A DNA stretch of 64,000 nt from an uncultured Rhodospirillales bacterium (GTDB lineage: Bacteria > Pseudomonadota > Alphaproteobacteria > Azospirillales > Azospirillaceae): contig CAIXKV010000268.1 in assembly GCA_903920145.1 (NCBI GenBank), positions 1 to 64,000 on the forward strand, written 5' to 3'. Below the pieces are notes generated by a model. It had not been told where the DNA came from, did not search any database, and saw only the letters and a program-made list of their open reading frames with translations. This document shows, piece after piece, positions 1 through 64,000 of this stretch. Position 1 is the stretch's first letter. Every line of letters starts with the position of its first letter. The position numbers and the translations under genes are program-made.

Positions 1-247
1 CCCGGTAAAGGCTGCCCTCAAACGCCGGGCGGGCGCATCCGCGCCCCCTAGAGTCCACACACTGGGGCTTCGCGTCCACGAGGACGCAGGGCCGCCGTCG
101 CGGCCCGGTAAAGGCTGCCCTCAAACGCCGGGCGGGCGCATCCGCGCCCCCTAGAGTCCACACACTGGGGCTTCGCGTCCACGAGGACGCGGGGTCGCTG
201 TCGCGGCCCGAGGACCGGCGATGTGTCAGTATCAGGGCTCGCCGGTA
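1..247. repeat. Tandem copy of the mosaic intergenic repeat (two 103-bp units plus palindromic end)
   Basis: Bases 1-103 and 104-206 are near-identical 103-bp units. They begin CCCGGTAAAGGCTGCCCTCA, carry the core ACGCCGGGCGGGCGC, and contain a hairpin CGCGTCC-ACGA-GGACGCG (174-191 in unit 2). After unit 2 comes the palindromic end module, ACCGGCGA near 213 paired with CTCGCCGGTAT at 238-248. The same modules recur at about 7.3, 8.2, 10.9, 19.7, 23.3, 40.5 and 43.4 kb. The end module runs into the last codons of the gene ending at 232. The left boundary is cut by the window. Confidence 0.85.
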
Positions 248-1245
248 TAAAAACCCCCCAACCGTCTGGCGTTGACCGACCGCAAGGCCAGAGGCAAGGC
301 GGCGATGCCGAGTGCCACCGAGAACCACAGCGTCGTCACCCGGATGACCGCCGTGGCAGCCACCGCTGTTTCGAGCCCAACGCCGACGACGGTCAAAAGC
401 GTGACCATGCCCACTTCGGTCCCGCCGAGCCCGCCCGGTAAAAGCGCCACGGCTCCGGCGATCATGGAAAACACAAAGATGAAAAGAGCTTGAGGCAGGC
501 TAACGTCGGCGTTCATTACAGCCAGAACCCAGTAAAACGCCACGGCTTCGGCAAACCAGCCGAGCAGCGAGAGCGGCAGTGTCGCTCCGTAGGTCCGCCA
601 AGAGCCGAGTCGTTCCAAATGGCGGAGAAAGGTTCGGATTCGGGCAAACAGGCGGGGGGCGCGACCGATTCGGGCGTACAGCCAGCCCACCAGACGAATC
701 AACAGGCCGGGCCGCAAAAGACTGACGATCATCCCGATCATCAGGAGGGTGACGGCGGCAGCAGCCCAGGCATAGCCCGTGAACGCGGTCACGCCGATGA
801 GGCATAAGATCAGCATGGCGCCGATATCGCTGAGGCGGTCAGCCACTTGCAGGCTGGCCGACCGTTCATATCGAATGCCATAGCCCCGCCGAATCAACCA
901 AAGCCGTAACAGCTCTCCAATTTTTCCCGGTGTGATGGTCATAGCGAAGCCGGAAAGATAATAGAGCGCATTCAAATGCCAGGGTATCCGCAAACCAATA
1001 TGTTGGCTGTAGATGTGCCAGCGAATCATACGGGCCCCATAATTAACCAGCGATAGCCCCAGCAATCCGATGACCTCGGCGAAGGTCAGGCGTGTGATCT
1101 GTGTTAAAAGAGCATGGCCCCCCAGGATGGCCGCCAGAATCGCCATCGCTGCGATGCTGACGGTTAAGCCGCTGATCAACCCGGACTCGGCCCGGCGGAG
1201 TAGGGGGCCCATATCATCGATTTCAGAGGGCTGAATTTTGGTCAT
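232..1245 (-). CDS. YbhN/LPG-synthase-TM family integral membrane protein (flippase-like)
   Basis: A 337-residue protein with about eight hydrophobic segments. It carries the motif LLPGGLGGTEVGM near residue 270 and TPGKIGELLR near residue 105, both characteristic of the UPF0104/YbhN membrane family (the transmembrane domain of lysylphosphatidylglycerol synthases). Members without the cytosolic aminoacyl-transfer domain, like this one, are usually annotated as flippase-like; the substrate is unknown. ATG start at 1245. It lies 29 bp downstream of the HAD-UbiA fusion on the same strand, so the two probably form an operon handling a polyprenyl-linked or lipid substrate (inference). The last codons, encoding Y-T-G-E-P, coincide with the palindromic module of the neighbouring repeat. 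Confidence 0.85.
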   Translation of the reverse strand: MTKIQPSEIDDMGPLLRRAESGLISGLTVSIAAMAILAAILGGHALLTQITRLTFAEVIGLLGLSLVNYGARMIRWHIYSQHIGLRIPWHLNALYYLSGFAMTITPGKIGELLRLWLIRRGYGIRYERSASLQVADRLSDIGAMLILCLIGVTAFTGYAWAAAAVTLLMIGMIVSLLRPGLLIRLVGWLYARIGRAPRLFARIRTFLRHLERLGSWRTYGATLPLSLLGWFAEAVAFYWVLAVMNADVSLPQALFIFVFSMIAGAVALLPGGLGGTEVGMVTLLTVVGVGLETAVAATAVIRVTTLWFSVALGIAALPLALRSVNARRLGGFYTGEP

Positions 1246-1274
1246 AGAGGGCTTTCCTAGAGGAGCGGGCTTTT

Positions 1275-2729
1275 TTAAAGACTGGCAGCCACGCCAGCCA
1301 GGACCATGAGAACCCCCGAAATCAGGCTGATACGATCAGTGACGGCAAAGATAACTGGATCATCGTGCATTTCCCCCCGGTGGGTTAGGACCAGAATCCG
1401 GCTAATCCAATACAGCAGGATGGCACAAATCGGCCATAGCAATTCTGGCACGGTGTAAAGATGCCCAACCACCGGATTGTTAATGTAGAGCGCCAGGACA
1501 AGCACGCTGATATAGCCACTAGCAGTGGCCATCGACTCGAGAATTGGTAAATCCTCTTGCCGATAACCGCGACCGGGCGGGTCTCCGGCCCCTTTGCCGA
1601 CGTGGTCGATCAGCTCTGTGCAGCGTTTGACTAGGGCTAGGCTAAAGAACAGGAACAGCGAAAACGCCACCAGCCACACCGAAAGCGGCACGGCTACCGC
1701 CACGCCGCCTGCCACCACCCGAATGCCATAGAGGCAGGCCAAGAGCACCACATCGACCATCACGCGGCGCTTCAGCCAAAGCGAATAGCCGAGGGTCAAC
1801 AGGTAATAAGACGCCAGCACCACCAAAAACAGCCGGGGCAGGCCAAGAGCCAGCACAACCGAGATGACGATCAGGATCGGGATCAAGACCAGACCATGAG
1901 TCAAGGGGATTAGGCCGGCGGCAAAAGGGCGGCGGCATTTGGACGGATGGCGCCGGTCATTGGCAAGGTCGAGTAGGTCGTTCAGCAGGTAAACGCTCGA
2001 GGCACAAAAGCCGAAACTCAGGAACGCCAGAAGGCTGGCGGTCAAGGAGCCGGCGGCAATGGCGTGGGCCGCCAGGAGCGGCACGAAGATGAGTAAATTC
2101 TTAAGCCATTGATGCGGGCGAACGGCGCGGATCAGCTCTTTGAGCGGGATGCCGGCGTTGTCGATGATTTCGGCATGGGGAAAGCGGGCAGAGACCGCTC
2201 GCCTTAGGGACGGTGACGGCGACACCACCAGCACGCCAGCCGCTTGACCCCAAACGGCCATATCGACCAGCGAATCCCCGATGTAATCAAAACCTCCCGC
2301 CCCAAAGGCCACGCATAAGCGGTTCATTTTGGCAGTTCCGGCCAGATTATGGGTGCTATCCGAGGCAAAAACCCCGTCAAATAGGCCAAGATGAGCCGCC
2401 ACTGCTTCTACATAGCGGATATTCGAGGCTGACGCGAGGTATAGAGCCCGGCCTGCCGCCTTTTCCGCTCGCAAACGCGCCAGCACGATCTGATTCAACG
2501 GCAAGCTTTGCGGATCAATCATCACCTGATCGGCAATTCGCGCCTTGAATGCCGCCTTGCTCTGGCCCAGCGTCGCAAGGTCGGCAAGCGCCCGGAACGG
2601 ATGAGCCCCTAAAAGCAGCAGGAAGGACTCGATCAATAAGTCAGTTTTGATCAAAGTTCCATCAAGGTCTACGACCAAAGGTCGCAAAGAGCCGGTTGGT
2701 CCGGTTTCAGAGGCAGACGAGTGCGTCAT
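1275..2729 (-). CDS. HAD phosphatase - UbiA prenyltransferase fusion
   Basis: A 484-residue protein. Residues 1-180 are a HAD domain with motif I DLDGT (about residue 20), motif II SAS (100-102) and motif IV GDSLVD (151-156). Residues 195-484 are a membrane UbiA-type prenyltransferase with the Asp-rich NDLLDLAND motif (250-258) and several membrane spans. HAD-UbiA fusions are known; the UbiA half resembles decaprenyl-phosphate phosphoribosyltransferase-like proteins of envelope glycan synthesis, but the acceptor cannot be read from sequence. The reading frame stays open upstream to 3266, but that extension would cross the panB start and shows no domain, so I chose the ATG at 2729, preceded by GGAA. 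It is divergent from panB and likely co-transcribed with the YbhN-like gene. Confidence 0.85.
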   Translation of the reverse strand: MTHSSASETGPTGSLRPLVVDLDGTLIKTDLLIESFLLLLGAHPFRALADLATLGQSKAAFKARIADQVMIDPQSLPLNQIVLARLRAEKAAGRALYLASASNIRYVEAVAAHLGLFDGVFASDSTHNLAGTAKMNRLCVAFGAGGFDYIGDSLVDMAVWGQAAGVLVVSPSPSLRRAVSARFPHAEIIDNAGIPLKELIRAVRPHQWLKNLLIFVPLLAAHAIAAGSLTASLLAFLSFGFCASSVYLLNDLLDLANDRRHPSKCRRPFAAGLIPLTHGLVLIPILIVISVVLALGLPRLFLVVLASYYLLTLGYSLWLKRRVMVDVVLLACLYGIRVVAGGVAVAVPLSVWLVAFSLFLFFSLALVKRCTELIDHVGKGAGDPPGRGYRQEDLPILESMATASGYISVLVLALYINNPVVGHLYTVPELLWPICAILLYWISRILVLTHRGEMHDDPVIFAVTDRISLISGVLMVLAGVAASL

Positions 2730-3044
2730 TACAGTTTCCAAAGCACCGCTCCTGCCATTGTTGCTCCTGCTATTGTTATGGACCGCAATGGGTAGGCCCG
2801 GTTGTGATTTTGTGGTTTTAGACTCCAGAGTCGATCCGGGGCGCCGTCCGTGGGCACGGGCGCAGGACGGCACCATATCACAGCGACATGCCCGGTGAAT
2901 GAGCCATGCGCCCTTGTGTTGCTCTGTCCGATGGCCTTGATGGCGCGAGGACACTGGACTTTGCGGTTCGGGCGCCTTATCCCGGCGGAACTGCGGTCGG
3001 CACGGGGGGCGTGCCGGCGGCGTGAATCGGCAGGAGCCCATTAA
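2730..3044. other. Divergent intergenic region between HAD-UbiA and panB
   Basis: 315 bp that must hold promoters in both directions. It has a short pyrimidine-rich tract near 2745-2780 (imperfect copies of TTGTTGCTCCTGC) and no convincing ORF. I could not identify sigma-70 boxes confident enough to call. Confidence 0.5.
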
Positions 3045-3914
3045 ATGAGCGTCCAGAGCGACATCAAACGATTGACGATACCCCGGATACGCGCCCGCAA
3101 AGGTGAGGCGCCGATCGTCAGTCTGACCGCCTACACTACGCCCATGGCGCGGCTGCTTGACCCTCACGTCGATATTCTGTTGGTCGGTGATTCGCTGGGG
3201 ATGGTGGTCTATGGTCTGGAGAGCACCCTGGGGGTGACGCTGGAGATGATGATCGCTCATGGCCAAGCGGTCATGCGCGGGTCACAGCGGGCATGCGTGG
3301 TGGTGGATATGCCGTTCGGAACTTATCAGGAATCGCCCCAAGTGGCTTTCCGGGCGGCGGCGCGATTGCTGGCCGAGACCGGCGCCCAAGCGGTCAAGCT
3401 GGAAGGTGGCGCGGAGATGGCCGAAACCATCGCGTTCCTGACCGTGCGGGGCGTGCCGGTGATGGGGCATGTGGGCCTGACGCCCCAGGCCGTCAATGTG
3501 TTGGGTGGATTTCGGACTCAGGGCCGTGACGAAGGGACCGCGCGGCGCGTCCTGACCGACGCTGAAGTGGTGGCGGCGGCAGGGGCGTTTGCCGTGGTGG
3601 TCGAGGGCACCGTCGAGTCGTTGGCACGGGAGATTACCACTCGCATTCCCGTTCCGACCATCGGCATCGGGGCTTCGCCCCATTGCGATGGGCAGGTGTT
3701 GGTGGTGGATGATCTGCTGGGGATTTTCAGCGATTTTACCCCCAAATTTGTTCGGCGTTATGCCGAGTTGGGGCCGCAGATCGGAGACGCCGTGGCGGCT
3801 TATGCTTCCGACGTTCGTCAGCGCCGCTTCCCCGGTCCCGAACATTGTGTGGGTGGGGGGCCAACGCCGCGATCACGGCCAGCGAACGAGCGGACTCGGG
3901 GGGACGAACCATGA
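3045..3914 (+). CDS. panB: 3-methyl-2-oxobutanoate hydroxymethyltransferase
   Basis: A 289-residue PanB. It transfers a hydroxymethyl group from 5,10-methylene-THF to 2-oxoisovalerate, giving ketopantoate in pantothenate/CoA synthesis (cytosol). Family signatures are visible: LTAYTTPMA near residue 28, the metal-binding [11 protein letters not shown] near 47, [11 protein letters not shown] near 86 and KLEGG near 117. The length fits the family (about 265-290). The C-terminal tail after about residue 265 is low complexity and not conserved. The stop overlaps the panC start in an ATGA junction, so panB and panC are translationally coupled. Confidence 0.97.
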
Positions 3915-4795
3915 CCGGCGGTGGCGGGACTGTGGGACAATTGAATGTGATTCGAACCGTTGATGGCGTTCGGGCGGCCATTGCCGGTTGGCGGCGCGCC
4001 GGGGAGACAGTGGCGTTGATCCCCACCATGGGCTATCTCCACGAAGGGCATTTGGCGCTGGTGGATCATGGGCGGCGGTTGTGCCAGCGGACGGTGGCGT
4101 CGCTGTTCGTCAACCCGATCCAGTTTGGCCCAACCGAAGACCTGGATCGCTATCCTCGTGACGAAGCGGGAGACCGGAACAAGCTTCAGGCCGCAGGGTG
4201 CGATCTGCTGTATGCTCCCACAGTCGCCGAAATGTATCCGCCAGGATTCGCCACTGGAATTAGCGTCACCGGAGTCAGCGGGGGGCTCTGCGGCGCCGCC
4301 CGGCCTCAAATGTTCGGCGGTGTCGCGACGGTGGTCACCAAGCTGTTGCTTCAGACTTTGCCCGACGTGGCGGTATTCGGGGAAAAAGACTATCAGCAAG
4401 TGTTGGTGATCCGTCGGTTTGTGCGGGATCTCGATATTCCGGTGCGGATTGAGGGGGCGCCGACGGTGCGCGAGGCCGACGGTTTGGCGTTGTCGTCCCG
4501 AAATAGCTATTTGACCGCCGCCGAGCGCGGGCAAGCGCCGGTTCTGTTCCAGACCTTGACCGAAGCAGTTGGTCGATTGCAGGAGGGCGGCGAGGTTGGG
4601 CCGGTTTTGGCCGAGGCTCGCGCACGGATTTTGGCCGCCGGTTTTTCCAAGCTCGACTATCTTGAGCTTCGGGATGCCGAGACGCTGGAGCCGTTAGAGC
4701 GGACGGATCGGCCTGGGCGTTTGTTGGTGGCGGCTTGGTTGGGGCGGGCTCGGCTGATCGATAATGTTGCGGTTCCGGAGGGCAAGGCCCAATAG
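3911..4795 (+). CDS. panC: Pantothenate synthetase
   Basis: A 294-residue PanC. It joins D-pantoate and beta-alanine with ATP cleavage to AMP, the last step of pantothenate synthesis. The adenylate-forming HIGH-type motif TMGYLHEGH is near residue 33, [12 protein letters not shown] is near 67, FGEKDYQQ is near 157, and SSRNSYL (the KMSKS-equivalent region) is near 195. The ATG at 3911 was chosen because it overlaps the panB stop as ATGA and places TMGYLHEGH at the usual distance from the N terminus. The frame is open further upstream, but inside panB. Confidence 0.97.
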
Positions 4796-4952
4796 GCGCT
4801 GGGATCAATCTTTACAAGCGTTGCGCCGCAGACCTGCGAGCGGTATGGTTCCGGTCTCGGCGGACCAGCGGCGGCGACGGGTAGGCCGGTCGCTCGTGGA
4901 ACGTATCGCGTGGCACCGGGCGACCCGACACCAGGCTGAAGCGAGAAGTCTC

Positions 4953-5870
4953 TTGATCGTCGTTCGCAACCTTATCTTTGATTATCCGACCAAGCGCGCC
5001 TTGTGCGGGGTGTCGTTCGAGATCAAGGCGGGAACCATTACCGGCTTGGTTGGGCCCAACGGCGCTGGCAAGACCACCCTGTTGCGGTGTCTAGCCGGTC
5101 TTGACGTGGTCTCTTCGGGAACGGTCTCGGTGGACCGAATCGATGTGACCGAGGCGCCGCGCGAGGTTCACCGTCGGTTGGGCCTGTTGCAAGACGATTT
5201 GGGGCTTTATGACGCCTTGTCGGTGCGTCAGAGCCTGAATTATCAGGCCGCCGCCTATGGAATTCCTTCCCGCGATCGTCAGCGGCGTATCCAGGACTCA
5301 ATCAACCGCCTAGGGATTGCCGATCGCCTTGATGATAAGGTTGGCGCCTTGTCCCGTGGCTTGCGTCAACGCTTGGCGATTGCTCAAGCCATGCTGCACC
5401 GCCCCAAAGTGTTGCTGCTGGATGAGCCGGCCTCGGGACTCGACCCGGAGGCTCGCGCCAATCTATCGGAGTTGCTGCGGGCGTTAGGGACCGAAGGGAT
5501 GACGCTGATGGTGTCGTCTCATATCCTAGCCGAGCTTGAAGACTACACCACTCACATGATGATCCTGCGCAACGGTCGGGTGGTCGAGCACTGCCCGACG
5601 CGGGCGCCGGTCGGTCGGCCTCGTCGGCTGCGGGTGGCTTTGGTTCAGCCGTCGTCTGGGTTGCGCCAGTGCTTGGCCGCCGATCCCCAGGTTAGCGGCT
5701 TGGATGTGGAAGGCGCTGCGGCTCGTTTCGATTTTACCGGGGATACCTTCGCCCAGGCGCAGCTCTTGCGCTCTCTTATTCAATCCGGGTTGCAGGTGGC
5801 TACGCTGCAAGAAGAGCAAAAGTCGATGCAGTCGGTTTATAGCGAAAAAATGCGGGGAATGAAGCGATGA
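4953..5870 (+). CDS. ABC transporter ATP-binding protein (ABC-2 exporter type)
   Basis: A cytosolic ATPase of about 305 residues. It has Walker A GPNGAGKTT (about residue 33), signature LSRGLRQR, Walker B VLLLDEPASGLDPE and the switch SSH. It resembles NatA-type ATPases that drive ABC-2 exporters, with a diverged C-terminal 90-residue extension. The start is uncertain. The frame is open from 4764, overlapping the end of panC, with an ATG at 4845. I prefer the TTG at 4953, preceded by GAGAAG, because it puts the first beta strand (RNLIFDY) next to the N terminus. The last bases overlap the permease start as ATGA, so the two subunits are coupled. The substrate is not predictable. Confidence 0.85.
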   Translation: MIVVRNLIFDYPTKRALCGVSFEIKAGTITGLVGPNGAGKTTLLRCLAGLDVVSSGTVSVDRIDVTEAPREVHRRLGLLQDDLGLYDALSVRQSLNYQAAAYGIPSRDRQRRIQDSINRLGIADRLDDKVGALSRGLRQRLAIAQAMLHRPKVLLLDEPASGLDPEARANLSELLRALGTEGMTLMVSSHILAELEDYTTHMMILRNGRVVEHCPTRAPVGRPRRLRVALVQPSSGLRQCLAADPQVSGLDVEGAAARFDFTGDTFAQAQLLRSLIQSGLQVATLQEEQKSMQSVYSEKMRGMKR

Positions 5871-7201
5871 ATCCCGAATTCCAGCGCAACCTTTGGCTGG
5901 AGTTGCCACCCCACCGAATGGTGGCGATGCCGGCGGTGCTGGTGCTGGTATTTTTCGCCGCTTGGTTGGCCGGTGGCAGTATCTCCTTTGCCGGTGCTGC
6001 ACAGTTATTGATCGGCCTGTTGTTGATTATTTGGGGAAGCCGGTTGGCTGCCGAAGCGGTATTGGCCGAAGTGATTGGCCGGACCTGGGACACCCAGCGC
6101 ATGTCGGCGCTGGGCCCCTGGGAGATGACCTGGGGCAAGTTGATCGGCAGTACTGCTTTCATGTGGTACGGCTCGATCTGGTGCGTGATCGGATTTTTGC
6201 TCAGTCCCCATGGCAATTTTGTGCTGTTGATTCGCCTGCTGTTGGCTGGGCTGGAGGCGCAGGCCCTGGCACTATTATTGAGCATGGTTTTAATTCGAGG
6301 CGAGTCCGATAGTTTGCGCTTTCAAGTGACCATTGCTCAGACTGTGACGCTTCTCGTGATGGCGCCATTCTTGTTCTTTACGATGTTTAACCGCCCAGAC
6401 TCAGTTTATTGGTATGGGTTCATCATTCCGTTTGATGCTTTTGTAACTCTTTTCCAATTAGTCTTTGTGGGTTGGACGGTACTTGGCACTTATCAGATGT
6501 TAAGAACCGCGTTGCAGTACTCGAAAGGATCACCAACTTGGTTGATGTTTCTGATTTTTTCATCTGCCTTTATTGCTGGTTTTGATCACCTTCAGTCTTT
6601 TGTTGCGAGTGCCGGAATGCCAACGCCGGCTGTGACCCGTTTGTTTATTGCCTTCTGTGCGGCAATTATTCTAACCTATGCCTGCGCTGTGGTGGAGCCT
6701 AAAAGCTTGGTTCGGTTGCGGCAGTGGTTGGCTCTGTTTTTCGCAGGGCACATGCGTCAAGGAGAACATCTGTCGCCAGCATGGTTTGCAGCTCTGGTGG
6801 TGGCTGTGGTGCTGGGGGTGCTGACCGTCGTCAATATCGTTGGTCTTAGAGCACCGGGGGCACCGTTGCCGGTTGGCCCTCTGGCTTTGGTCGCGGCGGT
6901 GCTGTTGTTCACGGTGCGCGATCTCGCCCTGTTCTATTATCTCGTGCTTTACAGCCGATTCGGGGGCGGGAATTTAGTGATCGGGGTCTATCTGATCGCG
7001 GCCTATTTCCTGTTGCCGGTGATTTTGAGTTCGGCCCGGCTTGGCAGTCTGATGCCAATTTTGGTGCCGTCGCCGTCGGGCCCTCCAGAGCTGGTGGTGT
7101 TGCCGGTCCTGATCGAAGCCCTGGCTGCCGTCGGTTTGGTGATACGGCGGTGGCGGGCGGCGAGTGCGGAAAGCCCAAGTCGGATGCCTGGCGGTTTGTA
7201 G
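5867..7201 (+). CDS. ABC transporter permease (unassigned ABC-2-like, about 12 membrane spans)
   Basis: A 444-residue, strongly hydrophobic protein with roughly twelve predicted membrane segments in two halves, separated by a short charged loop near residue 295. No family motif is recognisable by eye. Its assignment rests on the ATGA overlap with the upstream ATPase gene and on topology. It is probably the membrane subunit of the same exporter. The middle third (about 6280-6680) is noticeably more A+T-rich than the flanks. Confidence 0.7.
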   Translation: MNPEFQRNLWLELPPHRMVAMPAVLVLVFFAAWLAGGSISFAGAAQLLIGLLLIIWGSRLAAEAVLAEVIGRTWDTQRMSALGPWEMTWGKLIGSTAFMWYGSIWCVIGFLLSPHGNFVLLIRLLLAGLEAQALALLLSMVLIRGESDSLRFQVTIAQTVTLLVMAPFLFFTMFNRPDSVYWYGFIIPFDAFVTLFQLVFVGWTVLGTYQMLRTALQYSKGSPTWLMFLIFSSAFIAGFDHLQSFVASAGMPTPAVTRLFIAFCAAIILTYACAVVEPKSLVRLRQWLALFFAGHMRQGEHLSPAWFAALVVAVVLGVLTVVNIVGLRAPGAPLPVGPLALVAAVLLFTVRDLALFYYLVLYSRFGGGNLVIGVYLIAAYFLLPVILSSARLGSLMPILVPSPSGPPELVVLPVLIEALAAVGLVIRRWRAASAESPSRMPGGL

Positions 7202-7203
7202 CC

Positions 7204-7432
7204 CGCGTGACTCTAGGGGGCGCAGACGCGCCCGCCCGGCGTCTGGGGGCCGGCTCGATGGTGTGATACCGGCGAGCTATAACGATGACACATCGCCGGT
7301 ATCGGGCCGCGACGGCGGCCCCGCGCGCCCATGCGCGCGAAGCCAAGGGCGCGGATGCACCCGCCCGGCGTCTGAGGGCAGCCTTGATGAGTCACCATCA
7401 AGGCTCGATGGTGTGATCTCCGGCGAAAACCC
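7204..7432. repeat. Composite of two mosaic repeats
   Basis: This stretch holds inverted copies of the GC-rich core (GCCCGCCCGGCGTCTG at 7230-7245 and again near 7361-7376). It has one complete palindromic module, TACCGGCGA near 7268 paired with TCGCCGGTAT near 7293. It also has a CCTTGATG hairpin in reverse orientation, GCCTTGATG-AGTCAC-CATCAAGGC at 7381-7404. It fills most of the gap between two convergent genes. Confidence 0.85.
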
Positions 7433-7441
7433 GCTCAAGGG

Positions 7442-8008
7442 CTAGCGGGCGGTGTCGGAGAGCTGACGGGATCGCCATTGCCAGGGGGTTTCAACTTTGC
7501 CGCCCCATATGCCGAGGCGGTGGCTTTCGGCAAACGCTTCAGCTCCGGCGTAGACCGGGGTGAGCCGACGGTAGGCAAAGGCCCAGCCACGGGACACCAT
7601 CGCCGAAGCAATATCCATGCCGTGGGCTCGGCAAACGCCGATTCGCTGGCCGGTGTGATCGGTGGCGGTGATCGAGCATGTCACCGAAGCATCTCCGATC
7701 AACGCCTGGAGACTGTCTGTGGAGCGGCGGTAACAGTCGTAGGTTTGGCCATACCGCGTTTCGCAGGTTTCACCAGGAATCGGCGCCGCGATCCCAAACA
7801 ATCGAACGGAAGACCCGCCAACGGTGATGAGGTCGCCGGTCATGGCTACTCCTGTCCCGTCGACGGTTGGGGGCGAGTCCGTTGGAGCGGGCTTTTGCTG
7901 GGCGCTTTGGGCGGCGGCAGAGTCGGGGAGTGTCACCGCAAACAGCATGATCACGAGGCCGTTCATGGTCGGAAGACGAAGCCAAGCGGGGATGAGGTGA
8001 GGTTTCAT
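7442..8008 (-). CDS. Secreted thermonuclease (SNase)-fold protein with missing catalytic residues
   Basis: A 188-residue protein from ATG 8008, with a signal-peptide-like N terminus (hydrophobic run 17-33, A-A-A-Q cleavage region) and a staphylococcal-nuclease-like domain at about residues 52-185. The fold signature VRLFGIAAP (68-76) aligns with the usual VRLxGIDAPE: the Arg is kept (R69), but the Asp and Glu become Ala74 and Ile77. In DHTGQRIGVC, Gln121 stands where the usual YGR has its Arg. It may therefore be a non-catalytic binding protein of the cell envelope (inference). A GTG at 8062 would extend it by 18 residues. Confidence 0.75.
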   Translation of the reverse strand: MKPHLIPAWLRLPTMNGLVIMLFAVTLPDSAAAQSAQQKPAPTDSPPTVDGTGVAMTGDLITVGGSSVRLFGIAAPIPGETCETRYGQTYDCYRRSTDSLQALIGDASVTCSITATDHTGQRIGVCRAHGMDIASAMVSRGWAFAYRRLTPVYAGAEAFAESHRLGIWGGKVETPWQWRSRQLSDTAR

Positions 8009-8074
8009 GCCGGGCGACCAATCGGGAAAGGGGGGCGGCGTTTCTTTGTGGGGCCCGCCCACACCACGAGGACA

Positions 8075-8112
8075 CCTCTATCCTAGCGCCTATGGGATAG
8101 GGCCCATAGAGG
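8075..8112. promoter_or_regulatory. Nested overlapping inverted repeats upstream of the nuclease-fold gene
   Basis: Within 38 bp three dyads overlap: CCTCTAT (8075-8081) with ATAGAGG (8106-8112); CTATCC (8078-8083) with GGATAG (8095-8100); and CTATGGG (8090-8096) with CCCATAG (8103-8109). They are partly mutually exclusive. The position, 67 bp upstream of the ATG at 8008 on the minus strand, suits an operator or a leader structure; which one is not decidable here. Confidence 0.4.
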
Positions 8113-8187
8113 CACGTCAACGTGGATCGGCGATGGGCGCCAGAAAAGATTGAACAAACAGTGGATCGCCGCCATGTCATAGGGGTG

Positions 8188-8292
8188 AGGCTTATACCGG
8201 CGGCTCATGACGGCGACACGTCATCGGTATCGGGCCGCGAAGCCTCGGGTGTGACTTTCGGGGAGGGCGCCCGGCGTCTGAGGGGGGTCTCG
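8188..8292. repeat. Mosaic repeat ending at a start codon
   Basis: It starts with the palindromic module (ATACCGGCGGCTCATGAC near 8194, paired with ATCGGTAT near 8222) and ends with the inverted core GCGCCCGGCGTCTGAGG at 8267-8283. The next bases are GGGGTCTCG and the ATG at 8293. The repeat therefore forms the whole proximal 5' leader of the downstream gene, including a possible ribosome-binding G-run. Confidence 0.75.
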
Positions 8293-8793
8293 ATGAATAA
8301 ACTGCCGTCTTTGATCAGCGCTGTGATTGGCTCCGCGCTTGATCGTGCCGCGAGAGACGCCGGGCCGAGCGACCTCGTATGGGGATTGCTGGCTGCGTTG
8401 CGGCGGATTCGCATGGTGGTGAGCGTTCAAGCAGGATATGGGGCGGCTTCTGGTGTGGATGATGCCATTCATGCGGTTTTTGTCGAGCGCGCTTTGGCTT
8501 TGTTCGGAACCCCAGAGGCGTTGCACACGTCATTGCCCGTCAAGGGTCCGGCGGTTGGGCGGGTTTCGGCGATCCTGGAAGATGTGGCCATGTCGTGCTT
8601 GACGTTAAATGCCTATTTTCCCGGCAATAGCGCCATGATGTTGGCGGTGTCGACCTTGACCGAAAGAATGTTGGATGTGTTGGGCGCTGTTCCCGATTGG
8701 GCGCTTGTCGTTCGGGAGTTGCGAATCACCGATAGCGATGAAGAAGAGGTTGCTGCCAGTGACAGTCGTTGGAGCGCGCCGGCCCTTCATTAG
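8293..8793 (+). CDS. Hypothetical protein, 166 residues
   Basis: No family recognised. ATG at 8293, preceded by AGGGGGG. The protein is mostly helical in appearance, with Ala/Val/Leu-rich stretches at 45-75 and 100-140, an acidic patch SDEEEV near residue 152 and no signal peptide. Codon use matches the surrounding G+C-rich genes and coding bias is clear throughout, which supports a real gene. It is followed after 96 bp by the AT-richer membrane protein on the same strand; a functional link is only suggested by proximity. Confidence 0.6.
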   Translation: MNKLPSLISAVIGSALDRAARDAGPSDLVWGLLAALRRIRMVVSVQAGYGAASGVDDAIHAVFVERALALFGTPEALHTSLPVKGPAVGRVSAILEDVAMSCLTLNAYFPGNSAMMLAVSTLTERMLDVLGAVPDWALVVRELRITDSDEEEVAASDSRWSAPALH

Positions 8794-8889
8794 TATCGGC
8801 TATTTGTATGCAATGAAATCTTTCCTTGACCTTCTGCGGCGCAAAGGATACCCGTGCTGTGTGCTTTTCGCGACAGTGGGGGTGGAATT

Positions 8890-10170
8890 ATGGCGAATTC
8901 AGAGGCAGGCATTACAAAATTAAGCAGTTTGACCAAATCGCTTTGGTTCCTCCTGCCGGTAGTGGTGGCGTTGTGCATTCTGCTGGTTGGGATATTGGCG
9001 AGAATCACACCTCTATCTCATCTGGGGGAAATGGGGGCCGCTTCGGTTGCTTTTGCCGTTTACGTTGTCATTAGCTTGGCGTTGGCCTGTGTGCCGATTT
9101 TGATCAGTCATGTCCAAACCACCACCAGAGATCGCGAGAAAGCAAAGCTAGAAAGCCTAGAAGGCCATAGTGTCGCTAATACCATGTATTACCAAAAAGC
9201 ATTGGCATCATTATGGGCGATACGTCCGGCCCAGATCAATAATTCTGATTATACGGTGCCCATTATAACGTTTTGGATGACGTTATTTTTCGGCTGGATG
9301 TTCGTTATGGCCGGAGTTTTTTGGGACTTCACCGTCAAGAATGTTATTTTAGGAGGAATTTCACTGCAACAAGGGGCGGCCTCAGAGGTTGCATCTTATC
9401 AGATTGGCACCTATATTTGCATGTCGGCTGGATTTATAAGTTGTTATATTTATGTAATTGTTCGGCTTTTGGATAGAATTAATAACAATGATATTTATCC
9501 GATCACTTTTTACTATTATACAGTCAGATTAATATCGGTCCTGATTATTGCTGCGGTGCTCCGGCATACATTGAAAGTGACGGATGTTAATGTTCTTGAT
9601 ACTTCGAACGCCTTGGTGATCTTTGGATTTGCTGTCGGCTATGCTCCGGATCTGTTCTTTGCCTATATCGTTGGGAAAGCTTTGGAATTGATAAAGCAAT
9701 CCGGGACGTCCCGTGTCCCGGATCGCTCTACGGTTCCGACAGAGATGCCGTTATTGATGATTGAGGGGTTATCAAAGGGTAAAATTGATCGTCTGAACGA
9801 GTTGTCCATCGACAGCGCGCAGGTTTTAGGCTGTCAGAACCCCTTTTCGATATGGCCTCGTTTGCCCTACGATTTGGGCCTAGTCGTGGATTGGATCGCA
9901 CAAGCGATGCTATACGCACTTGTTAAAGAAACAATATTGAAAAACTTGCGAGAAAAGCTAGTCACTGATATTTTTGATTTCTATGAACGATTATTAGACA
10001 AAGAAACTCGTCCTCAGATTTGCGCTGTTATTGGAATTGATGCGAACAGTGCCTGTGGTTTAATTCATCAATTGGAAAATGATCAATCTTTCCTGGCTTT
10101 GTTGGAGGTTCGAACGGCCTTGCAGCCGTCGGCCAAGCCCGCTAGGCCCGCTCATACCGACGAGCCATGA
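8890..10170 (+). CDS. Hypothetical six-span membrane protein with C-terminal helical domain
   Basis: A 426-residue protein from the ATG at 8890 (upstream GGGGGTGGA). It has six hydrophobic segments at about residues 17-38, 52-76, 126-148, 172-197, 213-235 and 245-268. A soluble C-terminal region of about 150 residues begins with MIEGLSKGKIDRLNELSID, which looks like a helix-hairpin-helix/SAM-type oligomerisation module, followed by LPYDLGLVVDWIAQA. I do not recognise the family. The gene is richer in A+T (many ATT, TTA, TAT codons) than both neighbours, which suggests acquisition. Its final codons (H-T-D-E-P) match the palindromic module of the local repeat family. Confidence 0.7.
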   Translation: MANSEAGITKLSSLTKSLWFLLPVVVALCILLVGILARITPLSHLGEMGAASVAFAVYVVISLALACVPILISHVQTTTRDREKAKLESLEGHSVANTMYYQKALASLWAIRPAQINNSDYTVPIITFWMTLFFGWMFVMAGVFWDFTVKNVILGGISLQQGAASEVASYQIGTYICMSAGFISCYIYVIVRLLDRINNNDIYPITFYYYTVRLISVLIIAAVLRHTLKVTDVNVLDTSNALVIFGFAVGYAPDLFFAYIVGKALELIKQSGTSRVPDRSTVPTEMPLLMIEGLSKGKIDRLNELSIDSAQVLGCQNPFSIWPRLPYDLGLVVDWIAQAMLYALVKETILKNLREKLVTDIFDFYERLLDKETRPQICAVIGIDANSACGLIHQLENDQSFLALLEVRTALQPSAKPARPAHTDEP

Positions 10171-10210
10171 CGAATAGTACCATCGAGCCTGGATGGGATT
10201 CCTCGGCGCT
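10150..10210. repeat. Degenerate mosaic repeat over the 3' end of the membrane-protein gene
   Basis: ATACCGACGAGCCATGAC (10154-10171) matches the half-module ATACCGGCGRSYCATGAC seen elsewhere. CCATCGAGCCTGGATGGG, just after it, matches CCATCGAGCCTTGATGGG at 22799. The remainder is eroded. Confidence 0.5.
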
Positions 10211-10299
10211 GTCGCCGTGAGCCCCTGCGGTTTGGCTTTGCAGGAGCAGATCGCTCCGGTATGGTGGGGGCCTTGCTGGTTGAAAATAGGATCAAACGC

Positions 10300-10851
10300 A
10301 TGTCGCGCTTGCTGCGTTTAGTGATGGCGACCCTGCTGGGTATCCTTTTGTGCGGGGGGGAGGCCCTGGCGTTGGAACCGGAAAACACACTGTATCTTGA
10401 CCTGAAAGATGGTCGAGTGGTCATCGAGATGCGCCCTGATTTGGCGCCGAATCATGTGGCCCGGATCAAGGAGCTGGTGCGGCAGGGCTTTTATGACGGC
10501 CTGTTGTTCCATCGCGTGATTCCTGGCTTTATGGCTCAGACCGGCGACCCGCGCGGCGATGGCACGGGGGGTTCGGGCAAGAAGCTTAAGGCCGAGTTTT
10601 CCTCGGAGCCGCATGTTCGCGGCACCTTGTCCATGGCGCGGGCTCAGAATCCGGACAGCGCCGACAGCCAATTCTTTATCTGCTTCGAAGCCGCTCCCTT
10701 CTTGGATCGTCAGTACACGGTGTGGGGTAAGGTGGTGTCGGGCATGGAATTTGTTGACGCCATCAAGAAGGGCTCGGCGAGCAACAATGGTGCGGTCTCC
10801 AATCCTGACCGGATCATCAAAATGCAGGTCGCGGCTGACGTAAAAGAGTAA
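10300..10851 (+). CDS. Peptidyl-prolyl cis-trans isomerase, cyclophilin type, exported
   Basis: A 183-residue cyclophilin that catalyses proline isomerisation during protein folding. An N-terminal signal peptide (about residues 1-25, ending A-L-A-L-E) points to the periplasm. Cyclophilin signatures include LFHRVIPGFMAQTGDP near residue 81, with the catalytic Arg in HRV, MARAQNPDSADSQFFI near 113 and the DRQYTVWGKV loop near 143. ATG 10300, with TAGGA upstream, gives a proper signal peptide. A start at 10261 would put 13 extra residues before it. A strong hairpin follows the stop. Confidence 0.93.
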   Translation: MSRLLRLVMATLLGILLCGGEALALEPENTLYLDLKDGRVVIEMRPDLAPNHVARIKELVRQGFYDGLLFHRVIPGFMAQTGDPRGDGTGGSGKKLKAEFSSEPHVRGTLSMARAQNPDSADSQFFICFEAAPFLDRQYTVWGKVVSGMEFVDAIKKGSASNNGAVSNPDRIIKMQVAADVKE

Positions 10852-10878
10852 GGCCGGGACCATTGCTGCTGTGAGAAC

Positions 10879-10912
10879 AAGGCCCGCCGATGGGAAGCCG
10901 TCGGCGGGCCTT
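10879..10912 (+). terminator. Strong hairpin terminator after the cyclophilin gene
   Basis: Perfect 12-bp stem AAGGCCCGCCGA (10879-10890) and TCGGCGGGCCTT (10901-10912) with a 10-nt loop, 27 bp after the stop. There is no long T-run, so the mechanism is uncertain. It lies immediately before a mosaic repeat that adds another hairpin. Confidence 0.7.
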
Positions 10913-10926
10913 GGTGTGTGTCAGAC

Positions 10927-11056
10927 CATCGGACCTTGATGGTGACTCATCAAGGCTGCCCTCAGACGCCGGGCCGTTTTAATGGGTCAACATTAAAGCT
11001 TGATTATGATACGTCGCCGGTTCGGGCTGCGACGGCTCGGCGCCTGAGAAGGGCTT
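10927..11056. repeat. Mosaic repeat with two hairpins
   Basis: Hairpin CCTTGATG-GTGACT-CATCAAGG at 10934-10955, then CTGCCCTCAGACGCCGGGCC. A second hairpin, TTTAATG-GGTCAA-CATTAAA (10978-10997), is followed by ACGTCGCCGG near 11011. It separates the cyclophilin from the convergent cold-shock gene and could end transcription from both. Confidence 0.8.
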
Positions 11057-11145
11057 CTCCCCAAAAAACAACCGCCGCCGTCCCAGGCGACTGGAACGGC
11101 GGCGGCTGCATCTCAAACTATGACCCGATCAATGGCGACGAAGCG

Positions 11146-11808
11146 TCAGCCATCAACCGTGATCGAAACGGCTTCGCGTCCCTTTGGGGTATCAACGATG
11201 CGCATCGACACCCGCTGGCCTTCGGCCAGACGAGTCAGCCCTGCCGTGCCCAGAACCGAAGCATGGATGAACACATCCTTGCCGCCGTCCTCGCCCGCGA
11301 TGAAGCCGAAGCCCTTGCTTTCGTTGAACCACTTGACGGTTCCAGCCATCTCCGTCGCACTTCCGGTATCGGTCGGGCGACGGGGTGGCCGGGCAACGCC
11401 CCGGCTGGCGCTCCGGTCAGGCGCGGCCCCGGCTCCACTGTCGTCAACCTCCAGGACGCGCGTGACCTGGCGGCCTTTGGCGCCCTGGCCAACCACGACC
11501 GAAAGCTTTGCCCCGGCGGCCACCGAGTCGTGACCTGCGGACTGCAAAGCCCCAACATGGAGGAAGGCGTCTCCGGTGCCGTCAGCCAGCTCGACGAAGC
11601 CAAAGCCCTTATCGGACTTGAACCACTTCACCGTGGCGTCAACTGCCGGCCCATCTGCCGGTGCCGGATCTCTCGAAAACCCACTCGTAGGACGGGGCGC
11701 CGGACGGCTGCTGCTGCTATTGCTGCTGCCACTGTCTGGAACAAAGCCCCAATCGTCATCAAACCCGCGTCGTCTCGGGCCGCGGAAGCCCTTATCCTTG
11801 CGTATCAT
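11146..11808 (-). CDS. Two-domain cold-shock protein
   Basis: A 220-residue protein with two cold-shock (OB-fold) nucleic-acid-binding domains: residues about 58-122 (VKWFKSDKGFGFVEL, then DAFLHVGAL) and about 154-220 (VKWFNESKGFGFI, then DVFIHASVL). RNP1 (K-G-F-G-F) and RNP2 (V-F-I-H or A-F-L-H) are intact in both. The first 55 residues are basic and then Ser/Pro-rich, probably disordered. Tandem-CSD proteins are common in alphaproteobacteria. ATG 11808 starts a plausible basic N terminus; the frame is open far upstream, but that part has no domain. Probable role: RNA chaperone. Confidence 0.88.
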   Translation of the reverse strand: MIRKDKGFRGPRRRGFDDDWGFVPDSGSSNSSSSRPAPRPTSGFSRDPAPADGPAVDATVKWFKSDKGFGFVELADGTGDAFLHVGALQSAGHDSVAAGAKLSVVVGQGAKGRQVTRVLEVDDSGAGAAPDRSASRGVARPPRRPTDTGSATEMAGTVKWFNESKGFGFIAGEDGGKDVFIHASVLGTAGLTRLAEGQRVSMRIVDTPKGREAVSITVDG

Positions 11809-12248
11809 GCCTGCTCGTTTCCGCCCGTCGCCGCCGAATCCACTGTTTGCACCCCATCGCCAGAATGTCCCGCTTTGCCGCACCCCCGGCCTCGATTCCA
11901 GACCGTCGGTTCGGTGCGGTCGCGACCCAGGGTCGGGACATGACGACCCGCTCCCGCCGGCGCCCATCGCCGAACCCCAGAAATAACACCTTATCACGTT
12001 CCGGGCACGTGGGGAGTGTTCGTTGTGAAAAAAAGTGTGATCGGGGTCGAAAAAGGGGGCCGGGTGAGGGTCTCCAGGCTTGATCGCGGACTGTGGAAGG
12101 GGCTCTATGAAGGATGACGGCAGCCTTCGGTTGGCGCGGGGGCGCCGCGCTCGGTCGAATCGGGGCCGCAGCCACGGGGGCACCGTAACGGATCGAGACG
12201 ATCTGCGATTGGGGAGCTGTCCAGAAGAGACAGGCAGGAGAGAAAAGA
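11809..12248. other. Divergent intergenic region, cold-shock gene / NAD(P)H oxidoreductase
   Basis: 440 bp without a supported gene. A minus-strand frame is open throughout, continuous with the cold-shock gene, but its translation is low complexity and has no domain. cspA-type genes often have long 5' leaders, which could account for part of it (inference). A small inverted repeat (CTGTC...GACAG, about 12219-12235) lies just before the oxidoreductase ribosome-binding site GGAGAG. Confidence 0.4.
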
Positions 12249-12797
12249 ATGAAGACATTGGCCCTTGTTGCTCACCCCCGGATTTCGGAATCACGACTCC
12301 ATCGGGCGTGGGCGAATGCTCTGGATGATACCAGTCAGGTGACGGTGCGCAAGCTCTATACGTGCTATCCCTATTGGAAGATTGATGTCGTTGTTGAGCA
12401 GGCTTTGTTGGCTGAACACGATCGAGTGGTTCTTCAGTTCCCGTTTTATCTCTATGGCTGCCCGCCCCTGATGAAAAAGTGGTTGGATGACGTTTTGACC
12501 TTCCGGTGGGCCTACGGTCCCGGCGGGACAGCATTGCATGGGAAACAGCTTTTAATTGCAATATCTACGGGTGGGCCGTCCGATTCTTATGTGGCAGGGG
12601 GGTATCACAATTTCACTATTGATGAGCTTCTGGTTCCTTACCGTCAGATCGCCAATCTGACTGGATTTGGCTATTTGCGCCCTTACGTGTTTCATCGGGC
12701 GCGAACCGTTACCGATGCCGATATCGCTTCCGCTGCAACCGACTATGCCCATCATGTGTTGCGGCCCGATCTGGAGGTGTTGCCGGTTCGCCCCTGA
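12249..12797 (+). CDS. NAD(P)H-dependent oxidoreductase, flavodoxin-like (KefF/YabF type)
   Basis: A 182-residue flavodoxin-fold quinone reductase. LALVAHPRISESR at the N terminus is the FMN-phosphate loop, FPFYLYGCPPLMKKWLD (near residue 62) is the family signature, and FRWAYGPGG (near 82) and STGG (near 102) also fit. Such enzymes reduce quinones or act as ancillary subunits of Kef K+ efflux systems; no kef gene is visible nearby. ATG 12249 has CAGGAGAG upstream. Confident for family, not for substrate. Confidence 0.9.
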   Translation: MKTLALVAHPRISESRLHRAWANALDDTSQVTVRKLYTCYPYWKIDVVVEQALLAEHDRVVLQFPFYLYGCPPLMKKWLDDVLTFRWAYGPGGTALHGKQLLIAISTGGPSDSYVAGGYHNFTIDELLVPYRQIANLTGFGYLRPYVFHRARTVTDADIASAATDYAHHVLRPDLEVLPVRP

Positions 12798-12871
12798 GTT
12801 TGGGCCAGAGCTTTGGACCCAAGGTGGGGCCGGGGCACTGGGCTTGGACGTGATCACAGGGGAGGCGGAAG

Positions 12872-15022
12872 ATGGCGGGGGCTGGACGGCGTCTCCGGGT
12901 TGATATCGAGGCTCTCTGCGACGAGGCGCTTCGTCATCACGCCGAAGGTGAGCTTCAGGAGGCCGAACGGCTATGCCGGCGGATATTGGCGCTTGATCCA
13001 GATCAGGTGGAGATGCTCCATCTGCTCGGTATGATCGCCGCCGAGACTGGGCGCAGCGCCGAAGCGGTCGAGTGGATTGATCGCGCCATCGCCTTAAACG
13101 GCGAAATTCCAGCCTTTCACTATACCCTTGGCCGTGCTTTCGAGTTGGAAGGCAAACCGGCAGAGGCTCTTTTGAATTGGGGCAATGGGCTGCGCGCCGA
13201 AGGACGTTGGGCGGAAGCCGCAGATTGTTATTGGCGGGCGTTGGCGCTGGTGCCTGGATTGGCCGCAGGTTATGCCAATCTTGGGCACGTGGCGCTGGCC
13301 GAAGGAGATGCCGAAGGGGCGGTGGCCTATTATCGGCAAGCTTTGACCTTGCGGCCCGGTTATGCCGCTGCCGAGGCCGGGTTGGGCTATGGTTTGGCGG
13401 CGCTGGGGTTGTCGGGCGACGCGATCGAGCATATTCAACGGGCTTTCACCCTGGATCCGGCTAACGCTGAAGCCGCATCACGGCTGGGGGATATCTACCA
13501 TCAGTTGGGGGATTTTGACGAGGCCGTCGTCTGGTACAATCAGGCGTTGGCTCTGCGCCCCGCTCTGCCCATGGCTCATGATGGCCTTGGTCATGTCCTA
13601 GCGGATCGGGGTTGGTGCGGTGCCGCTTCCGAGCATTTCAGGCAGGCCGTAATCGCTCGCCCTCAATGGGCCGAAGCCCACGCGGCGCTGGGGGCGAGCT
13701 TGCGGGACCAGGGGTTGGCCGAAGCGGCGGTGAAGTCGTTTCGGCGAGCCCTCGATCTTAGGCCAAATTTTGCCGAAGCCCATTCCCGGTTGTTGGAAGC
13801 TTTGCGGTTGGACGATCATGTCGACGCCACCGAACGGGCCGCCGAGGCGCGGCGGTTCGGGGCGCTGCTGGACGCCAGGAAAGCGGACAGCCCATCGCCC
13901 ATCGATTACCCCAATCAACGGGATCCCGAACGCCGTTTGCGGATTGGCTATCTGTCTCCTGACTTCCGTCGGTGTCTGACCGCCAGTTTTTTGGAACCAC
14001 CGCTGGCCAACCGGGATCGTCGCCAAGTCGAGGTGGTGTGTTACGCCGAAATCGCTCGACCGGACGTGATCACCAGTCATTTCAAAAAGATGGCCGATCA
14101 CTGGGTCGATACGGTGGGGTTGGATGACGATGCTTTGGCCGAACAGATTCGGGCGGATGGGGTTGATATTCTGGTGGATTGGGCCGGTCACCGACCGGGA
14201 AATCGTCTGCCGGTTTTCGTCCGGCGGCCTGCACCGATTCAATTGGCCTGGCCAGCGGACGGCGATACCACGGGGCTGACGGTCATGGATTGGCGGTTGA
14301 CCGATGCCGTGATCGAGCCCGAAGGGGCCGCCGACCTGCTGTCCACCGAGCGGCTGGTCCGTCTGCCTCACGGATGCCGATGCTGGCAACCGCCAATCGA
14401 TGATCCGGTATCGACCACGATGGACCTCGTGGGGCCGGTGACTTTTGGGTCTTTTGCGCCCCTGGCGGGATTGTCGCCCAATGTGATTGCTGTTTGGGCC
14501 GAAGTTCTGCGACGTTTGCCGGTTGCCCGGTTACGGCTGGGGAACCGGGCGTTGGGCGACCCTTTGGTCGCGACAGCGGTGCGGGAGCGTTTTGGAAGTC
14601 ATGGCATCGCCTCAGGACGGCTTGATCTGGTCCGTTCGTCCTCCGATTCGGGCGCTCGGCGGACGCTCCTCAGTCGGGTTGACGTGGTCCTGGACATGTT
14701 TCCATGTTCGGCACCGGCAGCGCTCTGCGAGGCACTCTGGATGGGGGTGCCAGTGGTAACGCTGGTGGGAGAAGGGCCGGCGGGTCGCGCAGGCGCCAGC
14801 CTGCTGGCTCGAGCCGGATTCAAGGCCCTGATCGCGGAAACGCAAGCCCGCTATGTGGAATTGGCTCTTTCTTTGGCCACCAACCCAACAGCCAGAGACA
14901 ACTTCCGACGGGCTGCACGCGCCCGCCTCGTCACCTCACCCCTGTGTGACGGTCTCGGTTTAGCCCGCCTCGTCGAGACCGCCTATCGGGCGTTATGGCG
15001 CCAGTGGTGCCTTGGAGGGTGA
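12872..15022 (+). CDS. TPR protein with SPINDLY/O-GlcNAc-transferase-like domain (substituted active-site positions)
   Basis: A 716-residue protein. Residues about 10-330 form eight to nine TPR repeats; residues about 350-716 are a glycosyltransferase-41 (OGT/SPINDLY) domain, with RIGYLSPDF near 360, GNRLPVFVRRPAPIQ near 446 and EALWMGVPVVTL near 620. Several positions expected for nucleotide-sugar binding differ. The His after SPDFRR is Cys368, the Lys of the NNLAKL-type motif is Gly533, and the Gly-Thr-Thr triplet is Pro615-Ala616-Ala617. WLGYPGTTGL is replaced by WPADGDTTGL. It may be inactive or use another donor. The 3' end overlaps the convergent coiled-coil gene by 30 bp. Confidence 0.88.
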   Translation: MAGAGRRLRVDIEALCDEALRHHAEGELQEAERLCRRILALDPDQVEMLHLLGMIAAETGRSAEAVEWIDRAIALNGEIPAFHYTLGRAFELEGKPAEALLNWGNGLRAEGRWAEAADCYWRALALVPGLAAGYANLGHVALAEGDAEGAVAYYRQALTLRPGYAAAEAGLGYGLAALGLSGDAIEHIQRAFTLDPANAEAASRLGDIYHQLGDFDEAVVWYNQALALRPALPMAHDGLGHVLADRGWCGAASEHFRQAVIARPQWAEAHAALGASLRDQGLAEAAVKSFRRALDLRPNFAEAHSRLLEALRLDDHVDATERAAEARRFGALLDARKADSPSPIDYPNQRDPERRLRIGYLSPDFRRCLTASFLEPPLANRDRRQVEVVCYAEIARPDVITSHFKKMADHWVDTVGLDDDALAEQIRADGVDILVDWAGHRPGNRLPVFVRRPAPIQLAWPADGDTTGLTVMDWRLTDAVIEPEGAADLLSTERLVRLPHGCRCWQPPIDDPVSTTMDLVGPVTFGSFAPLAGLSPNVIAVWAEVLRRLPVARLRLGNRALGDPLVATAVRERFGSHGIASGRLDLVRSSSDSGARRTLLSRVDVVLDMFPCSAPAALCEALWMGVPVVTLVGEGPAGRAGASLLARAGFKALIAETQARYVELALSLATNPTARDNFRRAARARLVTSPLCDGLGLARLVETAYRALWRQWCLGG

Positions 15023-15532
15023 TAGGACTGCTCTGACGGCCGCCTCAGGCCCGCGCGGGGCGAGGCCGTGGCCAGGCTCGGCAATATGCTTGAGGATCTG
15101 GTCGGACAATTGCTCGATACGCCCCATGAGTCGGAAATGGTTGGTGCTGGTGACCCGTCGGATATCATCCTGGCCCGACTGAAGCGCCGCGACATCGGCC
15201 CGAAGAGACTCTTGCCCGATCTGAAGCGCCGCGACATCGGCCCGAATCTCATCTTGCCCGGCTCGGAGCGACTCTTGCCCGGCTCGGAGTGATTCTTGTC
15301 CGATCTGAAGCGCCGTGACATCGGCTCGGAGCGACTCTTGCCCGGCTCGGAGTGATTCTTGTCCGATCTGAAGCGCTGTGATATCGGCCCGAATCTCATC
15401 TTGCCCAGCCTGAAGGGCGTCCTGTCCGGTCTGAAGGATCCTTTGGCCGACACGAAGTTCGCTAACGTCGGTTTGGATCGTATTGATTTTATTCAGGAGT
15501 TGCGCCAGCAGCGCCTTCAAATCTTCGTCCAT
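14993..15532 (-). CDS. Heptad-repeat coiled-coil protein
   Basis: A 179-residue hydrophilic protein. Its centre (about residues 25-120) is built of 7-residue units such as AGQESLR and ADVTALQ, giving an almost perfect long coiled coil. No transmembrane segment or enzymatic domain is present. ATG 15532 is preceded by a strong AAGGAGG, which supports the start. Similar small repeat proteins occur as structural or tethering proteins, but I cannot assign a function. The coding DNA is itself an imperfect tandem repeat. The last 10 codons overlap the 3' end of the TPR-glycosyltransferase gene on the other strand. Confidence 0.75.
   Translation of the reverse strand: MDEDLKALLAQLLNKINTIQTDVSELRVGQRILQTGQDALQAGQDEIRADITALQIGQESLRAGQESLRADVTALQIGQESLRAGQESLRAGQDEIRADVAALQIGQESLRADVAALQSGQDDIRRVTSTNHFRLMGRIEQLSDQILKHIAEPGHGLAPRGPEAAVRAVLSPSKAPLAP
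15178..15440. repeat. In-frame 21/42-bp tandem repeats inside the coiled-coil gene
   Basis: The segment CTGAAGCGCYGYGAYATCGG recurs four times (near 15179, 15221, 15305 and 15368), interleaved with copies of GACTCTTGCCCGGCTCGGAG and variants. Units are multiples of 21 bp, i.e. one heptad, so expansion or contraction would keep the frame. Confidence 0.85.
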
Positions 15533-15620
15533 GCGATCCCTCCTTCGGACTCTCGTATGATTGGCCCGCCCCTTTACGAAGTCAATAGGAGCATATCAGG
15601 GGCGGGCAGCGAGGAGGGCG

Positions 15621-16466
15621 CTATGCTTGCAAGAATGTCCGAACCAGAGCGATCTGGTCGTCAAGCATGAGGCTGGGGGCGTGGGCGGTATCGGGGATTT
15701 CTATGACTTGGGCTTTAGGGCCGCGTTCGGCCATGGCCTGGGCGGTTTCGGGCAACAGCAGGTCCGAGTTTGCGCCGTGCAGGACCAACACGGGGCATTT
15801 TATTGAGTCCCATGCTGACCAAAGATCAACACCGCCAACCGGCGCGCTCTTGAAGGATTCACCAATGGCCGGATCAAAAGCCAGCCCCAGACGGCCATCG
15901 GCCCGGATGCGGGTGCTGTGTTGGGCGATTTGCTGCCAGCAGGCATCGGGCAAAGTGCCATATCCGGCGTAGAGTTGGCGGACATGGGCTTCCAGGGCGG
16001 CTTGGTCTTCGAAGATCGGATCATTGCCGACATACTCGCCGATTCGTTCCAGGGCCGCCTGGGCGACGAATGGGCCGATATCATTGATCACGAGGCGCCG
16101 GATCGGAGATTGGGGTTGGGCCGCTAAGATCAGGCCGATCAAACCACCCATGGAGGTTCCAACCCAGTCCACTTCGGCCACGCCCAACCGGGCGATGAGG
16201 GCCGTCATGTCGGCCAGATATTGGGGGTAGCCGTAAACTGTGGATTGGTTGGCCCAATCGCTTTGACCGCGTCCCACTACGTCTGGGCAAATGACCCGAT
16301 AGCCGACACTGACCAGATCTCTGGCCAGCCAATCAAAGTCCCGGCCATTGCGGGTTAGGCCGTGAACGCAGACAACAACCCGGTCAGACGCCGCGTCGCC
16401 CCAATCGGTGTAGGCGACACGATGGAACCCGGCGGCGCTCAGGCCCAAAAAGCTGTCTTTGATCAT
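15621..16466 (-). CDS. Alpha/beta-fold hydrolase
   Basis: A 281-residue cytosolic hydrolase. HGLTRNGRDFDWLA (near residue 37) is the oxyanion region, GTSMGG (near 107) holds the nucleophile Ser, an Asp lies in the NSDLLLP segment (near 240) and the His is in DTAHAP (near 264). Together they give a complete catalytic triad. It resembles proteins annotated as esterases or C-C hydrolases; the substrate is unknown. ATG 16466 was selected because AAGGAG precedes it at good spacing; the frame extends 17 residues further without a ribosome-binding site. Confidence 0.9.
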   Translation of the reverse strand: MIKDSFLGLSAAGFHRVAYTDWGDAASDRVVVCVHGLTRNGRDFDWLARDLVSVGYRVICPDVVGRGQSDWANQSTVYGYPQYLADMTALIARLGVAEVDWVGTSMGGLIGLILAAQPQSPIRRLVINDIGPFVAQAALERIGEYVGNDPIFEDQAALEAHVRQLYAGYGTLPDACWQQIAQHSTRIRADGRLGLAFDPAIGESFKSAPVGGVDLWSAWDSIKCPVLVLHGANSDLLLPETAQAMAERGPKAQVIEIPDTAHAPSLMLDDQIALVRTFLQA

Positions 16467-16666
16467 CTGGTTGGCTCCTTTTTCCACACCACATGGTTTT
16501 GGCGTAGCATGAAACAAGCCGCAATAACAGTTTTAGACCGAAGGACTGGCGCTAGGTCATCATCATAGCGCGTCGGGATTCAGGTGCGTTGCCAGCAATG
16601 GGGGGGCTCAACCGATACCGACACCATGGCTTGCCAGGGTGGCGCCCCATCGCCATAATGCCGGCC

Positions 16667-18655
16667 ATGAGCGACCTATTCAACGACACCCCGTCTTCCC
16701 CGAACCGCTACTCGGCCCACGACATCGAAGTGTTGGAAGGGTTGGAGCCCGTGCGTCGACGCCCCGGCATGTATATCGGCGGCACCGACGAACGCGCCCT
16801 TCACCATCTGGTGGCGGAGATTCTGGACAACGCCATGGACGAGGCGGTGGCCGGATATGCCAACCGAATCGACCTGGAGCTTGGCGCCGACGGCATCGTC
16901 ACTGTCCGCGACAATGGGCGCGGTATCCCGGTGGACGAACACCCCAAATATCCCGGAACCTCCGCTCTTGAAGTGATCCTGACCACCCTGCATTCCGGTG
17001 GCAAGTTTGGTGGCAAGGTCTATGCGACCTCGGGTGGATTGCACGGCGTCGGCCTGTCGGTGGTCAACGCCCTTTCGGATATGCTGTCGGTGGAAGTGGC
17101 GCGGGATCGCCAACTCTGGGTCCAAGACTACAGCCGGGGCCGGCCGCAGGGGCCCTTGGCGCTGCGGGGCAGCACCCCCAACCGCCGGGGCACCACCATC
17201 CGTTTTCATCCTGATCCCGAGATTTTCGGCGCCGAGGCCCGCTTCATTCCGTCCCGACTCTACCGATTGGCGCGATCCAAGGCTTATCTGTTTCGCGGAG
17301 TCGAAATCCGTTGGCGATGCGACGCAGACCTGCTCGGAGAGGGTAGCGACGTCCCGGCAACCGCCAGCCTCCGCTTTCCCGGCGGCCTGCTTGACTATCT
17401 GACCGCAGCCCTAGCCACGCGCACCACCGTCACCCCAACCGCTTTTTCTGGCGAAGCGACTTTTGCCGCCGATGCGGGCCGGGTTGAATGGGCGGTCGCT
17501 TGGCCTCAGGACGATGACGGATTCACCCACTCCTATTGCAACACCATTCCGACGCCCCAGGGTGGTAGCCACGAACAGGGGTTGCGTTCGGCCTTGACTC
17601 GTGCGCTTAAGGATCATGGAGAACGGATCGGAAACCGCCGAGCCAGCCAAATCACCGCCGACGACGTCTTCGGCGAAGCTGCGGTGCTCTTATCGGTGTT
17701 CATCCGGGAACCCCAGTTCCAGGGCCAAACCAAAGAAAAGCTGGCCTCGCCCGAAGCCACCCGGTTGGTGGAACAGGCGGTGAAGGATCGCTGCGACCAC
17801 TGGTTGTCAGGGGATCGCGCTGCCAGCGCCGCTTTGCTCGATCGGCTGATTGAAAAGGCCGAAGAACGCGTCCGTCGCCGCCAGTCCAAAGACCAAGCCC
17901 GGAAAACCGCCACCCGCAAGCTGCGGTTGCCCGGAAAGCTGGCCGATTGCGCTCGCACCGCCAGCGACGGCACCGAGCTATTCCTGGTGGAGGGCGACTC
18001 GGCGGGAGGTTCGGCCAAGCAGGCGCGGAACCGTGAAACTCAGGCGATTCTGCCGTTGCGCGGTAAAATTCTCAACGTCGCCTCGGCCAGCTTGGACAAA
18101 CTTCGAAGCAACCAGGAGATCAACGATCTGATCCAGGCGTTGGGGTGTGGCACAGGGCGAGAGTTTTCCAGCGACCGTCTGCGCTACGAAAAAGTGGTGA
18201 TCATGACCGATGCCGATGTGGACGGCGCTCACATTGCTTCGCTGCTGATGACTTTTTTCTACCGAGAAATGCCGGGTCTGATCCAGCATGGGCACTTGTT
18301 CCTGGCCATGCCGCCGCTGTACCGCCTATCAGCCGGGGGGAAAAGCGTTTACGCCCGAGACGACGCCCACAAAGACGAACTCATGCGTAAGATGTTTGCC
18401 GGCAAAGGAAAAGTCGAAATCAGCCGGTTCAAGGGGTTGGGGGAAATGCAGCCGGCCCAGCTCAAGGATACCACCATGGATCCTGCCAAGCGGCAAATGT
18501 TGCGGGTGGTGGTCCCGGACCCTCGAGATCCCGAAGCGGGAGAAGATGCCGAAGCCACCAAGACCTTGGTTGAAAAATTGATGGGGCGGAAACCGGAATT
18601 ACGATTCCGCTTTATCCAGGATAACGCTAAATTCGTCCAGGACATTGACGTTTAA
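16667..18655 (+). CDS. parE: DNA topoisomerase IV subunit B
   Basis: A 662-residue type IIA topoisomerase ATPase subunit, which with ParC decatenates replicated chromosomes. GHKL ATPase motifs: EILDNAMDEA near residue 47, DNGRGIPVD near 80, TSGGLHGVGLSVVNALS near 122. The TOPRIM domain has LVEGDSAGGSAKQ near 442 and the metal-binding DADVDGAH near 520. The C terminus FIQDNAKFVQDIDV is the usual ParE ending. ATG 16667 (MSDLF) was chosen; upstream in-frame ATGs precede no conserved sequence. It is in the same window as parC but 13 kb away. Confidence 0.96.
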   Translation: MSDLFNDTPSSPNRYSAHDIEVLEGLEPVRRRPGMYIGGTDERALHHLVAEILDNAMDEAVAGYANRIDLELGADGIVTVRDNGRGIPVDEHPKYPGTSALEVILTTLHSGGKFGGKVYATSGGLHGVGLSVVNALSDMLSVEVARDRQLWVQDYSRGRPQGPLALRGSTPNRRGTTIRFHPDPEIFGAEARFIPSRLYRLARSKAYLFRGVEIRWRCDADLLGEGSDVPATASLRFPGGLLDYLTAALATRTTVTPTAFSGEATFAADAGRVEWAVAWPQDDDGFTHSYCNTIPTPQGGSHEQGLRSALTRALKDHGERIGNRRASQITADDVFGEAAVLLSVFIREPQFQGQTKEKLASPEATRLVEQAVKDRCDHWLSGDRAASAALLDRLIEKAEERVRRRQSKDQARKTATRKLRLPGKLADCARTASDGTELFLVEGDSAGGSAKQARNRETQAILPLRGKILNVASASLDKLRSNQEINDLIQALGCGTGREFSSDRLRYEKVVIMTDADVDGAHIASLLMTFFYREMPGLIQHGHLFLAMPPLYRLSAGGKSVYARDDAHKDELMRKMFAGKGKVEISRFKGLGEMQPAQLKDTTMDPAKRQMLRVVVPDPRDPEAGEDAEATKTLVEKLMGRKPELRFRFIQDNAKFVQDIDV

Positions 18656-18692
18656 AGAAATGGTCGCTAGAGGTTCCTGGGAGTGCGGAGGC

Positions 18693-18735
18693 CGCCCGCT
18701 CTTTTCTTCGAGGCGGGCGAGGCTCTCGCTTTTTG
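18693..18735 (+). terminator. Probable parE terminator
   Basis: Inverted repeat CGCCCGC (18693-18699) and GCGGGCG (18713-18719) with a 13-nt loop, followed 11 bp later by TTTTT at 18731-18735. It sits 38 bp after the parE stop. Confidence 0.5.
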
Positions 18736-18809
18736 ATTTGGTTAACGCGAACCAGATTTAGCTAACGCGAACCATGAGGAAGTGCAATTCAAAGACCTGA
18801 TAGGCTATT

Positions 18810-19106
18810 TCAATTCGCCTTGAGGCCTCGTCCCTCTCCCTGAAACGGCTGAACGTAAACCGAGCGCAAAAATAGCCACAGGGCATCGGCGAAATCGGCT
18901 TCAGGAAACTCAAGCCGGGCAAAACGATAAAGTGCGGCGCTGGTGGTTTGGCAGTCCCTGGCCAAATCATCAAGTCCCCGCCACAAATTAGCCGCCATTT
19001 CGACCGCGCAAAGAGTGCCGGTTCGTGGGTCGGTGATATGACGAACGCAGGGCTCCAGTCCCTCTTCGTCAAGACTAGCAAGAGCGTGCTCAAGGGCGTT
19101 AGACAT
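18810..19106 (-). CDS. Small hypothetical protein, possibly ribbon-helix-helix-like
   Basis: A 98-residue protein from ATG 19106, preceded by a strong AAGGAG. No certain family. The central segment (TLCAVEMAANLWRGLDDLA ... FADALWLFLRSVYV) has the same spacing of hydrophobic positions as the RHH_4 domain of the protein at 19837-20478: a beta strand, a helix with L..L..A, a linker, then an A.W.FL..Y helix. It could be a diverged DNA-binding or antitoxin-like protein. This is a by-eye comparison only. Confidence 0.6.
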   Translation of the reverse strand: MSNALEHALASLDEEGLEPCVRHITDPRTGTLCAVEMAANLWRGLDDLARDCQTTSAALYRFARLEFPEADFADALWLFLRSVYVQPFQGEGRGLKAN

Positions 19107-19614
19107 CAACGACTCCTTCATGCGCACACCCGAGAGTCACAAGCGCAACAAAGCTGAAAGGTCAGCCTTAGCCTCCCTCGTCTGCTGAAATTACGACCGC
19201 GTGAGGAACCGGGAGAGCACGACGCGAATACGGCACGATCCAAATTGCTCATAGGACGGATAGCCCTTTCATCGTCATTCCAAATCAGGCCCGCAGAGAG
19301 GAGGAGGACAAAGCAATCACCTACTAACGGACGATGCCCGGATTGGCTCTTCCAGTCAACAGCGAAAATAGAAAAAACGCTCCCCCTCGCTTAGGAAGGG
19401 CGCCATTAAGAGTTGCAATTAAAGCCAACAACAAAGCGAAAATCCCACCATGCCTGGGCATTCCTACAATATCATAACCATCTGAATGCAAACAAAAGCC
19501 GCTCCGAACCAACACAGATTGATCCGATTTTTATAATTTACGGTCGACAACGACACCCGATCCCGAGAGTAATTCGAGTGGTCAAACCGACAAGGGGATC
19601 GTGGCAATAATTTC
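19107..19614. other. Long non-coding stretch upstream of a mosaic repeat
   Basis: About 500 bp with no supported gene. A 63-codon minus-strand frame (19324-19515) has a hydrophobic centre but no credible ribosome-binding site. The region probably holds the promoter of the small gene ending at 18810; I found no convincing -35/-10 pair. Confidence 0.4.
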
Positions 19615-19805
19615 CTATGATACCGGCGAGCCACAACACTCATAACCATCGGGCCTTGATGGTGACTCATCAAGGCTGCCCTCAGACGCCGGGCGGGCGC
19701 CTCCGCGCCCCCTAGAGTCCACACACTGGGGCTTCGCGTCCACGAGGACGCGGAACCGTCGTCGCGGCCCGAGGGCCGGCGACGTGTCTCGTTGTCATGG
19801 GCCGC
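19615..19805. repeat. Complete mosaic repeat
   Basis: The most complete copy. It has, in order, the half-module TACCGGCGAGCCACAACACT (19621), hairpin CCTTGATG-GTGACT-CATCAAGG (19654-19675), CTGCCCTCAGACGCCGGGCG core, GCGCCCCCTAGAGTCCACAC (as at base 43), hairpin CGCGTCC-ACGA-GGACGCG (19735-19752), and GTCGCGGCCCGAGGGCCGGC leading to CGTGTC. It shares a long, nearly identical stretch with the tandem units at 1-206. Confidence 0.9.
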
Positions 19806-19836
19806 CGGCATCACAAATCAATGGGTTTGTCCGGGA

Positions 19837-20478
19837 TCAGTTGGCCACGGCTTCGTCGGCGGTCACAGGGCCTGCCGCCCGCCGAGGCCGCCCGCTGGTC
19901 TTGTCCTCGCCCGACGACGCATTCCGGGTTCGACGCCGCCGGGGCGCCTGAGGTGCTGACATTTCGGTGGAAGGCACCGGATCAAAGGGGGTTCCGGCCA
20001 AAGGATAACCGCACCCATGGCCAGCCAAGCGATGTCCTTCGTCGGTGGCAGCACTTTGAAAGTACGACATAATGTGGATGCGAATCGCAGCGGTCAAGGT
20101 ATAGCCCCGCAATCGCCCGCGCTCCTGGATCAGGGTGCATAACTCGTTAACCGAAATCCGCTCCCGCTCGGCGGCATCGTAAAGTGCCCGGAGATGAAAA
20201 GCGTCTAGCCTCACGCTGGTCCGCTTGCCATCGACCACAATATTGCGCGACGGCAGGCTACGACTGGCACTTTTGGCGCCGACCCTTCGGCCCGACTGGG
20301 AAGCCTCTGCCGCTTCGCCTTCTGCGACAGCATTGGCGCACGACTCGGCCTCTTCGCCCGTCGGGTGAGAGATATTGACCTCGGCGGCGGCGCCCGCCCG
20401 TAGCGGCAACAACGACCGCTTTGCTTCAAGGCCGCCAGCCGGCGGTTTTTCCTGATGAATGGTCCGGTCTTTCGACAT
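19837..20478 (-). CDS. Ribbon-helix-helix domain protein
   Basis: A 213-residue protein. Residues about 78-145 are a ribbon-helix-helix domain of the RHH_4 type (SRNIVVDGKRTSVRLDAF strand, ALYDAAERERISVNELCTL helix, then TLTAAIRIHIMSYFQ). This suggests a small DNA-binding regulator. The N-terminal 75 residues and the C-terminal 60 are low complexity (Ala/Glu- and Arg/Pro-rich) and probably disordered. ATG 20478 with AGGGAAG upstream. Targets are unknown. The gene ends about 30 bp after the large mosaic repeat. Confidence 0.8.
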   Translation of the reverse strand: MSKDRTIHQEKPPAGGLEAKRSLLPLRAGAAAEVNISHPTGEEAESCANAVAEGEAAEASQSGRRVGAKSASRSLPSRNIVVDGKRTSVRLDAFHLRALYDAAERERISVNELCTLIQERGRLRGYTLTAAIRIHIMSYFQSAATDEGHRLAGHGCGYPLAGTPFDPVPSTEMSAPQAPRRRRTRNASSGEDKTSGRPRRAAGPVTADEAVAN

Positions 20479-20672
20479 GCGACGCGCTTCCCTGGCACCG
20501 TTGGCGTTGATGGACGGCTTACCGGCTCACCGGTCACGACCATCGTTGTTATGAAGTCTAATCAGTGCGCAAAGAATTTCAATCATTCGCCGCCATTCTC
20601 AAGCGAACAAAACAAAAGAATGCAATAGCATGCGATAAAGCTTGGATGACACCACCCTAAAGACCATCTCGA

Positions 20673-20945
20673 TTAGACATCCTCCGCCGGAGTCAGGGTG
20701 CGCAAACCAATGGCGTGAACCCGCCCAGCCAACTCTTCAGCGAGTATATCGTAGACCATCCGGTGTCGTTCCACTCGGGACTGCCCCTCGAATAGGGCCG
20801 ACACCACGGTCAGATGAAAATGGCTTTCGCCTTCGGGATGATGCCCGCCGTGCCCCTGATGGCGGGCCGAGTCGTCGTTGATCACCAAGCGACTCGGAGT
20901 CAACGCTGCGGTCAGTTTTTGTTCAATTCGGGCGGAAATGGTCAT
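20673..20945 (-). CDS. bolA: BolA family protein
   Basis: A 90-residue BolA-like protein, a small class II KH-fold protein that works with monothiol glutaredoxins in iron-sulfur/iron handling and in stress morphology. Signature segments are RIEQKLTAAL at the N terminus, SHFHLTVVSALFEGQSRVERHR (41-62, containing the conserved His) and VYDILAEEL. It is divergent from the J-domain gene and cobS; bolA / J-domain / cobS is a recurrent alphaproteobacterial arrangement. The start ATG lies at 20945. Confidence 0.92.
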   Translation of the reverse strand: MTISARIEQKLTAALTPSRLVINDDSARHQGHGGHHPEGESHFHLTVVSALFEGQSRVERHRMVYDILAEELAGRVHAIGLRTLTPAEDV

Positions 20946-21088
20946 TGATCTGCCTCTGTCTCGGGATTATGCCGCTGGTTGTGCCAACCAGCCTTCATGA
21001 CTTGAGGGCGGGCCGGCCTTTTCGTCAAGACGGCCTTTCCGGCAGCCTGCGCTTGTCAGAGGCGCAAACGCGGGCGATAATCGGGGCC

Positions 21089-21700
21089 ATGCGAAAACCG
21101 GATGTTCAGGTCTCGTCTCACCCCGCTGCTGGCAACGCACCGTCGACTCGCCTGTGCGACTGTCCGGGGTGCCTTGCCGTTGGTGACTATCCGGCCCCCA
21201 AGGCTCGCGACCGATTAAGAGACTATTTTTGGTTCTGCCTCGGCCATGTGCGCGAATACAACCGCGCCTGGGACTTCTACGCTGGCATGTCCCCGGCTGA
21301 AATTGAAGTCGAGCTGCGATCCGACACCACTTGGCAACGCCCTACTTGGCCATTGGGCGCTTGGCGCCTGTACGAGCAAAGAATGCGAAGCCGGGCGCGC
21401 GGCGAGGATGAGGCTCCGTTCGGACGCGGTGACAGTGGTCGGGACGAAGACGCCAGCACGGGCGACGGCGAAGGCCGGAGGAGGCGCCCTCCATCCAGTC
21501 CCGAAGACGCAGCCCGGCGCGTGCTTAATCTGGAGCCAACCGCCAGCTTCACCGAAATCAAGACACGCTACCGCGAACTGGTCAAAAAACACCACCCCGA
21601 TGCCAACGGCGGCGATAAGCACGCCGAGGAACGGTTGAAGCAAATCAACCAAGCCTATACCACCCTTAAGACCCACAACGGCCTTCAGTCCGGTCGGTAA
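21089..21700 (+). CDS. J-domain (DnaJ-like) protein
   Basis: A 203-residue protein. The N-terminal half (about residues 20-105) holds a conserved cysteine pair region CDCPGC and the [22 protein letters not shown] signature of an alphaproteobacterial family, followed by a charged linker. The C-terminal J domain (about 140-198) has [20 protein letters not shown] and the HPD tripeptide ([10 protein letters not shown]) needed to stimulate DnaK ATPase. ATG 21089 was chosen; upstream in-frame TTG codons lie over the bolA start. It sits 43 bp upstream of cobS and is likely co-transcribed with it. Confidence 0.9.
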
Positions 21701-21743
21701 TTACCGACCTTCCCCGATCAGCGACGAAAGAACGGCGTTTCCG

Positions 21744-22736
21744 ATGGCTAACCCAAGCAACACAGCCAAATCCGATCACATGCCGGACACCAAAGTTTCG
21801 GTGCGCCAGCATTTCGGTATCGATAGTGATATGGAGGTTCCGGCGTTCAGCCAGGCATCCGAGCATGTCCCCACAATCGACTCAGCCTATCGCTTTGATC
21901 GCGACACCACTATGGCCATCTTGGCTGGGTTTGCCTACAACCGTCGCGTGATGATTCAGGGCTATCATGGGACCGGGAAATCGACTCATATTGAACAGGT
22001 CGCGGCACGGCTCAATTGGCCCTGCATTCGGATCAACCTGGACAGCCATATCAGCCGGATCGACCTGATCGGCAAGGATGCCATCGTGCTGCGTGATGGT
22101 AAGCAGGTGACCGAGTACCGAGAGGGACTGTTACCGTGGGCGCTCCAGCACCCTTGCGCGTTGGTCTTTGACGAATACGACGCAGGCCGCCCCGACGTCA
22201 TGTTTGTGATCCAGCGGGTACTGGAGGTCGAAGGCAAGTTGACATTGCTCGATCAGAATCGCGTGATCCACCCGCATCCAGCCTTTCGGCTGTTTTCCAC
22301 CTCGAACACCATCGGCCTTGGCGACACGACCGGCCTTTATCACGGCACCCAGCAGATCAACCAAGGACAGATGGACCGCTGGAACATTGTGGCCACTCTG
22401 AACTACCTGCCCCACAAAGAAGAAGTCGGCATTGTGCTGGCCAAGGTTCCACACTATGACCAGCCGAAGGGCCGCGAACAGGTCGCCGCCATGGTCCGTC
22501 TCGCCGACCTCACTCGCGCCGGTTTTATCAATGGCGACATCTCTACCGTAATGTCCCCCCGAACGGTGATTACGTGGGCAGAAAATACCAATATTTTCAA
22601 TGATATAGCCTTCGCTTTCCGAGTCACTTTTCTCAATAAGTGCGACGAGGTCGAGCGGCCAATCATTGCTGAATATTATCAACGTTGCTTTGGTGTGGAT
22701 TTGCCCGAGACCGGGATCAAGGCAACCCTGGTGTAG
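21744..22736 (+). CDS. cobS: Cobaltochelatase subunit CobS (AAA+ ATPase)
   Basis: A 330-residue MoxR-like AAA+ ATPase of the aerobic cobalamin pathway. With CobT and CobN it inserts Co2+ into hydrogenobyrinic acid a,c-diamide. N-terminal [19 protein letters not shown] is the CobS hallmark. Walker [10 protein letters not shown] is near residue 73, Walker [11 protein letters not shown] near 138, and sensor/arginine regions [11 protein letters not shown] and MDRWNI follow. The length matches CobS. The usual partner cobT, normally next to cobS, is absent downstream; a repeat and an unrelated small gene follow. Confidence 0.95.
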
Positions 22737-22797
22737 CGGGATACAGGGCGTAATCGGCTGACGGCTGCCCTCCTTCTGGCAACGGGGGCGAGTTTAT

Positions 22798-22852
22798 GCC
22801 ATCGAGCCTTGATGGGGCAGCCTCGGAAGCTCAACATCAAGGCCCGGTAAGC
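22798..22852. repeat. Mosaic repeat fragment (hairpin) after cobS
   Basis: GCCTTGATG (22806-22814) and CATCAAGGC (22835-22843) form a 9-bp stem with a 20-nt loop, preceded by CCATCGA. It could end cobS transcription. Confidence 0.65.
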
Positions 22853-23008
22853 CATGATGATTCCAGAGTGACGGATCTGCGGCTATATCATGGGTGATGA
22901 TCCCCCATTCAGCCCATTTGTCAGATGAGACCTGATCGTTCCCGCTGCGTTATCGTTGGATGGGGCATTGGGGCGTTGGGTTGCGGCCAAGGCAGAGGGA
23001 GGATAACG

Positions 23009-23296
23009 ATGATCACGTTGCGGGACTGCGTCGATTTATCCGGCGTTGAGCCTGGCGAAATTGACGCTGTGGCGGAACATGAAGGGCTTTCGTTCATTGT
23101 CGCCATGGAAAAAGGGGCGTGGATGTTGGATCAAAGTTGGGGGGCGGCAGCTCTTCGACAGATCATTAGGGACGATGTGGCGGTGGCTGCTGCGCGCGGT
23201 GCCTCTCAGCATGTTCAGGAACTCAGAGTGACTTACCAAGTCACCGATCACCGCTTGCCCCCCGGCCAGGATCGACGTCGAGATTTTCGTCATTGA
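23009..23296 (+). CDS. Small hypothetical protein, 95 residues
   Basis: A soluble small protein (MITLRDCVDLSGVEPGEIDA at the N terminus) with no recognised domain and no signal peptide. ATG 23009 is preceded by a very good site (AGAGGGAGG, spacing 6), which strongly supports expression; a longer frame from 22925 lacks this. It ends in a basic tail (DRRRDFRH). Followed directly by a mosaic repeat. Confidence 0.65.
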   Translation: MITLRDCVDLSGVEPGEIDAVAEHEGLSFIVAMEKGAWMLDQSWGAAALRQIIRDDVAVAAARGASQHVQELRVTYQVTDHRLPPGQDRRRDFRH

Positions 23297-23430
23297 TGTC
23301 GGGCTGCGCCCTTGGCTTCGCGCGCAGGGGCGCGTGGGGCCGCCGTCACGGTTCGAGGACCGGCGACGTGTCATTGTCATGGGCCCGTCGGTACGAGGGG
23401 CGCTTTGATTGTGTCAACCTCAAAGCACCT
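23293..23430. repeat. Mosaic repeat with TTTGA hairpin
   Basis: Contains GCGCCCTTGGCTTCGCGCGC (compare 7330-7350), then GACCGGCGACGTGTCATTGT followed by CATGGGCCCGTCGGTA (palindromic module), then a hairpin GCTTTGA (23402-23408) / TCAAAGC (23420-23426). It lies between the 95-residue protein gene and the L,D-transpeptidase gene. Confidence 0.75.
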
Positions 23431-23493
23431 TGGTATAAGGAGCCCGCGCGGCGCCGGGTCAGGCGCTTGCCACGGCGAAGGGGCGGAGAGTTA

Positions 23494-24441
23494 ATGATGG
23501 TTAAGGGTGTGAGCCCGTCCAGCGGGACTTGGAGCGGGAAGGCGTGGGGTTCGGCGGTGGTTGGGGGGCTGGCGCTGGCGGCAGGGCTCCTGCCGACGCC
23601 CGCTGTCTGTGCCGACCACAATATCATCGGTGCGGTCAGCACCTATGTTGTCGAGCATGATGATACATTGCTGGACGTTGCTCGGCGGTTTGACGTGGGA
23701 TTCGTCGCGCTGGTGGCGGCCAATCCCGGTGTGGACCCTTGGCTGCCGGGGGAAGGGCTGACCGTGCTGTTGCCGACGGCTCATATTCTGCCCGACGCAC
23801 CGCGTCGCGGCCTCGTGATCAATCTGACCGAGATGCGGCTGTATTACTACCGCCAGCCCGGTATGGACCCGGAGACGCATCCGGTCGGAATCGGCAGCGA
23901 AGGCAAGGATACTCCGTTGGGGACCACCAACATTGTCCGCAAGCAGGCGAATCCGACATGGTACGTTCCGGCCTCGATTCGGGCCGAAAAGCCCGAGCTG
24001 CCGGCGGTGATGCCGCCTGGCCCGGATAATCCGATGGGGCTTTATGCTCTCTATCTTGGTTTTACCGGGGGGAGCTTTCGGATTCACGGCACGAATCAGC
24101 CATTCGCAGTTGGCCGCCGGGTGACCCACGGCTGCATGCGGCTTTATCCCGAAGATATTGAAGACTTGTTCCGAAAGGTGGAGCCAGGAACGTCAGCCAC
24201 CTTTGTTGACCAGCCGGTCAAGGTCGCATGGCAGGACGGCGAGCTTTACATGGAGGCTCACCCCTCCAAGGCCCAGGCCGATCAATTAGAGCAAGAGCAC
24301 CACATGTCCGACGAACCGGCGGAAGGGGCTCTGGAGCTTGCCATCAAAGCCGCAGGCGACGCCAAGGACCGCCTGGATATTCCGACCATCGAACGGGTCA
24401 GCATTGAACGGCGGGGATACCCGATCCGCATCACCCAGTGA
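23494..24441 (+). CDS. LysM and YkuD domain L,D-transpeptidase
   Basis: A 315-residue envelope enzyme. It has a signal peptide (about 1-40, ending PAVCA), a LysM peptidoglycan-binding domain (about 50-95: YVVEHDDTLLDVARRFDV ... NPGVDPWLPGEGLTVLLP) and a YkuD catalytic domain (about 108-245). The active-site motif is complete: HGTN (near 191) and VTHGCMRL (near 209) with the nucleophilic Cys. It forms 3-3 cross-links or attaches lipoprotein to peptidoglycan. The C-terminal 70 residues are a helical extension. ATG 23494 with GGAGAG upstream. The next gene, convergent, is an Lpp-like lipoprotein, a possible substrate (inference). Confidence 0.92.
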   Translation: MMVKGVSPSSGTWSGKAWGSAVVGGLALAAGLLPTPAVCADHNIIGAVSTYVVEHDDTLLDVARRFDVGFVALVAANPGVDPWLPGEGLTVLLPTAHILPDAPRRGLVINLTEMRLYYYRQPGMDPETHPVGIGSEGKDTPLGTTNIVRKQANPTWYVPASIRAEKPELPAVMPPGPDNPMGLYALYLGFTGGSFRIHGTNQPFAVGRRVTHGCMRLYPEDIEDLFRKVEPGTSATFVDQPVKVAWQDGELYMEAHPSKAQADQLEQEHHMSDEPAEGALELAIKAAGDAKDRLDIPTIERVSIERRGYPIRITQ

Positions 24442-24471
24442 CGGGAAAGGGTATCCCCAGCCGGTACTATC

Positions 24472-24702
24472 TTACTTGTGCATGGAGTGGTTGAACATCC
24501 GCTCCACGCGCTCGGCCGCAGCCTGAGCCGCCTGAGCCGACGCCGCAGCCTGAGCCGCCTGGGCCTGAGCCGCCTGAGCCGCCTGAAGCGCGGCGGCAGC
24601 TTGCTGACGGGCCTGCTCGTCGGTGGTGTTGCAGGCGCTGGCGCCGAGGGTCACGACGGCCAGAACGGCGAGAGTGGCGAAGGACTTCGCGAACTTCTTC
24701 AT
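24472..24702 (-). CDS. Alanine-zipper outer-membrane lipoprotein (Lpp/OprI-like)
   Basis: A 76-residue lipoprotein. Signal peptide MKKFAKSFATLAVLAVVTLG ends in the lipobox G-A-S-A-C, with lipidated Cys at residue 24. The mature part is a helix of A-A-Q-A-A-Q repeats like the alanine zipper of OprI/Lpp, ending in a lysine (FNHSMHK), the residue by which Lpp is joined to peptidoglycan. ATG 24702 was chosen because it begins the signal peptide, with GGAGG 12 bp upstream. It stands 30 bp from the stop of the convergent L,D-transpeptidase. Confidence 0.9.
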   Translation of the reverse strand: MKKFAKSFATLAVLAVVTLGASACNTTDEQARQQAAAALQAAQAAQAQAAQAAASAQAAQAAAERVERMFNHSMHK

Positions 24703-25100
24703 CTGAATAGTGCCTCCAAAGTGCAACGGATCACTAACGGTCACTGTGCGACCCCGTTCCGTTGCGGGTTACAAAGACTGACGGACTGAACGATCAACAA
24801 TCGCACAACGTCAGGTCCGGGACGTTGCTGACAAGCCCGGAGTTTGGTCTGTGTCAGCAACCTCCGCACCCGACTTCCCGATTCGCGAAATCAATAAACG
24901 AAACCGCAGGGGATGGGGAAGCCCGTTGTGCGTTGCGGAGAGTATACAAGCCCAAAGGTCGAGTGGCGAGACTCCATTCGTTAAACTGCCCGAGAACGGT
25001 CAATGAGAAGCGGGCTGTGTTCTGACGGTCGCGCTTTTGGGACCGTGTCGGCTGTTTAGCCCGGTGGGCAGGTATGCGCGGCTGAGGCTGGCGCCTATTC
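24703..25100. other. Intergenic region, lipoprotein gene / marR
   Basis: About 400 bp with no supported gene. It contains an inverted repeat AACGTC...GACGTT near 24807-24826 and should carry the lipoprotein promoter on the minus strand. Short frames on both strands lack coding character. Confidence 0.4.
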
Positions 25101-25117
25101 ATAAGCATGCTTATAAT
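25101..25117 (+). promoter_or_regulatory. Palindrome overlapping a TATAAT box upstream of marR
   Basis: ATAAGCATGCTTAT (25101-25114) is a perfect 14-bp palindrome. Its right arm overlaps a consensus -10 box, TATAAT (25112-25117), about 66 bp upstream of the marR ATG. This is the geometry expected for an autorepressor operator. The -35 region is poor. The string CTTATAATA is shared with the site upstream of emrA. Confidence 0.55.
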
Positions 25118-25182
25118 AGCCGAGCTTGTTATCTCACCGCTCCGTTTCCGCCGTTGATCGGCTTCTTGTCACAGGCGTCTTG

Positions 25183-25668
25183 ATGCCTCCGTTGCCGCCG
25201 CCTCCCGAAGATTTGGATCGTACCCTTGGCTTTGTTCTCCACGATGTAGCTCGCTTGTTGCGCAAGCGTTTCGAGCAGCGGGCGCGGGGCTTGGGGTTGA
25301 CGCGGTCCCAATGGTCGGTGTTGGCGCATCTGGCTCGTCATGAGGGGATCAATCAGACGTCTTTGGCTGAAATCCTGGATGTTGAGCCCATTACCTTGGC
25401 GCGACTCCTGGATCGGATGGAAGCGGCGGGATGGGTGGAGCGGCGCAGAGATCCTCGAGACCGGCGGGCGCGCCTGCTGTTCCTGACTGAAAAGGCCCAT
25501 CCGGTCTTGGCTCAGATGTGGGTGTTAGGGCGAGCCAATCGGGAAGACGCGATGGCGGGGCTGAGTCCGGCCTGTCGTGACCAATTGATTGAGAGTTTAT
25601 TGCGAATTAAAGCCAATTTATCAGATCGGCACATCGAGCTGTCTGATTTAGAGGCTTCTGATCACTGA
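25183..25668 (+). CDS. MarR family transcriptional regulator
   Basis: A 161-residue winged-helix repressor. LTRSQWSVLAHLARHEGI (near residue 45) begins the DNA-binding domain, TSLAEILDVEPITLARLLDRM is the recognition helix region, and the wing VERRRDPRDRRARLLFLT is near 95-112. These are classical MarR features. ATG 25183 was used; an in-frame TTG at 25126 would add 19 residues. It lies upstream of emrA-emrB on the same strand and probably controls them and itself through the ATAAG/CTTAT dyads; the ligand is unknown. Confidence 0.93.
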   Translation: MPPLPPPPEDLDRTLGFVLHDVARLLRKRFEQRARGLGLTRSQWSVLAHLARHEGINQTSLAEILDVEPITLARLLDRMEAAGWVERRRDPRDRRARLLFLTEKAHPVLAQMWVLGRANREDAMAGLSPACRDQLIESLLRIKANLSDRHIELSDLEASDH

Positions 25669-25707
25669 CCAATACTATCAGTGTTGGGCGGCGTTGCCGC
25701 CAATGAT

Positions 25708-25728
25708 CTTATAATATCTTGCAATAAG
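25708..25728 (+). promoter_or_regulatory. Inverted repeat and TATAAT box upstream of emrA
   Basis: CTTAT (25708-25712) and ATAAG (25724-25728) form a dyad with an 11-nt spacer. The left arm overlaps a consensus TATAAT (25710-25715). It shares CTTATAATA with the palindrome upstream of marR, so it is a candidate second operator of the same repressor. No good -35 is visible. Confidence 0.45.
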
Positions 25729-25842
25729 AGATTGATCGGGAGTCAATGCCCTTGTTGTGAGGGTTCTTTGGCCCTTGATTCTTTGGCGTTGTGGTTTGGT
25801 GTAGCGGTTTTAAGAGGTGGTCTGGTGTCGGAGGGGAGGCGT

Positions 25843-26916
25843 ATGAGCGTGAATCGGGGGGGCCGGTGGCGGCGCTGGGGACTGTTGATTTTAGGGCCAT
25901 TGGTGGTTGCGGTGGGCGTGGGGGCTTTTTGGTTGGTGGGGGGGCGGTATGTCTCCACCGACGACGCCTCTATCGAAGCGGACAAGATCACCATCAGCAG
26001 TGACGTTCCGGGCATCGTCGCCGAAGTTCTGGTTCACGAAAACGAGCGGGTCGCGGCGGGGCAACTGCTGTTTCGTCTGGACGAAGAGCCGTTCCGAATC
26101 GCGCAGGCTGGTGCCGAGGCGCGTCTGGGGATGGTTGCCAATGACCTGGCGGCGCTCGAGGCCAACGCGCATGTCACCGAAGAGCAGCTCAAGGCCGCTG
26201 AGGATGATCTTCACTTTTACGACCGGGAATATCGCCGCCAAGCCGATCTGGTTCAGCGCAAGGTGGTGGCCGAATCGCAGTTTGACGTGGCCGGTCATAA
26301 CCTGGATTCGGCTCGGCGCAAGCTGGAGGCGTTGAAGCAACAGGTGGTGGCGGTCCGGGCGCAATTGGGAGGTGATCCCGATCTGCCGGTGGAACAGCAT
26401 GCCCAATATCGCCAAGCCAAGGCTGACTTGGACAAGGCCCGGCGCGATTTGGCTCATGCTCGGATTTCATCGCCGACGGATGCCATCGTGACGCATGTGG
26501 ATAGTCTTCAGCCTGGCCAATATTTGCTGGCGGCAGCGCCCGCCTTGAGTTTGGTCTCGGTGAGTCAGGTTTGGGTCGAAGCCAATTTCAAAGAAACCGA
26601 CTTGACCCATGTTATCTCGGGGCAACCCGCCACCGTGACCATCGACAGTTACCCTGGCCGTCATTGGAGTGCGGTTGTCACCAGTGTCAGCCCGGCGACC
26701 GGAGCCGAGTTCGCTTTGCTGCCGGCTCAGAATGTGAGCGGCAATTGGATTAAGGTGGTTCAGCGCATTCCGGTGCGCCTGCATTTGGAGACTCTATCTC
26801 GTGATCCGCCGCTGCGGGCAGGCGTGAGCGCCACCGTGACCATCGACACAGGCCGCCAACGCTCGCTGGCCGGCTTGTTTCAGGCCAGCTTTGTTCGGGC
26901 CGGAGAAATCGAGTAA
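25843..26916 (+). CDS. emrA: HlyD/EmrA family efflux adaptor
   Basis: A 357-residue membrane-fusion protein. One N-terminal membrane anchor (about 14-32) is followed by the barrel/lipoyl segment VSTDDASIEADKITISSDVPGI (split halves near 37-80 and 225-245), a long coiled-coil hairpin (about 95-205) and a C-terminal beta domain with NFKETDL near 254. It links the inner-membrane pump EmrB to an outer-membrane channel. ATG 25843 with GAGGGGAGG upstream. Its stop overlaps the emrB start (TAATG). Confidence 0.93.
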   Translation: MSVNRGGRWRRWGLLILGPLVVAVGVGAFWLVGGRYVSTDDASIEADKITISSDVPGIVAEVLVHENERVAAGQLLFRLDEEPFRIAQAGAEARLGMVANDLAALEANAHVTEEQLKAAEDDLHFYDREYRRQADLVQRKVVAESQFDVAGHNLDSARRKLEALKQQVVAVRAQLGGDPDLPVEQHAQYRQAKADLDKARRDLAHARISSPTDAIVTHVDSLQPGQYLLAAAPALSLVSVSQVWVEANFKETDLTHVISGQPATVTIDSYPGRHWSAVVTSVSPATGAEFALLPAQNVSGNWIKVVQRIPVRLHLETLSRDPPLRAGVSATVTIDTGRQRSLAGLFQASFVRAGEIE

Positions 26917-28475
26917 TGCCGACACACGGAACCGAGCCCTCCGCCGATGACAAAGCATCCAACGGGAGCAAGGCATTTCAGCGGGCCGCTCTGACCGTTT
27001 GCGTGATGTTGGCCACCATCATGCAGGCGTTGGATACCACCATCGCCAATGTCGCGTTGCCTTATATGCAGGGCAGTCTGTCTGCAACCTTAGATCAGAT
27101 CAACTGGGTTTTAACATCCTATATGATCGCAGCGGCGATTGCCACGCCGCCGACAGGTTGGTTGACCAATCGGTTTGGACGCAAGCGACTATTCTTGATC
27201 TCGGTGGCGGGCTTTACTGTGGTGTCGGTTCTGTGCGGTCTGGCTCAGAATATCGAGCAAATGGTGGCATTTCGGCTCTTGCAAGGTGTGTTTGGGGCGC
27301 CTCTGGTGCCCTTGTCCCAAGTGGTGCTGCTGGACGCTTACCCGCGCGAGCGTCATGGCTCGGCTATGGCCATCTGGGGCATTGGGGTGATGGTCGGGCC
27401 GATTTTGGGGCCGCTGTTGGGAGGCTATCTGACCGAGTATTATGATTGGCGTTGGGTTTTTTACGTCAATCTTCCGGTTGGTCTGTTAGCTTTGCTGGGG
27501 CTTTGGACCTTTTTGGCCGAGACCCGCCTGGATCAGGAGCTACGTTTTGATTGGTTTGGCTTCACAATGTTAAGTGTCTCTATCGGTGCTTTACAAATGA
27601 TGCTGGATCGTGGCGAGCAATTTGATTGGTTTAGTTCCGATGAAATCATCATCGAGGCGATCTTAACTGGGCTAGCCTCTTACCTATTTATCGTTCATAC
27701 CTTCACGGCTCGCCAACCTTTCATTGATCCTCACTTGTTTTTGGACCGTAATTTTAGTGCCGGGTTGGTTCTGATCACGTCGATTGGGGTGATCCTGTTC
27801 GCGACTTTGGCCCTTCTGACGCCGTTTCTTGAGAATGTTCTGAGTTATCCGGTCATGACCACGGGTGTGGTGTTGGCTCCGCGTGGTATCGGAACCATGA
27901 TCGCCATGATCGTCGTCGGACGAATCATCAATCATACCGATTCCCGGCTGATTATTCTGATCGGCTTGTGCCTGAATGCCCTGTCTTTGTATCAGATGAC
28001 GGGCTTTAGCGGCGATGTTTCCGAGGAAACTTTGATCATAACCGGCGTGATTCAGGGATTCGGATTGGGCTTTGTCTTTGTGCCACTATCGGCGGTGACG
28101 TTTGCCACATTAGAGCCGATCTTCCGGCCCCAAGCGACCGGGTTATTCAGCCTTATGCGTAATATTGGCAGCAGTATTGGGATTTCTTATGTGATTTTTC
28201 TTCTGTCTCATAACACTCGGTTGCTTCATGCTCAAATCACCGAGGCCGTCACCCCCTTTGGCTTGGAGGCGCGTTTACCGGCGGCATCCGCCCTGTCCGA
28301 TGTCTGGAATCCCAGTGTCACCGCAGGTCGGGCGGCCTTGGATGCCGAGATTACCCGTCAGGCGTCTATCGTCGCCTATCTGGATGACTTCAAACTGCTC
28401 ATGATGATTGCGCTGCTGAGTTTGCCGATGGTGTTGCTGTTGCAGCGGGCCCGCCCGGTTCGGGCCAAGGCTTAA
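26916..28475 (+). CDS. emrB: DHA2-family multidrug efflux MFS transporter
   Basis: A 519-residue inner-membrane drug/proton antiporter with 14 predicted membrane spans. DHA2 signatures are present: LDTTIANVALPYMQGSL (near residue 40), WVLTSYMIAAAIATPPTGWL (near 63), NRFGRKRLF and the motif C-like GVMVGPILGPLLGGYL. It forms a tripartite pump with EmrA. Its start overlaps the emrA stop by one base. Substrates cannot be predicted; the family exports hydrophobic compounds such as uncouplers and antibiotics. Confidence 0.94.
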   Translation: MPTHGTEPSADDKASNGSKAFQRAALTVCVMLATIMQALDTTIANVALPYMQGSLSATLDQINWVLTSYMIAAAIATPPTGWLTNRFGRKRLFLISVAGFTVVSVLCGLAQNIEQMVAFRLLQGVFGAPLVPLSQVVLLDAYPRERHGSAMAIWGIGVMVGPILGPLLGGYLTEYYDWRWVFYVNLPVGLLALLGLWTFLAETRLDQELRFDWFGFTMLSVSIGALQMMLDRGEQFDWFSSDEIIIEAILTGLASYLFIVHTFTARQPFIDPHLFLDRNFSAGLVLITSIGVILFATLALLTPFLENVLSYPVMTTGVVLAPRGIGTMIAMIVVGRIINHTDSRLIILIGLCLNALSLYQMTGFSGDVSEETLIITGVIQGFGLGFVFVPLSAVTFATLEPIFRPQATGLFSLMRNIGSSIGISYVIFLLSHNTRLLHAQITEAVTPFGLEARLPAASALSDVWNPSVTAGRAALDAEITRQASIVAYLDDFKLLMMIALLSLPMVLLLQRARPVRAKA

Positions 28476-28633
28476 TTTTGCCTTCTGAACGGTTTGCAGC
28501 GGCGGCTATCGCAGTGTATCTTCCAGCCGTTGTCTATTTTATGCCATGCCTCGGGGTGCCGGTGATCGCAGTCGGACCCGATTCGGACCGGGGGCATGCC
28601 GAGGCCACCGACATTAGCTGGAAGATCACTTGA

Positions 28634-29620
28634 ATGAGCAATCCCCAGGCCGATCAATTGAAGCCGCTGTTGCAGCGGTTACTGACCATGGCGGAAAGTC
28701 ATGACGAGCGTCTGGCTCGCCTCGAGGCGGCGCATTCCCGGTTGGGGACGCAGATCGCTCGGGTTGGGGAGCAACTGAGTCGTCAGGGCGATCAACTGAG
28801 TCGGCTGGAGGACGCGCCAACGGCTACGCCGGTGCTCGCGCCGGTGCCTGTCCCTGCACCGTTACCGGCTCGCGCGGGCGGTGCCGAGGCTAACTCTCGT
28901 TTTGGCGAGCAGTTCGGGCGGTTGAATGAGCAGATCACGCGGGTTCGCGAACAGTTCGGGCGGATGACCGAGCAGTTGGGTCGGATCGAGCGGGCGCAGA
29001 CCGAACTGCGCGAGGATTCCCTTCATCACGGCAGCGAGCAGCAGCGGTTGTTGGAGCGGCTGGAGGTCGCGCTGATCCGGCGCCAGGACGAACTCGCAGC
29101 AGACCTGCCCGAGCGTATTCAAGACCGGATGGAACAGGTTCTCGGCTTCGTGGTGGCAGAAGGCGGTGAGGAGGAGCTGGGCTCGGCTCCGACTCACGAA
29201 CCGCCAACGGTCGAGGCCAAGGCTGCGTCGGTTCCGGTGCAGACTCCGGCTTCGGCCCAAACTCCGGCCCCAGTCCAAACTCCGGCTCCAGTCCAGACTC
29301 CGGCCCCGAGCCAGGTTCCGCCCCCGGCACACTTGGCTTCGGTCCAGGACGAAGTTCGCCAGCTTGGCGAGCGCCTTGCCGAGTTGATGGCTCATGTCGG
29401 TAAGCTCGGGGGGGCCCAATCGACCCCGGCCCCTGTTGCCGCTCCGGCTCAACCGGCCCCGACTTCGGTTCCGGCTTCAGCGGCCGCCCCGGCTCCGGTT
29501 GTCGACGCTGAACCGGCTCCGGTTGCCGCTCCGCCGGCAGTGCCGCCGGTCGCCAAGCCGGTCGTGGCCCGGCCTGTGGTGGTTCGGGTCATGCCGGGGA
29601 GTCGACTGGCATCGCGCTAG
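28634..29620 (+). CDS. Hypothetical coiled-coil protein with Pro/Ala/Gln-rich linkers
   Basis: A 328-residue soluble protein. Residues 1-60 and about 80-175 are predicted coiled coil (VGEQLSRQGDQLSRLE and FGRMTEQLGRIERAQ type heptads). Residues about 195-240 contain tandem TPAPVQ-type repeats. A third coiled segment (about 240-260) and a Pro/Ala/Val-rich tail end in a basic patch. No domain is recognised. ATG 28634 follows weak ribosome-binding sequence. It could be a scaffold or tether; no function is inferred. It is followed on the same strand by an MFS transporter. Confidence 0.7.
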   Translation: MSNPQADQLKPLLQRLLTMAESHDERLARLEAAHSRLGTQIARVGEQLSRQGDQLSRLEDAPTATPVLAPVPVPAPLPARAGGAEANSRFGEQFGRLNEQITRVREQFGRMTEQLGRIERAQTELREDSLHHGSEQQRLLERLEVALIRRQDELAADLPERIQDRMEQVLGFVVAEGGEEELGSAPTHEPPTVEAKAASVPVQTPASAQTPAPVQTPAPVQTPAPSQVPPPAHLASVQDEVRQLGERLAELMAHVGKLGGAQSTPAPVAAPAQPAPTSVPASAAAPAPVVDAEPAPVAAPPAVPPVAKPVVARPVVVRVMPGSRLASR

Positions 29621-29650
29621 TCGGTCGCGGTCAACGGCGGAACGGGCCGG

Positions 29651-30826
29651 GTGGTGGCGGACATCGAGTCTGATCGGGTTCGGCGCTGGGGATTGACGGC
29701 GGTCTTGACGAGCGCCGTCGTCACTGGCCTAACCATCGGGATGACCATTCCCTTAATTGCCCTTACCATGACCGCTGCCGGAACCGGAGCTGCGGTGGTT
29801 GGGCTGAATGCTGCCATGGCGGCACTGGGTGTTCTGGTGGTGGCGCCGTTGGCCCCTTGGCTGATCGCCCGGCTGGGGTTGGTGGAGACCCTGGTGTTGG
29901 GGGCTTTGGCCTCTGCTATCTCTCTGGTTTTATTTCCTGTTTTTGATTCGGTGGTGGTCTGGTTCGGGCTGCGCTTCGGTGCCGGCCTGGGCTTGGCTTT
30001 GTTGTGGGTGGTGAGTGAGACGTGGCTGGGCGTATTGGCCACCGACCAAAGTCGGGGCCGGGTGGTCGGTCTGTACTCCACCTTGTGGTGTGCGGGGATG
30101 GCCGGGGGGCCGCTGCTTCTGCAACTGACGACTCTGTGCGGATGGCCTCCCTTTGTTGTCAGTGCGGCTCTGGTTTTGCTGGCGACGGTGCCGCCGATTT
30201 TGGGACGCGCGGCGGCGCGCAGGCGATTCGGTGATGGCGAGACCCATCGATGGTCCTGGCCGTTGTTGAGAAAAGCGCGCGGCATGATTCTGGCGGGTTT
30301 CGTCGCCGGATTCGTGGAGACGGCGCTGTTCACCCTGTTGCCGTTGTACGGTGTGGCGGTGGGGTTGGGTCAGGCTCAAGCGGTTTTGATGCTATCGGTG
30401 TTTGCGGTGGGCAGCCTTGCCTTGCAATTGCCGTTGGGGTGGCTAGCGGATCGGTTGGGGTTGGTTTGGGTGCTGATGGGAGCCGCCTTGACCGGGGTGG
30501 CGGTGGCATTGGCCCTGCCTTCGGCCGTTCTGGCCGGCTGGCCGCTTTGGCCGCTGCTGTTCGTGTGGGGCGGCGTGGTTTCAGGCTTCTACACCTTGGG
30601 CTTGACCCAGCTTGGTCAGCGATTCGCCGCCGTTGGGTTGGCTCAGGCCAATGTGGTCTTCATCATGGCCTATACGGTCGGCACCATCGGCGGCCCACCG
30701 ATGGTTGGTGCAGCCCTGGATTTATGGGCATTTTACGGCTTGCCTCTGGTGGTTGTCGGAGTCTATGGCGCTTTTTTGTTGTCCATGGTTCCGGCGTGCT
30801 GGCGGTTGCGTCGTGGAGTGGGATGA
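29651..30826 (+). CDS. MFS transporter (YcaD-like)
   Basis: A 391-residue major facilitator protein with 12 predicted spans. FGAGLGLALLWVVSETWLG (near residue 107) and GLYSTLWCAGMAGGPLLL (near 138) resemble YcaD-type transporters, which often carry such a WxxSETW-like motif. The start is a GTG at 29651 (GTG GTG GCG). The last 14 bp overlap the recO start, indicating co-transcription. Substrate unknown. Confidence 0.85.
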   Translation: MVADIESDRVRRWGLTAVLTSAVVTGLTIGMTIPLIALTMTAAGTGAAVVGLNAAMAALGVLVVAPLAPWLIARLGLVETLVLGALASAISLVLFPVFDSVVVWFGLRFGAGLGLALLWVVSETWLGVLATDQSRGRVVGLYSTLWCAGMAGGPLLLQLTTLCGWPPFVVSAALVLLATVPPILGRAAARRRFGDGETHRWSWPLLRKARGMILAGFVAGFVETALFTLLPLYGVAVGLGQAQAVLMLSVFAVGSLALQLPLGWLADRLGLVWVLMGAALTGVAVALALPSAVLAGWPLWPLLFVWGGVVSGFYTLGLTQLGQRFAAVGLAQANVVFIMAYTVGTIGGPPMVGAALDLWAFYGLPLVVVGVYGAFLLSMVPACWRLRRGVG

Positions 30827-31544
30827 CCAAGCCGTGGTGCTTTCGGCGCGGGCCATGGGCGAAGCTTCGGCTGTGGTGACGCTGTTGACCGAGGCGCGTG
30901 GGCGTTGGGCTGGCTTGGTTCGTGGTGGTCGCGGGGCTCGCCAGCGCGGCCTATTGGAGCCGGGCACTTTGGTGCGGGCCCGTTGGCGTGCCCGGTTGCC
31001 CGAGCATCTGGGAACGCTGACCTTAGAACCGATTCGCAGTTTTGGGGCGGCGCTGTTCGAGCAGCCGGGACCATTGGCGGCGCTGGTTTCGGCTTGTGCC
31101 CTGCTTGAGGTCGGGTTGGCTGAACACGAGCCCTGTCCAAGAGTCTATCAGGGTGCGTTGGCATTGTTTGCCGCTCTGGTTCTGCCGGTTTGGGCCGAAG
31201 CCTATATCCGGTGGGAGGTCGGGTTCTTGGCCGCGTTGGGCTTTGGCCTGGATTTGACCGCCTGTGCGGTGACGGGCGAGACCGATGACCTCAGTCATGT
31301 CAGTCCGCGCACAGGCCGCGCGGTGTCTCGAGCCGCCGCCGCGCCTTGGGGTGATCGTTTGCTGGTGCTGCCGGGGTTTTTGCAAGGGCGAGGCGGCGGA
31401 GGGCCGGCGGAGGTCTTGGCGGGCTTGGCCTTGACCGGCCATTTTCTGGAGCGGTTTTTGCCGAATGGCTTGCCGGCAGCCCGGCGGCGCCTGCCCGACG
31501 TTACAGCGTCCAACGCCTCCCGGCCTTTGGAGGGGGCAGGGTAA
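30813..31544 (+). CDS. recO: DNA repair protein RecO
   Basis: A 243-residue RecO. It loads RecA onto SSB-coated DNA with RecR in the RecFOR pathway. The N-terminal OB fold starts WDDQAVVLSARAMGEASAV; the alphaproteobacterial zinc-region CAVTGETDDLSHVSPRTGRAV (near residue 153) and the C-terminal helical domain (LTGHFLERFLPNGLPAARRRL) are present. The start is GTG 30813, inside the end of the MFS gene; the frame continues upstream but only inside that gene. A short hairpin follows the stop. Confidence 0.93.
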   Translation: MEWDDQAVVLSARAMGEASAVVTLLTEARGRWAGLVRGGRGARQRGLLEPGTLVRARWRARLPEHLGTLTLEPIRSFGAALFEQPGPLAALVSACALLEVGLAEHEPCPRVYQGALALFAALVLPVWAEAYIRWEVGFLAALGFGLDLTACAVTGETDDLSHVSPRTGRAVSRAAAAPWGDRLLVLPGFLQGRGGGGPAEVLAGLALTGHFLERFLPNGLPAARRRLPDVTASNASRPLEGAG

Positions 31545-31564
31545 AGCCTTGGTGGAGAGAGTGG

Positions 31565-31583
31565 CCCGCGAAAACGCGGGTTT
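31565..31583 (+). terminator. Short hairpin after recO
   Basis: CCCGCG (31565-31570), loop AAAA, CGCGGG (31575-31580), then TTT. It lies 21 bp after the recO stop. The stem is short but G+C-only. Confidence 0.6.
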
Positions 31584-31799
31584 CCCCCGGCGACGGTGCC
31601 AGCTATGATGACCGCATGGAAGCGCGGCCAGGCTTGAGCGGGACGAGATGGGACGGTCAAGGACAGTCTGAAGCCGCCGCTTTCCGAGATCAGGGAACGA
31701 TCCGATCGAATGCCGCCTGGCTTTTGGAAACGAAGAGGGGCATCGGTTTGTCGATTGCCTGGGGCAAGCGCGCAACCTTCTGAATTGAAATAAAAAATC

Positions 31800-34034
31800 G
31801 TGAAAGCATCGACTCCCGATTTCGAAATACAGGACAAGCCGTTGGCCGAGGCTCTGAGTGAGCGTTACTTGGCCTATGCCCTGTCGACCATCATGGCCCG
31901 TTCGCTGCCCGACGTGCGCGACGGGTTAAAGCCGGTGCATCGGCGGCGGTTGTTCGCCATGAGCCAGCTTAAATTGGAACCAGACCTGCCGCCCAAGAAG
32001 TCGGCTCGGGTGGTGGGCGACGTCATTGGCAAGTTCCACCCGCACGGCGATATTGCGGTTTATGACGCGTTGGTTCGGTTGGCTCAGGACTTTGCCGTTC
32101 GGTACCGGCTGATCGATGGCCAGGGCAATTTCGGCAATATCGACGGCGATAACGCCGCTGCGATGCGATACACCGAAGCCCGCTTGACCGAAGTGGCCCG
32201 AGCGTTGCTGGATGGAATCGATCAGGATGCCGTGGATTTCCGCGCCACCTATGACGGCGACGGCGAAGAGCCCGTGGTTCTGCCAGCTAATTTCCCCAAT
32301 CTGTTGGCCAATGGTGCGACTGGAATCGCTGTGGGTATGGCCACGTCCATTCCGCCCCATAATGTGGGCGAATTGTGCGACGCCCTGCGCCACCTGATCA
32401 AACAGCCGGAGGCTTCCATCGAGTCCCTGGTGGCGCTGATTCCGGGACCGGACTTTCCGACCGGCGGCGTGCTGGTCGAATCTCGGGCCTCGGTGATCGA
32501 AAGCTATCGTACCGGGCGAGGGGCGTTCCGGTTGCGAGCACGCTGGCAGGTGGAAAAACTGACCCAGGGAACTTGGCAGATTATCGTGACCGAGATTCCC
32601 TATCAGGTCCAAAAGTCCCGGCTGATTGAAAAGATCGCAGAGCTGCTGACCAACCGTAAATTGGTGCTGTTGGAGGATATCCGCGATGAATCCGCCGAAG
32701 ATATTCGGCTGGTTCTGGTGCCTAAGAGCCGCAATGTTGATCCCGAGGTGTTGATGGCTTCGCTCTTCCAGGCTACCGACCTGGAAGTGCGGTTTAGCCT
32801 GAACATGAATGTTTTGGACGCGGACAATGTGCCGCGCGTCATGGACTTACGGCAGGTCTTGCGGGCCTTTTTGGCCCATCGTCACGAGGTGTTACAGCGG
32901 CGCTCACGCTATCGGCTGGCCAAAATTGAGCATCGTCTGGAAGTGCTGGAAGGCTTGTTGAAAGCCTTCCTGAATCTTGACGAGGTGATTCGGATCATCC
33001 GATTCGAAGACCAGCCCAAGGCCGAGCTGATCCGGCGTTTCTCGTTGACCGAAATTCAGACCGAAGCGATCCTCAATATGCGGCTGCGGACGCTGCATAA
33101 GCTCGAGGAGCTGGAAATTCGGCGCGAGCATGCGGGATTGGCCGAGGAGCGGGCCGGTCTTCAGAAGCTGTTGGCCGAGGAGCCGCTCCGCTGGCAAGCC
33201 ATTGCCGCCGAAATTGCCGAGACCAAGAAAAGATTTGGGAAAACCACCGCACTTGGCAAGCGCCGGACGGATGTGGCCGATGCACCTAAAGAAATCGATG
33301 TGCCGCTAGAAGCCACGGTCGAGCGCGAGCAGGTCACGGTTCTATGTTCAGATAAAGGATGGATTCGTGCCGTCAAAGGGCATCTGCCGGAGACGGAAGC
33401 GGCCGAGATCAAATACAAAGAAGGCGATAGCCAGCGATTTATCCTACATGTCGAAACCACCGATAAGCTGATTCTGTTTGGCACCAATGGCCGCTTCCAT
33501 ACCATTGCCGTCGATAAGCTGCCGCGTGGTCGTGGATTCGGCGAGCCGGTGCGGTTGATGGTGGATTTTGGCAACGATACCGAGATCGTCGCGTTGTTCA
33601 AGCATCAGCCTAACCGGCGCCTAGTGGTTATGGCCGAAGACGGTCGGGGCTTTCAGGTCGAGGAAGGTGAGGTGGTGGCCCAGACCCGCGCTGGCAAGCA
33701 GGTGCTCAATCTTGAAGAGGGCGGTTCGGCGCGAATTTGCCAGCCGGTGGACGCTGGCTGCGACGCTCTAGCGGTGATCGGCAATAACCGCCGAATGCTG
33801 GTGGTCATGCTGGAGGAACTGCCTGTCATGACGCGCGGTCGCGGTGTGATCATCCAGAAGTATAAAGATGCCCGTTTGGCCGATCTGAAACTCATCGCCT
33901 TTGCCGCCGGTTTATCGTGGGCAAGCGGAGATCGGATGCGGGTTGAGGCGGATTTGCGTCCGTGGCTTGGCCCGCGTGGTTCGGTGGGGCGCTTGCCGCC
34001 CAATGGTTTCCCCAAAGACAACAAGTTCCGCTGA
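31800..34034 (+). CDS. parC: DNA topoisomerase IV subunit A
   Basis: A 744-residue DNA-cleaving subunit partnering ParE. The winged-helix region ([14 protein letters not shown] near residue 42; [14 protein letters not shown] near 71-84) leads to the active-site Tyr in MRYTEARL (near 122); the C-terminal beta-pinwheel domain runs from about 500. GTG start at 31800. At the quinolone-contact position equivalent to E. coli ParC Ser80 it carries Ile85 (GDIAVYD), with Asp89 at the Glu84 position. The length fits alphaproteobacterial ParC. The stop is one base from the uvrA start. Confidence 0.96.
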
Positions 34035-34035
34035 C

Positions 34036-36882
34036 ATGAATAAAATCATCAGCGTGCGCGGGGCGCGCGAGCATAATCTCAAGAATATCGACGTTGACTT
34101 GCCCCGCGACCGGCTGATCGTGATTACCGGACTGAGCGGTTCGGGCAAGTCGTCGCTGGCCTTCGATACAATCTATGCCGAGGGTCAGCGCCGATATGTG
34201 GAAAGCCTGTCGGCTTATGCCCGTCAGTTCTTGGAGCTGATGCAAAAGCCCGACATGGACAGTATCGAAGGCTTGTCTCCCGCAATTTCCATTGAGCAGA
34301 AGACAACCTCCCGGAATCCCCGGTCGACGGTCGGCACCGTGACCGAGATTTACGACTATATGCGGTTGTTGTATGCCCGGATCGGGATTCCCTATTCGCC
34401 GGCCACCGGCCTTCCCATCGAGAGCCAGACCGTCAGTCAGATGGCGGATCGGATTGCGGAGCTGCCCGAGGGCACTCGGCTGTATCTTCTGGCCCCGGTG
34501 GTGCGCGGGCGGAAGGGTGAATACCGGAAGGAACTTCAGGAGCTTCGCAAGAGCGGATTTCAGCGGGTCAAGGTTGACGGCAAAATCTACGAAATTGACG
34601 AGGTGCCGGCTCTTAATAAGAAACTTAAGCACGATATCGAAGTGGTGGTTGATCGGCTGGTGGTGCGGCCTGATTTAGGAAATCGTTTGGCGGATTCGCT
34701 GGAAACGGCGGTTCGTCTGGGTGACGGTCTGGTGTTCGCCGAAATTGCGGATCGTGATGAACGCCTAACCTTCTCTACCAAATTCGCCTGTCCCGTCAGC
34801 GGGTTTACCATCACCGAAATTGAGCCCCGGCTGTTTTCCTTCAACAACCCATTTGGTGCTTGTCCGGTCTGCGATGGTCTGGGAAATCGGCACTATTTCG
34901 ATCCGTTGTTGGTGGTTCCCGATGAACGGCAGAGCCTTAAAGAAGGAGCCATCGCCTCCTGGGTGGGACCGCAGGCCCATTATTATCTTCAGACCTTGGA
35001 GTCGTTAAGCGATCACTACCATTTTAGCATGGATGCGCCTTGGCAGAGCCTTTCGGAAGAGGCCAAGCACGTCATTCTCAATGGCACGGGGGACACACCG
35101 ATCACTCTGCGTTTCGAAGACGGCAGCCGGCGTTTTGAAACCACCAAGCCGTTTGAAGGGGTGATCAAGAATCTGGAGCGGCGGTGGCGGGAGACCGAAA
35201 GCGCCTGGATGCGCGAGGAGTTGAGTAAGTATCAATCCTCTCAGCCCTGCGAGACATGCGGTGGACAACGGCTGAAGACTGAAGCTCTGGCGGTGAAGAT
35301 TCGCGGTCTGCATATTTCTCAGGTCACAGACCTATCGATCCGTGATGCGGCCCAGTGGTTTGGGGAGCTGAATGACCACTTGCGTCCCAAACAGCGCGAG
35401 ATTGCGTATCGTATTTTGAAGGAGATCAATGAGCGCCTCGGGTTCTTGAATAATGTCGGCTTGGAGTATTTGACACTCAGCCGGTCTTCGGGGTCGCTTT
35501 CGGGTGGCGAGAGCCAGCGTATTCGTTTGGCATCTCAAATTGGTTCAGGACTGACCGGCGTTCTCTATGTGCTGGATGAGCCTTCCATCGGCTTGCACCA
35601 ACGGGATAATGACCGGCTGCTGATCACCCTGAAAAGGCTGCGGGACATCGGCAATACCGTCATCGTGGTCGAACATGATGAAGATGCCATTCGAAACGCC
35701 GACTGGCTGGTGGATATGGGGCCGGGGGCCGGGGTTCATGGAGGCCGGGTGGTGGCCGCCGGGCCGCCGGACGTGGTTCAGGCCAATCCCGAGAGTGTCA
35801 CCGCCGGGTATTTGACGGGGCGCTTGGGCATTCCGCTGCCGGCAGAGCGGCGGCCCGGTCGGGCCGGTCAGTTTTTGGAAGTGGTGGGGGCATCCGGGAA
35901 TAACCTCAAGAACCTGACGGTCAAAATTCCGTTGGGCACATTTACCTGTGTGACCGGGGTTTCGGGTGGCGGTAAGTCGACCCTGGTGGTCGAAACTTTA
36001 TACAAGGCGCTGGCCCGGCGATTGATGGGCGCGCGCGAACATCCCGCCGACCACCAAGCGATTCATGGGCTGGCCTTTTTGGATAAGATCGTCGACATTG
36101 ATCAATCCCCCATCGGACGCACGCCGCGCAGCAACCCTGCCACCTATACCGGCACATTCACGCCGATCCGCGACTGGTACGCAGGATTGCCCGAAGCCAA
36201 GGCGCGGGGATACGGGCCGGGGCGGTTCTCCTTTAATGTCAAAGGGGGGCGCTGTGAAGCGTGTCAGGGCGATGGGGTGATCAAGATTGAAATGCACTTT
36301 TTGCCCGATGTCTATGTCACTTGTGATGCCTGTAAAGGCCGGCGTTACAACCGCGAAACCTTGGAAATCACGTTTAAAGACAAGAGCATTGCTGACGTGC
36401 TCGATATGACGGTGGAAGAAGGCGTTCTGTTCTTTCAGGCGGTGCCGGCGATCCGTGACAAGCTGGAAACCCTGGATCGAGTGGGGCTTGGCTATATCCG
36501 TGTTGGCCAAGCCGCAACCACCCTGTCAGGGGGTGAAGCCCAGCGGGTTAAGTTGGCCAAGGAACTGAGCCGTCGCGCCACGGGTAAAACTCTGTATATT
36601 CTTGACGAGCCAACCACGGGCTTGCATTTTGCTGATGTACACCAGCTTTTGCGGGTTCTTCATGCCCTGGTTGATCAGGGTAATAGCATGCTGGTGATCG
36701 AGCATAATTTGGAAGTGATTAAAACCGCCGATTGGATCATTGACCTTGGCCCCGAAGGCGGTAATGGCGGCGGTCTGCTGGTCGCCGAAGGAACCCCGGA
36801 AGACGTTGCAGAGGTTCCAGGCAGCTACACCGGGCGCTATTTGGCGCCAATACTGGCACGCGACAGGCAGCGGCAGGTGTAG
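34036..36882 (+). CDS. uvrA: Excinuclease ABC subunit A
   Basis: A 948-residue UvrA, the damage-recognition ATPase of nucleotide excision repair. Two ABC cassettes: first Walker [11 protein letters not shown] (near residue 31), signature [12 protein letters not shown] (near 490), and second Walker [11 protein letters not shown] (near 640), signature [15 protein letters not shown] (near 832). The second zinc module CEACQGDG ... CDACKGRR is intact. In the first, CPVSGF replaces one Cys of the E. coli C-x2-C by Ser; I believe this is common in alphaproteobacteria. ATG 34036 lies one base after the parC stop. Confidence 0.97.
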
Positions 36883-36892
36883 AAGGCCGGTA

Positions 36893-36940
36893 TCCTGCCA
36901 TCGAGCTTTAATGTTGTTATGGCTTGCCGGTCACGGGTGC
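36893..36940. repeat. Degenerate mosaic repeat after uvrA
   Basis: CCATCGAGCTTTAATGTTGT (36899-36918) resembles the TTTAATG hairpin arm at 10978; GGCTTGCCGGT (36921-36931) resembles the sequence after the hairpin at 38171. The pairing arms are eroded. Confidence 0.4.
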
Positions 36941-37314
36941 GGCATCGGAAGGGCGTGCATCAGGAACGCAACGGCACCGGCCAGCATGCCGCCGGTGGCC
37001 ATCACGGCTCCCACGCCGGTCGTGACCACCCACCGGACCATGCGGGCATCCGACTCGGCGCCCCGGCGATCAATTCGTTCCTCCAGGCGAGCCGCAGTCA
37101 GGTCAATCTTGGTATCCAGTGCATCCACCTTGGCATCCAAGGCGGTCGTTCTGGCATCCAGGGCGGCGACCTGATCTTTGGTGGCCAAGCGCGAAACATC
37201 TACCGCCGCCGCGTCCTGAACGGCGGTGGTTAGGGCTTCGGCCTGCTCTTCGGTGAAGCCGGCCATCTGAAGGCGTTTAACGGTTCGGTGCGTGTCGAAA
37301 GCGAGTGCAGACAT
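36931..37314 (-). CDS. CCDC90/DUF1640 family coiled-coil membrane protein
   Basis: A 127-residue protein. The N-terminal AFDTHRTVKRLQMAGFTEEQAEAL is the family signature. A coiled coil (about 40-90, VAALDARTTALDAKVDALDTK) and one C-terminal membrane span (about 98-120) follow. It belongs to a widespread family related to the mitochondrial MCUR1/CCDC90 proteins; the bacterial role is unknown, probably a membrane-anchored tether. ATG 37314 has a strong AGGAGG. It is convergent with uvrA and divergent from the HAD gene. Confidence 0.85.
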   Translation of the reverse strand: MSALAFDTHRTVKRLQMAGFTEEQAEALTTAVQDAAAVDVSRLATKDQVAALDARTTALDAKVDALDTKIDLTAARLEERIDRRGAESDARMVRWVVTTGVGAVMATGGMLAGAVAFLMHALPMPHP

Positions 37315-37452
37315 CGAAGCCTCCTCGGTTCAGGATAATGCAGCCCAGTGCGCCTGTCGACTCTTGGATTCCTTGTTTCCTTCTCGATGCCGATGTGCCA
37401 TGCAGCCTCAATGCCCTGTTTGATGGGGGTAGGCGATGATGGGTTGTTTCTG

Positions 37453-38145
37453 ATGCTTGACCATCCCCTGAAGCTGGCTTTGTTTGACTGTGATGGCACG
37501 CTGATTGATAGTCAGCATGCGATTGTTTCAGCGATGGCGGCCGCTTGGGCCTGCGAGGGGCTGACCGCACCGGACCCGCTGCGGGTGCGGCGGGTGGTCG
37601 GTTTGTCGTTGGTGGAAGCCGTGGCACGACTGCGGCCCGAAGGCGATCCGGTGCAGCATGCTCGGTTGGCCGAGCACTATAAGAGGGCGTTTCAGCGCGA
37701 GCGGTTGGCTGGCGTCCATCTTGAGCCGCTATTCCCCGGTTTGCGGCAGACGCTGGAGGCTTTGAAACGCGAGGGAGTGTTGATGGGGGTGGCCACCGGC
37801 AAATCCATGCGCGGACTGACGGCAACATTGGCCCGTCACGATTTAGCCCGGTTCTTTGTCACCTTGCAGACGGCGGATATTGGGCCGGGAAAGCCAGATC
37901 CAGCCATGGTCCGGCGGGCCTTGGCCGAAAGCGGGGTGACTGCCGCCGATACCGTGATGATTGGCGACACGGTGTTTGACATCGAAATGGCGCGGCGGGC
38001 CGGCGTCGGCGCCCTTGGCGTCACATGGGGATACCACGAGGAAGCGGAGCTTCAGGCGGCAGGGGCGCACCGGATCGTTCGAACCGGCGACGCGCTGGCT
38101 TCGGCGATCCTGGAGCAGCTTTTTCGTTCTGCGCCCGGCCGTTGA
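37453..38145 (+). CDS. HAD superfamily phosphatase (Gph-like), paralogue 1
   Basis: A 230-residue HAD-IA phosphatase. Motif I DCDGTLIDS (near residue 11), motif II VATGKS (near 115), Lys of motif III in GPGKPDPAM (near 149) and motif IV GDTVFDIEMA (near 174). The helical cap between about 18 and 85 matches phosphoglycolate-phosphatase-like enzymes; substrate unproven. ATG 37453 was used; in-frame ATGs further upstream precede non-conserved sequence. A clear paralogue lies at 58710-59381, about half identical by eye. Confidence 0.9.
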   Translation: MLDHPLKLALFDCDGTLIDSQHAIVSAMAAAWACEGLTAPDPLRVRRVVGLSLVEAVARLRPEGDPVQHARLAEHYKRAFQRERLAGVHLEPLFPGLRQTLEALKREGVLMGVATGKSMRGLTATLARHDLARFFVTLQTADIGPGKPDPAMVRRALAESGVTAADTVMIGDTVFDIEMARRAGVGALGVTWGYHEEAELQAAGAHRIVRTGDALASAILEQLFRSAPGR

Positions 38146-38146
38146 A

Positions 38147-38180
38147 GGCAAGCCTTGATGCGCCAACATCAAGGCTTGCC
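38147..38180. terminator. Bidirectional hairpin between convergent genes (repeat-derived)
   Basis: GGCAAGCCTTGATG (38147-38160), loop CGCCAA, CATCAAGGCTTGCC (38167-38180): a perfect 14-bp stem between two convergent genes (stops at 38145 and 38186). Its inner arms are the CCTTGATG/CATCAAGG hairpin of the mosaic repeats, so the repeat seems to serve as a bidirectional terminator. Confidence 0.8.
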
Positions 38181-38185
38181 GGTCT

Positions 38186-39709
38186 TTAAGACCCTGAGGG
38201 CAAAGCCCGCCGCAGCAGCTTGCCGTTAGGTGTGCGTGGCAGGCGATCGAGGAAGATGACTCGGCGGGGTTGTTTATAGGAGGCCAGATGCTCCTTGGCC
38301 CAATCCAGGATCGCCGCCTCGCGGGTGGGGTGATGAGGCACCACAAAGGCTGAAAGCACGGTTAGATCCGCAGCCACCGAAACTTCACCCACCGCAACGT
38401 CAGCAATGTCGGGATGCTGGGCCAGCACCCGTTCGATCTCCAGAGGGGATAGGCGGTAGCCGTGGGTGTTGAGCAGGTCATCGTTTCGGCCATGGAACCA
38501 TAGGTAGCCATCTTCGTCCAAATGGGCGAGGTCGCCGCCGGTAAACCAGGGGCCGCGCATGACCAACAGCTCTTCTTCGGGGCGGTTCCAATAGCCGAGC
38601 ATCAATCCGGGATCGGAGCGGTGAACCGCCAGCAGGCCGACCTGACCCGCCGGCAGCAAGCGCGGTTCGGTGGCGGGGGCGTCGGGATCCAGGATCGCCA
38701 CGCGCCGTCCAGCCTGGGGCTTGCCGGGACTCCCTGGTTTGATGGCCATGCCGGGGCCGGTGGAAATGTAGGTGGAAATCTCGCTCATCCCCAGGGCTTC
38801 GTAAAGCGCGGTGCCAGTGCGAGCCTGCCACGCCTCGAGGAGGGCCGGCGCCAGGGCCTCCCCGGCACTAAGGCCGTGGCGCAGGGTGGCCAGTTTTTCC
38901 GGCGAGGCATCGCCATATTTGAGAATCCGTCGGTACAGGCTGGGGACCGTGGCAAACAGGGTGACGCCGAACCGAGCAATCAGTTCCGGCCAGAGAGCCG
39001 GGTCCGGGGTGCCGTTGTACAAGACGGCGGTGGCGCCATGAGCCCAGGGGTCGAGCAAACCGACTCCCAGGGTGTAGGTCCAGTTAAAGGCGCCAGCATG
39101 CAGCACCACATCGTCGGAAGTCAGGCCATACCAGCCCGTGACCATGGGCCGTCGGCCCCAAATCACCCGATGGCCATGCAGAACCCCCTTGGGCCGTCCG
39201 GTGGTGCCGGAGGTGTAAATCAAGAAGGCGGGATCATCGGCGGCGGTGTCGCGTGGGTCGAGGAGGGGGCCGGCTTCGGCCAAATGCCCAATCTCGGCCT
39301 CGGTCAGGACTCGCACCGAAGCCGGCGGCGCATGGGCAAGGGCCAGATCATCGGACAGCGCCAGCAGGGTTGCCCCGGAGTCTGTCAGTAAAAATTCCGC
39401 TTCCTCGGCGGTGAGGGACGCCGAGGAGGGAAACGAAACCAATCCCGCCGCAAAACCGGCAAAGAAGGTTAAGAGATAGGGCAGGTCGTTATCCATTCGG
39501 ATCATCAACCGATCGCCCGGTTGGGCGCCAGCGGCCAGCAATCCGCCGGCCAGTCGTCGAACCTGCTCGTCTAGTTGGGCATAGCTCCAGCGCCTCTCGC
39601 CGCCGCCGTCACCGACGATGATCAGCGCGGTTTTGTCGGGGCGGAGTTGGGCCTGTTCGGTCAGGCAGTGGCGGGCAATGTTAAGGCGGTCGGGGAGGCG
39701 GTGGGGCAT
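38186..39709 (-). CDS. Acyl-CoA synthetase (AMP-forming), benzoate-CoA-ligase-like
   Basis: A 507-residue ANL-superfamily ligase that adenylates a carboxylate and transfers it to CoA. Motif A3 LIYTSGTTGRPKG (near residue 155), A5 YEALGMSEI (near 310), A7 FTGGDLAHLD (near 395), A8 GRNDDLLNTHGYRLSPLEIE (near 412) and the catalytic Lys in PRTPNGKLLRR at the C terminus are intact. Overall similarity is to acetyl/benzoate-CoA ligase-type enzymes; the acid used is not predictable. ATG 39709 was preferred to an upstream one (39760). Confidence 0.88.
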   Translation of the reverse strand: MPHRLPDRLNIARHCLTEQAQLRPDKTALIIVGDGGGERRWSYAQLDEQVRRLAGGLLAAGAQPGDRLMIRMDNDLPYLLTFFAGFAAGLVSFPSSASLTAEEAEFLLTDSGATLLALSDDLALAHAPPASVRVLTEAEIGHLAEAGPLLDPRDTAADDPAFLIYTSGTTGRPKGVLHGHRVIWGRRPMVTGWYGLTSDDVVLHAGAFNWTYTLGVGLLDPWAHGATAVLYNGTPDPALWPELIARFGVTLFATVPSLYRRILKYGDASPEKLATLRHGLSAGEALAPALLEAWQARTGTALYEALGMSEISTYISTGPGMAIKPGSPGKPQAGRRVAILDPDAPATEPRLLPAGQVGLLAVHRSDPGLMLGYWNRPEEELLVMRGPWFTGGDLAHLDEDGYLWFHGRNDDLLNTHGYRLSPLEIERVLAQHPDIADVAVGEVSVAADLTVLSAFVVPHHPTREAAILDWAKEHLASYKQPRRVIFLDRLPRTPNGKLLRRALPSGS

Positions 39710-39895
39710 GGTGTGCGGGCTGGCGAAGGAATGGGAACGGGAAGCCCGACCATAGAGCATTGTCCCGCTTCTGTCGCCCTTCAGGGCCTTGGTTGAAGGC
39801 TCTTATGGCGGGAGTGTTTGCATCTGGGGTGTTCGGGAGGAGAAAAGAGGCTCTAATTTTTTGGGGATTATTATTGGAAAAATACACGTAATAAG
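39710..39895. other. A+T-rich upstream part of the phasin promoter region
   Basis: This is the upstream part of a 308-bp divergent region (39710-40017) between the acyl-CoA synthetase and phasin genes. It holds no gene. From 39850 onward the composition turns sharply A+T-rich, leading into the phasin promoter and dyads annotated separately. Confidence 0.5.
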
Positions 39896-39914
39896 TTTTG
39901 TGCGGCGCACAAAA
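39896..39914 (+). promoter_or_regulatory. Perfect dyad just upstream of the phasin -35
   Basis: TTTTGTGC (39896-39903), GGC spacer, GCACAAAA (39907-39914): an 8-bp perfect inverted repeat ending 5 bp before the -35 box. It is a likely binding site for a dimeric regulator of the phasin gene; the factor is unknown. Confidence 0.6.
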
Positions 39915-39919
39915 AATTA

Positions 39920-39948
39920 TTGACAACTCCTTAAAATCGGCTATCTTT
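39920..39948 (+). promoter_or_regulatory. Sigma-70-type promoter of the phasin gene
   Basis: TTGACA (39920-39925), exact 17-bp spacer, TATCTT (39943-39948). The start point would be near 39955, giving a leader of about 62 nt before the ATG at 40018. It is the best promoter match seen in the window. Confidence 0.75.
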
Positions 39949-39956
39949 GGCTCATG

Positions 39957-39970
39957 TTGCAGCGCAGCAA
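39957..39970 (+). promoter_or_regulatory. PhaR-like operator at the phasin start point
   Basis: TTGCAGCGCAGCAA has arms TTGC/GCAA around AGCGCA and covers the predicted transcription start. PhaR repressors of phasin genes bind TGC/GCA-rich dyads in other alphaproteobacteria, so this is a reasonable operator candidate; the assignment is inference. Confidence 0.45.
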
Positions 39971-40017
39971 AAGCAAGCGAGCCGATCACATTCCCAGCGG
40001 ATTGAAGGAGCACGATC

Positions 40018-40494
40018 ATGAACGAGCACGTCGCCACGGCCACTCAGTTTGTCGAAGAAATCGTCGGTCGGACTCAGGAAAGCTTCGCCGAGCTGGTCAA
40101 GGTGAGCCAGCAGCAGGCCGATAAGGCCAACCAGGCGCTCAAGGACAATGCGGATCGGATCAGCGGCCTCAGCCGGGACAATCTGGATGCGATCGTGGCC
40201 TCCAGCAAGATTACCGCCCGTGCCGCCGAAGACGCCAATGCGGCGACTGCCGCTTTCATTCGCAAAAGTTCGGAAGATGCGCTGGCGGCTCTGCGGAAGC
40301 TGGCTTCGGCCAGCAGCATTGCCGAGGCCACCGAGATTCAGCAGACCTTCGCGCGGGACAGCGTTGCGGCCATGGTTGCCGAGACCGAGCGGTTGTCGGC
40401 TGTTGCCGCCGCTACCGCGCGTGAAGCTTTGGCCCCGATCAACGAGCGTTTGAATGCCACCGTCGCCGTGTTGTCACGCCCGCTGACGGCATAA
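40018..40494 (+). CDS. Phasin family protein
   Basis: A 158-residue, entirely helical phasin that coats polyhydroxyalkanoate granules. The segment FVEEIVGRTQESFAELVKVSQ and the long Ala/Asp-rich amphipathic helices (AEDANAATAAFIRKSSEDAL) fit the phasin_2 family. ATG 40018, with GAAGGAG 7 bp upstream. It has its own strong promoter with two dyads; no PHA synthase gene is in the window. The family call is good; granule binding is inferred. Confidence 0.87.
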   Translation: MNEHVATATQFVEEIVGRTQESFAELVKVSQQQADKANQALKDNADRISGLSRDNLDAIVASSKITARAAEDANAATAAFIRKSSEDALAALRKLASASSIAEATEIQQTFARDSVAAMVAETERLSAVAAATAREALAPINERLNATVAVLSRPLTA

Positions 40495-40523
40495 CCGTCC
40501 AAGCTCCACAGAGTTTGAGCCTT

Positions 40524-40615
40524 AGTACCGGCGGTTCATGACAATGACACGTCGCCGGTATTGGGCCGCGCCCGCCCGGCCCCTCGTGCAGAGGGGCCGG
40601 GCGGCCTTGTTTTTA
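40524..40615. repeat. Mosaic repeat after the phasin gene
   Basis: Palindromic module TACCGGCGGTTCATGACAAT (40527) with ACACGTCGCCGGTAT (40547-40561). A GC hairpin built from GGCCGCGCCCGCCCGGCCCC and its inverse GGGGCCGGGCGGCC (about 40593-40606), with CTCGTGCAGA in the loop, follows and could act as the phasin terminator. Confidence 0.8.
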
Positions 40616-40768
40616 GGGACATTCGCGCCCATCTCCCCAACGGGGCCTCGAGGGGCATGTCAGGCGGAGCCTGAGAGAAACGCTTGACGAGATGAGCCCT
40701 TCCAACGGTGCCCTTTCTTCTCATATCATTGGTGTTATCGCTTTCCCGGAATAGGCCCCCGACCGACC

Positions 40769-41095
40769 ATGACCGACTTTGATCACAACGGCGACGAGGG
40801 TGTGAATACCGGCGTGGTGGTTAAAGCCAAGCCGAAGACTAAAAAGCCCTCTATGTACAAAGTGCTTATGTTGAATGATGACTACACACCCATGGAGTTC
40901 GTCGTTCATGTGCTGGAGCGATTTTTTAATAAAAATCGAGAAGATGCGACACAGATCATGCTCCATGTTCATCGTCGTGGGGTTGGACTGTGCGGTGTCT
41001 ATACTTACGAGGTTGCCGAAACGAAGGTCACTCAAGTGATGGATTTCGCTCGGCAACACCAGCATCCGTTGCAGTGTACCCTAGAGAAGGACTAA
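40769..41095 (+). CDS. clpS: ATP-dependent Clp protease adaptor ClpS
   Basis: A 108-residue N-recognin that delivers N-degron substrates to ClpAP. The core [26 protein letters not shown] (28-53) contains the conserved N-D-D-Y-T binding loop; [21 protein letters not shown] (66-86) is the second signature. The disordered N terminus (1-27) is typical. Its stop abuts the clpA start directly. Confidence 0.97.
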
Positions 41096-43405
41096 ATGGC
41101 CATCATGCTGTCCCCTCATCTTGAGCAGACGCTCCGCCGCGCCCTTGGTTTTGCGAATCAGCGTCGTCATGAGTATGCGACGCTGGAGCATTTGTTGTTG
41201 TCACTGTGTGACGACACCGATGCGATTGCGGTTTTGAGGGCGTGCGGCGTCGATCTGGAGCGGCTGCGGCGGCAATTGATCGAGTATCTGGATAACGAAC
41301 TGGCAAATCTGGTCGCCCCTCGGCCCGATGATGCCAAGCCGACCGCCGCTTTTCAGCGGGTTTTGCAACGGGCGGCGATTCATGTCCAATCTTCTGGGCG
41401 GGAAGAGGTTACGGGGGCGAATATCCTGGTGGCAATGTTCTCTGAACGTGATAGCCACGCTGTTTATTACCTACAAGAACAGGAGATGACCCGCTTTGAT
41501 GCGGTCAATTACATTTCTCACGGTATTGCCAAGGTTGCCGGTCACTCCCAATCCCGGCGGGTCACTGGAGCTGACGAAGAGCCGGCTGCCGAAAAGGCGC
41601 CAAAAAAGGGTGGCGAGGCTCTGGAGTCCTATTGCGTCAACCTGAATAAGAAGGCGGCTAACGGTAAAATCGATCCGCTGATTGGTCGCGAGCAAGAAGT
41701 TGAGCGGACCATTCAGATTCTATGCCGTCGAACCAAGAATAATCCGCTCTATGTTGGCGATCCCGGCGTCGGCAAGACCGCCATCGCCGAAGGTTTGGCC
41801 CGGCGTATTGTTCTGGGAGACGTACCGGAGGTGTTGCTGAATGCCACCATCTTTTCCCTGGACATGGGGGCATTGCTGGCAGGAACCCGGTATCGTGGGG
41901 ATTTTGAGGAGCGGCTGAAGGCGGTCTTGACCGAATTGGAAGCCCACGAAGGGGCGATTCTGTTTATTGACGAAATCCACACCGTGATCGGGGCTGGGGC
42001 AACCTCCGGCGGGGCTATGGATGCTTCCAATCTGCTAAAGCCGGCGCTGGCTTCGGGTACGATTCGCTGTGTGGGGTCCACCACTTACAAAGAATACCGT
42101 AATTATTTCGAAAAAGATCGGGCCTTGGTGCGACGGTTTCAGAAGATCGACGTCAATGAACCTTCGATTGAGGATGCGATCAAGATTCTCCGGGGTCTCA
42201 AGCCCTGTTATGAGGAGTATCATCGGGTTCGCTACACCAATGATGCCATCCGTTCGGCGGTAGAGCTGTCGGCACGCTACATCAATGACCGGAAATTGCC
42301 GGATAAGGCCATCGACATCATCGACGAGGTGGGAGCCGCGCAGATGCTGCTGCCCGAAGGGCGGCGCAAAAAGGTCATTTCGGTGCGGGATATTGAAATG
42401 ATCGTGGCCAAGATCGCCAGAATCCCTCCGAAGAGCGTTAGCAAGGACGACCGCACGATTCTGCTGAACCTGGAGCGGGATTTAAAGACCGTGGTTTATG
42501 GCCAGGATAAGGCCATCACCGCTTTAACCACGGCGATCAAATTAGCTCGGGCCGGGCTGCGCGAGCCGGAAAAACCCATTGGCTGCTATCTGTTCGCTGG
42601 GCCGACCGGTGTCGGCAAGACCGAAGTGGCGCGCCAGATGGCCAAGGCGTTGGCGATCGAATTGATCCGCTTCGATATGTCCGAGTACATGGAACGTCAT
42701 ACCGTGTCGCGCCTGCTGGGGGCGCCGCCGGGCTACGTGGGTTTTGACCAGGGGGGCTTACTGACCGACGCCATCGATCAGCATCCCCACGCGGTGTTGC
42801 TACTCGATGAGATCGAAAAGGCCCATCCCGACCTGTTCAATGTTCTTCTCCAGGTCATGGATCACGGCAAGCTGACCGACCACAACGGAAAATCGGTGGA
42901 TTTTCGCAATGTGATTCTGGTCATGACCACCAATGCTGGCGCTGCCGATATGGCTCGGCCCGTCATCGGCTTCGAGCGCAGCGTTCGGGTGGGAGACGAC
43001 ATGGAAGCCATCGAAAAACTGTTCACCCCGGAGTTCCGCAATCGTCTGGATGCGATTATTCCGTTCTCGGCGCTTTCTGCCGATGTTATCGCCATGGTTG
43101 TCGACAAATTCGTCATCCAGTTGGAAGCCCAATTGACCGATCGGGGCGTGACCATCGAACTGGATGCCGAGGCGCGGGCTTGGCTGGCCCGGAAAGGCTA
43201 TGACCCATTGTTCGGTGCTCGCCCCTTAGGCCGGGTGATCCAGGACTACATCAAGAAGCCGTTGGCGGAGGAACTGCTCTTTGGTCGTCTGGCGCGCGGT
43301 GGCGCCGTGGTGGTGACGATTCAAGACGGAAAGCCCGGCTTCACCTATCCTCATCCGCCGTCTCGTCACCCAGAAGAAGAGAAGGTTTCAGAGTTGGTGG
43401 AGTGA
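41096..43405 (+). CDS. clpA: ATP-dependent Clp protease ATP-binding subunit ClpA
   Basis: A 769-residue unfoldase that feeds ClpP. N-terminal double Clp-N domain (about 1-140). AAA1 Walker [15 protein letters not shown] (near residue 221) and Walker [12 protein letters not shown]2 Walker [15 protein letters not shown] (near 502), Walker [14 protein letters not shown] and sensor MTTNAGA. The length fits ClpA. ATG 41096 follows the clpS stop at once, with GAGAAGGA inside clpS as ribosome-binding site. clpP is not in the window. Confidence 0.97.
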
Positions 43406-43545
43406 TACCATCGGGCCTTGATGGTGACTCATCAAGGCTGCCCTCAGACGCCGGACCGCACGCCGGGCCGCAGCCAAGGGCGCGGACGTGCCCGCCCGGC
43501 GTCCGAGGTCTGCGCTTTAAGGCGTTAACCTTAAAGCTTCACGCT
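43406..43545. repeat. Mosaic repeat after clpA
   Basis: Hairpin CCTTGATG-GTGACT-CATCAAGG (43416-43437), CTGCCCTCAGACGCCGGACC, an inverted core CGTGCCCGCCCGGCGTCCGA (43486), then a second hairpin GCTTTAA (43514-43520) / TTAAAGC (43531-43537). It lies between convergent clpA and the response-regulator gene and may terminate both. Confidence 0.85.
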
Positions 43546-43561
43546 GTGATGTGCCCCGTGT

Positions 43562-44266
43562 TTACTGACTTTGCAGGGTGATTCGAACCGCCTGGGCGCG
43601 GTTGACGGCGCCAATCCGCCGGTACAGGCTACGCAAATGCGCTTTGATCGTAACCTCTTGCAGGCCGATGCGTCGCCCAATCTCCTTGTTGGTCAGTCCC
43701 TCAACCACCAAGGCTAGAATTTCCCGCTCGCGTCCGTTTAGGCCTTCCAGACGGGAAGGGGGCTGGGCATTGTCGGCGTCGGTGTCTTCTTCCCTGTCAT
43801 CATTGAGGCTCAGGTCTGTCGGTGGGCAGGTTTTCCCCGACAGTACCAGACGCAGGGCGTTGACCATGGCCGCGCCGCTGGTGGTTTTGGCGATGAAACC
43901 GACGGCACCGGCATGGAGCGCGCTCAACACCGTCTCCCGTCGGGAATCGCCGGATAAGATAACAACCGGCACGGTCGGATACTGGGCACGTAAGGTCTCG
44001 ATTCCGACCATTCCGTTCATGCCCGGCATGGATAAATCCAATAACACCAGACTCAGGGCAGAGACTTCGGCGGCGATCGCCAGCGCTTCCCGGAAGTTGG
44101 CGGCTTCCCAAATGACCACGTCGTCCGCGAGTTCCTGCAAGAACGGCTTCAGGCCCTCCCGCAAGAGTTTATGATCGTCCGCGATCAGGATTTCCAACAT
44201 CTGATCCGACTCGGCTCCCTGGCTTGGTGGTTTTTGACTGGGTGGTTTCGCCGTCTCCGGCTCCAT
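43562..44266 (-). CDS. NarL/FixJ family response regulator
   Basis: A 234-residue two-component regulator. The receiver domain (about 22-142) has the acidic pair ADD, phospho-acceptor Asp in LVLLDLSMPG (near residue 75), and the T/S and K positions in LSGDS and AKTTSG. The LuxR-type DNA-binding domain (about 175-232) reads LNGREREILALVVEGLTNKEIG. Starts are possible at 44266 (ATG, giving a Pro-rich leader) or 44200 (ATG, directly before LEILIADDHK). It is downstream of, and in line with, the giant hybrid kinase, its likely partner. A promoter candidate lies at 44363-44391. Confidence 0.9.
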   Translation of the reverse strand: MEPETAKPPSQKPPSQGAESDQMLEILIADDHKLLREGLKPFLQELADDVVIWEAANFREALAIAAEVSALSLVLLDLSMPGMNGMVGIETLRAQYPTVPVVILSGDSRRETVLSALHAGAVGFIAKTTSGAAMVNALRLVLSGKTCPPTDLSLNDDREEDTDADNAQPPSRLEGLNGREREILALVVEGLTNKEIGRRIGLQEVTIKAHLRSLYRRIGAVNRAQAVRITLQSQ

Positions 44267-44362
44267 CAATACTGTCCAGATTTTCGACACAAAGCACTCG
44301 TGGACGAAGCCCCAAGCTCGCCGCCCCCTAAGCCAGTGCGCCGGTCTGTAATCACGCTGGGA

Positions 44363-44391
44363 AGTAAACGGGAAACTTAGTGTTTTGTCAA
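44363..44391 (-). promoter_or_regulatory. Sigma-70-like promoter of the response-regulator gene
   Basis: On the minus strand TTGACA (44391-44386), 17-bp spacer, TTTACT (44368-44363). It would start transcription near 44356, about 90 bp before the ATG at 44266. This implies the regulator can be expressed independently of the upstream kinase gene. Confidence 0.55.
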
Positions 44392-44620
44392 GACGGTGTT
44401 TTTGGTGAGGCTGTGAAATATTCGAATAATTTTACGAATTTCCGATAGAAACAAAGAATAGAAATATCTATTAACCTTAAAATAAGCGGCAAGAAAAAAT
44501 AGATAGTATTATAATTATTAATTTAATCACAGATCATATTATTTTATTCAGCGTCACAAAGATTGCATTATTCCATGGGCTCTTTCAAACGCTTATTGAC
44601 CTATGATCGACTTAAGTTGG
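44392..44620. other. A+T-rich non-coding island between kinase and regulator genes
   Basis: About 230 bp, extremely A+T-rich from 44410 to 44570 (runs such as ATTATAATTATTAATTTAAT), unlike the rest of the window. No gene. It could bind nucleoid proteins or regulators, or end transcription of the kinase gene. Confidence 0.55.
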
Positions 44621-47600
44621 TTACCCATCGGTGGCCAGTACACCGGGTAGCTGACGCTCCAGTCCATAGAGGGCCTCGGCAATCACGCCGTCGAGACGGT
44701 CAACCAAGCCGGCGACGGCAGCATCATCGCCTTGCTGACAGGACCGTTCGATGGCTTGGGTTAGGGCCTCCAGAGCCGTGAATCCCAAATTTGCGGCCAT
44801 CCCCTTGATGGCATGGGCTAAACCCGCCATTTCGCGCAAACGGCCTCGCGCGCGGGACTCGAGGATGCCATCTCGGCGTTCGGCGAGCTGGGTTGCGAAT
44901 AATCGATAAATTTCCCGGGTGGTGTCGCTGCCCAGTTGCCGTTCCAGCCCCGTGATGACCGCAGCATCAAGATGATGGGTTGAAAGCTGTGCTGAGGGGG
45001 ATGCAGCAACAACGGGGGTGGCAGCAGCATCGGCGTCCGATACGTCGGAAACCGCCACCGCTTGGGTGTGGCGGGCCAGGGCAGCAGCGAGGGCCTCGGG
45101 ACTGACCGGCTTGGTCACGAAATCATTCATGCCTGCGGCGAGACATCGTTCCAATTCGCCTTGAACGGCCGTCGCGGTCAGGGCGATGATCGGGATGGTA
45201 GATTGGGGGCTAGGCAGAGCCCGGATGGCCTGTGTGGCTTCGATGCCATCCATTTTGGGCATCTGCATATCCATCAGGACCACGTCAAAACGCCCGTTGC
45301 TCACGGCTGCCACGGCTTCCAGGCCATCGGCGACGGCGGTCACCCGGTGCCCGTCCCGTTCCAACAGCCCGACCGCGACCATCTGATTGACAACATTGTC
45401 TTCGGCGACCAGCACCGTCAGGGGGCGTTGGCTGCCCGGAAGCACAGGGGCCGTTCGGGACGGGGCCGCCTGGGCTTGGCCAAAGCGCAGTGTAAACCAA
45501 AAGCGGCTTCCGGCGCCCGGCGTGCTGTCGACGCCGATGGACCCACCCTGTTGTTCCAGGAGTTGGCGGCAAATGGCCAGACCCAGGCCGCTGCCACCGT
45601 AACGGCGGGCGATGGAGCTATCAGCCTGGGCAAAGGATTGGAACAGGCGGGCCCGTGCCGATTCGGAAATACCGATGCCGGTGTCGGTGACTTCGAAGCG
45701 CAGCGTCACTCCTTCCGGGTCATCTTCCACGGCCACAACCGAGACGTTGACGCCGCCGCGCTCGGTGAATTTGAGGGCGTTGCCGACCAGATTGAGCAAA
45801 ATCTGGCGCAATCGATTGGCGTCGCCGACCAGCCAGGGCGGCACATTCGGCGCGATGACACTGTCGAGGCTCAATCCTTTTTCGCCAGCGCGACCAGCCA
45901 GCAATTGAGTAGTCGCATCCAAGACCTGGGCCAAATCGAACGCGACGGCCTCGAACGCCATGCGCCCGGCTTCCAATTTGGAGAAGTCAAGGATGTCATT
46001 CAGGATGGTCAGCAGTGCGTCACCGGATTGATAGATGGTTTCAACGCGGCTGCGTACCGCCGGCAGTAACGGTTCATGTAGCAACAACCCCGCCATGCCC
46101 AAAATCCCGTTCATGGGTGTGCGGATTTCGTGGCTCATCACGGCCAGAAATTCGGACTTGGCTTGATTGGCGGTTTCGGCGGCGTTCTTGGCCTGTCGGA
46201 GTTCCTCTTGGGCGCGTTTGTGTTCGGTGACGTCACGTCCCGCACCGCGATAACCGATCACTTGACCGGCGGCCTCTAAGATCGGCACACCGCTAATTCG
46301 CTCCCAGACCAACCGGCCTTCGCGGTGTAGGGTCGAATGTTCAATATCTTTGAAACGGGCTCCCTGGTCCGTGATATCAAATAACGTTTTGCTAAGATTG
46401 GCCTTTTCATTGTCAGGAATAAAATCAAATAGCAGTCGCCCGATCAGATCAGACGAGCGATATCCTTTGATGGCTTCAACTCGATCCGATAAATAAGTGT
46501 ATCGTCCATCCATATCAACTTCAAAAATATATTCGCCGGCGGCATCTGCGACGTCACGAAAGCGCCTTTCGCTTTCCCGCAATCGGGCTTCGGCTCGAAC
46601 TCGGTCGGTGATGTCGTTGGCGACGGCGAAATAAATCGGTTTGCGGTGGGCGCCGAAAATGGGCGACACCCGCACCTCCATATCCCGGCTTTCCCCCGAA
46701 GCCAACCGATGCCGGGTCGTGAAAATCGCAGTCCCTGACGTCAGCGCATCAGAGATTTCCTGGCGCACCGTGGCTTCACCGGCAATATTGACGTCCGCCA
46801 CCCGCTTGGTCAGGAACTCTTCGTGGGAGTAGCCGTAAAAGCGTTGAGCCGCGCGGTTGGCATCCAGATAGCGCAGGGTTTCGGGATCGATCAGATACAT
46901 GATTGCGCTATGGGCGGTGAACATATCCCGGAATTTGCGCTCGCTGGCCCGCAGCACTTCGTCGGCGGCCCGGTGTTCGAGGGCAACCGCCGCTAACCGT
47001 GCCGCTCGGTCGACGATCTTGAGGTCTGAAGGTTCGGCGGTGCGGGGCGTCTCGAACATGACCACCAGACAGCCATAAACCGACTCGGTGGCGGAGATGA
47101 TGGGGAAGGCCCAACAGGCACCGTGCTTGCTATCGATGGCCATGGCCGAAAAGGCCGGCCAGCGGGAATCGGCGGCTAAATCGGGAATTTCGATAGCTTC
47201 GCGTTGGACGATAACGGCAGCGCACGGCCCCCCGGCGGGCTCCGCCGGTCCAGCGGTTTCCAGGTCGGTGGTGAGGCGTGCGGGAAGGGCTGGAGCGGCG
47301 GCAATTCGCCAACCGGGCCTTTCATTTTCGTCATTGATCAGCAGGACACCGCTGCGCGCCTCTGGCACCAATTGGTCGACGCCCCGGCACAAGGTCTCCA
47401 GCACCGCCGGCATTGAGTCCCCACCCGTCACCTGCTGGAGCACGGTTTTTTCCAGTGCCAGAAGCTGCCCATGGCGGCGGCGTTCGGTAATGTCGGAAAA
47501 AGCGAGCAGAACAGCCGCTTCACCATCATAGCTGATTTTGGTGGCTGACAGCGCCACCCAAAAGGACCGCCCGGTTCGGGGGTGGAGCGGCGTTTCGAAA

Positions 47601-50600
47601 TCCTCGACCTGGCCCGAACTGGCCAGCGCGGCCAACAGGCGGACCTGTTCGGGCCGTTCCAGGTAATGGTCAAAGCCAAAGCGCCCAGTATTGCCGCCCT
47701 TGGTCAGGCCCAGCAACCGGCTGGCTTTGGCGTTGATGAACATGATGCGTCCGTTGCTGTAGGACGCCACCAGAATCGGCAGCGGAGCCGAACCCAACAC
47801 CGCCCGCAACCGACTTTCGCTCTCATGAAGTTCACGGGTTCGCTGTTCAACTCGTGCTTCCAAGCTTTGGGTTAGACCGGAAAGTTGGTGGTAAAGCCGG
47901 GCATTTTCCAGAGAAACAGCAATTTGGCCGGTCAGGAGTGACAGCAATTGGACGCGACTGCGGGTGAAGGCTCCCGATAACAGGTTGTTTTCCAGATACA
48001 GCACGTCATTGACCGTGCCTTTGAACGGAATCGGCAGGCATAGGACAGAGCGTGGAGGGTTGCGGTCCCCGACAAAAGCCGGGTCGATTCGGGCGTCGGC
48101 CAGAATGATCGGTTGACCGGAGAGTGCCGTGCGTTCAACCAGGGCGGTTGGGACATCGACCATGGCTGCCATCGCATCGGCTAGGCCCCCATCGCTGCGG
48201 GTGATGACTTGGCCACTGGCGGCGTCCCCGGCAGCATCAATACGCCAGCTTTCACCCTGGGAGTGCTTCTCGCGATGGAGCAGGGCGCCACGTTGGGCTC
48301 CGGCGCTTTCCAGGGCAATCCCCAGCAAGCGGACCAGGAGAGCCGGCAGTCGGATTTCTCCTGAAATGGCTTGAGTCGCTTTCAGGACCGAAGCCAAATC
48401 AACGTCGGCGGTGCCCGAGGATGGGATCGCGGTTTCGCCGACGCCGGGGGCGTTTTCAGAGAGGGCCGGATAGAGGCTGCGAAGTTGGGCGGCTTTAGCG
48501 TCTCCACCCCAGCGCAGATACAGCGCGTGAGCTTGCCGGGCGTGTCCTTCGGCGGCGGCTTCGCGACCGGCGGCGGCCAATGCCCGCGCGGCAATCTCGT
48601 AAGCCAGGGCTTCTTCGGGCAGACATCCGCTTTGGTGGGCAGCAATGATGGCCGCCTCAAAACCGGCGAGGGCGCTTTCGATCCGGTCTTCTGTACGATC
48701 CAGCTCGGCAGTCAACAGCAGCAATCGGTGGCGGATATTGGCGGGGGCCGTTTCCGCCCACAGGCCAAAGCGGTCAATGGCGGCGTGAATCCGCGCCAGG
48801 GCAATGACCCGCTCGGTGGCGGGCAGGCGATCCAAAAGGGCCAATCGGGCTAGCGTCGCGTGGAACAGCACGGTCGGAACCACCGCTAGGCCGCGCACTG
48901 CGGGCAAATCCTCTTCCGTTCGCTCGGCTTCACGCACGGCGGCCCCATGGCGGCCAAGATAGGCCAGCAGCACCGCGCGCGCGGCGTGAGCCAGGAATCG
49001 ACTGGTCCGATCGCCAGTCAGGGCGGCACCGGCCAGCATAATCTCGCTGTCGGCGTACTCGCCGGAAAAACGCTCGGGTTCGGCACACCCGCTGCGTAGG
49101 CAGGTCGCCAACTGCCGTAAGTTGTTTAAATAATTCAAAACAACCGGCTGGCGCATCCGGCCCAGGGCCTCGGCGAAACCGGCAAACTCCCGCTCCAGAG
49201 GGGCCAGCGGCTTGCCGGTCAAAAAGGCGTGGCTGCAATAGGCATAGGCGGCGAGGGCGGATTGGCGCAAAGCCCCCACATTTTGAGCCCGGCGGTGAAC
49301 GTCCAGGAGGGCCGGCAGGGTTGCGGCCAGCGGGTCTTTGAGTGGGCGGATCAGTTGATTCAGCATCAAGGCTGGGCCGGGTTGCCAGCCCCAGCGTGCC
49401 ATGAGATCCGTGGTCAGTCGGCCCAAGTCCGAGGCCAGCCGGTAATCCTCCAGGCCCTCGGCCATCAGCACGCCAAGCAGTGGATAGGCCACCAATCCTT
49501 CTGGAACCTGCCCCAGATGCATCATCGCCGAGACCATCGGCAACACCAGATGAGGCACCAGTTCGGGGCGGACGATGGCGGCGGGGCCGCAGAGCATGGC
49601 GCCGATACGGATCGCGCTTTTCAACCGGCCTGGCTTCATTTCCGGTCGGCGAACCAGAGTCGGGAGGGTGAGGTCGTTCAGTTCGGTTCTGAGGGCCACC
49701 AGCAACCGCCGGACGTCCTCGTCATCGTCCTGGTTGGCCACCGAAAATCCCAGGGATCCGAGGGTATCGAGTCCCAAGGTGATGGCTTCGTTAAGACGGT
49801 TTTCGGCGAACAGGGCTTCGATGTGAATCTCAAGCAGGGCCGCCCGTTCTTCGCGACGGCGGGCGTGACGCAAGGCCGCTTCAATGATCCGATTGCGCTC
49901 TTCGCTCCGCCCGCACAGGGCCGCCATCCGGGCCGCCAGGAGATGGAGCGTCATCGTTTCGTCGGGATCGCGGGTCCAGGCGTCATCCTCGAGAAGCTGA
50001 ATGGCCTTGGCCGCGAATTGAGCGGCACTGTCAAAGGCCGCTGACGCCCGAGCCCGCTCGGCGGCGGTGCGGTTGAGGGCAATCAGGGCTTGCCGCTCAT
50101 CGGGATCGATGATCAGGCCGGCGCCCAGATTGAGGTGGCCGAGCCGTTCGAACAGCCGGGCGTCGGCGTTGGGGGCTGTTGCCAGGCGCCGCCCGATTTC
50201 CAGGTGCAGAACGGGCCGTTCGGCGGGGGGGGTCAGAGAATAGGCGGCTTCTCGGACTCGATCGTGGGCAAAGGCGTAGCGACTGCTGTCGTAGCCGTTG
50301 CTGGTGTTACCATCCAGGGGGATGACCAGACCGGCCCGGATGGGTTCCGAAAGAACTTTGGCGGTGTCCTCGGGGCGCGTGCCCACCGCCAACGCCAGAA
50401 GCGCCAAGTCGAACACATCACCCAAACAGGCCGCCTGACGCAAGACCAAGCGCGCCGAGTGGGTCAACTGGCCGATCCGGTGGATCATCAGTCCCAGCAC
50501 GTTATCGGCGATGCTGGCTTGTCGGATGCGGACAGTGTCCCAACACCATCCACCGGCCTGGTGGTCAAAAGCGATCAGGCCGTCGGCGTGTAGTTTGGTC

Positions 50601-52288
50601 AGGAACTGGAGCAAGAAGAACGGGTTGCCGCCGGTTTTGTCCAGGCAGAGATCCGCCAGCGCGTGGGCTCGTGCTTCCGGCGGGTGCAGCAGGTCGCTGA
50701 TCACTTCAACCAGGGCCGAAGGGGGCATCGGTCCCAGGGCGATCCGGGTTAGGCGCTGGCCGGCCTCTTGGGCGGCTTCTGCCGTGCGCTCCAGGGGATG
50801 GCTGAGGTCAACCTCGGTGTCACGATAGGCGCCGATGAGCAGCAGCGGCACAGTCTCGGTGTCGAGCATGATGCGCTGTACGGCCTGGATCGACGCCATA
50901 TCGACCCATTGAAGATCATCCAGAAACAGTAAAAGCGGCTGTTCCGACCCGGCCAACGCCCGAATGAGGCGTTGGAAGGTGGTGAGAATGCGGTTTTCTG
51001 CTTCCCGCGCAGAGACCTCCGGGGGCGTTGGCCGCGCGCCTAACAGGCGCGACATCTCCGGGACCAAATCCGTCAGCAGGCGGGCGTCGCCGCCGAGATG
51101 GTCCAACAAGCGGTCCCGCCATCGATTCTGGACCGACGCGGGCTCCTCCAACACCTGATCCAGCCACTGGCGCAGAGCCATGACAAAAGCGGCATAGGGA
51201 TGGTGGCGGTGGGCGGCATCGCATTTGCCGGTGATCACCAAGCCCCAACGCCCCAGATTCCGCTGAATCAGCTCACGGATCAGTGCCGTTTTGCCGACAC
51301 CCGGAGCGCCGCCCACCAACACCAGTTGAGGCTGGCCGCTAGCGGCGCGCTCCAGGGCTCGAGTCAGAGCCGCCAATTCGGGTTCGCGGCCATAGACCCG
51401 AACCGGCATCCGAAAATCATCGCCCTTATCGTGGGTGGCGATGGTGAAGGCCGGCATCACGCCGCGTTGCCCCAATCTTACCCGCACCTGCTCTAGGTCA
51501 GCGGTGAGGGCGTCGTGGCTCTGGTAGCGGTCCTCGGGAGACTTGGCGAGCAGCTTCGAGACGATGGCCGATAGCGACTCGGGAACCGAGGTCGCGCGCC
51601 GATGGACGGGGTCCGGCAGCCGGGCCAGATGGGCGTGGACCGCTTCGGCGGCGTCGGTGAAGCTGAATGGGGGGGAGCCGGTGAGCAATTGATAGAGCGT
51701 GGCGCCTAGGGCGTAAAAGTCCGCCCGGTAATCCACCGCTCGATTCATGCGTCCCGTTTGCTCGGGAGCAAGATAGCCAAGCGTGCCTTCCAGGGCCTGG
51801 GGTGTGGTCAGGATCGCCGCTTCGCGGGTGGCTGGGGCCGCGATGCCAAAATCAATCAGGCGAACCGCGCCGCTGGCTCGATTCCAGACGACGTTGTCGG
51901 GATTAACATCTTTATGAATAAATCCAGCATGGTGAATAATTCGCAGAATTCGAACCAAAGCCAGCGCAATTCCGATGGTATCGGCCACCGGAAACTGCAA
52001 TCCTTGAAGAACATCGCGCAGCGCCACCGATTCATCATCGGTCATGACCAGGCACCAGCGACCATTAATGCGCCCGAACTCCCGCACCTCGACCACACCA
52101 GGATCTCGAAACCTGCGAATGATCTCGTATTCCCGTTGGAATCGGGCCAATTCTTCGGGGGTCGGTTCGTCCCGGTTCAGCGCCTTGAGAATCACTCGGG
52201 CGCCATCATCGGCCACCGCCCGCAAGACCACCGTGTTGCGGCTGCGATGAAGAGCGTGAAGCTCACGGTAGCCGGTGAGCACTGTCAT
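44621..52288 (-). CDS. Giant Ser/Thr kinase - AAA ATPase - sensor hybrid histidine kinase
   Basis: A 2555-residue trifunctional signalling protein. Order: Ser/Thr-kinase domain (about 1-275: VILK Lys, HKDVNPDN catalytic loop, IDFG, LAPEQ); AAA/NTPase domain (about 298-600, Walker [18 protein letters not shown]); helical TPR-like region to about 1270; GAF (about 1300-1470); PAS (about 1500-1620); GAF (about 1630-1780); two PAS (about 1790-2030); HisKA with phospho-His in [11 protein letters not shown] (about 2053) and HATPase (N-box [24 protein letters not shown]); receiver with Asp in LMDMQMP (about 2336); Hpt ([11 protein letters not shown], about 2490). No membrane span is seen, so it probably senses cytosolic signals. 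This architecture is known; the signal is not. The response-regulator gene follows. Confidence 0.95.
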
Positions 52289-52444
52289 GCACGCCCGCCC
52301 GATTGTTGGTTCTGTCCGACTCGAGGCGCCAATCTTATCTCCAAAACCCCTATTTCCGACGCCTTCTAACTAACCAAAGTCCTCCTCTTTTTTTCGTTAA
52401 CAGCGCCTTTATTTTTGAAGAAAGTCGCTTGGGTTGGTTTGGTC

Positions 52445-54136
52445 TCAGGCTTGCAGGCGTTCGATCAGGTCGCCCCGCCGGAAGGTTGCGGAGAGTTGCT
52501 GCATGGAGGGCGGTTCAACATAGAAGCTGTCCAGGGCTCTTTCAATATCTTTGGTTGCCGTTAAGAAATACTGTTCGCCATTTTGATCGATCAGAGCCTT
52601 CGCCTGAGAAAAGGTCTGGTGGTTGAGGCCGGCTAGCGAAACCTTCAAGTCCTGTAATAAATGATGCCCCATGCGCATGGCGATGAAACAGGAAGCGTAA
52701 GGAACACAGTAGGAATCATTGGGTTCTGGCCGGCGGCGGTGGTTTTCGGCGATACGATATAGCAAGACAGCAATGATGAGCTGGGCGGCATTGAGGGTCT
52801 CTGTAAATATTTTACTATATAATTTTCCGAAATGTTCCCGTGTGTAGAATTTAGCCTGGTGTGGGGCCTCTCTCCAAACCGCCAAAACCGCTTCAGCCGC
52901 CGTTCCCGAGGTGATGTCGGTTGATTTCAGGGGACCATCGGCGCGTTTACGGCGATAGGTATAGCCAAAATGCTGGAGGCTCATCTCCAGGCTTCGCTGT
53001 TTTTCATCATTGGAAAGGAGGTCTTTTAAATCGACTGGATTTTGGCTGTTGGTCGCATGGGTAATTTGCCAGACAATATTTTCATTATCTTTCGGTAATT
53101 TATAAATTCGGACCAGGACGCTGGCGTCAATGAGTGGTACGAGTTCGAATGGGCTGTGCATATCTTGCGTTGTCCGTTCCCATTCCTCAAAAGTCCTGAG
53201 AATGGTCATGCAGGTTTGGCCACCATTGACGATCTGTAGGTTTTCCACTCGAACCTGATAATCGCTATTTTGTAGCCCATTATATGAAAAATCGTTGCAG
53301 ATAAAAGTGATGCCATTGTTGAAAAAATAAAAATTAGCAGAATTTGAAACCAATGTGTTGCGGATACCCTCATTGACTCGATTGTTATGAAGGCCAAGGT
53401 AGCGGCGGATATTTCGCTCCAGCAATCGATCGCCGTTCTTTTTCATGAGGGCCGCAATTTCCGTTACGGCCATTCGGCCAACGCAAATGCGGCTGTAATT
53501 CATATCCTCGACGATGGCCTTCCCGGTGAATCTCAGCATTTCATCGATCGGCTTAAATCGTTGCAGAATATGAATCAACACATCATGATTGACATGCTGC
53601 CATGTCACCCGATCCCCAAATTGGGCTCTGCTGATGACCTCTTCGCCTGATTTGTTCCATTTCAGGCCGTTATTGCAAGCGATAACGCGGACGCGAGGAA
53701 ACACTCCGTCGCGAATCATGGAGCGGGCGGCTTCCACTTTGATCTTCAGACGTTTGTTGATGTCTTCCAGGGCGGATGAAGGATCAAAAATATGACGAAC
53801 AGCATTGACCATTGCCTCAAGGGCGGTGGCTTCAAATTCAGAACGGCCTTCGAGGGCCTTTTTATATTTTCCTTGAAACAGAGTGACGGTGAATTCACCA
53901 TCGACCTCTTCGGTCATATGCATGGCGTCCACGCCAAAGTCACCACCCCCTTCGGTCAGGCAATCGAAGGCTTCATCAATGTCCAGGTCCAGCATGACCT
54001 TGACGCACAGATAGAGGAAGGACAGGGATTTCAGGCGATCTGCGTCCCGAATATGCAGTTCGTGATCAGCCCGTGCGCGGATTTCGTCCTGAATGCCTTC
54101 AAGGCGCTGGTCGATAATCGAGGCGTTGATATTCAT
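52445..54136 (-). CDS. AIPR-family protein (abortive infection / phage resistance)
   Basis: A 563-residue protein of the AIPR family (Pfam PF10592). Signatures: ERNIRRYLG (241-249), FYFFNNGITF (269-278) and IVNGGQTCMTI (302-312). The N-terminal 150 residues look like a restriction-endonuclease fold: GGGDFGVDA with Asp70, then LFQGKYK with Gln88 and Lys90, a PD-(D/E)xK-like triad, so it may be a nuclease. It is more A+T-rich than its neighbours and stands alone between the kinase gene and nadE; no methylase or other defence gene adjoins. ATG 54136. A weak promoter (ATGACA...TAATGT) overlaps the nadE stop. Confidence 0.85.
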   Translation of the reverse strand: MNINASIIDQRLEGIQDEIRARADHELHIRDADRLKSLSFLYLCVKVMLDLDIDEAFDCLTEGGGDFGVDAMHMTEEVDGEFTVTLFQGKYKKALEGRSEFEATALEAMVNAVRHIFDPSSALEDINKRLKIKVEAARSMIRDGVFPRVRVIACNNGLKWNKSGEEVISRAQFGDRVTWQHVNHDVLIHILQRFKPIDEMLRFTGKAIVEDMNYSRICVGRMAVTEIAALMKKNGDRLLERNIRRYLGLHNNRVNEGIRNTLVSNSANFYFFNNGITFICNDFSYNGLQNSDYQVRVENLQIVNGGQTCMTILRTFEEWERTTQDMHSPFELVPLIDASVLVRIYKLPKDNENIVWQITHATNSQNPVDLKDLLSNDEKQRSLEMSLQHFGYTYRRKRADGPLKSTDITSGTAAEAVLAVWREAPHQAKFYTREHFGKLYSKIFTETLNAAQLIIAVLLYRIAENHRRRPEPNDSYCVPYASCFIAMRMGHHLLQDLKVSLAGLNHQTFSQAKALIDQNGEQYFLTATKDIERALDSFYVEPPSMQQLSATFRRGDLIERLQA

Positions 54137-54202
54137 ATCGATGCATCCCGAATCTGTGCCGCGTTGAGAGGCCGTCGGACATTATCCGGCTCTACAGTGT
54201 TG

Positions 54203-55870
54203 TCATGCCAGCACGGACAGAAAACGGTTGGTGATGGGGTAGCGACGGTCTTTGCCAAAGCCGCGCCGGGTGATCTTGACGCCGGGGGGGGCTTGGCGGC
54301 GTTTGTATTCGGCACGGTCGAGCATATGCCAAACGCGATTCACAATGTCCGAATCATGACCGCGCGCAACGATTTCGGCTGATCCCATCTCGTGCTCGAT
54401 CAGGCATTCCAGAATATCATCAAGGATATCGTAGGGGGGCAGCGTGTCTTGATCGGTTTGGTCATGCTTGAGTTCGGCGGTCGGCGGTTTGGTTAACACC
54501 CGTTCCGGGACCACGCGACCGGCGGGGCCTTCGGCGCCATCCGGCAGGTTCAGGTTGCGCCAGCGGGCCAGCTTGAACACTGTGGTTTTGTAAACATCCT
54601 TCAGAACCGAATATCCACCGCACATGTCGCCATACAAGGTGGCGTAGCCCACGGACATTTCCGATTTATTGCCAGTGGATAGAACCATGGCGCCGAATTT
54701 ATTGGACAGCGCCATCAACAGCATGCCGCGCAGGCGCGATTGGATATTCTCTTCGGTGATATCGGCGTCGGTTCCAGCGAACACCGGAGCCAGCACGCTG
54801 CCAAAGGCGGTCATGACGGGTTCGATAGACAGGGTGTCGAGCTTGCACCCCAGCAGGTTCGAGGCTTCGATGGCGTCTTCGGTGCTTTCACTCGAGGTGT
54901 AGGGCGAGGGCATGAGAACGGCGTGGACGCGATCCGCACCCAGAGCATCCACCGCCACGGCGGCCGTCAAGGCGCTGTCGATGCCTCCTGACATGCCGAG
55001 CAAGATGCCTGGAAAGCGATTCTTGTTCACATAATCACGGAGACCAACCATCATGGCCTGATAGATCGCGGCAAGGTCGGTGATCGGAGAGGCCTGTTCG
55101 CTGTCCAAGCATAGCCAGTGCCGATTCGCCCCGCGTTGCCAGCGGGTAACCAGCAAATATTCGCAGAACGCGGGCGCTTGGGCCACCTTCTCCCGGTCGG
55201 CGCCGACAACGAACGAAGCGCCGTCGAACACCAGTTCATCTTGGCCGCCAACCTGATTGACATAGAGCAAGGGCAGGCCGGTTTCGGCGACCCGCTGGCC
55301 GGCCAGATCGACCCGAACGCCGGCCTTATCCACTTCGAACGGGCTGCCGTTGATCACCACCAAAAGCTCGGCGCCGCCCTCGGCCAAAGTCTGGGTAGCC
55401 GTGGGGGTCCACATATCCTCGCAGATCATCACACCCAGCCGCATACCGCGAAAGGGGATCGGCTCGGGGGGAGGGCCAGCGACAAAAACACGCTTTTCAT
55501 CGAAGACACCGTAATTCGGCAGGTCAGATTTCAGCCGAATGGCAGCGATTCGCCCCATGTCCAACAACAGAACCGCATTGTAAAGCTGCCCAGCCAGCCG
55601 CCACGGTGTGCCCAGCAGCATCGCCGGCCCACCATCGGCGGTTTCTGCCGCCAGAGCCGTGACCGACTGTTCCACAAGGTCCAGCACCAGCGGCTTCAAG
55701 ACCAGATCTTCGGGCGGGTACCCGGTTGATACCAATTCGGGGAATACCACCAAATCCGCGCCGCGTTGCGCCGCCCCGGCTCGAGCGTCACGCACGCGGT
55801 CGAGATTGGCGCGGATGGCGCCAACGGTGGGATTGATTTGGGCAAGCGCGATGGTCAGATGATCGGTCAT
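54203..55870 (-). CDS. nadE: NAD+ synthase, glutamine-dependent
   Basis: A 555-residue two-domain enzyme converting nicotinate adenine dinucleotide to NAD+. The N-terminal nitrilase-type glutaminase has Glu in VFPELVSTGYPPEDL (near residue 42), Lys in RLKSDLPNYGVFDE and Cys in GVMICEDMW (near 149). The C-terminal synthetase has P-loop GMSGGIDSAL (near 293), LSTGNKSEMSVGY and GDMCGGYSVLKDVYKT. ATG 55870 (MTDHLTIAL) was selected over an upstream frame extension. It is last in a HAD-AsmA-ATP12-nadE run, separated from ATP12 by 101 bp. Confidence 0.96.
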   Translation of the reverse strand: MTDHLTIALAQINPTVGAIRANLDRVRDARAGAAQRGADLVVFPELVSTGYPPEDLVLKPLVLDLVEQSVTALAAETADGGPAMLLGTPWRLAGQLYNAVLLLDMGRIAAIRLKSDLPNYGVFDEKRVFVAGPPPEPIPFRGMRLGVMICEDMWTPTATQTLAEGGAELLVVINGSPFEVDKAGVRVDLAGQRVAETGLPLLYVNQVGGQDELVFDGASFVVGADREKVAQAPAFCEYLLVTRWQRGANRHWLCLDSEQASPITDLAAIYQAMMVGLRDYVNKNRFPGILLGMSGGIDSALTAAVAVDALGADRVHAVLMPSPYTSSESTEDAIEASNLLGCKLDTLSIEPVMTAFGSVLAPVFAGTDADITEENIQSRLRGMLLMALSNKFGAMVLSTGNKSEMSVGYATLYGDMCGGYSVLKDVYKTTVFKLARWRNLNLPDGAEGPAGRVVPERVLTKPPTAELKHDQTDQDTLPPYDILDDILECLIEHEMGSAEIVARGHDSDIVNRVWHMLDRAEYKRRQAPPGVKITRRGFGKDRRYPITNRFLSVLA

Positions 55871-55971
55871 GGCACGACTAAAAGATCGGGGTTTACGGAA
55901 GAGCACCGACAGCTTACCGCAACATCCCTCGGGTCCGGCAATATTATCGGTGATGTGTTGGCGGGGGGCCT

Positions 55972-56667
55972 TTACGCCCGCAGCAGGTCAAAAAACAGCC
56001 GGGCCGCTTTCAGATCGGCTTTCAGCGCCGAGCGGCGGCGGACGGACTCTGGGTCTTCGCCCCACCGCTCGATTTGGTAGGTTTCATGGAGTTCCGACGC
56101 CTCGAATGCCCGTTCGAAGTCCAACCGCCCCTCCATCAATGCCAGCCCAATCACCAGAGATCCGGCTGCCGTGGTGGCCAATTGCAGTGCCGTCAATCGC
56201 CAGTCGTCATAAGCCGCCACCGCTGCTCGCAGAGCGGCGCAAGCGTCGTCGGGCTGAGAACGAGGCATGACGCCACGACCGACCTCAAGCGCAGCCCCAA
56301 ACCGCGCTGCTGTCCACTCTAGCAGAGGGTGCCAGGTTGCGGCTTCGCGAGCGATCAGTTCTTCGGGGCGTTCTACCCGGTAACAGAGCAGATCCGTTCC
56401 AGCATAGGCCGCCACCTGATGGATTACGGCGTCCCGTTGCCGGGTCGTCAAATCCAAGGTGGTGCTGGCCAGTTGCATCAAAGGCATGGTCGCCGGTCGG
56501 ATGATGTCTTCCTGTGCGTGCCACTCGGCGGCAATGGCTTCGGCCAGAGCGCGTGTCGGCAGGATCAAGAGCATTTTGGCCGGAGTTCGCACGGGGCGGG
56601 CATCGAGATGCACCGCGAATCCCGATTCGACCTCAGAGGCCGTCGCGCTCTGATAGACTTTTTTCAT
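55972..56667 (-). CDS. ATP12-family F1-ATPase assembly chaperone
   Basis: A 231-residue ATP12 homologue, restricted to alphaproteobacteria and mitochondria, that assists assembly of the F1 alpha subunit. Signatures: HLDARPVRTPAKMLLILPTRALAEAIAAEW (20-49), TRQRDAVIHQVAAYAGTDLLCYR (near 75), and HPLLEWTAARFG near 113. ATG 56667; the ribosome-binding site is weak. It lies 33 bp after the AsmA-like gene, same strand. This gene is good support for the alphaproteobacterial assignment. Confidence 0.92.
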   Translation of the reverse strand: MKKVYQSATASEVESGFAVHLDARPVRTPAKMLLILPTRALAEAIAAEWHAQEDIIRPATMPLMQLASTTLDLTTRQRDAVIHQVAAYAGTDLLCYRVERPEELIAREAATWHPLLEWTAARFGAALEVGRGVMPRSQPDDACAALRAAVAAYDDWRLTALQLATTAAGSLVIGLALMEGRLDFERAFEASELHETYQIERWGEDPESVRRRSALKADLKAARLFFDLLRA

Positions 56668-56700
56668 TGACGTTACAGCCTGCTGTCGGTTGATGGCGGA

Positions 56701-58713
56701 TCAATGGGGGAGCCCGTGGTTGAGGGCATGGCCAACCCCGCTCAAGAGGTCGCTCAATCCCCCCAACGGTCCCAGCATGTTGGTCCCCACGGGAGAGGGG
56801 CGGTCGGCCAGTTCAGCTTGGCATGGATTAGCCACCCCTGTTCCGATACTGACGAAGGGAATGACAAAAGCCAGGGGGTTCAGTTCACCCACGGCCAGTA
56901 ACAGGCCCGTGGCGGCGTCTTTAGCCAGATCAATGGCATCGGGGGCGGCGCTGTGTTCCGCGAGGGTGCCGGTCACGCGCATTCGCGTGGCCAAACTGAT
57001 CAAAGCGGGGTCTTTGGGGCGGGGGTCCAATTTAAGATCGATGCCTTCGGTGGCGAGATTGATTTGGCCAGAGCCCGTCACCGTGATCTTGCCGGTGTCG
57101 ATCAACAGGCGGTCAGCGTCGGCCACACCATTTTTGATTCGGAACCCGGTGATCAGGCAGTTAAGGCTGGTGCGGTCGCCGCTGCGATCGGCCCAGGGCA
57201 TGATTGCGGCCACAAGATCGCTGGCGATCAGATCAAAATGGCGAACAGGTAAGGTGCCAGGTCCGATGGCCAGCCACACTCGCCCGTTGGCGTGAGCCAG
57301 AAAAGCCCGCAGACTCGCGCCAGCACCACTGAGATCGAAATTGGCTGAAAGAGGCCCGGTCGGGCCCAGGATGGCGCCCTGACTGGGAAACAACTGTTCC
57401 GATGCCAGACTGTCACTGCGGCCTGTGATGTGGCTGGTGGGCGGTTCGCGTCCGGCATTGATCATGATCGCCAGATCAATCCGACCGCCAGCCATTCTGG
57501 CCCGAAAAGGCCGGACCACCAGCGCACCGTCGTTCAGGTCAATGGTGGTATCCAGATCAAATAAATCTGCGGGTGCCATGACAAACCGCCGCACCGCCAA
57601 ATCGACTCGGCCATTGATCACTTGCAGCAAGGGAAAGGGCAAGGGCTGAGGATCAAACAGGCGATCATCCCTGAGACGAGGCTCGGGGGGCGTGTCTTTA
57701 TCGCTGCCAAACAGATCGCGCCGGTCTAGAAGTTCCGAATGAAGCTGGCCATCCAGGCGCAACCGCTTGCCGCTGGTGTCAAAGGTCAATTGTCCGGCAA
57801 AGTCACTGAGACCGAGGAAGCCCTTGAGGGTATTAACCCGGTAGTGCGCTCCGCTGCCGGTGACGTGGCCACTGCCGCCAAGGGGCCCTAATTCGGGCAA
57901 GGAGGACGATCCCAGCACCGGCCCCAACGCGGCCAACTGTCGCAGACTTGCCGACAGTTGAAGGTCAAGGGCCAGTCGACTCATCGGTCGGTCCAGGGTG
58001 CCTTGAGCTTCCATGGTGGTTTCGGCGCCCTTCAAGGTCCAGGACACCGGCCATAACGGCTGATCGTTGATCAGATCGACAAAGCGCCCGCCGGTTAAAG
58101 AGGCGGTGAAGGGCGTGCCAAAATAGGCGCCGGTGGCGGCAATCGTTAGGGGGCCTTCCACAGGCAAGCCGATGACGGCCTGCTCGATGCTCAGTTCGAC
58201 GCCGCGCTTCAGCGAATCGTCGCGATAGCTGATGGCCGCGTGAATCAGTTCTAGGCGAGTCAAATCAAGAGGAGCCGGCGGCGGATCGGGAGTGGTTTCG
58301 GTGTCACGGGTTTGCCACCAATTGACTCGGGCGTGGCCATCATATTCCAGGTGAATATCAGCACCGATCAAGGTCATGTGGGGCAGGTGGCTGCGCTGCC
58401 ACAATAAATCCAGGGGCGACAGCTCGATGTCGACCTGATCGATGCGCATCATTTCAGGGCGTTCCGACCAGGGCGGATTGGCGATATGCACGTCGGTCGC
58501 GATCACTGTTGGAAACGGCATCAAGGCGAACCGCACCGTGCCGTTAATGGCAACCTTAAACCCGGTCGATTGCTCAAAAATCGTCGCAACTTCTTGGCGG
58601 TAGTCGCTGTTATTGACGTGCCACAGAAAAATAAATCCCGCGACCACCGCACCGGCAGCCGTCGCCGTCACCATTTCCACCACAACCAAAGTTCGGCGGG
58701 CCAACCGTTTCAT
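56701..58713 (-). CDS. AsmA family protein
   Basis: A 670-residue envelope protein with an N-terminal membrane anchor (about residues 8-32). The AsmA-N signature (STGFKVAINGTVRFALMPFP near 50, DVHIANPPWS near 76, DIELSPLDLLWQR near 97) is clear, and the AsmA C-terminal region (about 430-600, FDLSGAGASLRAFLAHANG and ITGFRIKNGVADADRLLIDT) holds beta-rich repeats. AsmA-like proteins are thought to move phospholipids to, or help assembly of, the outer membrane. ATG 58713 overlaps the stop of the upstream HAD gene as ATGA. Confidence 0.92.
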   Translation of the reverse strand: MKRLARRTLVVVEMVTATAAGAVVAGFIFLWHVNNSDYRQEVATIFEQSTGFKVAINGTVRFALMPFPTVIATDVHIANPPWSERPEMMRIDQVDIELSPLDLLWQRSHLPHMTLIGADIHLEYDGHARVNWWQTRDTETTPDPPPAPLDLTRLELIHAAISYRDDSLKRGVELSIEQAVIGLPVEGPLTIAATGAYFGTPFTASLTGGRFVDLINDQPLWPVSWTLKGAETTMEAQGTLDRPMSRLALDLQLSASLRQLAALGPVLGSSSLPELGPLGGSGHVTGSGAHYRVNTLKGFLGLSDFAGQLTFDTSGKRLRLDGQLHSELLDRRDLFGSDKDTPPEPRLRDDRLFDPQPLPFPLLQVINGRVDLAVRRFVMAPADLFDLDTTIDLNDGALVVRPFRARMAGGRIDLAIMINAGREPPTSHITGRSDSLASEQLFPSQGAILGPTGPLSANFDLSGAGASLRAFLAHANGRVWLAIGPGTLPVRHFDLIASDLVAAIMPWADRSGDRTSLNCLITGFRIKNGVADADRLLIDTGKITVTGSGQINLATEGIDLKLDPRPKDPALISLATRMRVTGTLAEHSAAPDAIDLAKDAATGLLLAVGELNPLAFVIPFVSIGTGVANPCQAELADRPSPVGTNMLGPLGGLSDLLSGVGHALNHGLPH

Positions 58714-59381
58714 CGATGGCCGCCCATGACATCCAGCACCGCCTGCGGCAGCTCGTCCCAACGATGGGCAATACGGCGCGCTCCGGCGGCCTCCAGATCA
58801 TGAACTGTGTGGTAGCCCCAAGCGACGCCGATGGCACTGACTCCGGCTCGGCAGGCCATTTCCATATCAAATGTGGCATCCCCGACCACCACCGTTTGGG
58901 CCGGAGCCGAGCCAGTTTCCTCTTGGGCTCGGAACACCATATCGGGGTTGGGTTTGCCAAGGCCGCGATCGGCGGTTTGAAGCGTGACAAAGGTGTCCAT
59001 CAAGCCGTGCCGTTCCAGCACGGTGATCAGCCCTTTGAAGGATTTTCCGGTGGCGATGCCAAGATCTAACCCCGAAGCCTGCATGGTGGCCAGAGCTTCT
59101 CGGACTCCCGGAAACAGCGGCTCCGATTCGTAGGCCGTGTGGTGACGTTCCCGGTAGAAGGCATCGCGATACAGGCCGGCGAGACGCTTGATGAACCAAT
59201 CTTCGCCATTGGGCAGAAGCTGGGCGATGGCGTCGGTCAGTGGGAGGCTGACAAGGCGGCGTACCTCCAACGGATCTGGCGGCGGGAGACCCGCTGCCAA
59301 CCACGCCGCCGACATCGCCGAGACGATGGCTTGCTGGCTGTCCACCAGCGTCCCGTCGCAGTCGAGTAACACCAATCTCAT
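58710..59381 (-). CDS. HAD superfamily phosphatase (Gph-like), paralogue 2
   Basis: A 223-residue HAD-IA phosphatase: motif I DCDGTLVDS, motif II IATGKS, motif III Lys in GLGKPNPDM and motif IV GDATFDMEMA. The cap domain carries SQQAIVSAMSAAW, almost the same as in the paralogue at 37453-38145. A HAD gene beside ATP12 is frequent in alphaproteobacteria, so this is probably the original copy. ATG 59381 was used; another ATG at 59396 adds 5 residues. The stop overlaps the AsmA gene (ATGA). Confidence 0.9.
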   Translation of the reverse strand: MRLVLLDCDGTLVDSQQAIVSAMSAAWLAAGLPPPDPLEVRRLVSLPLTDAIAQLLPNGEDWFIKRLAGLYRDAFYRERHHTAYESEPLFPGVREALATMQASGLDLGIATGKSFKGLITVLERHGLMDTFVTLQTADRGLGKPNPDMVFRAQEETGSAPAQTVVVGDATFDMEMACRAGVSAIGVAWGYHTVHDLEAAGARRIAHRWDELPQAVLDVMGGHR

Positions 59382-59508
59382 GGACTGAGCACACATGGGG
59401 GCGGATCAGAATCTCACGGTAAGGAGGCTAAAGACTATCCCGGCCTCCCTAATCCTGACAACACGGCAACATGCCGCGCCCCCCGGTGGACACCCCGCAG
59501 GGGTTGAG

Positions 59509-59538
59509 GACTCCCAGGGGCGGTTCCCCCTGGGAGTC
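59509..59538 (-). terminator. Terminator of the sucA-sucB-lpd operon
   Basis: GACTCCCAGGGG (59509-59520), loop CGGTTC, CCCCTGGGAGTC (59527-59538): a perfect 12-bp stem 7 bp beyond the lpd stop on the minus strand and before the HAD gene. No T-run follows. Confidence 0.75.
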
Positions 59539-59544
59539 TCAGGC

Positions 59545-60954
59545 TCAGTTATGGATAGCGCGCCCATCAACCGCCAGTGCGGCCTCTTTGATGGTCTCAC
59601 TGAGCGTCGGGTGGGCATGGCAGGTGCGGGCGATATCTTCAGCCGAAGCCCCGAACTCTAAGGCCAAGCCGATTTCCGCGATCAAGTGACCGGCATCGGG
59701 GCCGAGGATGTGAACACCGAGCACTCGGTCGGTTTTGGCGTCGGCCAGAACCTTGACGAAGCCTTCGGTGCTGGCCATGGCGCGGGCGCGGCCATTGGCC
59801 GAGAACGGGAATTTGCCGACCTTGTAGGCAACGCCTGCGTCCTTCAACTGCTCTTCGGTCTTGCCCACCGAAGCCACTTCCGGCCATGTGTAAATAATAC
59901 CAGGAATGGCATCGTAGTTAATGTGACCAGACTGGCCAGCAATGATCTCCGCGACCACGACACCTTCATCTTCGGCCTTGTGCGCCAGCATGGGGCCTTC
60001 GATCACGTCTCCGATGGCGTAGATATGCGGAACGCTGGTGCGGAAGTGGCTGTCGGTTTTGATCCGGCCGCGTCCATCGGTTTCGATTCCAACGGTTTCC
60101 AGCCCTAGGCCGCCGGTGAAGGGGCGGCGACCGATCGCCACCAGCACCACATCCGAAACCACCGTTTCGGCGGCACCGCCGGCTGCGGGCTCCACGGTCA
60201 GGGTGATGCCAGCTTCGCCCGGAACCGCCGCCGTGACCTTGGTGGATAGCCGGAAGGTCAAGCCCTGCTTGGCCAGCAGGCGCTGGGTCTGTTTGGACAG
60301 TTCGCCGTCCATGCCGGGCAGGATACGGTCAAGATATTCGATGACCGTCACTTCGGCGCCAAGGCGGCTCCACACCGACCCCAGTTCCAGGCCGATCACG
60401 CCGCCGCCGATTACCGTCAGGCGCTTAGGCACCTCGGACAATGCCAGAGCGCCGGTGGATGAAACGATGCGCTTTTCGTCAATCTCAACGCCCGGCAGCG
60501 GCATGACTTCCGACCCGGTGGCGATGATAATGCTTTTGGCGCTAACCACCTGGGTTTCGCCGGTCTTGGCCGTGACTTCGATCAAATCCGGAGCGGTGAG
60601 GCGACCATGGCCCTTCAGCCACGTGATCTTGTTCTTCTTGAACAGGAATTCGATACCGCCGGTCAGATCCTTGACCACTTTGGTCTTGTGGGCCATCAGG
60701 GCCGCCAAGTCCAACGATACGGAACCGACCACGACGCCATGCCCGGCCAAATGATGCTTGGCTTCGTCGTATTTCTCGGAGCTGGTCAGGAGCGCCTTGG
60801 ACGGGATGCAACCGACATTGAGGCAGGTTCCGCCCAGAGTGTCCCACTTTTCGACGACGGCGGTCTTCAGGCCCAATTGGGCGGCGCGAATGGCGGCCAC
60901 GTAACCGCCCGGCCCGGCTCCGATCACGACCACATCGAACGCTTGTTCAGCCAT
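59545..60954 (-). CDS. lpd: Dihydrolipoyl dehydrogenase (E3)
   Basis: A 469-residue flavoprotein that reoxidises dihydrolipoyl groups of the 2-oxoglutarate dehydrogenase complex with NAD+. N-terminal FAD motif [20 protein letters not shown], redox disulfide [16 protein letters not shown] (near residue 41), NAD-binding [15 protein letters not shown] (near 181), [20 protein letters not shown] (near 313) and the catalytic His-Glu pair in CHAHPTLSE (near 446). Third gene of the operon, 66 bp from sucB with a stem-loop between. ATG 60954 with GAGGGAT upstream. Confidence 0.97.
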
Positions 60955-60979
60955 AGTGAATCCCTCGATAAATAGGCGA

Positions 60980-61008
60980 AGGGGCGACTGCCGCTGGCCG
61001 TCGCCCCT
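60980..61008 (-). promoter_or_regulatory. Intercistronic stem-loop sucB-lpd
   Basis: AGGGGCGAC (60980-60988) and GTCGCCCCT (61000-61008), 9-bp stem, 11-nt loop, in the 66-bp gap. Such structures commonly set mRNA processing or stability between cistrons. Confidence 0.6.
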
Positions 61009-61020
61009 GGTCTTCGACGA

Positions 61021-62265
61021 TCAGACTTCCAGTAGCAGGCGCTGTGGGTCTTCGATCGCCTCCTTGACCCGAACCAGGAAGGTCACGGCTTCGCGGCCAT
61101 CAATGATCCGATGGTCATAGCTCAAGGCCAGATACATCATGGGCCGGATTTCGATCTTGCCGTTGACGACCATGGGTCGATCCTGGGTCTTGTGCATTCC
61201 CAGGATGCCGGACTGTGGCGGGTTGAGGATCGGCGTCGACATCAACGAGCCGTACACGCCGCCATTGGAAATGGTGAAGGTGCCGCCGGTCAGCTCCTCC
61301 ATCGATAGCTTCCCATCGCGGGCCTTTTTACCCAGGCCGTTGATGGCTTTTTCGATGCCGGCCAAGCTCAGTTGATCGGCGTCGCGCACCACCGGAACCA
61401 CGAGGCCCTGGGGCGTGCCCACGGCAACACCAATATCATAATAATTCTTGTAGACCAGATCCGAGCCGTCAATCTCGCCATTGACCGCCGGCAGTTCTTT
61501 TAGGGCGGCGATAGAAGCCTTGACGAAGAACGACATGAAACCAAGCTTCACACCGTGCTTCTTCTCGAAGACATCCTTATAGCCATTGCGGAGCGCGAGC
61601 AAATTGGTCATGTCCACTTCGTTGAAAGTGGTCAGCATGGCCGCTGTGTTCTGAGCATCCTTCAGGCGTTCGGCAACCCGTTGACGCAAACGGGTCATCC
61701 GCACCCGCTCTTCGCGGTCGGCGCGCAGGCGCGGCCCCGACGGCACCACCGGCTTGGGAGCCGGCGGAGGCGTGACGGGGCGGGGCGGAGCCACCGGGGC
61801 CGGCGCCGGAGTTGGCGCCGTGCGGCTTGCCAAATAGGACTGAACGTCCTCCTTGGTCAGGCGACCATCTTTGCCGCTGGCGGGAATGACCGCCGGATTG
61901 AGCTTATTGTCGTCCACCAGCTTGCGAACCGCTGGCGAAAGAACGTCTGCTGCTGCTGCCGAGGGGGCCGCCGGGGCGGGGGCCGGGGCCGGGGCCGCTG
62001 GAGCCGGAGCCGCTGCGACGGCGGCTCCGGCTTCGCCGATCACGCCCAACACCGCGCCAACCGCGACATTGGCGCCTTCGGCTGCCGTGATTGCGGTCAA
62101 CGTGCCAGCAACGGTGGCGTTGACTTCGAGAGTAACTTTGTCCGTTTCGAGTTCGACCAGCGGGTCATCAACCGCGACCGTCGCCCCCAACGGCTTCAGC
62201 CACCGCGCGACCGTAGCTTCGGTTACCGATTCGCCCAGCGTGGGTACCTTGATTTCCGTCGCCAT
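61021..62265 (-). CDS. sucB: Dihydrolipoyllysine-residue succinyltransferase (E2 of 2-oxoglutarate dehydrogenase)
   Basis: A 414-residue E2. Lipoyl domain (about 1-77) with the lipoylated Lys in ETDKVTLEV (near residue 43), Ala/Pro-rich linker, peripheral-subunit-binding domain (about 108-145, [14 protein letters not shown]), second linker, and catalytic domain (about 185-414) with the active-site His in [14 protein letters not shown] (near 383). It transfers succinyl from E1 to CoA in the citric acid cycle. ATG 62265 with AAAGGAAT upstream. Confidence 0.97.
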
Positions 62266-62382
62266 TACGACATTCCTTTGATTTCGGCCTTTGATTTCGG
62301 CCTGTCACGTCAGACCTTTAATACCGGACTTCCATGTTCAGGCATGCCACTTGCGTCACGACACACCCGTTGCCGGCTAGGG

Positions 62383-62406
62383 CGCCTTCTGGCTCGCCCG
62401 AAGGCG
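62383..62406 (-). promoter_or_regulatory. Intercistronic stem-loop sucA-sucB
   Basis: CGCCTTC (62383-62389) and GAAGGCG (62400-62406), 7-bp stem, 10-nt loop, inside the 167-bp sucA-sucB gap. GGGCGCC and GGCGCCC sequences flank it and could extend pairing. Confidence 0.5.
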
Positions 62407-62432
62407 GGTAGGGCGCCCGAACCGGCTTAACC

Positions 62433-64000
62433 TCAGGTTCCGACCAACGCGTCATCAATCAGCTTGGCCTGTTCCTTATTGTGGTTCTTCATCAGGCCGG
62501 TGGCGGGTGACGCGGCAGCCGGTCGACCAGCGTAGGTTGGGCGTTTGCAACGGGTGTCAATGGTCGACAACACGGCTTCGATCCGCCGGTCGATGAAGTG
62601 CCAATAGCCCATGTTCTCGGGCTCTTCCTGGCACCACACGACGTCCGCGTTGGGGTATTTTTGCAGTTCGTTGGCCAGCGGCGTCCGTGGAACGGGGTAG
62701 AGCTGTTCGACCCGAACAATCGCTACGTCCTTGATGTTCCGGGCATCCCGCTCCTGGAGCAGGTCGTAATAAATCTTGCCGGTACACAGGACGACTCGCC
62801 GGATCTGCTCGGCTGGAACCAGATCCAAGCTTTCCTCACGGATAACCCGTTGGAAACCAGTGCCGACGGTGAACTCGTTGAGATTGGACACGCACAGCTT
62901 ATGACGCAGCAACGATTTCGGCGTGAAGATCACCAACGGCTTGCGGATCCGCCGCCGCATTTGCCGACGGAGCACATGGAAGTAGTTCGCCGGAGTCGAA
63001 ATGTTGCAAACCTGAATGTTATCTTCAGCGCACAGCTGAAGATAACGCTCTGGCCGGGCCGATGAATGCTCGGGGCCTTGGCCTTCGTAGCCATGGGGCA
63101 GCAGCATTACAAGGCCGGACATGCGCAGCCACTTGGATTCGCCAGAGCTGATGAACTGGTCAATGATGACCTGGGCACCGTTGGCAAAGTCGCCGAATTG
63201 CGCTTCCCACAGCACCAGCGCGTAGGGGGCGGTCAGGGTATAGCCATACTCGAAGCCCAACACCGCAACTTCTGAAAGCGGGCTGTCGTGAACTTCGAAC
63301 AAGGCTTGGCTTTTCGGGCGGATATGGTTGAGCGGAATATAGCGCTTTTCGGTGGTTTGATCGTGCAGCACGCAGTGACGTTGCGAGAAGGTACCACGAC
63401 CAGAGTCCTGACCTGAAAGACGAACCGGCGAACCTTCAAGAACCAAGGTGCCGTAGGCCAAAGCTTCAGCGGTGCCCCAGTCGATCCCTTGGCCGGTCTC
63501 GAACATTTCCTCTTTGGCTTTGAGCTGACGGGCGATCTTGGGGTTGAGATCGAAGCCTTCGGGAATCTGCACCAGAGCCCGCCCAACTTCCCGCAAGGTC
63601 TCTTTGTCCACCGAAGTGTGGCTGCGATGATCCTCTTCGCCCCGAGTGGCCAAGAAGCCCGACCACCGGCCTTCAAGCCAGTCAGCCTTGTTGGGCTTGT
63701 AACTGGAAGCCGCCTGGAAGTCTTCTTCCATCCGCTTCATGAAAGTGGTGACGAATTGTTGCGCCTCAGCTTCGGTGACAACCGCTTCCTTCACCAGTTG
63801 TTGAGCGTACAGCTCTCTCGTGGTCGGATGGTTGCGGATCTTTTTGTACATAAGCGGCTGAGTGAAGGCCGGTTCGTCGCCCTCGTTGTGTCCATGCCGG
63901 CGGTAGCAGAATAGGTCAACCACCACATCTTTTTTGAACTTTTGACGGAACTCGATGGCAATCCGCGACGCGTGAACCACGGCTTCGGGATCGTCGCCGT
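62433..64000 (-). CDS. sucA: 2-oxoglutarate dehydrogenase E1 component, partial (5' end outside window)
   Basis: The C-terminal 522 residues or so of E1, about half of the usual 940-990. E1 decarboxylates 2-oxoglutarate with thiamine diphosphate and passes succinyl to E2. Visible: the CYRRHGHNEGDEPAFTQP segment near the window edge, the transketolase-like pyrimidine-binding part (SGQDSGRGTFSQRHCVLHDQ; GFEYGYTL; QFGDFANGAQVIIDQF) and the C-terminal domain (VEQLYPVPRTPLANEL; WCQEEPENMGYWHFI). The frame runs off the window end and the start codon is not present. First gene of the sucA-sucB-lpd operon. Confidence 0.95.
   Translation of the reverse strand, partial: GDDPEAVVHASRIAIEFRQKFKKDVVVDLFCYRRHGHNEGDEPAFTQPLMYKKIRNHPTTRELYAQQLVKEAVVTEAEAQQFVTTFMKRMEEDFQAASSYKPNKADWLEGRWSGFLATRGEEDHRSHTSVDKETLREVGRALVQIPEGFDLNPKIARQLKAKEEMFETGQGIDWGTAEALAYGTLVLEGSPVRLSGQDSGRGTFSQRHCVLHDQTTEKRYIPLNHIRPKSQALFEVHDSPLSEVAVLGFEYGYTLTAPYALVLWEAQFGDFANGAQVIIDQFISSGESKWLRMSGLVMLLPHGYEGQGPEHSSARPERYLQLCAEDNIQVCNISTPANYFHVLRRQMRRRIRKPLVIFTPKSLLRHKLCVSNLNEFTVGTGFQRVIREESLDLVPAEQIRRVVLCTGKIYYDLLQERDARNIKDVAIVRVEQLYPVPRTPLANELQKYPNADVVWCQEEPENMGYWHFIDRRIEAVLSTIDTRCKRPTYAGRPAAASPATGLMKNHNKEQAKLIDDALVGT

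Follow-up and report, generated by a model that had tools for sequence, protein, structure and literature searches.

What does an AIPR gene do when it stands alone among housekeeping genes, and does it act by itself or together with the giant kinase encoded next to it? The question is raised by a 64,000-nucleotide stretch of DNA from an uncultured Rhodospirillales bacterium (hereafter the window), in which a sequence-only reading had recognized such a gene, suspected a nuclease domain at the N-terminus of its product and considered a functional link with the kinase conceivable. AIPR genes are widely annotated as phage-resistance proteins and, to our knowledge, their mechanism is not known.

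The gene call proved correct. The intact open reading frame encodes a protein of 563 residues that matches the Pfam AIPR family (PF10592) over residues 239-510 (180.3 bits for a cut-off of 25, E 9.1e-53) and, over nearly its full length (residues 48-559), the PADLOC AbiU model PDLC02357 (E 2.1e-44), as an AbiU1-type protein does. It thus resembles AbiU (AbiU1) of Lactococcus both in this profile and in its AIPR core; AbiU is described, in the accessible part of the source, as a two-gene abiU1/abiU2 system (PMC3985639), whereas no abiU2 adjoins the window gene, which is flanked by nadE and the hybrid kinase. Likeness to MzaE of the Mza system is confined to a weak PADLOC match, whose AIPR core part corresponds to residues 229-384. 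The protein scores only 57.6 bits against the cut-off of 1050 of the NCBIfam MzaE equivalog NF041935, which places it outside Mza, and the other Mza genes are not adjacent. No further AIPR gene was found in the same genome, a draft of 269 contigs. We conclude that the window AIPR gene is unexceptional within a known, poorly understood defence family. The coordinates of the features are compiled in Table 1.

Table 1. Features of the window and of three related loci (positions in L029, L134 and L138 are those of the respective locus).
Feature	Coordinates	Strand	Basis and remarks
AIPR/AbiU-family gene	52445..54136	minus	intact ORF, 563 aa; PF10592 and PADLOC AbiU matches; single copy in genome
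Predicted PD-(D/E)XK nuclease domain, residues 1-193	53558..54136	minus	AF2 model; VIA-align matches FokI, MspJI, AF1548, HamA
Asp66 codon, GD-x-G-[IV]-D motif	53939-53941	minus	32/32 homologues
Asp70 codon, putative catalytic acid in same motif	53927..53929	minus	32/32 homologues
Gln88-x-Lys90 codons, putative catalytic QxK	53867..53875	minus	Q 31/32, K 31/32
AIPR core, residues 211-369; motifs FNNGIT, QIVNGGQT, TNSQNP	53030..53506	minus	ParB/sulfiredoxin-like predicted fold; VIA-align
nadE (NAD synthase with CN_hydrolase domain), upstream neighbour	54203..55906	minus	Pfam
Segment missing from homologous G001 flanks	52417..54202	minus	AIPR gene plus ~66 bp upstream and 28 bp downstream
Kinase upstream region common to G001, ~128 bp	52289..52416	minus	pairwise alignment
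Giant hybrid kinase, 2555 aa	44621..52288	minus	Pfam; orthologues in G001, G002, G003; judged functionally unrelated
PtuA-like ATPase and ~200-aa gene directly behind AIPR, L029	9182-11130		
PtuA-like ATPase and ~200-aa gene directly behind AIPR, L134	10790-12693		
Decayed BREX locus, L138 (G159)	9112-13390		intact AIPR, ATPase and 200-aa genes among remnants

The higher A+T content that had been noted for the gene was borne out, with a refinement. Its GC content is 49.0% versus 59.5% for the window, and its GC3 is 0.55, whereas 18 of the 19 other window genes measured range from 0.63 to 0.75. AIPR genes were also A+T-richer than their own flanks at 20 of 21 homologous loci (the exception, L021, has a flank of only 2.2 kb). 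A+T-richness thus characterizes the family as a whole and is not peculiar to the window copy. The gene that departs from the GC3 range is an ORF of 438 aa at 8854-10170, with 45% GC and the lowest GC3 (0.48) among the 20 window genes measured; it yielded no Pfam match at E 1e-12 and is possibly another foreign gene.

Relatives close to the window gene (45-69% identity) have a scattered occurrence, in Pseudomonadota and on cyanobacterial plasmids. One is carried by an Aeromonas plasmid typed as conjugative, beside recombinase genes, and others by Picosynechococcus plasmids, where a PIN toxin gene is the neighbour; a distant relative occurs in a Salmonella phage, where the record notes that it "prevents superinfection". 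In a tree of 30 rows, which leaves out the distant L145, L116 and L095 and in which the long branches L094 and L115 may be joined falsely, the window gene is placed, to clade level only, in a 12-row clade (99/99). This clade mixes recorded alpha-, beta-, gamma- and zetaproteobacteria with the Aeromonas plasmid, while the AIPR genes of three genomes of the same family (G012, G013 and G020) fall outside it. Such a patchy distribution indicates that the AIPR gene is horizontally spread.

Solitary position had been regarded as unusual for an AIPR gene, and for the present subfamily this view did not hold. Twenty other well-flanked loci of the subfamily were selected by hand from 42 AIPR loci, the minimum values being 39% identity, 500 aligned residues and 2.4 kb of flank on each side. 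Four of them lie in intact type I BREX loci (L025, L029, L093 and L134), one lies in the wreck of a BREX locus (L138), and the remaining 15 belong to neither group. In this subfamily, the common state is therefore a solitary copy set among housekeeping genes, which is no oddity. Such copies are found between prfB and lysS (L026) and beside rlmJ (L133), recQ (L143) or rsmI (L030). At L026 (9012-13269), the AIPR start codon overlaps the prfB stop codon, one gene having been inserted into a pair of housekeeping genes. At L030 (11918-15025), the solitary AIPR gene has as neighbour a gene whose 1035-aa product carries a ThsB-like TIR domain at its N-terminus.

Could the window gene be what is left of a BREX operon, an accessory carried in with a BREX system whose core was lost? 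Six relatives are located within type I BREX, directly after pglX (L093, L094, L115, L025, L029 and L134). PglX and PglZ matches flank the AIPR gene on its two sides in all six, and BrxL was seen in four; for three of these loci, the BREX assignment relies on tblastn searches that used proteins of L093 and L029. Among the BREX-embedded copies, the nearest ones (L025 and L029) belong to the same 12-row clade as the window gene, and the wreck in G159 provides an example of BREX decay around an AIPR gene. There, the AIPR gene is intact between a remnant of PglX (the C-terminal 23 residues) and fragments of PglZ (N-terminal 73 residues) and BrxL (C-terminal 54 residues) that almost adjoin each other. 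On the other side, we detected no remnant of PglX, PglZ, BrxL or PtuA/B-like genes in the flanks of the window gene, and no PglZ in its genome with model PDLC02566. An origin as a BREX leftover is thus rather doubtful. The intact copy in the decayed G159 locus, the one clear case of its kind, suggests that the AIPR gene works alone.

Some BREX-embedded copies have further companions. Behind the AIPR gene of L029 and of L134 stand an ATPase gene and then a gene of about 200 codons; the ATPase of L029 is recognized by PADLOC PtuA models, and the position of the ~200-aa gene leads us to infer that it is PtuB-like. The ~200-aa gene of L138 has no Pfam match, and L135 retains only a 56-residue fragment of it behind AIPR. 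The pair is possibly Septu-like and a further BREX cargo. According to the available part of PMC11341690, most pglX-pglZ intervals hold additional genes, some 5,000 of them lacking a recognized system, and homologues of BrxU are located between BREX genes, as are the relatives described here. PD-(D/E)XK enzymes are reported in the accessible text of PMC12839542 as the commonest BREX auxiliary effectors, which fits the BREX-embedded relatives but not the window copy, located outside any BREX locus; neither AIPR nor AbiU is named in the main text of that source as far as it is accessible. We found no description of AIPR inside BREX in the accessible main-text passages of the open-access literature.

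The suspected nuclease domain received support from both conservation and predicted structure. The pattern proposed from the window protein alone (Asp70 and Gln88-x-Lys90) is present, residues 66, 70, 88 and 90 being D, D, Q and K. In an alignment of the window protein with 31 homologues, from which the frame-interrupted L027 and L143 are absent, as they are from the tree, every protein has Asp66 and Asp70, all but one have Gln88 (Ser in L095) and all but one have Lys90 (Arg in the close homologue L022). We take the resulting GD-x-G-[IV]-D ... QxK pattern to resemble an Mrr-type PD-(D/E)XK signature. In a larger alignment of 59 rows, the signature is missing from four distant viral proteins (L181, L183, L189 and L202), and L166 is a fragment; most viral AIPR proteins keep it. 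An AlphaFold2 model built on 27 sequences reached a mean pLDDT of 86.2 but a pTM of 0.56, indicating that the individual domains are better defined than their relative arrangement. VIA-align superposed residues 14-193 of this model on FokI (Z 9.4, 3.5 A, 139 residues) and residues 1-193 on MspJI (Z 8.7, 3.4 A, 127 residues), both above the Z of 8 below which the program itself cautions that matches may be due to chance. The rows below these, several of which are also restriction-type nucleases, are AF1548 (Z 7.9), N.BspD6I, HamA (Z 7.0), Avs4 and EndoMS. No PDB entry was matched by the whole model at E 0.001 or better using Foldseek, and a profile search of the sequences of solved structures revealed no homologue (best E 0.39 with a 27-row profile). 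Conservation and predicted fold together back the interpretation that the N-terminus is a PD-(D/E)XK-type nuclease domain with a pattern shared across the family and a restriction-endonuclease-like predicted fold.

This interpretation differs from the AbiU1 proposal of 2012, in which AIPR would be an RNase or HEPN toxin that kills or stalls the infected cell. The accessible part of PMC3506569 states that AIPR has an N-terminal HEPN domain and links AbiU1/AIPR to DndB, as well as to restriction-modification loci. The HEPN families listed in the available part of PMC3710099 nevertheless include AbiU2 and not AbiU1/AIPR, and the N-terminal motif combined with an alpha/beta predicted fold, best matched by FokI and MspJI, is at odds with a HEPN domain. 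We consider an RNase toxin of this type improbable.

The fold of the AIPR core is less sure than that of the nuclease domain. VIA-align gave weak matches of residues 211-369 with SspE (Z 5.7), ParB-N (Z 5.3) and BrxU (Z 5.3). Folded alone (mean pLDDT 83.8), the core matched ParB-N (Z 5.2, 4.2 A, 110 residues) with the next row at Z 2.1, and Foldseek returned no PDB match at E 0.001 or better for this middle domain alone. The core, approximately residues 211-369, likely adopts a ParB/sulfiredoxin-like fold, according to these models. The window protein would then be comparable to GmrSD/BrxU and SspE as a nuclease protein with a predicted ParB-like module. It differs from GmrSD/BrxU in the nature and position of its nuclease, which is PD-(D/E)XK-like and N-terminal whereas theirs is a C-terminal HNH; Pfam detected AIPR only, and neither DUF262 nor DUF1524, in the window protein.

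We also analyzed how the gene is inserted among its neighbours. As previously described, it is alone among housekeeping genes. On its upstream side, nadE is followed by genes for ATP12, AsmA and a dihydrolipoamide-dehydrogenase-like protein, with sucB/sucA-like genes further out; on the downstream side, the hybrid kinase precedes a response regulator and clpA. In pairwise alignments, the upstream region of the kinase is homologous to G001 from window position 52416 on, and homology with G001 and G003 at the nadE end stops at 54207-54201, that is, at the nadE stop codon. These limits delineate a foreign piece of about 52417-54202 that contains the AIPR gene and almost nothing else. In G001, the kinase adjoins a GGDEF gene and nadE lies elsewhere, adjoining an FAD oxidoreductase-like gene (both neighbours named by eye from their translations), and the break in gene order between this genome and the window coincides with the AIPR segment. 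A gene located exactly at a synteny break of a 269-contig draft, between two genes found in unrelated places in G001, might owe its solitary position to misassembly. This is very improbable given that other solitary copies also occupy housekeeping neighbourhoods, such as prfB-AIPR-lysS, and that a single-copy gene offers no repeat inviting misjoining; a rearrangement seems likelier than an assembly fault.

We considered other regularities of the insertion sites. No conserved DNA cassette around the AIPR gene was apparent: inspection by eye of 21 loci disclosed neither shared non-coding DNA upstream or downstream of AIPR nor direct repeats at its ends, and a separate check for direct repeats on its flanks was also negative. 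Insertion just 3′ of housekeeping stop codons was dropped as a rule given the mixed orientations observed. No tRNA gene was found within the 64-kb window. In L092 (G013; 121-2674), the AIPR gene lies directly behind an ATP12 chaperone gene, and ATP12 is also two genes upstream of the window AIPR gene. This proximity is probably a coincidence, since of the 13 loci searched just the window and G001 have ATP12 next to nadE.

The neighbouring kinase is indeed downstream and on the same strand. Its description as a Ser/Thr-kinase/NTPase was incomplete: besides the Ser/Thr kinase and AAA_16 domains, the protein contains GAF, PAS, hybrid histidine kinase (HisKA/HATPase), receiver and Hpt domains. In genomes of the same genus, full-length orthologues are present in G001 (78% identity) and G003 (76%), and an orthologue of 60% identity in G002. 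A search at E 0.001 found no AIPR gene in G001 or G002, and in G003 only one that is 27% identical. The survey of co-occurrence that the sequence-only reading had called for gave a negative answer: none of the 42 other AIPR loci had a match nearby to the first 800 residues of the kinase, which comprise the kinase and ATPase part. These loci, 41 of them distinct (L144 is identical to L024), have flanks of 0 to ~14 kb, some being at contig edges, and include the partial L130 and L146 and the frame-interrupted L027 and L143. The main weight of the test is carried by the 20 well-flanked loci, all of which were negative. Histidine-kinase matches near four of the 42 (L026, L028, L095 and L142) were read, without formal test, as background, since these genomes contain many hybrid kinases (29 matches in the genome of the window itself). 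The ~128 bp upstream of the kinase are common to G001, and the kinase therefore probably has its own promoter.

Taken together, the lack of co-occurrence, the same-genus kinases without a close AIPR gene and the conserved upstream DNA of the kinase make a functional link very unlikely. A defence system made up of these two genes, with the kinase as sensor of infection and activator of the nuclease, would agree with the common strand, the 156 bp between the two genes and the matches of PADLOC defence-kinase models (PD-T4-6, mad6). Of the 2555 residues of the kinase, however, those matches extend over roughly residues 1-350 alone, many generic kinase models match as well, and on the evidence above such a system is extremely improbable.

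In our view, it is moderately probable that the gene was acquired horizontally and encodes an anti-phage nuclease of the AIPR/AbiU family that needs no partner, a PD-(D/E)XK effector gated by a ParB-like module. The N-terminal domain would be the effector, through Asp70 and Gln88-x-Lys90. The AIPR core, with its predicted ParB/sulfiredoxin-like fold, would probably bind a nucleotide or recognize foreign or modified DNA, and would hold the nuclease off until triggered. This division of labour would broadly be that of GmrSD/BrxU and SspE, which combine a ParB-like module with a nuclease. Upon infection, either phage DNA would be cut or, as an abortive response, host DNA. The interpretation as an anti-phage nuclease follows from the invariance of the motif and the two predicted folds, and from the BREX-embedded, plasmid and phage relatives, the mixed clade and the intact G159 copy. 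From these we infer nuclease activity, a DNA target, gating by nucleotide, protection against phages and the ability to protect as a stand-alone gene. Counted against it are the results of the sequence and Foldseek searches of solved structures, the weakness of the ParB-like match (Z 5.2-5.7), the substitution of Arg for Lys90 in L022 and the lack of an obvious ribosome-binding site directly upstream of the ORF, as judged by eye; the N-terminal HEPN RNase statement, in the accessible part of PMC3506569, would imply an RNA target.

A broader proposal, which we put forward only tentatively as a possibility, is that AIPR/AbiU1 proteins constitute a second, unrecognized class of stand-alone type IV-like restriction enzyme, whose N-terminal FokI/MspJI-like nuclease is controlled by a ParB-like module. 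Genes of this class might move singly into housekeeping loci and might also occupy the position of accessory genes in BREX, where they would be interchangeable with BrxU and would act as a second line against phages that escape BREX.

For the AIPR family, our analysis represents a useful but modest addition. The nuclease signature and the structural model argue against the older statement of an N-terminal HEPN RNase. The family-wide signature, the predicted ParB-like core and the copies in BREX loci and in the BREX wreck together lead to a concrete, testable mechanism, in which a ParB-like sensor would gate a nuclease.
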